From: Halothiobacillus sp. | GTDB taxonomy: Bacteria > Pseudomonadota > Gammaproteobacteria > Halothiobacillales > Halothiobacillaceae | NCBI GenBank assembly: GCA_020061705.1 | Contig: JAGUXT010000009.1 | Coordinates: 1 to 35,593 of the forward strand | Direction: 5' to 3' | DNA length: 35,593 bases | Part shown: positions 1-35,593 of the stretch, one piece after another | Layout: each line of letters opens with the position of its first letter | Position numbering within the stretch: the stretch's first letter is position 1 | Position numbers and translations under genes: made by a program | The notes under the pieces: model-generated | What the model was told of the DNA's origin: nothing | The model's input: the letters and a program-made list of their open reading frames with translations, nothing else | Database searches by the model: none

Positions 1-1122
1 ATCGCCGCCACGACCGCCGCCGGAGGCTGAGCGGCGCTCGCCGCCGCCAAAGTCGTTATCTCGCCCACTGCCACGCTCTGCGCCGCCGAAGTCACCACCA
101 CGGCTTTCACTGCGATCGGCACCGCCACGCTCACCGCCTCGATCACGATCGGCGGCTGGTTGAGTCGATGCTCGCGCCCCTCCTGCACTGCCGCGTGAAC
201 CGCCGCTATCACCGACGCGGCTGCTTGAGCGGCTTTTGCCAATGGAACTGCTGACTTGGCCGGGCTGCTTGTTGGATTTCCATGCCGTCTGCCCACCACG
301 ATTGCCGCTGTTGATGTTGCCACGGTTGATGTCGCCGGTGTTGATATTCACATTGCGGTCGATATTGATGTTGTTATTGCCACCATAGCCGCCATAGTGC
401 GAGACGTATCGTCCACCGCTCCAAATCGCACCCATGGCGGCACCCCAGATAATTCCTGTGGCCAGTGCTGCACCGGGGGCGTAGGGGTAGTAGTAGGACG
501 GATAGGCCGTCGGGTAGTAGCCATAGACGGGTGTAGCGCCGGCCACAATCACCGTACTTGGCACATACTGCGGCACGTAGATCACTTCAGGGTCGGCAGG
601 CACGATCTGAATGACCTCTTTTTCGACCACCACAACCTGTTTGTCGTCCGAACTTAAATTGCCCGCTGCCGACGCGCGTCGGCGGAAACTCTGGATACCT
701 TCCAATACCGCGCCCTGATCCTCCACCACGGCCTCACCCAAGGCACTGGTCCAATCCAGGTCGTCACTCATCCTGCGCACAATGTCGGGATAGTTGAGCA
801 AGGCCTTGACTGCATCATCCCAGCCGTCATCCAAGGGGATATCCGGGTTGTCCTTGCGTTTTTGCAGAAAACGATCGGCCTGCACCAACTGCAGCGGATT
901 TGTGGAGGCGGGCAGGACAATCGCCACCAGGTCATCCGGGTACAAGGCAATCGGCCCGACCAGTGTATCCAGCGCCTCATCGGACATCTGCAAGGCGGCT
1001 TCGACCCGAGGCGCAAATAGCAGGCTCATGGTCACAAACAGCAACAGGATGGCGGCCATGGCACGCCACAGACGCTGATGCCCGGCGAGACAAGCCGTGG
1101 TGGATTGAAGATATCTGTTCAT
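1..1122 (-). CDS. DUF3300 domain secreted protein, C-terminus cut by window edge
   Basis: The reading frame is open from an ATG at 1122 to the left edge, giving 374 codons and no stop, so the C-terminus lies outside the window. A GGAG ribosome site sits 5 bases before the ATG. Residues about 20-42 form a hydrophobic signal segment ending near VEA. Residues about 45-195 match the DUF3300 pattern (LVGPIALYPDDLVAIVLPAS near its start, then a VPQYVP segment). A short Gly/Ala/Tyr-rich segment and an Asn-rich NNNINIDRNVNINTG stretch follow. The visible tail is rich in Arg, Gly, Ser and Asp, with repeated GGDFGG- and GGERG-type units. The function of DUF3300 is unknown; a periplasmic or surface location is inferred from the signal. 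The CYTH gene lies 46 bases upstream on the same strand. The family call is fairly sure, the role is not. Confidence 0.8.
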   Translation of the reverse strand, partial: MNRYLQSTTACLAGHQRLWRAMAAILLLFVTMSLLFAPRVEAALQMSDEALDTLVGPIALYPDDLVAIVLPASTNPLQLVQADRFLQKRKDNPDIPLDDGWDDAVKALLNYPDIVRRMSDDLDWTSALGEAVVEDQGAVLEGIQSFRRRASAAGNLSSDDKQVVVVEKEVIQIVPADPEVIYVPQYVPSTVIVAGATPVYGYYPTAYPSYYYPYAPGAALATGIIWGAAMGAIWSGGRYVSHYGGYGGNNNINIDRNVNINTGDINRGNINSGNRGGQTAWKSNKQPGQVSSSIGKSRSSSRVGDSGGSRGSAGGARASTQPAADRDRGGERGGADRSESRGGDFGGAERGSGRDNDFGGGERRSASGGGRGGD

Positions 1123-1168
1123 ACATGCTCCACGTTTTTTTTTCGACTGCACTGCGCCTAAGAGCCTG

Positions 1169-1972
1169 TTAACGACTTTCGGCATCATCAAGCTCGGCCT
1201 TGAAAAAGTCCATCGCTGTCCTGGTCTTGGTTTGCTGGCTTTCGGTAATCGCAATGCCCTTACTTGCGAGGTAAGCCTTGAATTCCAGCCCCACTTGCAG
1301 GGCTTCGTCCGGCTCGCATTTGGTAGACACTTCGAGGATGCGTGAGCCGTCCGGGTAGAGCCACATTTCAATGGTCAGGGGAAAACGAAAATCCTCGGCC
1401 TTGTGCTTGGCCTTGAGCAGAAAGGTCGGCCCGAGCACCCGCAGCGAGTCCATATCGATACCAGCGGGCGCATGTTGCGTGAAAAACGCCCGCTGCCCCT
1501 TGGAAAAAAGGGAACGCAATGGTTTTTCGCCCGTGGTCACTTCCAAAACCTCTTCTCCGGTCGCCACGCCCTTGTACGAAGCCGAGCACACAAAGCCGCC
1601 GGGCATGATGTCCAGCTCGACCTTGAAGCTCTCCGAGTGCTTGAGCTCGGCATCCACCGTGGCCGGGTCAACGGGGCGCAGCTTCACTACTGTATCCGCC
1701 GTTCCACCCTGGATGCGGCGCGCGCGCACGATCAAGCCCGCACGGTTGAGCGCCATGTCGGGCGTGTCAAAAAAGAACACCTGACGCGGCTCGGCCTCAA
1801 CCGGATCAAGTCCGATGCTTTTGATCGTGGCACGATGCCCCGAAGCTGGCACCGAGAGCTTGATCTCAATGCTTTTCGCGTTTTTAGACAAGGCGAGAAT
1901 CTGCTTGATCTCATCCATGGAAAATGGCTTGGCGGTAGCCTCGGTATCTGTCGCGGGGGTAGAAGCTGTCAT
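1169..1972 (-). CDS. CYTH-domain protein (triphosphate phosphohydrolase-like)
   Basis: This 267-residue protein has the CYTH fold signature: an N-terminal strand SIEIKL (34-39), FFFDTPDMALNRAGLIVRAR (67-86), a VVKLRP strand (95-100) and late acidic strands (IEMWLYPDG, ILEVSTK). CYTH proteins form a tunnel that binds triphosphates or inorganic tripolyphosphate with metal ions. The usual ExExK start motif is degenerate here: the first Glu is Ser34, while Glu36 and Lys38 are kept. The start at 1972 is chosen because GAGGA lies 7 bases before it; an upstream in-frame start at 2035 would overlap the preceding gene. It follows the Ppx/GppA gene by 59 bases on the same strand, so a shared role in inorganic polyphosphate breakdown is likely by inference. 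A role as an adenylate cyclase or thiamine triphosphatase is not excluded. Confidence 0.75.
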   Translation of the reverse strand: MTASTPATDTEATAKPFSMDEIKQILALSKNAKSIEIKLSVPASGHRATIKSIGLDPVEAEPRQVFFFDTPDMALNRAGLIVRARRIQGGTADTVVKLRPVDPATVDAELKHSESFKVELDIMPGGFVCSASYKGVATGEEVLEVTTGEKPLRSLFSKGQRAFFTQHAPAGIDMDSLRVLGPTFLLKAKHKAEDFRFPLTIEMWLYPDGSRILEVSTKCEPDEALQVGLEFKAYLASKGIAITESQQTKTRTAMDFFKAELDDAESR

Positions 1973-2031
1973 GATTAATTCCTCATTATGTGTAACCAAA
2001 CCAGAGCACCTCGATCTGTTGCAACGAGCAT

Positions 2032-3564
2032 TCACGTATCGAAACGTTCGGCCAAAACACCATGACGCAGACCGCGATCGCTCACCGTAAAACTCTCCTT
2101 ACCCAGCTTTTCCATCACCATGCGCACGATGCAGGCACCGGCGAGGATCACTTCCGCCCGCTTCGGTTGCAGGCCGATAATGGCGCGGCGTGCTTCAGCA
2201 TCGCGGCTGCGGTAAAGCTCAATCTGGCGCTCAATCTCGGCGCGGTCGATCACCGCACCCTGCACGATGCTCGGGTCGTAAGTCGCGAGTCCATGCTTGA
2301 CCGCCGTCATGTTGGTCACCGCGCCGCCCATCGCCACCAGCACATCGGGCTTTGCTCGCCCGTCGATACATGACAGGTCGGCCGAAATGGACGCCATGGC
2401 CTCGTGCAAGGTATCGAGTGACACGACTTGATCCAGCTTGAAGCGCTCGGTGTAGCGCACGGCGCCGACATTTATACTGAAGCGTTCGTCTACCGTGGAG
2501 TCGTGGCCGAAGGTGAACTGCGAGCTGCCGCCGCCGGTGTCGAACACCACCAGAGAGCCAGTCTTCAGACCGAGACCCGACTTGGCGGCCAGATAGGCAA
2601 GGCGACTCTCCTCCTCACCGGAAATCACCTCGATCTGCACGCCTGTACGCGCCAGAATCGCCGCAAGAACCGCTTCTGCATTCGCGGCAATGCGCAAACC
2701 CGCCGTGCCCACGGCGGCCAGAGCGCGCACGCCGTGCTGCCTAGCTTCATCCGCCATGCCTCCGATGGCCGCAACGGTGCGCTCCAGCGCGGCATCAATG
2801 ATCACGCCCTGTTGCGCCAGTCCTTCGCCCAAACGGGTCAGTTCGGCGCGGTCAACCAGCGTGCGCCAATGCCCTGCGCTGTCACGTTCGCCAATGTGGA
2901 ATTTGATCGAATTGGTGCCTGCGTCAATCACCGCGTAGCGTTCTGGCGCGTCGTCGATCAGGGCGGCCAGCCCACGCGAATAGCTGGTATTGCTGTAACC
3001 GCCCAGGCCAAGCTCGCGCACGGCACGCATCACCGCCGCCGCATCCGGCGACTCGACCGCAATGGTGCGGGTCGGCTTGCCGTTCGCCAACACATCGGAA
3101 AACTCCGCCGTACAGCCACCGACGGTGTAGCGCACACGCCGCTTGTGGACATCCACCCGGCGAATCGCTCCGCCCGCAAAATCACCCACAAAATCAGGCG
3201 GTTGGGCGAATGCGGCCATAAACTCATCGAAGGTATAGCTGGCGCGGGACAATGCGGGAGGCGGAAGTTGCAGCGACTCGAAAACGCGCACCACATCACT
3301 CGCCGCAAGAGGAAAACCCGCCTTCATCACCGGTGTCCATTGCTCAAGACCGTCGGCATTAACCTGCTGCAAAATCTTGATATCCATCAGCTCGGCGCGA
3401 ACTTTCACATTGCCGCTGGCCGCTGAGAGCCCGGCTCCGGGCAAGAGATAGACCTCGTCGCTTTCCTGCACTGCCTCCGGGGTCAGAGCCGCCATGCGCG
3501 CTTCCGCCTCGCCGAAGCGCTGTCCGAATGAGCGCCATTCCCAGCGCGGTATGATCTTGTCCAT
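2032..3564 (-). CDS. Ppx/GppA family phosphatase with extra N-terminal CYTH-like domain
   Basis: The 510-residue product has two parts. Residues about 209-505 are a Ppx/GppA actin-fold phosphatase: YAVIDAGTNSIKF (210-222) is the first phosphate-binding loop, GEEESRLA (316-323) is the conserved acidic motif, and VVFDTGGGSSQF (339-350) is the second phosphate loop. This family removes terminal phosphate from polyphosphate or converts pppGpp to ppGpp. Residues 1-205 are not part of that family. Elements such as WEWRSFG (8-14), NVKVRAELMDIK (52-63) and a later basic-acidic strand (KRRVRYTVGG, 141-150) resemble a CYTH-type barrel, which is a pattern-based inference. The start at 3564 is preferred over 3600 because a GGGGGA ribosome site lies 7-8 bases before it. 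The next gene downstream is also CYTH-like, suggesting a polyphosphate module. It is cytoplasmic, with no signal peptide. Confidence 0.82.
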   Translation of the reverse strand: MDKIIPRWEWRSFGQRFGEAEARMAALTPEAVQESDEVYLLPGAGLSAASGNVKVRAELMDIKILQQVNADGLEQWTPVMKAGFPLAASDVVRVFESLQLPPPALSRASYTFDEFMAAFAQPPDFVGDFAGGAIRRVDVHKRRVRYTVGGCTAEFSDVLANGKPTRTIAVESPDAAAVMRAVRELGLGGYSNTSYSRGLAALIDDAPERYAVIDAGTNSIKFHIGERDSAGHWRTLVDRAELTRLGEGLAQQGVIIDAALERTVAAIGGMADEARQHGVRALAAVGTAGLRIAANAEAVLAAILARTGVQIEVISGEEESRLAYLAAKSGLGLKTGSLVVFDTGGGSSQFTFGHDSTVDERFSINVGAVRYTERFKLDQVVSLDTLHEAMASISADLSCIDGRAKPDVLVAMGGAVTNMTAVKHGLATYDPSIVQGAVIDRAEIERQIELYRSRDAEARRAIIGLQPKRAEVILAGACIVRMVMEKLGKESFTVSDRGLRHGVLAERFDT

Positions 3565-3634
3565 GCCCGCTTCCCCCTTTTTTTGCAATAAGTGCGACAC
3601 TGCCTATTGAAGACTTTAGCGCATTCCGGGCGAC

Positions 3635-4021
3635 CTATTCCGCTTCGTTTGGCACACCTTCCGGTAGGGTGTACGGCGTGACCTGGATGGGTCGACTCAA
3701 CACCAACATCCCGCCGCCGGGACGACCGATGCGCGCCGTCGCATACACATAATCAAACAGTGCATCCGCTTCGGCTTCAGCAACAATAATTTGCACCAGC
3801 TTCACGAATGATGGCTCCGGCAATTGCCCCTTACGCGCCGTGGATGCCTCTTGCAGCACGGAGACCCCGCGACATGGCGTGCTGTCGGCCTGAACGATGC
3901 CCCGCTCTGCGCGCAGCTGAAGCAGCAAGTGACGATCCGTTCCATCATCCGGCAACACGCACAGCATCAGCCGCGCAGGTTGGAGCAGCGTGACAGCAAA
4001 CTCAGCTTCGGGTAAATGCAT
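3635..4021 (-). CDS. PII-like small signalling protein (second of pair)
   Basis: The product is 128 residues, close to PII size. The C-terminal half has the PII-like strand-helix-strand arrangement, with FVKLVQIIVAEAEADALFDY followed by ATARIGRPGGGMLVL, which resembles the [10 protein letters not shown] region of GlnK and of the partner gene. The N-terminal half is divergent, and no canonical T-loop tyrosine is evident. The start at 4021 is set by a TGATG overlap with the stop codon of the upstream PII-like gene, which implies translational coupling; the longer frame to 4159 would lie inside that gene. It is the last member of an overlapping trio after the DUF1538 membrane protein. PII-type proteins bind small ligands or nucleotides and control membrane transporters, so control of the DUF1538 partner is the likely job. 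The ligand is unknown. Confidence 0.6.
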   Translation of the reverse strand: MHLPEAEFAVTLLQPARLMLCVLPDDGTDRHLLLQLRAERGIVQADSTPCRGVSVLQEASTARKGQLPEPSFVKLVQIIVAEAEADALFDYVYATARIGRPGGGMLVLSRPIQVTPYTLPEGVPNEAE

Positions 4022-4389
4022 CACCCAGCCTCCGGCTGCAAGCGTTGCAGCACATCCGCCGGGATATAAGTGGCCATCCTGTCCATCGGCACGGCATACA
4101 CCATGCCCGCCCCCGGCCGATCCAGCCCGAGCTGGGTATAGAGACTGTGCATGACCCAATCACGCTGCTCCGTCGCCACCACCATGCTCACCACATCTTT
4201 TTCAGTCTCAACTGCAATGCCCAACAGGCCGAGACGCTCGCGCGCGCCATGACCACGGGCGTTGTAGACGATGGCTCCAGCCACACCGGCCTCACGCGCC
4301 ACTTTGACCGCTTCATCACCGCGTCCGTGCGCAACAATGCAGGTCATTAAAACCACGTCCGTCAGATAGGTGATACCACTCTCACTCAT
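4021..4389 (-). CDS. PII-like nitrogen-regulatory-type protein (first of pair)
   Basis: The product is 122 residues with PII-like organisation: a first strand TDVVLMTCIVAHGRGDEAVK, a central VAGAIVYNARGHGARERLG segment in the T-loop position, then VVSMVVATEQRDWVMHSL and LGLDRPGAGMVYAVPM. The glycine-rich RPGAGMVY stretch corresponds to the B/C-loop region of PII proteins. The uridylylated tyrosine of GlnK is not obvious. The gene starts inside the end of the DUF1538 gene (ATGA overlap, 4 bases) and its own stop overlaps the next start by one base. All three genes are therefore very probably one translationally coupled operon. By analogy with GlnK-AmtB, it probably binds the DUF1538 protein at the membrane; this is inference. 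The true GlnK of this genome lies separately at 28672-29010. Confidence 0.68.
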   Translation of the reverse strand: MSESGITYLTDVVLMTCIVAHGRGDEAVKVAREAGVAGAIVYNARGHGARERLGLLGIAVETEKDVVSMVVATEQRDWVMHSLYTQLGLDRPGAGMVYAVPMDRMATYIPADVLQRLQPEAG

Positions 4390-6179
4390 ACAATCTCCTC
4401 TAGCGTTTTGAGGGGTGAAACCTGATGTGCCTTGGCCGCAGCCTGCACCTCACGTTCACTCATATAGCGTGACCACAACCCGGAAATAAGTACCGTGATG
4501 ATGGGCCCGACCGAAGCCAGGCACAGGATGCCGAAGCCTTCAACCGCATGGGTGGCATGACTGAATCCCAGCCCCATCGCCAAAACCAAAGGCACGGTCA
4601 CCGGCCCCGTGGTCACCCCCGCGCTGTCCCATGCCACATTGACGAAAGCCTCGTTGGACAGCATGGTCAGCACCGCCGCCAGCGCATACGTTCCGAGCAG
4701 CAGCCACACCAGTGGCAGATTGAAAATCAGCTTGGCCAGCCCAAGTGCAATGCCACAGGCCACGCCAATCGACACCGCCAAAATCAGCGTTTTCTTTTTG
4801 AACACCCCATTGGTCAGCTCTTCAGCGGTCATGCCCAAGGCGCTCAACGCCGGCTCGGCAATCGTCGCGCCAAAGCCCAGAAACCAGGCAAACGCCAAGG
4901 CGAGCACCAAACCAACACCGTAGTTATACAGCGGTGAGGTGGCGACGTTATCCACCACCATAAAAGCCCCCGGCACCATCGCGCCCGCGCTATTACCCAA
5001 GGCGGACAGCCCGTAGGTCAGGCCAAGGTTGAACACGCACATGCCCAGAATGGCGAGGCCAATCCCCAGAAAGATTTCCGACTGATGTTTGAGGCGCTCA
5101 CGCAGCACAAAGCTCAACACCAAAAACAAAAACACCACCAAGGGCAAAATGGCGCGCACGCCGGAGACAATCTCCAAACCCGGACTATGCGTGTACCACG
5201 CCGCCTCGCCCACCTGGCTTGAGGCTGCTGCAAGGCGCACCGCCTCAATAATTTCCGCAGGCGTTTGCACCGAAGCGACATACAGCCCAAGAAACAGCAC
5301 GCCCGCCACCGGGAACAGGGAGGCCAGGGTCACAATACCAAAACCGGACAAGCCGCCCCCGCCCTTGCCTGCCGCAAGCGAAATCCCCACTCCGAGCGCC
5401 AAAACCAGCGGCACGGTGACCGGCCCCGTCGTCACCGCCCCCGCATCCCAGGCCAAGCCCAATACGCTGACCAACTGCGGATCCATCGCCATGTACAGCG
5501 TTGGCAGCATAACCACCAGCAAAGAAATATAAATCAGCGGCTTGAGGCTCCAGCCATACAAAAAGCGCAGCGTACCAACCACTGCCGCCAAGCCCACCGA
5601 GGCGCCAATCACAAGCACCAGCGTCCCCGACCACTGATTAAGCAAGGCGTACAAATACGGTGCCTGCTCCACCGCGACCAACTGACCTGCCATCTTCAGC
5701 GCACCGATGGCAGGCTCGGCAAAGGTCACACCAATCCCCAACAGCAACGTGATGAACAACACCCACGGCAAGGCCAGCTTGCGCGGCAACTGCTCGCCAA
5801 TCACCGCACCAAAAGGCATCAAACCAAGCTTCAGGCCTTCCATGAACAGCATCAAACCAACGATGACCGCGAACATGCCCGCCGTAACCAGCCAGGGATC
5901 GGCGACCAGTTGGCGCAAAATCAATAGTTGAAACAAGGCCAGATACAAGGCCAAAGGCAATACGGCGCGCAGCTGATCCATAAAACGCGACGCGATATAC
6001 GGTTGCAGTAAGCGCAGCACCTCGTTCGCTCGCAGGTGCAATTGCGGTGGCGTGTAGGGCAAGGCCTTGCCATCCTCGTCGCGCTCAATGTGCGGCACCA
6101 GCTGGTTCAGACTGATGTACTGCCGCGCTGCGCCGCCTGCGCGCAAATAATCTGCATAGCGATACCGTGGTGTGTTCAT
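4386..6179 (-). CDS. DUF1538 family integral membrane protein (putative transporter)
   Basis: The product is 597 residues and strongly hydrophobic, with roughly a dozen or more membrane segments between residues 70 and 570 and a soluble N-terminus of about 65 residues. It is an internal duplication. TTGPVTVPLVLA occurs at 250-261 and again at 523-534, each preceded by an AWD motif, and FAEPAIGAL (153-161) is echoed by IAEPALSAL (440-448). Paired repeats of this kind are typical of carriers with two pseudo-symmetric halves and match the DUF1538 family, whose substrate is unknown. The ATG at 6179 has AAGGTGA just before it; a GTG two codons upstream is possible. Its stop overlaps the start of a PII-like gene, a pairing that recalls amtB-glnK and suggests a transporter controlled by PII-like proteins. 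Confidence 0.82.
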   Translation of the reverse strand: MNTPRYRYADYLRAGGAARQYISLNQLVPHIERDEDGKALPYTPPQLHLRANEVLRLLQPYIASRFMDQLRAVLPLALYLALFQLLILRQLVADPWLVTAGMFAVIVGLMLFMEGLKLGLMPFGAVIGEQLPRKLALPWVLFITLLLGIGVTFAEPAIGALKMAGQLVAVEQAPYLYALLNQWSGTLVLVIGASVGLAAVVGTLRFLYGWSLKPLIYISLLVVMLPTLYMAMDPQLVSVLGLAWDAGAVTTGPVTVPLVLALGVGISLAAGKGGGGLSGFGIVTLASLFPVAGVLFLGLYVASVQTPAEIIEAVRLAAASSQVGEAAWYTHSPGLEIVSGVRAILPLVVFLFLVLSFVLRERLKHQSEIFLGIGLAILGMCVFNLGLTYGLSALGNSAGAMVPGAFMVVDNVATSPLYNYGVGLVLALAFAWFLGFGATIAEPALSALGMTAEELTNGVFKKKTLILAVSIGVACGIALGLAKLIFNLPLVWLLLGTYALAAVLTMLSNEAFVNVAWDSAGVTTGPVTVPLVLAMGLGFSHATHAVEGFGILCLASVGPIITVLISGLWSRYMSEREVQAAAKAHQVSPLKTLEEIV

Positions 6180-6382
6180 GCTCACCTTGTCGTCATTGCA
6201 AAAAATAAAACCCTAGACCGCGTATGAGTTAACAACAGCGGCCTGGCTTTGTCATTACAAAACTACTTAATGCATACCGCGGACAGGTTTTTTCTTATCG
6301 GCTAAGATTAACTTGTATGAGTTAGGCATCGTGCCAAACCAAGGCGGCTTGAGTTGGTGTAACCTGATCGTCACTGAGCGCT

Positions 6383-6472
6383 GTTATTGATACGGCATGG
6401 AAATTTTTTGAATCGGACGAATGTTGGAAGCACAATCGCAGTCGGTCGGTCTCGGGAAGCCGTATCAATAAC
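6383..6472. repeat. 90-bp element bounded by 14-bp perfect inverted repeats
   Basis: GTTATTGATACGGC at 6383-6396 is exactly the reverse complement of GCCGTATCAATAAC at 6459-6472, with 62 bases between. A second element of almost the same size and arm sequence follows at 6488-6576 in opposite orientation. The outer coordinates lie outside any gene. It could be a small non-autonomous mobile element, a leader RNA stem or a protein-binding array; the sequence alone does not decide. Confidence 0.75.
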
Positions 6473-6487
6473 ATATTCATTAATTAA

Positions 6488-6576
6488 TTATTGATTCGGC
6501 CTTCCCGCACACTTTCCAGCCGTGACATTGCCCCAACCTTGGTCACATGATCAAACTAACCTGGCCGAATCAATAA
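6488..6576. repeat. 89-bp element bounded by 14-bp perfect inverted repeats, inverted copy of the preceding one
   Basis: TTATTGATTCGGCC at 6488-6501 is exactly the reverse complement of GGCCGAATCAATAA at 6563-6576, with 61 bases between. The interior, read in reverse, shows weak similarity to the interior of 6383-6472, including a shared CGGGAA next to the arm and a GTTGG core. Because all four arms share TTATTGATWCGGC, the inner arms of the two elements can also pair (6453-6471 with 6488-6507, one mismatch and one bulge) around an AT-rich loop. The last arm ends 26 bases before the glgP ribosome site. Confidence 0.75.
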
Positions 6577-6614
6577 ATCTAGCCAACAAACACACCTACC
6601 CTTGGAGCCCCACC

Positions 6615-9107
6615 ATGCCGACAACCATATTCGCCAGAGACAAAGCCACGACCGAAGACAGCGTGCGCACTGGGCTGAATGCCTCTGATCTCAAGCAGGC
6701 GGTACTCGACCACATGGTTTACTCCTTGGCACGACCCATCGCCACGGCCGAGCCACATGACTATTTTCGCGCGCTTTCCCTCGCCGTGCGTGACAGGATG
6801 CAACATCGCTGGATGGACACGACGCATACGTATTTCAGCACCGGGAAAAAAATGGCCTGCTATCTCTCGGCAGAGTTCCTGATGGGTCCGCATCTGGGCA
6901 ACAACCTCGTCAATCTCGACATTGAACAGGCCGCGCGAACTGCGCTAACTGAGCTTGGGCAAGACTTCGACACTATACTTAACTGCGAGGAAGAGCCAGG
7001 GCTGGGTAACGGCGGTTTGGGTCGGCTTGCAGCCTGTTACATCGACTCACTGGCCTCATTGCAACGCCCGGCGATTGGCTATGGCATCCGCTATGAGTTC
7101 GGCATTTTCGATCAGGAAATCCACGACGGCTGGCAAAGCGAAGTGACCGACAAATGGCTGCATCGCGGCAACCCGTGGGAAATTGCCAAGCCCCACATTG
7201 CCTACCTGGTAAACTGGGGAGGGCATACTGAGCATTACACGGATAACTACGGTATTCGCCAGGTACGCTGGGTGCCTCAGCGCGTGGTGCGCGGCGTGGC
7301 GTATGACACACCGATTCAAGGTTACGCGGTACACACCTGCAACACGCTGCGCCTGTGGAGCGCCGAGGCGGTGGATGCTTTCGACTTTCAGGCCTTTAAT
7401 ACCGGCGACTATTATCAGGCGGTAGACGATAAAGTGGTCTCGGAAACCGTCACCAAGGTGCTATACCCCAACGACGAGCCGGATGTCGGCAAGCGTTTGC
7501 GCCTTGCTCAACAGTATTTTTTCGTCTCTTGCTCACTGCAAGACATGTTCCGCATTCTTGATCTGCGTGGCGAGCCTGTCACGCAATTTGCCGAGCATTT
7601 CGCCGTGCAACTTAACGACACGCATCCGTCCATCGGCGTGGCCGAATTAATGCGCCTGTTGCTGGATGAGCACAACTTTGAGTGGACGCAGGCGTGGGAC
7701 ATCACCGTAGCTACCTTTGGCTACACCAACCACACCCTGCTCCCCGAAGCGCTGGAAACCTGGCCCTTGCCAATGTTTGCCGAGTTGTTGCCGCGTCATC
7801 TTGAAATCATTTATGAAATCAACCGCCTGTTCCTTGACGAGTTACAGGCTCGTTTTCCAGGTGACGACGCGCGCGTCGCACGCATGTCGCTCATTGGCGA
7901 AGAAGGCGGGCGCTATGTGCGCATGGCACACCTTGCCTCTGTGGGTAGCCATGCCATTAACGGAGTTGCTGCGCTGCACACCGAGCTGCTTAAATCCAGC
8001 GTGCTGAAAGACTTTTACGAGCTATGGCCGGAGAAGTTCAGCAACAAAACCAATGGGGTCACTCCGCGACGCTTCCTGGCGCTATCAAATTCGGACTTGC
8101 GTGAATTATTGAACCGCTATTTGGGTGACACTTGGCTGACGGATATGAGCTTGCTGCGCAAAATCGAACCTATGGCCGACGATGCTGCGTTCCGTAAGGA
8201 GTGGCGTGCCATCAAAGAGCACAACAAACAACGTCTTGCCACCTACATTAAGCAAGAGACCGGGATTGAGCTTGATCCGACATGGCTATTTGACATTCAG
8301 GTCAAACGCATCCACGAGTACAAGCGCCAACATCTTAACGTGCTGCACATCGTGACCCATTACCTGCGCCTGAAAGCCAATCCGCAGCTGAGCACGCCGC
8401 CGCGCGTCTTCATCTTTGGCGGCAAGGCGGCGCCGGGATATTACATGGCCAAGCGGATTATCAAGCTGATTAACGCCATTGCCGAGACGGTAAACAACGA
8501 CTCCAGCATCAATACCCACATGAAAGTGGTATTCCTGCCCAACTTTAACGTTAAAAATGCGCACATGATTTATCCGGCGGCGGATTTGTCCGAGCAAATT
8601 TCCACGGCGGGTAAAGAGGCCTCCGGCACCGGCAATATGAAATTCATGATGAATGGAGCGCTAACCATCGGCACGCTGGACGGTGCCAATGTCGAAATCC
8701 GCGAAGAGGCCGGCGCAGAGAACTTCTTCCTGTTTGGACTGACCGCCGACGAGGTGAGCAAGCTCAAACACGATGGCTACCATCCGCATGAATTTATTGA
8801 ACACAATGCCGAATTGCGCGCAGTGCTGGATGTCATTGGCAGCGGCCATTTTTCTCATGGCGACAAGGACGTGTTCCGACCCATCGTCGAAAACCTGAGC
8901 TGGTCAGATCCTTTCCTCGTGCTGGCCGACTATGCCGCATTCATCGCCTGCCAGGAGCGTGTGGACGAGGCGTGGCAAGATACCGAGGGTTGGACGCGCA
9001 TGTCGATTCTCAACACGGCACGCAGCGGAAAGTTTTCCTCCGATCGTGCGATTGCTGAATATTGTGACGAGATTTGGGACGTTACGCCGGTCGTGGTTGA
9101 GCCCTAA
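6615..9107 (+). CDS. glgP: Glycogen/starch/maltodextrin phosphorylase
   Basis: The 830-residue product is the normal length for GT35 phosphorylases, which release glucose-1-phosphate from alpha-1,4-glucans in the cytoplasm. Visible family blocks include EEPGLGNGGLGRLAACYIDS and GYGIRYEFGIF in the N-terminal half, QLNDTHPSIGVAELMR in the middle, and the PLP site EASGTGNMKFMMNGALTIG, in which the PLP lysine is about Lys676. The ATG at 6615 is chosen because TTGGAG lies 7 bases upstream. The frame is open back to 6522, but that part runs through the inverted-repeat element and lacks family similarity. Its stop overlaps the stop of the convergent dgt gene. No other glycogen gene is nearby, so glgP and malP cannot be told apart; the substrate is inferred from the family. 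Confidence 0.95.
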   Translation: MPTTIFARDKATTEDSVRTGLNASDLKQAVLDHMVYSLARPIATAEPHDYFRALSLAVRDRMQHRWMDTTHTYFSTGKKMACYLSAEFLMGPHLGNNLVNLDIEQAARTALTELGQDFDTILNCEEEPGLGNGGLGRLAACYIDSLASLQRPAIGYGIRYEFGIFDQEIHDGWQSEVTDKWLHRGNPWEIAKPHIAYLVNWGGHTEHYTDNYGIRQVRWVPQRVVRGVAYDTPIQGYAVHTCNTLRLWSAEAVDAFDFQAFNTGDYYQAVDDKVVSETVTKVLYPNDEPDVGKRLRLAQQYFFVSCSLQDMFRILDLRGEPVTQFAEHFAVQLNDTHPSIGVAELMRLLLDEHNFEWTQAWDITVATFGYTNHTLLPEALETWPLPMFAELLPRHLEIIYEINRLFLDELQARFPGDDARVARMSLIGEEGGRYVRMAHLASVGSHAINGVAALHTELLKSSVLKDFYELWPEKFSNKTNGVTPRRFLALSNSDLRELLNRYLGDTWLTDMSLLRKIEPMADDAAFRKEWRAIKEHNKQRLATYIKQETGIELDPTWLFDIQVKRIHEYKRQHLNVLHIVTHYLRLKANPQLSTPPRVFIFGGKAAPGYYMAKRIIKLINAIAETVNNDSSINTHMKVVFLPNFNVKNAHMIYPAADLSEQISTAGKEASGTGNMKFMMNGALTIGTLDGANVEIREEAGAENFFLFGLTADEVSKLKHDGYHPHEFIEHNAELRAVLDVIGSGHFSHGDKDVFRPIVENLSWSDPFLVLADYAAFIACQERVDEAWQDTEGWTRMSILNTARSGKFSSDRAIAEYCDEIWDVTPVVVEP

Positions 9108-10588
9108 ACTGGCTTCAATGCGGCTGCACGAAAATGCGGCCGCAACTCTTCACACATCGCCACGGCGTAAGAGTCCGTCATACCGGCAATCATATCGGTG
9201 AGTAATTGCGCCTCTCTATAACGCAGCGGCATCATGTTGCGCGGCGATTCAAACACGCGGCGATAATTTTCCGACATTCGGCCATACGCATACGAGGCAA
9301 ACGGTGAACGGCGTGGAGCGTCTACTGGCGCGCCATGCTCACGATCCGTAATTGCAAACCACAGCATATCCATCAGCTCATGAATGACCTCAAAGCCGCG
9401 CAGCTCGACTTTGAGCACACTGGGGTGACGATAGACGTGGCGCTGATTGAATTGGCGCAACGTCGCAATAAACACCCCCGCCGACGAAGCTTCGAGCAGC
9501 TCGCCCACAAATACCCCGCCCAAAATGTCTTGTTGTTGACGCAACCAGGCTTCGGTAAGCGCACGCATGAGCACCCCCATAGCACGAATACGGAAGACTT
9601 GCATGGAAATATCGTTTAACTCCGCAGGCGACAAACCTGCTTCGCGATACACCACATGCTCGCGCTCAGCCTCATTGCATACCCAAGCCACGGTTGCATC
9701 CTGCCCTGCCGCATGACGTAAAAAGGCCAAAATATCGTGGAAGGACACCAGACGTTTTTTAACCGCATCCTCCGCATCCAATACGCAATAGGCGATGTCA
9801 TCACACGCTTCCAACACAAACGTCAGCGGATGGCGTTGCCCGGCTGTTAATCCGGTCGCCGCCCAGACATCTTCGATCAGACCCGCTTCCGACTGGAAAA
9901 ATCCATGCTTGCGCCGCACGGACTGCGACTTATCCACCCCATCTGAGGCCACTGGATATTTCAACAAAGCAGCCAAGGTGGCATAACTCAGATTCAAACC
10001 ATAATCGTCATTGATAATTTGCAGCTTGGTGAGCAGGCGCAAGGTTTGGGCATTCCCCTCGAAACGCAGAAAATCCAGACGCATCGCCTCTGTTAAGCCA
10101 TAGCGCGCATCAAATACATCTGCCGCATACCGCTCGAACCACGCCTGTATAGCGCGCTCGCCCTGGTGCCCAAATGGTGGGTTACCCAAATCATGCGCCA
10201 AACCCAAAGTCGCCAACAGGGTTGGTACATCTCGCGCAGCCTGTGCGCGAGATTGCGCCACAGCATGGTTAAATACCAGATCCACACCTGCGGCGCGCGC
10301 CAGATTGGCCACCTCATGTGAATGGCTTAGGCGCGTGCGTACCACATCATTGCGTTCCAATGGAAAAACCTGCGTTTTATCGGCCATGCGTCTGACCGGA
10401 GCTGCGTAAAGAATACGATCGTAATCACGCTCGATCTCGGTGCGCACCTCACCTACACCAGATAGATTCGGCCATGGCAAGGACAATGCCAACGGTTTAC
10501 CCCATGTGGAAATTGACTCTGACCCGCCACTGCGTGAGGCGCTTGCTCGCCGACGCGCAGGATTCAATAAAACCGTCCAATCAGACAT
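9104..10588 (-). CDS. dgt: Deoxyguanosinetriphosphate triphosphohydrolase (HD domain)
   Basis: The 494-residue product is close to the length of the long, Escherichia coli-type dGTPases. It carries the HD metal site, with RLSHSHEVANLAR (86-98) giving the first histidine and LAHDLGNPPFGHQGERA (130-146) the HD pair His132-Asp133. Further family blocks include EGNAQTLRLLTKLQ and CDDIAYCVLDAEDAVKK. dGTPases split dGTP into deoxyguanosine and tripolyphosphate, influencing dNTP pools and phage defence. The ATG at 10588 has GGAGGT 7-8 bases upstream, better than the in-frame start at 10612. The gene is convergent with glgP, and the stop codons overlap by 4 bases (9104-9107). The upstream leader runs into the hairpin chain at 10643-10850. 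The family assignment is firm; the exact nucleotide preference is not tested here. Confidence 0.9.
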   Translation of the reverse strand: MSDWTVLLNPARRRASASRSGGSESISTWGKPLALSLPWPNLSGVGEVRTEIERDYDRILYAAPVRRMADKTQVFPLERNDVVRTRLSHSHEVANLARAAGVDLVFNHAVAQSRAQAARDVPTLLATLGLAHDLGNPPFGHQGERAIQAWFERYAADVFDARYGLTEAMRLDFLRFEGNAQTLRLLTKLQIINDDYGLNLSYATLAALLKYPVASDGVDKSQSVRRKHGFFQSEAGLIEDVWAATGLTAGQRHPLTFVLEACDDIAYCVLDAEDAVKKRLVSFHDILAFLRHAAGQDATVAWVCNEAEREHVVYREAGLSPAELNDISMQVFRIRAMGVLMRALTEAWLRQQQDILGGVFVGELLEASSAGVFIATLRQFNQRHVYRHPSVLKVELRGFEVIHELMDMLWFAITDREHGAPVDAPRRSPFASYAYGRMSENYRRVFESPRNMMPLRYREAQLLTDMIAGMTDSYAVAMCEELRPHFRAAALKPV

Positions 10589-10642
10589 TAACCAAACCTC
10601 CATTGAACTCAACGCATGCTCAATACGCCAACCGCATGATGC

Positions 10643-10850
10643 AACTGGCTGCTGAAATACTGTATCAGCAGTCAGTTAAGGCACGTCAAGAATGACGTGC
10701 TCGCATATCATTCGCTGTAAGTGATTGATATGCGAAAGACGCGTGCAGACAAGCGCCTCACGGGTCTTGCTTACAAACCGCATGGAAGCAGTTTGTAAGC
10801 ATCTTGATAAGAGCCTGTTTGAAATCTTGCTGAACGGATGCGGCAAGATT
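10643..10850. repeat. Chain of six hairpins in the dgt-atpC intergenic region
   Basis: Between dgt and atpC there are 350 bases without a gene. Most of them are taken up by hairpins lying end to end: 10643-10655/10665-10677 (12 of 13 pairs); 10681-10688/10693-10700 (8 of 8, AGAA loop); 10701-10716/10720-10735 (one T-T mismatch and one G-U, GTA loop); 10736-10745/10759-10768 (9 of 10); 10769-10778/10791-10800 (10 of 10); 10823-10830/10843-10850 (8 of 8). The second to fifth abut with no gap. Short frames crossing the area have no family resemblance. The strand of action is unknown. Confidence 0.75.
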
Positions 10851-10879
10851 GCGAATAAGTTCTTCATGTACAGACAATA

Positions 10880-10903
10880 AAAAAAGGAGGCAGAGCCTCC
10901 TTA
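10880..10903 (-). terminator. Intrinsic terminator of the atp operon
   Basis: Read on the minus strand this is AAGGAGGC, a TCT loop, GCCTCCTT and then a run of T. The stem is 8 bp (10885-10892 with 10896-10903) and the T tract corresponds to 10880-10886. It lies about 36 bases after the atpC stop, where a rho-independent terminator of the operon is expected. Confidence 0.9.
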
Positions 10904-10938
10904 TAATCACGCTGTGCGCAACAAGAATGATTAAAGCA

Positions 10939-11379
10939 TCACTGAGACGTATGGTGAGCGCCGCCTCGAATGCTTTCAATCCACTTAAGGCGCTCTTCAG
11001 CTTCAACCGCTCCACGCAGACGGAAATAATCCGTTTCGCGTGTACCGATTTCGATCCGACTTTCAAGCGCCTTCAAACGTGCCTCTTCTTCAATCATCAC
11101 TAGCGCACGGGCATCTTCCTCACGCAGTGCGCTATCGGCCAGAATGGTAATGGCTTGTGGCTGCACCTCAACCACACCACCCGAAACGAAAAAGAGACTG
11201 ACGATGCCTTTAGCATCAGTAACGCGCACTTCCCCCGCTTTCAGTTCCGCAAGCAGCTGCGTATGACGGGGGGTGATACCCAGCTCACCCATGGTGGTTG
11301 GCACGACAACAAACGTTGCCTCGCCACCCATGACCGCATGGTCAGCGCTGACGATATCAACACGAACAGTTATGGACAT
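10939..11379 (-). CDS. atpC: F1Fo ATP synthase epsilon subunit
   Basis: The 146-residue product is typical of bacterial epsilon, which forms the central stalk with gamma and inhibits ATP hydrolysis. The N-terminal beta domain begins SITVRVDIVSADHAVMGGEA and contains GELGITPRHTQLLAELKAGE. The C-terminal helical part is rich in Glu and Arg (REEDARALVMIEEEARLKAL). AGGAG stands 6-7 bases before the ATG. It is the last gene of the operon, 26 bases after atpD, and is followed by the terminator at 10880-10903. The protein is peripheral on the cytoplasmic membrane face. Confidence 0.95.
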   Translation of the reverse strand: MSITVRVDIVSADHAVMGGEATFVVVPTTMGELGITPRHTQLLAELKAGEVRVTDAKGIVSLFFVSGGVVEVQPQAITILADSALREEDARALVMIEEEARLKALESRIEIGTRETDYFRLRGAVEAEERLKWIESIRGGAHHTSQ

Positions 11380-11405
11380 AACCGTCTCCTAATAACTTGG
11401 CCTAA

Positions 11406-12842
<1,437 letters not shown>

Positions 12843-13706
12843 TTAACCGACCGCAGCCGCGCCACTCACAATCTCCGCAATTTCTTGCGTAATCGCAGCC
12901 TGACGAGCCTTGTTGTATTTCAACTTCAATGCACTGATCAGATCACCTGCATTATCTGTCGCATTCTTCATCGCAATACGCCGCGCAGACATCTCACACG
13001 CTACGTTTTCAACAGTGGCCTGATGCACACTCGCTGCAACAAAACGCTTCAGCAGCAAATCAAGCACATCCTTCGACTCGGGCTCGTAGATATAATCCCA
13101 ATGATGCTGCTGCGCAGAGACTGTTTCAGGTGCAATAGGCAAAACGCGCACTAGGTTGGGCTTTTGAGACATGCTGTTAACAAACTCGTTGCGTGCGACC
13201 CAAACCTCGTCAATTCTGCCTGCCTCAAACGAATCAAGAAGCGTCTTGACTGCACCTTGGACTTTGACAAAACGTGGACGATCACCCAAACCGGATATTT
13301 CGGCAACAGGGTTAAACGCACCGCGCTTCACAAAAGCCGCCCCCTTGGAACCAATAACGCACACATCGATTTCGATGTTGCTTTCAGACCATGACTGCAT
13401 GTTGCGGAGAACGTGCCTGAACAGGTTAACGTTCAAACCACCACACAAGCCGCGATCCGTGGTTACAAGAATCAGCCCAACACGCTTGACTGGACGCTCA
13501 ACCATAAACGGATGAGTGTATTCAGGATGAGCTTTGCTAAGGTTGGAAATCACGACCCGAATCTTTTCAAGATAAGGCCGTGTCGCCTGCATGTTCTCTT
13601 GAGCCTTACGCATCTTGCTCGCCGCCACCATTTCCATGGCTTTGGTGATCTTGCGCGTGTTTTGCACACTCTTGATCTGCGTGCGAATCTCTTTAGTGCC
13701 GGCCAT
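12843..13706 (-). CDS. atpG: F1Fo ATP synthase gamma subunit
   Basis: The 287-residue product is the rotating central shaft of F1. It starts MAGTKEIRTQIKSVQNTRKI, with the conserved TKAMEMVAASKMRKAQ helix next, includes TDRGLCGGLN in the middle, and ends with the conserved long helix containing SARRIAMKNATDNAGDLI. An AGAGG ribosome site is present at a somewhat long spacing of 9-10 bases. It lies 15 bases after atpA on the same strand. Length and motifs are normal for the family. Confidence 0.96.
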   Translation of the reverse strand: MAGTKEIRTQIKSVQNTRKITKAMEMVAASKMRKAQENMQATRPYLEKIRVVISNLSKAHPEYTHPFMVERPVKRVGLILVTTDRGLCGGLNVNLFRHVLRNMQSWSESNIEIDVCVIGSKGAAFVKRGAFNPVAEISGLGDRPRFVKVQGAVKTLLDSFEAGRIDEVWVARNEFVNSMSQKPNLVRVLPIAPETVSAQQHHWDYIYEPESKDVLDLLLKRFVAASVHQATVENVACEMSARRIAMKNATDNAGDLISALKLKYNKARQAAITQEIAEIVSGAAAVG

Positions 13707-13721
13707 AAGGGTTTGCCTCTC

Positions 13722-15260
13722 TTACCAGACACCGTTGGCTTTGAAGGCCTGGAGGGTCTTCTTCAGTCCAGCGGAGATGTCATCATTGAGGTTACCGTTA
13801 TCACCAATGGCATCCAGAATTTCCTTGGCGTGGCTGTGCGCGTAGTTGTGCAATGCCGCTTCAAAAGAACCGATAAGAGCAACTTCGACATCATCCAAAT
13901 AACCTTCGTTGGCGGCAAACAGCGACAGCGCCATTTCACCAACCGACAGCGGCTTGAATTGCGGCTGCTTCATCAATTCGGTCACGCGCTTACCGCGCTC
14001 CAGTTGACGACGCGTCGCTTCATCAAGGTCAGATGCGAACTGCGAGAACGCCGCCAGTTCACGATACTGTGCCAAGTCGGTACGAATACCACCGGCAAAC
14101 TTCTTGATGATTTTGGTCTGAGCTGCACCCCCGACACGGGATACAGAAATACCAGGGTTGATCGCTGGGCGAATACCGGAGTTGAACAGATCCGTTTCCA
14201 GGAAGATCTGACCGTCAGTGATCGAAATCACGTTGGTCGGAACGAAGGCAGAAACGTCACCACCCTGGGTTTCAATGATCGGCAGCGCAGTCAAGGAACC
14301 AGTCTGACCCTTTACTTCACCGTTGGTAAATTGCTCTACGTAATCAGCATTCACACGCGACGCACGCTCGAGCAGACGGCTGTGCAGGTAGAACACGTCA
14401 CCAGGATAGGCTTCACGACCTGGGGGACGGCGCAGCAGCAGTGAAACTTGACGATAGGCCCAAGCTTGCTTGGTCAGATCGTCATACACGATCAACGCGT
14501 CCATACCACGGTCACGGAAGTACTCACCCATGGTGCAACCAGCGTAAGCTGCCAGATAAATCATCGAGGCAGGCTCAGATGCTCCAGCGGCAACCACTAC
14601 TGTGTATTCCATTGCGCCATTTTCTTCGAGCTTGCGCACGATGTTCGCGATGGTTGAGGCTTTTTGACCCATTGCCACATACACACAGAAGACACCCTTG
14701 CCCTTCTGGTTAATGATGGTGTCGATCGCAACAGCGGTTTTACCGGTTTGACGGTCACCAATGATCAACTCACGCTGACCACGTCCAATCGGCACCATGG
14801 CGTCAAGCGCCTTAATACCGGTCAGCAATGGCTGGTCAACGCTCTTGCGCTCGATCACACCCGGAGCAATACGCTCAATAGGTGAAGTCAGGTTTGTACC
14901 CAACTCACCCTTGCCATCCAGAGGACGACCCAAAGTGTCTACCACGCGACCCAGCAACTCCTTGCCGATGGGCACTTCTAGAATACGACCGGTGCACTTG
15001 GCCTGATCGCCTTCTTTAAGGTGAGCATAGTCACCCAAGACGATAGAACCGACACTATCGCTTTCCAGGTTCATGGCAACGCCAAATGTGTTGCCTGGAA
15101 ACTCAATCATCTCACCAAGCATAACTTCGGTAAGACCGTGAATACGCACGATACCGTCGCTTACGCTGACGACCGTGCCCACGGTGCGCGCATCCGCACC
15201 GACTTCAAAATTCTCAATCCGCTGTTTGATCAGGGAACTGATTTCAGAAGGATTAATCAT
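13722..15260 (-). CDS. atpA: F1Fo ATP synthase alpha subunit
   Basis: The 512-residue product is the regulatory nucleotide-binding subunit of F1. Motifs are the P-loop GDRQTGKT (168-175), [20 protein letters not shown], the [19 protein letters not shown] block and [14 protein letters not shown], which carries the conserved arginine that reaches the catalytic site. AAGGAG stands 9 bases before the ATG at 15260. It follows atpH by 12 bases and precedes atpG by 15. Length is standard and the C-terminal helical domain is intact. Confidence 0.97.
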
Positions 15261-15272
15261 GAAAATAACTCC

Positions 15273-15809
15273 TTAGCGGATCACGGCGTTGGCCAGACCC
15301 TGTAAGCGACCGCGAATTGAACCATCAATGACCAAATCCCCAGCGTACACAACGGCACCACCAATCAGGGACTCATCTACGTCATTGTCTAGCGTGATGA
15401 TTTTGCCCAAGCGCTTACCTAAAGCAGATGCAAGCTGGATTTTCTCCTGCTCCTTGAGTGCCATGGCCGAAACCACGCGCACGTTCATCTGACCATCGGC
15501 TTCACGACACAGCGCAGCAAATTCTTGCGCAATCAGAGGAAGAACTTGCATGCGGCCATTCTCGGCCAACAAGCGCACAAGGTTTTCACCCTGAGTCGTG
15601 AGGCGACCTGCAGCAACCTTCAGAACCACCTCAGCCAAGCGATCACAATGAACTGCGGGTGAAGACATCAAGCGGAGCATGTCGGCATCTAGCGACACAG
15701 CAGCAAGAAAATCCAACATCTCAGACCACTTAGCGCGCTCGACTGGGGACTGCGTGACTTCAAAGCAGGCGCGCGCATAGGCACGGGCTGTTTTTGCATT
15801 TTCGGACAT
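15273..15809 (-). CDS. atpH: F1Fo ATP synthase delta subunit
   Basis: The 178-residue product is the peripheral stalk subunit that ties F1 to subunit b. It begins SENAKTARAYARACFEV, typical of delta, and ends with the conserved DVDESLIGGAVVYAGDLVID segment followed by RGRLQGL. The ATG at 15809 has AAGGGGG 7 bases upstream; an earlier in-frame start at 15878 would overlap atpF. It follows the atpF stop by 10 bases. Delta is the least conserved subunit, but the C-terminal block makes the call secure. Confidence 0.94.
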   Translation of the reverse strand: MSENAKTARAYARACFEVTQSPVERAKWSEMLDFLAAVSLDADMLRLMSSPAVHCDRLAEVVLKVAAGRLTTQGENLVRLLAENGRMQVLPLIAQEFAALCREADGQMNVRVVSAMALKEQEKIQLASALGKRLGKIITLDNDVDESLIGGAVVYAGDLVIDGSIRGRLQGLANAVIR

Positions 15810-15819
15810 AAATGCCCCC

Positions 15820-16290
15820 TTAAATGCGAGCCACGAGGTCAGCGATTGATGCCTCGTGTACCTTGGCATCCACTTCACGCTTCAAGATGCGTTCGGCACC
15901 TGTCACCGCGAGCACAGACACTTGCTTTGAAAGCTCTTGCTTGGCGCGCTCAACTTCGCGCCCAATCTCAGCTTGAGCACCCGCAATAACACGCTCAGAT
16001 TCTGCCTTGGCGTTGTTGCGCGCCTCGTCCAGGATCTCGGTGCTACGGCTATTCGCTTGAGCCAGCAACTCCGTTGCTCGCTCTTTGGCTTCTTTAATCA
16101 CTTGAACCGCACGCTCTTCAGCGAGCTTGAGCTCATGCTTACCGCGCTCTGATGCAGACAAACCGTCAGCAATACGCTGACGACGCGCTTCCATCATGCT
16201 CGATAGCGGGGCCCACAGAAATCTGTTTACCAGCCAAATCATCGCGATAAACGCAATCATCTGGGCAAACAAGGTTACCGTAATATTCAC
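15820..16290 (-). CDS. atpF: F1Fo ATP synthase subunit b
   Basis: The 156-residue product has one N-terminal membrane helix (residues about 4-27, [20 protein letters not shown]) followed by a long charged coiled coil rich in Ala, Glu, Arg and Lys. This is the usual b-subunit layout. [13 protein letters not shown] marks the start of the stalk. The start codon is GTG at 16290, supported by AAGGAGGT upstream. The protein dimerises to form the peripheral stalk. It lies between atpE and atpH. Confidence 0.94.
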
Positions 16291-16358
16291 TGCTACCTAC
16301 CTCCTTGAATGCGCACGCACAGAAATCTCAAACGATGCGTCGCATCCAATCGCCGTAA

Positions 16359-16664
<306 letters not shown>

Positions 16665-16711
16665 TTACGGATTTAAGTTGAGGGTTAATAAAAAGGGTTT
16701 AAGGGTCAAGC

Positions 16712-17614
<903 letters not shown>

Positions 17615-17633
17615 CTAACCACCACTTCCCATT

Positions 17634-17993
17634 CTAGCGACGCGCCACGAACAGGAAACCAAGCTGCGCCAAAACAAACCCGGCAAGCATAGGTTGCGGC
17701 GCTAACTTGAGCAAGCCAAAACCCACACCGAGCAGCACGATAAGCAATATAAATCGCAATACCGCACTGACAAAAAGAATCAGCATCCCTGCCTTCGGGT
17801 CACGTAAGGACACATCCTCCGCCTTACGCACGCCGCGCTTGTGCATCCAGGCGAGCACTATACTTACCATCCCGCCATACACAACAGCCATGGCATCAAA
17901 GTAGCCGGAATAAACGCCCCATCCGAGCGCCAAAACTGCAGTCAAGGCAATTTGGGCGACCATCAAACGCCGAGCCAGCTGCTCAACCTTCAT
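17634..17993 (-). CDS. atpI: ATP synthase subunit I
   Basis: The 119-residue protein has four predicted membrane helices (about 10-28, 32-50, 70-92, 97-115) with a positively charged loop MHKRGVRKAEDVSLRD. This fits AtpI, which helps assemble the c ring. Its start overlaps the end of the 72-residue AtpZ/I-like gene by 11 bases, so the two are probably coupled. The atpI family is poorly conserved, and position at the head of the operon is much of the evidence. Confidence 0.85.
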   Translation of the reverse strand: MKVEQLARRLMVAQIALTAVLALGWGVYSGYFDAMAVVYGGMVSIVLAWMHKRGVRKAEDVSLRDPKAGMLILFVSAVLRFILLIVLLGVGFGLLKLAPQPMLAGFVLAQLGFLFVARR

Positions 17994-18201
17994 TACTATC
18001 CCTGTCCTTTGCGCCCAGCAGCTTGTGTACGCGCTGAAACCCGCCGATCAAACCCAGCGCCCCGAGGCTCAACATAAAAAATGGCCGCGTATCCAGCCAA
18101 CTATCAACCAGGTACCCCAGCACTAATCCAGAAATCACCATGGAGGCAAAGATATTCCCCGCACTCACCATTAGCAGGCCGGACAAGGGATTTTTGTTCA
18201 T
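17983..18201 (-). CDS. AtpZ/AtpI-family small membrane protein, first gene of atp operon
   Basis: The 72-residue protein has two membrane helices (about 7-30 and 38-56) around the loop LDTRPFFMLSLGALG. This is the pattern of the short AtpZ/AtpI family (also annotated as a putative F0F1-ATPase subunit), with GYLVDSWL being characteristic. It overlaps atpI by 11 bases and is the first gene of the operon. Such genes are thought to aid assembly of the enzyme or act in divalent-cation handling; this one is unassigned. The ribosome site is weak. Confidence 0.78.
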   Translation of the reverse strand: MNKNPLSGLLMVSAGNIFASMVISGLVLGYLVDSWLDTRPFFMLSLGALGLIGGFQRVHKLLGAKDRDSNEG

Positions 18202-18346
18202 GTTTCGCAGTCTAACACTGAAATATTTTGCCGCTCAACTTATCCCTAAATTTCCTCGACTCAATTCTTAGCACTGCTTTGCAGGTTGCAGATGCTGCCA
18301 GGTGCTCTAATCTTCGCCCTGAGATCCCTTACTACGCAGGTTAGAC
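18202..18346. promoter_or_regulatory. Divergent promoter region between atp operon and tsdBA
   Basis: This 145-bp gap separates two oppositely directed operons, so promoters for both must lie here. On the minus strand a possible sigma-70 pair is TTGAGC (18233-18238) and TAGACT (18209-18214), 18 bases apart, but this would leave a very short leader. No convincing plus-strand promoter was found. Confidence 0.35.
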
Positions 18347-19024
18347 ATGAGACTGCTTCGCAATTTAGCTCCAGCCCTGAGCGCATTTTTGGCACTGTTT
18401 GCTTCATCGCAACCTGCCTCAAGCGCGCCACCCGCCGAAGCCAACTCCTGCCTTGCCTGTCATGGCGCACAAGGCGAAGGCTTGGCGGCTGCGGGCTACC
18501 CACGACTAGCCGGACTTTCAGCGGAATACATCTCTGAGCAACTTAATGCCTACATTGATGGCCGGCGTGTCAATCCCATCATGCGCCCGATGGCAATGCC
18601 ACTGACGGCCACTCAAATTCAAGGCATTGCTACCTTTTTTAGTGCACTCCCTGCACCCTCCAATGTCGCTGCCGCACTCACCGACGCCACTCAAAGTGCG
18701 CTAGGACAACAACTCGCCGAACGTGGCGAGTGGAGCGCTGGCATTCCTGCCTGCTTCAACTGCCACGCACCCGGCGGGGTCGGCCTCCCCCCCGCATTTC
18801 CCCCCATCGTGGGCCAGCCCGCAATGTATATTGAGTCACAAATCCAGGCTTGGAAAAACGGTACGCGCCAAGGCGACCCAAAGAACCTCGCCAACGCACT
18901 GATGCACAACGTAGCCTTCCGGATGAGCGACACACAAACCAAGGCTGTTGCCGCATGGCTTGCTGCTCAGCCCATCCCGACCCCAAACACCAGCCCATCA
19001 ACCACAGTAAAAACCAATCCGTGA
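18347..19024 (+). CDS. tsdB: Diheme cytochrome c4-type protein, probable TsdA electron acceptor
   Basis: The 225-residue exported protein has a signal peptide (residues 1-27, ending near ASSA) and two c-type haem sites, CLACH at 35-39 and CFNCH at 136-140. The two halves are similar, as in cytochrome c4. YPRLAGLSAEYISEQL and FPPIVGQPAMYIESQI are equivalent, and a Met ligand follows each haem (MRPMAMPL and the FRMSD region). It lies 10 bases upstream of the tsdA-like gene. In thiosulfate-oxidising bacteria TsdB is a diheme c4-like protein encoded next to TsdA and takes electrons from it in the periplasm. The name tsdB rests on that context; a general respiratory cytochrome c4 is the alternative. 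The Thr/Pro/Ser-rich tail is dispensable-looking. Confidence 0.8.
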   Translation: MRLLRNLAPALSAFLALFASSQPASSAPPAEANSCLACHGAQGEGLAAAGYPRLAGLSAEYISEQLNAYIDGRRVNPIMRPMAMPLTATQIQGIATFFSALPAPSNVAAALTDATQSALGQQLAERGEWSAGIPACFNCHAPGGVGLPPAFPPIVGQPAMYIESQIQAWKNGTRQGDPKNLANALMHNVAFRMSDTQTKAVAAWLAAQPIPTPNTSPSTTVKTNP

Positions 19025-19034
19025 GAACATACCA

Positions 19035-20003
19035 ATGAGCATCGTTACGAGCGCAACATTGACACGAACTGTGGCGCTTTTATTCAGCCTCGCAAGCCAA
19101 CTCAGTAGCACACCCGCCTTCAGTGCGGACGCACAGGCCGCTCTGAATGCTTCCGCACATACCGGCGCAACATTTCAGCCGCCGAGTGAAGCTGACATTC
19201 CTGCTGGACCCTTCGGCGATACCATCCGCTTGGGGCGGGATATCATGCTTGATACCCCAAGGCATGCCGCGCGCTTTGTTGGCAACAACCTCTCATGCGC
19301 CAACTGTCATCTTGACGCAGGGCGCATGGCGGGGTCTGCTCCACTGTGGGCCGCCTACGTGAACTTTCCGGCTTACCGTGCCAAAAACAGCAAAATCAAC
19401 ACTTACCAAGAGCGCTTGCAAGGGTGCTTCCGCTTTAGCATGAACGGCAGTGCCCCACCCCTGGGCGACCCGGTGCTCGTCGCGCTCGAAGCCTATTCCT
19501 TTTGGCTGGCTACGGGGCTTCCGGTAAATAAAGAGGTTGCCGGGCGCGGATATCCCAAGCTGGAAAAGCCCGCACAAGTAGCTGACTTCTCACGTGGCCA
19601 GGCGGTTTACACGGCGCGTTGCGCACTTTGTCACGGCGAAAGCGGTGCCGGGCAAAGCACTGCAGGGCAGGTGATATTCCCGTCACTCTGGGGCAATCAA
19701 TCCTATAACTGGGGGGCAGGCATGGGGAGCATCAATAATGCAGCTCAATTTATCTACGCCAATATGCCCTACGGCATGTCATACAGCCTCACTCCGCAAG
19801 AAGCCTGGGACGTAGCCTACTTCATGAATGCGCACGAACGGCCGCAAGACCCGCGCTGGCTGGGAAGCGTCGAGGCCACCCGCGCCAAATTCCATGACAG
19901 CCCCTTTAGCCTCTACGGACAAACCATCAACGGCAATGTCCTTGGCAAGACTGGCGCACCAAAGCGTACTCAAGACAAGGATCAGGCTCATATTGCGCCC
20001 TAA
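19035..20003 (+). CDS. tsdA: Thiosulfate dehydrogenase, diheme cytochrome c
   Basis: The 322-residue periplasmic protein has a signal peptide ending near AFSA (residue 31) and two haem motifs, CANCH (88-92) and CALCH (196-200). TsdA joins two thiosulfate molecules into tetrathionate, and its active-site haem has an unusual cysteine ligand. Here Cys131 in RLQGCFRFSMNG matches that position, and the nearby block NFPAYRAKNSKINTYQERL also agrees with the family. The NMPYGM segment (243-248) supplies a likely Met ligand for the second haem. The partner tsdB lies directly upstream. Together they feed electrons from thiosulfate to the respiratory chain. TsdA enzymes may also run as tetrathionate reductase; direction cannot be told from the sequence. 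No terminator with a T tract was seen after the gene. Confidence 0.88.
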   Translation: MSIVTSATLTRTVALLFSLASQLSSTPAFSADAQAALNASAHTGATFQPPSEADIPAGPFGDTIRLGRDIMLDTPRHAARFVGNNLSCANCHLDAGRMAGSAPLWAAYVNFPAYRAKNSKINTYQERLQGCFRFSMNGSAPPLGDPVLVALEAYSFWLATGLPVNKEVAGRGYPKLEKPAQVADFSRGQAVYTARCALCHGESGAGQSTAGQVIFPSLWGNQSYNWGAGMGSINNAAQFIYANMPYGMSYSLTPQEAWDVAYFMNAHERPQDPRWLGSVEATRAKFHDSPFSLYGQTINGNVLGKTGAPKRTQDKDQAHIAP

Positions 20004-20132
20004 AAAACCCAGTGCCACATGTTGGCTTGGATGATCTTCAACATCGCCGCAACATCGCATGTGAATTTACTGGTTTGCTCTGTTATCCTCGCGCGAATTT
20101 CATAACCACTAACCTCAAGAAGATCAATCACC

Positions 20133-21062
20133 ATGAAAATCAAATACGCCGCCCTCCCTTTCGCCATGACCGCTGCCTTGATGCTCGGCGCTACCGCCAT
20201 GCCAAGCTACGCAGCCGAACCAACCGCCAAAACGCAAGCCAAGCCCGCAGCCAAATCCTCGGCCAAGAAAAACACCGGCAACAAAACTGCCGTTGCGGTT
20301 GCGGCCGGTGCTACAGGTATTGCCGGGGTAAGCAGCATCAACGCTGTTGCCGCGACATCGCAAACCCCAGAGCTGGATGGCCTCAACAAAGACTGCGCCA
20401 CAACCGTCGCCAATGCACAACTACCCCAAGCCGAAGAAGCCTGTAACAGGGCGATTGCGCTTGCTGAAAAAACCGCCCCTCAATCCAAGCCACACGCGAC
20501 CGCACTAAGCAACCAAGCGGCATTGTTTGCGGCACAAGGCAAGACAGCGGAAGCCGAAGCAGGTTACAAAAGCGCCTTGGCCATGTATGAAAAGGTACTT
20601 AACCCCAATCATCTGGCCGTGGCCACCGCGCTCAGTCAGTTGGGTGGCTTCTATTTTGTGAATGAACGCTATGCAGACGCTGCACCGCTTTATAGCCGCG
20701 CCCTCACCATTGATGAACGGGCCCTTGGTAGCGAACACCCTGAAGTCGCAAAAGACCTCTATAACCTGTCCACCGTCAACAGCTTGCTCGGCAAATACAG
20801 CGAAGCCGAAGTCCAGGGACAACGTTGCCTTAAAATTCGTGAAAAAGTTCTTACCGCGAACGACCCGGCCACCATTCGCATCCTTGACCGCATGGCACAA
20901 AATTTTGCGCTGCAAGGTCGCCATGACGAAGCTCTGCGTTTGTATGCCGCTGCCGCAAATGCCAGCGAGAAGACCTACGGTGCAGATGCCCCGCAAACAC
21001 AGATCTATAAAGTCAAACTCGCAAGCACCCAATCAAGCATGTCGGGCACTACGACACCCTGA
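20133..21062 (+). CDS. Secreted tetratricopeptide-repeat protein
   Basis: The 309-residue protein has a signal peptide (1-27, ending PSYA). A Lys/Ala/Thr-rich linker (29-51) and an Ala/Gly/Val-rich stretch (52-76) follow. The rest is made of kinesin-light-chain-type TPR units of about 42 residues, each with a pattern such as AEAGYKSALAMYEKVLNPNH, AAPLYSRALTIDERALGSEH or AEVQGQRCLKIREKVLTAND. TPR units bind other proteins, so it is likely a periplasmic scaffold; no partner can be named. The hydrophobic Ala/Gly stretch might be a membrane anchor. The gene stands alone, 129 bases after tsdA and 53 before the ABC transporter genes. Confidence 0.75.
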   Translation: MKIKYAALPFAMTAALMLGATAMPSYAAEPTAKTQAKPAAKSSAKKNTGNKTAVAVAAGATGIAGVSSINAVAATSQTPELDGLNKDCATTVANAQLPQAEEACNRAIALAEKTAPQSKPHATALSNQAALFAAQGKTAEAEAGYKSALAMYEKVLNPNHLAVATALSQLGGFYFVNERYADAAPLYSRALTIDERALGSEHPEVAKDLYNLSTVNSLLGKYSEAEVQGQRCLKIREKVLTANDPATIRILDRMAQNFALQGRHDEALRLYAAAANASEKTYGADAPQTQIYKVKLASTQSSMSGTTTP

Positions 21063-21115
21063 TCTCATTGCTTGAGCCAAAGCCTGCTCCGACTGAACAC
21101 CCAACGAGATAGCGC

Positions 21116-22099
21116 GTGAGTCATTGCTTCGGGCGCTCAACAACAACGGATTCCACACCGGCCGTTCTCGCAAGAGGGCTGTGCAAAACCTTCAAGCACA
21201 AAACGCTGGGTGAAACCGTTGCAGTCGACAGGCTGGATCTGTGCGTGCCGCGCGGCGTTTGCTTCGGCCTACTCGGTCCAAACGGCGCGGGCAAAACAAC
21301 GACGCTACGCATGTTGCTCGGCACCATGCCGCCCTCATCGGGTTCGTTGGAAATTCTTGGCCTGACCATGCCGGGTGATGAGTGTCTTGTGCGAGCCAAG
21401 CTCGGCATCGTGCCCCAAGCTGACAACCTTGACCCCGACCTTAGTGTGATCCAGAACCTGCGCGTCTACGCCAGTTTTTTTGGACTCCCGCATCAAAACC
21501 TCGACGCCCATCTCGATCAGTTGCTTGCCTTCGCCAATCTAACTGATCGTCGAGAGCATCAAGTTGAAAGCCTATCCGGAGGCATGAAGCGTCGCCTCAC
21601 TTTGGCACGCGCACTCATCAATGCACCCGAACTTGTCGTACTTGACGAGCCGACCACCGGCCTCGACCCGCAAGCGCGCCATACGCTGTGGAGCCGCCTT
21701 GAAGAACTCAAAGCCCAAGGCACCACCTTGCTGCTCACCACGCATTACATGGACGAAGCCGAACGCCTGTGTGATGAGCTGGTGGTCATGGATCATGGTC
21801 GTGTACTCGACCAAGGCTCGCCGCAAGCATTGATTGCCCGCCATGTCGAGCCGTGGGTGATTGAAATTCGCCATGCGGCAGCCGTAGCGCAACACTATGC
21901 CTGCTTGGACGGTGTTGGTAAGTTGGAGCAACACGGCTCCAGCCTGTTTCTCTACACCCACGACCGTCATCATGCGCTGACAAGGATTGAAGCACTGGCC
22001 CCCACACTTGTTGCGCCCCCCATTCTGCTGCAGCGCCCCGCCGGGCTTGAGGATGTATTCCTGCGCCTTACCGGACGCGACCTACGGGAGGGAGCATGA
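21116..22099 (+). CDS. ABC-2 transporter ATP-binding protein, NodI-like
   Basis: The 327-residue ATPase has a P-loop GPNGAGKTT (54-62), the signature LSGGM (153-157), a Walker B VVLDEP (174-179) and the switch histidine in TTHYMDEAERLCD. Its length and C-terminal domain fit the NodI/DrrA group of exporter ATPases. The start is a GTG at 21116 because no suitable ATG exists; the ribosome site is poor. Its end overlaps the permease start by 4 bases (ATGA). NodI was named for nodulation-factor export, but relatives outside rhizobia are common and export unknown lipids, polysaccharide parts or drugs; symbiosis is not implied. Confidence 0.88.
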   Translation: MSHCFGRSTTTDSTPAVLARGLCKTFKHKTLGETVAVDRLDLCVPRGVCFGLLGPNGAGKTTTLRMLLGTMPPSSGSLEILGLTMPGDECLVRAKLGIVPQADNLDPDLSVIQNLRVYASFFGLPHQNLDAHLDQLLAFANLTDRREHQVESLSGGMKRRLTLARALINAPELVVLDEPTTGLDPQARHTLWSRLEELKAQGTTLLLTTHYMDEAERLCDELVVMDHGRVLDQGSPQALIARHVEPWVIEIRHAAAVAQHYACLDGVGKLEQHGSSLFLYTHDRHHALTRIEALAPTLVAPPILLQRPAGLEDVFLRLTGRDLREGA

Positions 22100-22869
22100 A
22101 TTTCACACCCAACCTGCGCGGCGCAGGAGCCGTTTTCTCACGCAACCTTCTTGTCTGGCGGCGTTTATTCTGGCCGGCACTGGTGATGAATTTTGGCGAA
22201 CCCGCACTCTACCTGCTCGGCCTCGGCCTTGGGCTCGGACATTTTATCGGCGAGATGGATGGCGTAAGCTACCTCGCTTTTCTCGCCTCCGGCATCCTAG
22301 CCTCGTCCGCCATGAACACGGCGAGTTTTGAGGGCATGTATTCGGTGTACACCCGGATGGGGCCGCAAAAAACCTACGACGCCATGCTGGCGACACCCCT
22401 GCGCGTGCAAGACATCGTGTTCGGTGAAATGCTGTGGTGCGCGGCCAAAGCGGCTTTTAGTGCGGTTGGCATTTTCATCGTCGCTCTTGCGCTCGGCCTC
22501 ATCACCAGCCCTTCGGCATTGTGGGTAGTGCCTGCTGCCATACTCATCGGACTGGCTTTCGCTGGCCCCGCCATCATGATGAGCGCCATCGCGCGCAACT
22601 ACGACTTTTTCAATTATTACGTGGTGTTGTTACTCACGCCGATGCTACTAGTGTCCGGCGTTTTTTACCCCGTGGACAGTCTGCCTGCGGGTTTGCGTCC
22701 CTGGCTCGACCTACTCCCCCTTACCCATGCCGTTGAATTGATGCGCGGCCTCATGCTTGAGGATGTAGCGCTTTTACGGCCATGGTCTAACATTGCAGTG
22801 TTAAGCCTGTATGTCTTTTTTGGTTTTTATGTCGCCACATGGCTTGTCCGTCGCCGCCTTCTGGAGTAA
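22096..22869 (+). CDS. ABC-2 transporter permease, NodJ-like
   Basis: The 257-residue protein has six predicted membrane segments and the ABC-2 pattern, including FWPALVMNFGEPALYLLGLG near the start, YDAMLATPLRV in the cytoplasmic coupling region, and LLLTPMLLVSGVFYPVDSLP, the conserved block before the last helices. It pairs with the upstream NodI-like ATPase, whose stop overlaps this ATG. The stop codon is 6 bases from the start of the diguanylate cyclase gene, and a GGAG just before the stop probably serves the latter. The substrate is unknown. Confidence 0.87.
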   Translation: MNFTPNLRGAGAVFSRNLLVWRRLFWPALVMNFGEPALYLLGLGLGLGHFIGEMDGVSYLAFLASGILASSAMNTASFEGMYSVYTRMGPQKTYDAMLATPLRVQDIVFGEMLWCAAKAAFSAVGIFIVALALGLITSPSALWVVPAAILIGLAFAGPAIMMSAIARNYDFFNYYVVLLLTPMLLVSGVFYPVDSLPAGLRPWLDLLPLTHAVELMRGLMLEDVALLRPWSNIAVLSLYVFFGFYVATWLVRRRLLE

Positions 22870-22875
22870 GTCCCC

Positions 22876-24792
22876 TTGCAGACTGTGCCATTTAAAGCTT
22901 CATCGTCATGGTTTTCACCCAGTACAGTCAGCCTGGTGCAAGCCAACCTTTTGGTGGGTTTGTTCTATCTTTTGTTTGTTATCCTAATCGCACTGGCGTT
23001 CCCCGCAGTATCGCCCGTCTGGCCCTCCGCTGCCGTCGCAATGTTTGCCGTTTTAATCGGTGGTTGGCGCTGGTTGCTTGGCATCGCCATCGCTTCATGG
23101 CTTGGCAACGATCTGTTCATGGCGTGGTCAACCGAGTGGGCATTGTGGATTACCCTCGGCAACGTCCTTGGCCCCTTGACCGGCTCCCTCATCCTGCATC
23201 GTTTTATTCCGGACACCAGTCTCGCCCTGGAATCCGGGCGCGGTGTGGCTCTGTTCAGCATAATCGCGGCACTGAGTGGCGCAATTTCAGCCACCTTTGG
23301 TGGGTTCGCTACCATTGCAGATATCCGGCCTGACCTGTCATTTAATGATGCCTTTTTCTCCTGGATTGTCGGAGACTTCACCGCCGTTTTGATGCTCACT
23401 CCGGCCTTTGTGCTCTGGTGGAAAGACTCACGTGCACCATGTCAATTATTGCGTGGTGACTCGGAGATGTGGCTGGCCGCGACCACCTTGATCATAATGA
23501 CGGCCATCCTGTTTTTCATGCCTGCCACAAGCGCCGCATCCCTCATACGCACCGGGACATTCCTGATTCTTCTGCCTCTTGTGTGGGTTGCGTTGCGTTT
23601 TCCGCAACGCAGCACGTTCACCTTAATGTCAATCATTTTCGCCCTTAGCGTAACGGGCACATGGTTGGAAAAGGGAGTCATCTCACAGCTTCCAGAGCCA
23701 TACACTCGCCTGCAAATTATTCTCATGGCCATGAGCATGGTCACACTGCTGGTCAGCGCCATGTCTCTTGAGCGTCGCCGTGTGCTTGATGCACTTGGCG
23801 CGAGTTATAACACCCTCGAAGAGCGCGTGACCGAACGCACGCAACAACTGCGAGACAACCTGAAATATCTGGAAATGTTGCTCGATAATGTGCCGGTGCC
23901 AATGGTGATTACCCGCCCGGATCAGTCCGTAGTGATTTATGCCAACCTTGCGGCGTCCGATTATTCCGGCTTCTCAATCGCCCGCATGGTCGGGAGCAGC
24001 AGCATGTCCTATTTCCATCACCTTGAAGACTTCAAGGCGCTGGAACAAAAACTCCAGGAAGAAGGCTCACTCAGCTCTCACGAAGTCGCTTTACGCCACC
24101 GTGATGGTCACACACTTTGGGCGCTACTTTCTGCCGTGCCCTCACGCTACAACGACATCCCAGTGATGATGTTTGCTTTCCAAGACATCAGCCCGGCCAA
24201 ACAACGCGAGCTTGACCTGGAACAGCTTGTTAGCACGGATACTTTGACTCACCTTGCCACCCGTCGGCATTTTATGCAGCGTGGCAATGAGGTTTTGCTC
24301 ACGGCTGAGCGCAATGGACATACTCTCGCGCTATTCATACTTGATATCGACCACTTCAAAAAAATCAATGACACCTACGGCCACCCTGCGGGCGATCTCG
24401 TGCTGCGCCGTGTCGCCGAAGCCTTTCGTTCATCTCTGCGTCCCGGCGATTTGTGCGGGCGTCTTGGCGGAGAGGAGTTCGGCGTGATCCTGATCAACAC
24501 CGATCACGCGTCTGCTCATAACGGCGCGGAGCGCTTGCGCCAGGTTATCAACGAGCTGCACATTCAATTGGACGATGGCGGCCACGTTAACCCCAGTGTC
24601 AGTATTGGTGGGGTGCTTCTTTTGCCGTCAGGGGTGGCACATACTTCAAGTCCGAATCTGGACGAAGCCATTGCTGCTGCCGACCAAGCCTTATATCGAG
24701 CCAAAAACACCGGGCGCAACCGCGTTGTATTTGCGCCGCCCATGGTTTTCAAACACTCCGCCACTCATACCGTAACACCTTTAGAACACTAA
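22876..24792 (+). CDS. Membrane diguanylate cyclase: MASE1, PAS and GGDEF domains
   Basis: The 638-residue protein is a c-di-GMP-synthesising sensor. Residues about 20-300 have eight or so membrane helices of MASE1 type (PVWPSAAVAMFAVLIGGWRW, WLGNDLF). A short coiled coil (300-330) leads to a PAS domain (about 335-445), then a GGDEF domain (about 450-625). The active loop is GGEEF at 531-535, so the enzyme should be active, and an RxxD inhibitory site is present just before it (Arg522 to Asp525). The start is uncertain: a TTG at 22876 has GGAG 9 bases upstream, and a GTG at 22885 is possible. It is probably co-transcribed with the NodIJ-like exporter upstream and the HAD gene downstream, so c-di-GMP signalling may be tied to export; this is inference. 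Confidence 0.9.
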   Translation: MQTVPFKASSSWFSPSTVSLVQANLLVGLFYLLFVILIALAFPAVSPVWPSAAVAMFAVLIGGWRWLLGIAIASWLGNDLFMAWSTEWALWITLGNVLGPLTGSLILHRFIPDTSLALESGRGVALFSIIAALSGAISATFGGFATIADIRPDLSFNDAFFSWIVGDFTAVLMLTPAFVLWWKDSRAPCQLLRGDSEMWLAATTLIIMTAILFFMPATSAASLIRTGTFLILLPLVWVALRFPQRSTFTLMSIIFALSVTGTWLEKGVISQLPEPYTRLQIILMAMSMVTLLVSAMSLERRRVLDALGASYNTLEERVTERTQQLRDNLKYLEMLLDNVPVPMVITRPDQSVVIYANLAASDYSGFSIARMVGSSSMSYFHHLEDFKALEQKLQEEGSLSSHEVALRHRDGHTLWALLSAVPSRYNDIPVMMFAFQDISPAKQRELDLEQLVSTDTLTHLATRRHFMQRGNEVLLTAERNGHTLALFILDIDHFKKINDTYGHPAGDLVLRRVAEAFRSSLRPGDLCGRLGGEEFGVILINTDHASAHNGAERLRQVINELHIQLDDGGHVNPSVSIGGVLLLPSGVAHTSSPNLDEAIAAADQALYRAKNTGRNRVVFAPPMVFKHSATHTVTPLEH

Positions 24793-24801
24793 CGTCAGAC
24801 C

Positions 24802-25269
24802 ATGCTATCCATTCAATGTCCTGGCCAAGTGCCTTTAGAACTGCATCACCTCGTTCTTGATTTCAACGGCACCCTCGCCCTGCGCGGCGCAGTGGTCGAT
24901 GGCACTGCGGAACGCTGCCACAAGCTCAGCCAACACCTTCAACTCCACTGTGTCACGGGCGACACATACGGCACGGCAAAAGACGCACTAGCGGGATTGC
25001 CTATTCAACTCCATGTCCTCCCACCCACTGGACAATCGCTCGCCAAACGTGATTTCGTGAGCCACCTGCAAGGCGGCGTGTGCGCGATCGGCAACGGCTG
25101 GAATGATCGTTTGATGCTGACTGAAGCCGACCTGGGTTTAGCCATCATAATGAGCGAAGGCGCGGCAAGTGCCACACTGATGGCCGCCAATGCCACATTT
25201 ACCAGCATTCTGGATGCGCTGGACGCGTTAAGCATCCCCGAGCGCATGGTGGCTTTGTTGCGTGATTAG
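24802..25269 (+). CDS. Small HAD-superfamily protein, soluble P-type-ATPase-like
   Basis: The 155-residue protein has HAD motifs: DFNGT at 20-24 (motif I), Thr52 in VTGD (motif II), Lys82 in AKRDF (motif III) and GNGWND at 97-102 (motif IV). In most HAD phosphatases the second residue after the nucleophile Asp is another Asp acting as acid/base; here it is Asn22. P-type ATPases also lack that Asp (DKTGT), and the size and GNGWND block fit the soluble P-type-ATPase-like group. It has no cap domain. The gene starts 9 bases after the diguanylate cyclase stop, so it probably belongs to that operon. The substrate is unknown. Confidence 0.72.
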   Translation: MLSIQCPGQVPLELHHLVLDFNGTLALRGAVVDGTAERCHKLSQHLQLHCVTGDTYGTAKDALAGLPIQLHVLPPTGQSLAKRDFVSHLQGGVCAIGNGWNDRLMLTEADLGLAIIMSEGAASATLMAANATFTSILDALDALSIPERMVALLRD

Positions 25270-25321
25270 GCTACTACAATGTAACAGCATCTTTTTTTGT
25301 CCATGCACCCAGGAGTCCCCC

Positions 25322-25747
25322 ATGAAACATAAACTACTCACCGCCGCCATCCTTGGTCTGAGTCTCGTCACCGCACCGCTGTATGCAGCACCTGCGCGTG
25401 AACTGTCCGAGCCAATCGTCGAACTGATGCCCGTGGTTAAAAAGCTGACCCCAGAATTAAAGCTTTCCGCCGAGCAACAAGCCAAGCTCAAGACATGGAT
25501 GGAAACGGCTCCTGCCAAGCGTCAAGCCGTCGAGGCCGAAGCCCTGGAAATGCGCAAGCAACTGCGTGCCGCTATCCTCAGCGGTGCGGATGACGCGGTG
25601 CGCCAAGACCTGCTCAATCAGGTCGGCCAAAAAGAAACCCAATTGTTGACCATGCGCAGCAAGTGTACTGACTTTTTGCGTGAACTGCTCACCCCAGCGC
25701 AATTCACCCAGGTACGCGAAGCCTACGAGGCCAGCCGCGCCAAGTAA
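25322..25747 (+). CDS. Spy/CpxP-like periplasmic helical protein
   Basis: The 141-residue product has a signal peptide (1-22, ending PLYA) and an all-helical, charged mature part. The blocks LKLSAEQQAKLKTWM and LLTPAQFTQVREAY resemble the LTxxQ repeats of the Spy/CpxP/ZraP group. Those are periplasmic chaperones or metal-binding stress proteins. The ATG at 25322 is chosen because AGGAG lies about 7 bases before it and the signal peptide follows; the frame extends to 25262 without sense. A strong terminator follows (25765-25791). Family membership is suggested by pattern only, since these proteins are weakly conserved. Confidence 0.6.
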   Translation: MKHKLLTAAILGLSLVTAPLYAAPARELSEPIVELMPVVKKLTPELKLSAEQQAKLKTWMETAPAKRQAVEAEALEMRKQLRAAILSGADDAVRQDLLNQVGQKETQLLTMRSKCTDFLRELLTPAQFTQVREAYEASRAK

Positions 25748-25764
25748 TTGACATGACAACGCAC

Positions 25765-25791
25765 AAGGCGGCTTCAAAGCCGCCTTTTTTT
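25765..25791 (+). terminator. Intrinsic terminator after the Spy-like gene
   Basis: GGCGGCTT and AAGCCGCC form a GC-rich hairpin (arms 25767-25774 and 25777-25784) followed by seven T. It lies 17 bases after the stop codon of the plus-strand gene, between it and the convergent comM. Confidence 0.9.
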
Positions 25792-25859
25792 ATGCCTAAA
25801 TCTCGGCTCAACCACCTTTGAAGCAAGAACCAGGGGTCATGGAACGAGGCGGAAATGAT

Positions 25860-27335
25860 TTACCACTGCAATTCACGATAACCCATCGCCTCGGCCAAAT
25901 GCTCAGTGCGAATCACCGCAACGCCCGCCAAATCAGCAATGGTGCGTGCCAGGCGCAACACTTTATCGCGCCCACGCGCCGACAAATTCAAACGCTCCAT
26001 CGCCTGCTCCAAGAGCGCATTTTCCGCTGCCCCCAGACGTGCATGTCGCGCCAAAACCGCAGCCCCCAACTGTGCATTCGGCAACCCCGCCCGCGCCACC
26101 TGCAATGCCCGTGCCTGCTCAACCCGCGTGCGCACCGTCGCCGTCGTCTCCCCATCCTGCGGCGCGTCCTGGCGCAAATACTCCTTGGGCACAGCGGGTA
26201 GACTGAGCTGAATATCAATCCGATCCAGCAGCGGCCCGGATAAGCGCGCGCGATAACGCCGTCCCGCCTCAGGGTCGCTATCGTCGCCTTTGGGGCTGGG
26301 GTTCATGGCCGCAATCAACTGAAACCCCGCCGGAAACTCCACTTGCCGTGCCGCACGTGAAATCACCACCCGCCCGGTTTCCAGTGGTTCACGCAGCACC
26401 TCCAATGCCCGGCGATCAAACTCCGGCAATTCATCGAGAAACAAAACACCGTGATGAGCCAATGAAATCTCACCAGGGCGCGGTTGTCCGCCACCACCAA
26501 TCAAGGCTACCGCTGAAGCCGTGTGATGCGGTGCACGAAAAGGGCGCACGCCCCATACCGCATCGTTGAATCCCTGCGAACTGACCGACCAAATCGCCGC
26601 ACTTTCCAGCGCTTCCACTTCCGTCATACTCGGCAAAAGCCCGGCAAAACGTTGCGCCAACATACTTTTACCCGCGCCCGGCGGGCCGATCATCAGCAGG
26701 TTGTGCCCGCCCGCGGCAGCAATCTCCAGGGCACGTTTGGCACGGTGCTGACCGCGCACATCGCATAAATCCAGGCCGGCTTGCAGTTCGGCAATCTGCG
26801 GCGCTTCAGCCAAACTCAATACATCCACCGCCAGTAAATGCGCGACCACTTCGCGCAAATGCCCTGCACCAAAAACGCGCACGCCTGAAACCCGCGCCGC
26901 TTCGGCGGCATTTTCACTGGGCACAATCAGGGCACGACCGGCATCCCGCGCACGCACCGCAGCTGGCAACACCCCAGGCACCGGGCGAAGTTGACCACTT
27001 AAAGCCAATTCACCCAAAAATTCATAACCTACAAGATGCTGCGGAGGAATTTGTCCGGTCGCAGCCAGTAAGCCCAGCGCCATGGCCAAATCAAAGCGCC
27101 CGCCCTCCTTGGGCAAGTCCGCCGGAGCCAAATTGACCGTAATTCGGCGCGGCGGCATTTCATAACCACAGGTTAACAGTGCCGCACGCACCCGCTCACG
27201 GCTTTCGCGCACCGCCGCTTCTGGCAAGCCAACCAAAGCAAACGCGGGTAAACCATTGGCCACATGCGTTTCCACACTGACCAAGGGCGCATCAACGCCG
27301 AGCTGGGCGCGCGCGTAGCTTAAAGCCAGTGACAT
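25860..27335 (-). CDS. comM: YifB/ComM family Mg-chelatase-like AAA+ ATPase
   Basis: The 491-residue product begins with a Lon-protease-like fold (SLALSYARAQLGVDAPLVSV, APADLPKEGGRFDLAMALG). An AAA+ module follows, with Walker A GPPGAGKS (217-224) and Walker B VLFLDE (297-302), and a C-terminal helical domain. ComM is a hexameric helicase that extends branch migration during natural transformation, although most carriers of the gene are not known to be competent. The ATG follows the ubiK stop without a gap (TAAATG), so the two are coupled. The length is close to the usual 500 residues. Confidence 0.92.
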   Translation of the reverse strand: MSLALSYARAQLGVDAPLVSVETHVANGLPAFALVGLPEAAVRESRERVRAALLTCGYEMPPRRITVNLAPADLPKEGGRFDLAMALGLLAATGQIPPQHLVGYEFLGELALSGQLRPVPGVLPAAVRARDAGRALIVPSENAAEAARVSGVRVFGAGHLREVVAHLLAVDVLSLAEAPQIAELQAGLDLCDVRGQHRAKRALEIAAAGGHNLLMIGPPGAGKSMLAQRFAGLLPSMTEVEALESAAIWSVSSQGFNDAVWGVRPFRAPHHTASAVALIGGGGQPRPGEISLAHHGVLFLDELPEFDRRALEVLREPLETGRVVISRAARQVEFPAGFQLIAAMNPSPKGDDSDPEAGRRYRARLSGPLLDRIDIQLSLPAVPKEYLRQDAPQDGETTATVRTRVEQARALQVARAGLPNAQLGAAVLARHARLGAAENALLEQAMERLNLSARGRDKVLRLARTIADLAGVAVIRTEHLAEAMGYRELQW

Positions 27336-27596
27336 TTAGGCTTCAACATCCGGCACACGTTCAGCCTCCAAGGCCGCCACCCGCTTTTCCAATGCCTCCA
27401 GGCGCTCGCGCGTGCGCGCCAGCACCATACGCTGCACCTCAAAGTCTTCGCGCGTCACAATATCCATATTCGCCAACACCTGCTGCACGCCCAAGCGCAC
27501 GGTTTTCTCCACCTCGCTGCGCACATCGGTCAGCGCCTCCGGCAACCCCTCACCCAAGCGACGCACTAGATCATCCAGCTTTTTCGGATCAAACAT
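27336..27596 (-). CDS. ubiK: UbiK/YqiC family ubiquinone biosynthesis accessory factor
   Basis: The 86-residue product starts MFDPKKLDDLVRRLGEGLPE, the family's hallmark beginning, and ends in a coiled coil (VLARTRERLEALEKRVAALE). UbiK binds the Ubi-protein assembly and helps aerobic ubiquinone synthesis; the family was formerly called BMFP. The ATG at 27596 has GAGGTGG upstream, while a GTG three codons before would sit on that site. It is directly followed by comM, an arrangement that is common in proteobacteria. Confidence 0.88.
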   Translation of the reverse strand: MFDPKKLDDLVRRLGEGLPEALTDVRSEVEKTVRLGVQQVLANMDIVTREDFEVQRMVLARTRERLEALEKRVAALEAERVPDVEA

Positions 27597-27701
27597 CCCG
27601 GCCACCTCATATCAGTAATGGGTCCTAGTCTAGCCGGGCATGACTTGATGCGCACCCTCCTGATGCTGTGCAGAATTAATCGCAAACCTTGCTGAACACG
27701 A

Positions 27702-27718
27702 TGCACCAAAATTAAGCA
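27702..27718 (+). promoter_or_regulatory. Candidate NtrC-binding site upstream of porin-glnK-amtB
   Basis: TGCACCAAAATTAAGCA matches the NtrC consensus TGCACCA-N3-TGGTGCA at all specified positions but three in the right half. Its centre is about 108 bases before the start point predicted from the sigma-54 site, a usual enhancer distance. Confidence 0.5.
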
Positions 27719-27790
27719 CGACGCGTTCGAGCACTGTTCAAAACCACAGACAAACGAAATATCTATCTGATAAATAAAACATTATTTGTG

Positions 27791-27807
27791 TTGGCATTCA
27801 TCGTGCA
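27791..27807 (+). promoter_or_regulatory. Sigma-54 promoter of the porin-glnK-amtB operon
   Basis: TTGGCATTCATCGTGCA has the invariant GG and GC exactly 10 bases apart, as needed for RpoN (-24/-12) promoters, with a near-consensus TTGGCA left half. The predicted start is about 27818, leaving a leader of about 63 bases before the porin ATG. The nitrogen-related genes downstream support it. Confidence 0.65.
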
Positions 27808-27880
27808 TTGATCGGTTCGCACGCTGCATTATCAGCGCAAACCTAAACGACTTAGCCATTTTATCCACGAGGACAGAACC

Positions 27881-29010
<1,130 letters not shown>

Positions 29011-29021
29011 GTGAGGATTGC

Positions 29022-30431
29022 ATGATGAATCTCAAATCTCTTGTCCTGCCTTTGGCACTACCAGCGCTTATGCTCGCCGGTGTTGCCCATGCGGAAGAAG
29101 CCGCCGCCATTGTTGAAGTGGTGACAGAAGCCGTCGCTCCGACTCCCGAAAAAGGCGACACCACCTGGATGCTCATCTCCACCGCACTGGTGTTCATGAT
29201 GATCCTGCCCGGGCTTGCCCTGTTTTACGGCGGCATGGTGCGCAGCAAAAACGTCCTTTCCGTCCTCAGCCAAACCATGGCGATTGTGGCCGTCGTGGCC
29301 ATTCTCTGGGTAGTCTATGGCTACAGCATGGCCTTCACCTCGGGCGGCGATTTGAACAGCTTCGTTGGTGGCCTGTCGAAAATGTTCCTCGCCGGGGTGA
29401 ACACCTCGTCGATGGTGGAAACATTCAGCGCTGGCGTGGTCATTCCCGAGTTGTCTTTCGTGATCTTCCAGCTCACCTTCGCAGCGATTACCGTATCGTT
29501 GATCGTCGGCGGTCTGGCTGAGCGCGTGAAGTTCTCCGCCCTGCTGGTGTTCTCTGTGCTCTGGTTCACCTTTTCCTATCTGCCGATGGCGCACATGGTC
29601 TGGTTCTGGGGCGGTCCATCCGCGTATGGCGACCCTGCGGGCTTCCTGTTTGCCAAGGGCGCGCTCGACTTCGCAGGCGGTACAGTCGTACACATCAACG
29701 CCGGTGTCGCAGCCCTGGTTGGTGCCATGGTACTCGGCAAGCGCATTGGCTTTGGGCGTGAACCCATGCCGCCGCACAATCTGGTCATGACCATGATTGG
29801 CGCATCCTTGCTGTGGGTAGGCTGGTTCGGCTTCAACGCGGGCTCAAACCTCGAATCCAACGGCACTGCTGCCATGGCCTTCCTCAACACCATGCTCGCT
29901 CCCGCCGCTGCAATGCTGGCTTGGGCCGCAGCTGAGTGGATGACCCGTGGCAAGCCCAGCATGTTGGGTATGGCCTCCGGTGCTGTAGCCGGCTTGGTCG
30001 CCGTCACCCCCGCCGCCGGCTTCTCCGGCCCGATGGGTGCGATTGTTCTAGGCCTGGTGGTCGGTGTTGTTGCCTTCTGGGGCGTAGCCTTCATCAAGCG
30101 CGCCTTGAATGTGGATGACTCACTTGATGTATTCGCTGTGCATGGTTTGGGCGGTATTGTCGGTGCGATTGGTACCGGTATCGTCGCCAACCCGGCCCTC
30201 GGTGGCTCCGGTGTATTCGACTATGCGGCCAATGCGGTCGCCGAATTCAACCCTACCGCACAGGTTATCAGCCAACTCTGGGGCGTAGGCACCGTGCTGA
30301 TTTGGTCAGGCGTGGTCAGCTTCATCCTGTTCAAGCTGATCGACATGGTCATGGGTCTGCGCGTCAGCGAAGAGTCCGAACGCGAAGGTCTGGATACCAG
30401 CTCACACGGTGAGCGCGCTTACAGCAACTAA
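29022..30431 (+). CDS. amtB: Ammonium transporter
   Basis: The 469-residue protein has a signal peptide (1-24, ending AHA) followed by the eleven-helix Amt fold. The conserved pore histidines are His224 in VVHINAGVA and His374 in AVHGLGG. Other family marks are FYGGMVRSKNVLS and GWFGFNAGSNLESNGTAA. A cleaved signal sequence is normal for bacterial Amt. A Glu/Ser-rich tail (ESEREGLD...) may contact GlnK, which is encoded just before. It imports ammonium when it is scarce and is the last gene of the probable NtrC/RpoN operon; terminator hairpins follow. Confidence 0.96.
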   Translation: MMNLKSLVLPLALPALMLAGVAHAEEAAAIVEVVTEAVAPTPEKGDTTWMLISTALVFMMILPGLALFYGGMVRSKNVLSVLSQTMAIVAVVAILWVVYGYSMAFTSGGDLNSFVGGLSKMFLAGVNTSSMVETFSAGVVIPELSFVIFQLTFAAITVSLIVGGLAERVKFSALLVFSVLWFTFSYLPMAHMVWFWGGPSAYGDPAGFLFAKGALDFAGGTVVHINAGVAALVGAMVLGKRIGFGREPMPPHNLVMTMIGASLLWVGWFGFNAGSNLESNGTAAMAFLNTMLAPAAAMLAWAAAEWMTRGKPSMLGMASGAVAGLVAVTPAAGFSGPMGAIVLGLVVGVVAFWGVAFIKRALNVDDSLDVFAVHGLGGIVGAIGTGIVANPALGGSGVFDYAANAVAEFNPTAQVISQLWGVGTVLIWSGVVSFILFKLIDMVMGLRVSEESEREGLDTSSHGERAYSN

Positions 30432-30440
30432 GCGTCTGTG

Positions 30441-30504
30441 TTGGGAGGGGTATCACACCACCCCCCAACTTCGAAACCCAAACGCCCCTCAATGGGGCGT
30501 TTTT
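30441..30504 (+). terminator. Two terminator hairpins after amtB
   Basis: The first is an imperfect hairpin of G- and C-runs (30441-30450 with 30461-30468) without a T tract. The second is AACGCCCC (30481-30488), loop TCAAT, GGGGCGTT (30494-30501) followed by TTTTA, a normal intrinsic terminator. The rest of the gap up to 30607 shows nothing recognisable. Confidence 0.85.
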
Positions 30505-30607
30505 ATTTGCTAGAATCCCAAGGGAAGCATTCTCCTTACTGCATTAGTGCACCTATGTACAGGGATGCTCTGCTTACTCTCAACCTCAGCAAAAGCACTC
30601 ATACTCC

Positions 30608-30877
30608 ATGACATCCGTTGATATCCTCGGCTTTATTGCCACAGGCTTTACCACACTTTCTTTCGTGCCACAGGTCTGGCGAACATGGAAAACCCGTGAT
30701 GTCAGCGGCATCTCCCTGCCCACCTACATCATCATCACCGTGGGGCTTGCCCTCTGGCTTTTATATGGATGGATCAAAGGTGATATCCCCCTTATCGTTG
30801 CCAACACGGCCATGGTGCTACTGACGGGGAGCATTACTGTTATGAAAATACGCTTTGGCCGCACCGGCACGGCATAA
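30608..30877 (+). CDS. SemiSWEET-type sugar transporter
   Basis: The 89-residue protein has three membrane helices (about 7-24, 38-56, 63-82). It carries the PQ-loop motif FVPQVWRTWKTRDVSGISLP (19-38), the hallmark of bacterial SemiSWEETs, which dimerise to make a sugar pore. It is followed 11 bases downstream by a PfkB-type sugar kinase, which fits uptake then phosphorylation. The actual sugar is unknown; sucrose and glucose are known for relatives. The ribosome site is weak. Confidence 0.85.
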   Translation: MTSVDILGFIATGFTTLSFVPQVWRTWKTRDVSGISLPTYIIITVGLALWLLYGWIKGDIPLIVANTAMVLLTGSITVMKIRFGRTGTA

Positions 30878-30888
30878 AACCCGACCCC

Positions 30889-31845
30889 ATGCCTCCCCAA
30901 ATTTTTATTCTCGGAAGCCTGATTCAGGCCTGCTGCTGGTGGGTGGGGCATATGCCTCGTGCCGGTGAATCAATTCAGGCCAGTGCACTGCGCCTCGAGC
31001 TTGGCGGCAAGGGTCTGAATGTCGCCGTGGGGATGGCGCGTCTGGGCGCATGCGTTGAAGTACTTCTAGGCTGTGGCAACGACCATGCGGGCAACGCTGC
31101 TGTGCATCTGCTGCACAACGAAGGCATCAGTACCCAGCATGTGCACCGCATGGAAAGCCCCTCAGGGCATGGCGCAGGGCTCATCACCCCGAATGGGCAG
31201 AGTTTCATCAGCATTTTTCCTGGCGCAAACGCCTTGCTCGATACAACACATATCGAGCAGGCTCGCGCTGATCTATGCTCCGCCCAAACGGTGTATGCAC
31301 AATTTGAAACGGCCATGCCCGTGATTGTGTCGGCATTTGCCCTCGCCCATGCCCACGGTGTACCCACCGTGCTCAATCCATCGCCATGGCAAGAACCGGA
31401 TGCCGCTCTGAAACGCACCACGCACACCCTGATCGTCAATGAAACCGAGGCTGCACAGCTAGCCATGCTCCCTTGGAACGAACCACCGGAAGAGCCTGAA
31501 ATCTGGGAGTGCGCACTTGCTAACGTTTGGAGCGAGTGGGCTAGCCTGCAACGCATCGTCATTACATTGGGGTCACGCGGCAGCCTGGCACTCGCCCGCC
31601 CCGAAGCGGGTGAGCGCAGCGACTTCATCCATGCCTCTGCCCCCGTCATCGACTGCGTAGACAGCACCGGCGCAGGCGACGCATTCAGCTGCGGTTACCT
31701 CTGGGCAAGCCTGCAGAACCAACCCCTTGTCGAAGCGCTGCGCTGGGGTAACCGCTGCGGAGCGCATGTTGCAGCAAAGCGTGGTGTGATCGAAGTCCTA
31801 CCCTCGGCAGATGAGGCGCGAACATGGTTCAAAGTGTCAGCTTGA
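30889..31845 (+). CDS. PfkB-family carbohydrate kinase, ribokinase-like
   Basis: The 318-residue protein has the two PfkB signatures: GGKGLNVAVGMARLG (39-53) near the N-terminus and DSTGAGDAF (258-266), whose Asp264 is the catalytic base, near the C-terminus. The family transfers phosphate from ATP to ribose, fructose, nucleosides or similar. The GGKGxN form is that of ribokinase. The role in the block (SemiSWEET, kinase, GntR regulator) suggests use of an imported sugar. The end overlaps the GntR gene on the other strand by 17 bases. The substrate is not determined; a near ribosome site is not clear. Confidence 0.85.
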   Translation: MPPQIFILGSLIQACCWWVGHMPRAGESIQASALRLELGGKGLNVAVGMARLGACVEVLLGCGNDHAGNAAVHLLHNEGISTQHVHRMESPSGHGAGLITPNGQSFISIFPGANALLDTTHIEQARADLCSAQTVYAQFETAMPVIVSAFALAHAHGVPTVLNPSPWQEPDAALKRTTHTLIVNETEAAQLAMLPWNEPPEEPEIWECALANVWSEWASLQRIVITLGSRGSLALARPEAGERSDFIHASAPVIDCVDSTGAGDAFSCGYLWASLQNQPLVEALRWGNRCGAHVAAKRGVIEVLPSADEARTWFKVSA

Positions 31846-32587
31846 GCCGGTAGACATACGCATCACCGCGAAAACAGCCCTCGACATATTCCACCAACGC
31901 TCGCCGTGCGGCTCGCTGCGAGGTATACGTTTTACGCTTGAGCAGCAGACAGGGTTCAGGTGACGCAAAGCCAAACACGCGCATTTCCTCGTCTGAACTC
32001 ATCACTGCCTCAATGGACTGTTCGGCCTCGCCAAGCCGCTCACCGAGACTCTGTTCAATCAGTCCATAGGCTGACCCCTGACCATCCCAATTTGCCAGCG
32101 CGGGCACCAGATGCAGCGCGTACCACGCAACTTCGCGTGTCATGGGCACGCTGTCCGCACAGCGCACCCTTACCAGATGCAAAAATTCGGCATTCGACGG
32201 CAGACCGAATATCGAAGCCATCATCCGATCCTGCACCACCTCAATCGTCTCGACGCGGCTACTCGCCTCACGTCCAAGCTCTCGCATCTCCTGGGTAAAT
32301 CCCTTAAGTCGTCCCATCACCGGACTGACCTGAGGTACAACCTGAACCACGCTGCCTGATCGCCCCCGCCCTGCCAGCCGACGCATCTGCCGCAACTCGT
32401 CATAGGTGCGCTTCACAGTGACCCGGCTGACCCCGATGGATTCCGCCAGCTCACGCTCGGAGGGCAGGCTGACTCCGGCGGGAATATCACCCGAAACAAT
32501 CATGCGATCCAACTGAACAAACAACTGCCTCCAAAACGGCTCCGCAGACAGACGATCCAGGCTTAAACCGGCAATCGCCCAAGACAT
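31829..32587 (-). CDS. GntR/HutC-family transcriptional regulator (HTH + UTRA)
   Basis: The 252-residue protein has a GntR winged helix (about 17-82) with LPSERELAESIGVSRVTVKR as the recognition part, and a UTRA ligand domain (about 95-245). UTRA regulators usually bind a sugar phosphate or small metabolite and then leave DNA. The ATG at 32587 has AGGAGG 9 bases upstream; in-frame ATGs at 32596 and 32674 are less supported. It is convergent with the PfkB kinase and divergent from the GH26 gene, 147 bases away, so it probably controls one or both. A candidate operator lies between. Confidence 0.83.
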   Translation of the reverse strand: MSWAIAGLSLDRLSAEPFWRQLFVQLDRMIVSGDIPAGVSLPSERELAESIGVSRVTVKRTYDELRQMRRLAGRGRSGSVVQVVPQVSPVMGRLKGFTQEMRELGREASSRVETIEVVQDRMMASIFGLPSNAEFLHLVRVRCADSVPMTREVAWYALHLVPALANWDGQGSAYGLIEQSLGERLGEAEQSIEAVMSSDEEMRVFGFASPEPCLLLKRKTYTSQRAARRALVEYVEGCFRGDAYVYRLKLTL

Positions 32588-32677
32588 CTTTAGCATCCTC
32601 CTAATTTCAGCTGTTGTGGGGTTTCTACACTTCAGCTCAAAAAACTTCACAACACCATAAAACAAGGTTGCCACCCG

Positions 32678-32688
32678 GTCAAATAGAC
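32678..32688. promoter_or_regulatory. Possible GntR-type operator
   Basis: GTCAAATAGAC is a short palindrome with GTC/GAC ends around five AT-rich bases, similar in form to HutC/NagR-type operators. It lies in the 147-bp divergent gap between the GntR gene and the GH26 gene. The support is only its position and symmetry. Confidence 0.25.
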
Positions 32689-32734
32689 ACTACCATTAAG
32701 TCCATAATTTTTTCAACCTGCGTAGCCACACTCC

Positions 32735-35593
32735 ATGAAACCCTCTCATTTCCTGCTCGGACTCAGCCTGATCGTCAGCAGCACGCCTCTGCTGGCCGCC
32801 AACTATCGTGTTCTTGGCCAGCCCGACCTCGCTTCAGCAAGCTTGGCCACACGCTGCGCCAACGGGAATGCCCAGTTCAACAAAAATCCAGATTTCAACT
32901 GGGCGCATGGCCCATCCGGCGTATTAGTAACTACTGAAGGACGGTTGTTTGTCACCGACTTCGGCGGCAATCGCGTTTTAAGCTGGCCATCGGTTGATGC
33001 GCTCAACGCCTGTGATCCCGCCGACGCGGTCATCCAAGCCCACATAGGGTTTGGGCTCAACGGCCCAGAAGCCCTAGCCTACGATCCTGAAAGCAAAACT
33101 CTCTTCATCGCTGACACACTTAACCATGTGGTGGACGTTATGCGCCTAGTCGACGGTGCTTGGGCACGGGTCGCCATGCTGGGTATAGGGAACACCCCCG
33201 GTGCCGGGATGAATCAGTTTAATTATCCGCGCGGCCTGGCCGTGGATGCCAAGGGTCGTCTGTTTGTTGCCGACGATTACAACCACAAAATCAAAATTTT
33301 CACCCCGCCCTTTGTTGACGGGCAATCTGCCAGCGACAGCATCGGCGCGGGCAACAACGGTGGCTTTGCCCAACCCAAGGCCATCGCCATTTCTGGTGAC
33401 ACGCTATTCGTCGCCGATTACGGCGTACCGGGCGGTGACCCCGGGCGCGTGCTGCGCTTTACCGGGCCGTTCGACAATCCGGCAACCACCTACACCGCCA
33501 GCGGCATCTTCACCGGCCTGACCAACCCCGTCGATTTGGCCGTGCATCCCGATGGCTCCCTACTGGTCACTGACCAAGGTAACACCCGCATTGCGCGCTA
33601 CAACGACGCCGTGTTTTCCAATTCCAAGGCTGCCCCGGACAGCAACTTTTCCGAACATATGAACCAGGAGCCGCTGGGTGTCGCTACGGATCGCAGCGGG
33701 CGTATTTACATCGCCGACTTTCGCGCCTACCGCGTGTTGATTCGTGATGAGTTCGTGCGTACCACGCCGGTCAACGCCAACGCCACGCCGCAAACGGCCG
33801 TTGCTCTCGAAAACCTGCATCAGCGCGTCAACCAGCCGGATCAGCGCGTCCTGCTTGGTCAACAGCTCAAAACCTACGACCCAGCCGCTTGGGATGAGTC
33901 CATGCAATCGCTGCGTTTACGCGGCCTGCCCCTGCCCAGGGTGGTGGGCGGCGACCTGACCGAACTCAAGGAAGCCTGGAACCGCGACATTATTGACGGC
34001 ATGGTCGCCTATGGTCGCGCTGGCTCCATCGTGACCCTCGGCTGGCATCCAACCAACCCGGTCACCGGTGGCGCATACAACTCGCCCGCCCTGACAGCCG
34101 CGCAACTACTGGAAATCACCAACCCGCAAAGTCTTACGGGACGGGTGTGGCAAGCGCAGATCGACGAAATCACCCCCGTTTTGCAGCGCTTCCGTGATGA
34201 GGGCATTCCGGTCATTCTGCGCCCGCTGCACGAGCAAAACAGCCACTGGTTCTGGTGGGGGCATGACGGATCGAACGGTGCGGAGCGGCAAGCACGCCAA
34301 GCGGCATGGGTCGGCTTGTGGCGCGCGCTCGTCACCGAACTCACCGTGCGTAAAGGCATGAATAACCTGCTTTTCTCGTTTAGCCCCAGCGTCGTGAGCT
34401 ATAACGGCATAGTGCCGCCGATGACGTATTACCCCGGTGCGGCATGGACCGACATCACGGGCCTCGACGTGTATGACAACGAGCTTGACCTTGCAGGTGA
34501 TGCACGCGGATTGCAGCACTACAACGCCCTTGTCAACACGGGCAAACCCTTCACGCTCGGCGAATTTGGCCAGACTGTGGCTGGCAATGGCCCGGCTGCC
34601 AACTGGGATGCGCGCCTGCTGGCCAACCGCATCAATGACAGTTATCCGCGCACCGTGCTCGCCCTGAGCTGGGTGCACAACCCGCCAGAAACCTATGCGC
34701 TGGCCGACTTGAGCAATATTGCCGAAATGCTCAACAACCCGTTATTCGACAACTGGCCTAGCGCGGGCATGGCCGGGGCATGCGGCAGCGCCAACAACAC
34801 TGCAAGCCTGGCCCCGCCCGCAAGCAACCTCTGCACAAGCGGCAATGCCAGTGCTGTCACCAGTAGCGCCAGCCAGTACAGCTGGAGCTGCGCAGGCAGC
34901 AGCACTGCGCAATGCAGCGCGCCGCGTCATTACACCCTCACGGGCAACAGCGGCGCAGGTGGTGCAGTCAACATCAACCCAAGCCAGACCAGCTTCGCCT
35001 ACAACAGCAGCGTCAGCCTGACCGCCACACCGGAGGCAGGCAAGGTGTTCGGAACCTGGGGCGGTGATTGTACGGGCACGCGTACCAACTGCACGCTCGT
35101 CATGAGTGCTAACCGCAGCTACAACGCCAGCTTCAGTGTGCCGACCGAGAACCACTTCTCGCGCATGTACCTGGCGGCCTTCCTGCGCGCCGCTGATATG
35201 GGTGGCATGAACTACTGGAGCAACCAGATCAACAATGAAGGTCAGTCCTACCAGCGCGTCGGCGGCACCATCTTCAGCCTGTCGGTGGTCACGGCCATCT
35301 ACCCGGCGGGCATGGCTGATCAGGCCTTTGTCGAAGCGATCTACAACAACGTGTTTGGCCGTGCCAGCGATGCCGAAGGACTGAACTACTGGACGAATGA
35401 ACTCATCACCTTGCGCAACACCTACTTGGCGCAAGGCTCAGGCTACGCGGCCTTCGAGGCACGCGGCCAGTTGGTGGTCAATATGATGAACGCGGGTCTG
35501 GGCACGGCGGAAGGCACGCCGGGCAAGGCCTATATCGACAACCGCTTCCTTGTCGCCTTGTATGCCAGCGAGCGTCAGCGCGTATTGGGCAAG
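32735..35593 (+). CDS. Secreted NHL-propeller / GH26 / InlB-B-like / DUF4214 multidomain protein, C-terminus cut by window edge
   Basis: The frame is open from the ATG at 32735 to the right edge: 953 codons without a stop. A signal peptide (1-21, ending LLA) is followed by NHL-type propeller repeats (about 30-335), with units such as NYPRGLAVDAKGRLFVADDY and LTNPVDLAVHPDGSLLVTDQ. A glycoside hydrolase family 26 domain (about 360-670) comes next, with the acid/base Glu500 in RPLHEQNSHWFWWG and nucleophile Glu610 in LGEFG, about 110 residues apart as in known beta-mannanases. Then come a Cys-containing linker (GACGS...CSAP), an InlB-B-type repeat (about 731-800) with SVSLTATPEAG and WGGDCTG, and DUF4214 (from about 805; LAAFLRAADMGGMNYWSN). 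It probably cleaves mannan-like or exopolysaccharide chains at the cell surface; the substrate is unproven. Confidence 0.88.
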   Translation, partial: MKPSHFLLGLSLIVSSTPLLAANYRVLGQPDLASASLATRCANGNAQFNKNPDFNWAHGPSGVLVTTEGRLFVTDFGGNRVLSWPSVDALNACDPADAVIQAHIGFGLNGPEALAYDPESKTLFIADTLNHVVDVMRLVDGAWARVAMLGIGNTPGAGMNQFNYPRGLAVDAKGRLFVADDYNHKIKIFTPPFVDGQSASDSIGAGNNGGFAQPKAIAISGDTLFVADYGVPGGDPGRVLRFTGPFDNPATTYTASGIFTGLTNPVDLAVHPDGSLLVTDQGNTRIARYNDAVFSNSKAAPDSNFSEHMNQEPLGVATDRSGRIYIADFRAYRVLIRDEFVRTTPVNANATPQTAVALENLHQRVNQPDQRVLLGQQLKTYDPAAWDESMQSLRLRGLPLPRVVGGDLTELKEAWNRDIIDGMVAYGRAGSIVTLGWHPTNPVTGGAYNSPALTAAQLLEITNPQSLTGRVWQAQIDEITPVLQRFRDEGIPVILRPLHEQNSHWFWWGHDGSNGAERQARQAAWVGLWRALVTELTVRKGMNNLLFSFSPSVVSYNGIVPPMTYYPGAAWTDITGLDVYDNELDLAGDARGLQHYNALVNTGKPFTLGEFGQTVAGNGPAANWDARLLANRINDSYPRTVLALSWVHNPPETYALADLSNIAEMLNNPLFDNWPSAGMAGACGSANNTASLAPPASNLCTSGNASAVTSSASQYSWSCAGSSTAQCSAPRHYTLTGNSGAGGAVNINPSQTSFAYNSSVSLTATPEAGKVFGTWGGDCTGTRTNCTLVMSANRSYNASFSVPTENHFSRMYLAAFLRAADMGGMNYWSNQINNEGQSYQRVGGTIFSLSVVTAIYPAGMADQAFVEAIYNNVFGRASDAEGLNYWTNELITLRNTYLAQGSGYAAFEARGQLVVNMMNAGLGTAEGTPGKAYIDNRFLVALYASERQRVLGK

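Follow-up and report, generated by a model that had tools for sequence, protein, structure and literature searches.

The gap between atpC and dgt in the genome of a Halothiobacillus sp. is filled with hairpins, and this raises the question of whether the chain is a structured RNA of this locus or a sequence of a different kind. The window analyzed is a 35,593-nt stretch of contig JAGUXT010000009.1, and the hairpins occupy positions 10643–10850, far above chance as judged by the MFE fold and by shuffled sequences. The two neighboring genes, atpC (PF02823) and dgt (HD domain and HD_assoc), are both on the minus strand, and a phosphorylase gene is found further to the left of the gap. The start of dgt (window 10570–10612) is probably an ATG after GGAGGTTTGGTTA and not the mechanical TTG start at 10612; an ATG start is likewise present in the congeners G003 and G004. 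All six inverted repeats of the original prediction are present at the positions it gave, and the MFE fold places zero bases between H2, H3, H4 and H5, in agreement with the exact abutting it described. The 208 bp fold with -95.1 kcal/mol on the plus strand and -88.5 kcal/mol on the minus strand. Compared with shuffled sequence, these values correspond to z scores of -9.0 (plus) and -9.3 (minus), and 0 of 200 shuffles fold as well. The tiling, said to be beyond chance, is so: there are five non-overlapping strict inverted repeats in the 208 bp, and 500 dinucleotide shuffles of the same 208 bp contain 0.18 on average and never more than 2. By this strict count the stretch has the highest inverted-repeat density in the whole 35.6-kb window. 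The intrinsic terminator of the atp operon is separate from the chain, as had been proposed; the sole terminator-like site is at 10884–10902.

The hairpins were originally taken to be unrelated palindromes. The five hairpins H1 to H5 do differ from one another, yet together they make up a copy of a single dispersed repeat. The chain is a unit as far as H1–H5 are concerned, which form one element (10641–10809), but the sixth hairpin is outside it. A BLAST comparison of the gap with the host genome reveals about ten related places with 70–77% identity, the consensus of these places retrieves about 20 good copies, and a covariance model from 26 copies gives 45 matches in this genome. With the covariance model, relatives are found in 14 of 27 Halothiobacillaceae genomes, with up to 77 matches per genome; G008 has 24. 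They are also present in 39 of 274 sampled Gammaproteobacteria genomes, representing 32 of 222 genera. A pattern scan shows matches in Halothiobacillus species, other Halothiobacillaceae, Immundisolibacter and Thiohalobacter, of which a few stray matches may be due to chance. Copies elsewhere sit beside unrelated genes, in either orientation. The element consensus has no blastn match on plasmids or phages, and the window stretch and ten elements have no Rfam match at the gathering score; the sub-threshold Rfam matches mir-7131 and HOTAIR_2 are hairpin noise. No published description of the element family was found in the open-access literature on MITEs with CsrA, IS5-type MITEs with hairpins, CANGGANG repeats or TwoAYGGAY.

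Several variants of the element are seen. An extra nested hairpin of approximately 20–40 nt is present inside the H4 loop in L033, L034 and L028 (G000 contigs C42, C57 and C16) and is a structural variant common to the three loci. At L352 and L353 (G045) and at L186 (G014), the element or a part of it of approximately 124 bp is repeated in tandem. Solo H1 hairpins of about 40 bp, lacking the other parts of the element, are at C8:174637-174675, C52:21471-21511 and C44:31539-31573 in G000. At L068 (G008), approximately 1585–1700, a truncated element is broken by another palindromic repeat (GTCATTCCCGCG...CGCGGGAACGAC).

The window copy, which was delimited by BLAST to other copies in its own genome and by covariance models, has its GGA-loop strand on the plus strand. 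A covariance model built without it recovers positions 10641–10809 with 103.1 bits (E 3.8e-30), and a model that includes it scores 130.8 bits. The closest copies seen are L166, from another species of the genus, and L060. The copy begins with the left target-site sequence GCAA (10641–10644), which is GTAA in the near-empty site of G004. The left terminal inverted repeat lies within H1 (10643–10677) and reads CTGGCTGCTGAAA, for which the consensus of the family is CAGGCTGCTGAAA. H2 (10681–10700) has the hexaloop AAGAAT at 10688–10693, where the GGA of the family consensus ANGGAN is lost. H3 (10701–10735) has a GTAA apex with one extra base, the family apex being a GNRA-like GYAA loop, and H4 (10736–10768) has a loop that varies among subfamilies. 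H5 (10769–10800) keeps ANGGAN in its hexaloop ATGGAA (10782–10787). H5, together with the sequence following it, contains the right terminal inverted repeat, and the right target-site copy ATAA (10807–10810) is decayed relative to GTAA; both terminal repeats are decayed as well. The sixth hairpin (10823–10850, plus strand, MFE fold) has the loop AACGGATG, also with ANGGAN (ACGGAT). Compared with the consensus of 25 other aligned copies, 32 of the 57 pairs are unchanged, 11 are changed on both sides, 4 are changed on one side and 10 are broken. By its sequence, the copy is old yet recognizable. With the H2 loop lost and 10 of 57 pairs broken it is degenerate and probably has no specific role for the atp operon or dgt, and its expected effect on atpC and dgt is that of a structured spacer, with no further specific effect.

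Secondary structure is conserved throughout the family. Of 130 copies, 122 fold as RNA into exactly five hairpins, and each copy has the order H1-H2-H3-H4-H5, abutting or almost. In an alignment of 39 genomes, represented by one copy each, standard pairs make up 94.5% of pair cells, compared with 66.1% in shuffled data and 36–44% with slid partners. Double changes are present at 55 of 57 pairs and the covariation score is 0.673 (0.184 shuffled, <=0.13 with slid partners), figures that lean to structure in that the alignment was fitted to the model; a sequence-based MAFFT alignment of 26 copies already shows double changes at 30 of the 57 pairs. The suggestion of a real, maintained structure with compensatory changes in relatives has thus held up. 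Judged from these alignments, the five hairpins are one conserved architecture, in which the stems are rewritten with the pairing kept.

The ends of the element resemble those of IS5-family elements. The family-consensus terminal inverted repeats are TAACAGGCTGCTGAAA (left) and TAACAGGATGCTGAAA (right, reversed), and the ends in Halothiobacillaceae read NTAN-CAGG...CCTG-NTAN. Identical flanking 4-mers are found in 33 of 129 copies, compared with 7.0 expected (maximum 16) from shuffling, and the target-duplication peak is sharp and at one offset only. The duplication of the window copy, GCAA/ATAA, is only a decayed match when set against GTAA in G004. Complete IS5-family elements are present in G151 and G287 (NF033581, E 2.5e-105 and 2.4e-97). 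These have ends GGATGCTCTGAACAAGT and GGAAACGCTGATTTATTC and 4-bp duplications CTAG, TTAG, TTAA, CTAA and ATAA, and the hairpin elements in the same two genomes begin GGAAGGTCTGAATAAGT and GGGCAGCGCTGATTTATTC, i.e., the ends are similar, not identical. Mobilization in trans by the transposases of such elements is the natural inference. The hairpin element would be a non-autonomous one of approximately 155–170 bp, with the left terminal repeat built into H1 and the right into H5, and would insert at NTAN with duplication of 4 bp, presumably through IS5-family transposases acting in trans. A search of the host genome for a complete IS with the ends of the element gave no convincing end pair, and no DDE_Tnp_1 (PF01609) transposase was found in the host draft genome or in G003.

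In both G003 and G004, atpC and dgt are present and the gap that separates them lacks the element. The original prediction had considered that related genomes might show the same position with no conserved pairing; this does not apply, as the element is simply absent there. The stretch from the atp terminator to dgt is short in G004 (TGTTAACTTACATCATGCG, gene strand), with GTAA (plus strand) where the window has GCAA. The window carries approximately 60 bp (10811–10870) beyond G004, including the sixth hairpin with its ACGGAT loop, and G004 therefore represents a near-empty and not a perfect empty site. The extra 60 bp may be a remnant of another element.

The loops of H2 and H5 are conserved. 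Among 122 copies, the apex carries GGA in 107 for H2 and in 109 for H5, compared with 2 (H1), 0 (H3) and 4 (H4). ANGGAN is found on the element strand 89 times in H2 and 88 times in H5, and once each on the opposite strand. Over the 39 genomes the apex of H2 is C(38) A(38) N G(38) G(35) A(38) N G(37), where the N positions are almost unconstrained, and that of H5 is C(36) A(28) N G(36) G(32) A(37) N G(36). Some individual copies have lost GGA, as in H2 of the window copy, and ATGAAT is frequent. The model that finds distant copies includes the loop sequence and biases the matches to GGA, but this is not the whole story, because the H4 loop of the same model is not retained in many matches, and elements chosen by the terminal repeat alone, with no model, have GGA in H2 (11 of 13) and H5 (12 of 13). 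ANGGAN hexaloops are bound by RsmE, and in a hairpin loop they are high-affinity RsmE/CsrA sites; SELEX with CsrA gave RUACARGGAUGU, its GGA located in the loop of a hairpin (PMC7652899). Such sites are generally paired for the dimer (PMC4333381). A csrA gene is present in 38 of the 42 element-bearing genomes, including all five complete ones searched, and the four with no match are all drafts. The most element-rich genome of the family, G014 (77 matches), has no csrA match; it is a draft, and this may be an assembly gap.

The explanation favored here, with a probability of roughly two in three, is that the element is an IS5-type MITE whose five-hairpin body carries a pair of candidate CsrA/RsmA sites and serves as an RNA decoy or tether. 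The fixed fold would display on H2 and H5 a C-ANGGAN-G hexaloop, i.e., a CsrA/RsmA recognition loop. If the GGA strand is transcribed, the transcript would present paired sites to a CsrA dimer and could act as a CsrA/RsmA-binding decoy or tether. It may sequester CsrA, tether it to genes near the insertion, or protect or silence the transcript of the element itself, and a benefit from this binding in the copies that propagate may be what keeps the loops. Several points are against a role as RNA. The orientation of the element relative to host genes is random (in tandem contexts, 23 sense vs 29 antisense), a sigma-70-like promoter was looked for and not found, G-U pairs are few, and the stems are long (7–14 bp). 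The hairpins from CsrA SELEX mostly have <=4 contiguous pairs, and very stable stems may disfavor binding (PMC7652899). Slightly in favor of an RNA role is that G-U outnumbers A-C on the GGA strand by 70 to 34 (p 0.0005 with no correction for relatedness), a point which is weakened in that structure-fitted alignments favor G-U. A wider reading, put forward tentatively and with a little less than even confidence, is that of a class-wide mobile family that spreads paired CsrA/RsmA sites, with CsrA binding selected in propagating copies. Such elements would be selfish, exploiting or titrating a global post-transcriptional regulator, and could wire new genes into its network.

It is unlikely, but far from negligible, that the fold is instead kept for DNA reasons. 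Transposition may require hairpins in single-stranded DNA or in cruciforms, or the arms may be kept identical by template switching between them (quasipalindrome correction), with the GGA loops serving a DNA-binding protein or nothing. The random orientation to genes is consistent with this, as are the location of both terminal repeats within hairpins and the low proportion of G-U, 3.5% of the standard pairs. In 26 of 26 copies the left target copy ends in a base that is paired with one inside H1, and all four pair types occur, which also points to DNA. This pairing is between A1 columns 4 and 37 (e.g., L052, L032, L027 and L026), as if the H1 base were rewritten for each new target, or the target chosen by H1; a few copies (L055, L066) extend the H1 match into the left flank. 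A flipped loop, CATCCATG in place of CATGGATG, is found in two copies (H5 of L029 and H2 of L035); it resembles the product of an in-place inversion of the hairpin and likewise fits a process at the DNA level. Together, the target pairing, the flank extension and the flipped loops suggest that one arm of a hairpin serves as the template from which the other is rewritten, either through template switching or in the course of transposition. Such rewriting alone could yield part of the covariation but would not explain the conserved loops. Maintenance as DNA leaves unexplained why, over 39 genomes, C-ANGGAN-G with free N positions is fixed on one strand and in loops 2 and 5 only, and the G-U excess described above, with its qualifications, is also against it.

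An ordinary inert intergenic MITE, with hairpins derived from terminal-repeat palindromes and replication slippage and GGA loops present by descent, is quite improbable. Its random orientation, the decaying copies, the solo H1 hairpins and the fact that copies avoid genes would all be expected of it. However, the stems are rewritten across genomes while the order, number, pairing and two loops persist, and descent alone would not spare the A, G, G and A positions of the loops (80% pairwise identity) over the stems (55%). A structured dgt leader RNA, as originally suggested, or a locus-specific RNA of the atp operon, is very improbable and largely refuted already: the copy lies between atpC and dgt and both strands fold strongly, but the gap in G003 and G004 has no element, copies are beside many other genes in either orientation, and the GGA strand (plus) of the window copy is antisense to both genes.

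To our knowledge, no other family of bacterial transposable elements has a conserved ligand for an RNA-binding regulator of the host, and an IS5-type MITE with loops that bind CsrA would be the first known. Dozens of mobile two-site ligands per genome would then feed into a global regulator in a way not recognized so far, and could readily supply new Csr-controlled genes. The 39-genome alignment makes the idea of a CsrA ligand directly testable. Even with no part played by CsrA, the maintenance of pairing while almost every stem is rewritten offers a new insight into the evolution of IS5-type MITEs, as does the way in which the target duplication is coupled to the base of H1.

Compared with known systems, the element shares with the titrating small RNAs CsrB, CsrC, RsmX, RsmY and RsmZ a chain of hairpins with GGA/ANGGAN loops and an occurrence in Gammaproteobacteria. 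GGA loops of this type are present in several hairpins in the family; in the window copy they are found only in H5 of the element. The match to the ANGGAN hexaloop is the basis for proposing that the element may bind CsrA/RsmA. Unlike these small RNAs, it has no promoter found and no Rfam match, and it is mobile and multicopy, with long stems and exactly two sites. TwoAYGGAY RNA (RF01731) also has two hairpins with AYGGAY loops and has been proposed to bind CsrA (PMC4333381). Unlike the element, it is linked to Clostridia and has tandem-GA stems, and cmscan with RF01731 gave no match up to E 1 for ten elements or E 5 for the window stretch.

In Pseudomonas putida, palindromic intergenic RNA at ISPpu8 sites was recovered in vivo with RsmA, RsmE and RsmI (PMC7937890); in strain KT2440 an Rsm-bound palindrome lies downstream of PP_3547. 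Like the element, these are palindromic repeat RNAs, a likeness that is by description and not by sequence. ISPpu8 itself belongs to the IS4 family and makes 11-bp duplications (PMC3056050), and the ISPpu8-linked palindromes are at most candidate members of the element family. A search for the element in 56 genomes of an RsmZ-bearing genus gave one doubtful match, which does not fold into five hairpins. The terminal repeats and the target duplication make it unlikely that the element belongs to the REP/BIME sequences with RAYT, i.e., GTAG/CGTC-tagged palindromes with a linked RAYT gene.

The BOX repeats of pneumococcus are intergenic and repeated, and their transcripts are predicted to fold strongly. 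The element shares these properties with BOX, with SPRITE, also of pneumococcus, and with QMITE2 of Coxiella, which have sequences other than its own; a loop motif that is shared class-wide and addresses an RNA-binding protein of the host is not known to us from any of the three. Structured MITE-like repeats with strongly folding predicted transcripts have been described (PMC10969869). Like IS5-family MITEs, the element is short and non-coding, has terminal repeats and a 4-bp duplication of the YTAR/NTAN type, and is present in many intergenic copies, and the likeness extends to complete IS5-family elements with similar ends in two genomes. The body of a MITE is normally specific to the parent IS. 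Unlike IS5-family MITEs, this element has a conserved five-hairpin body and two fixed loops that are common to many families of the class.
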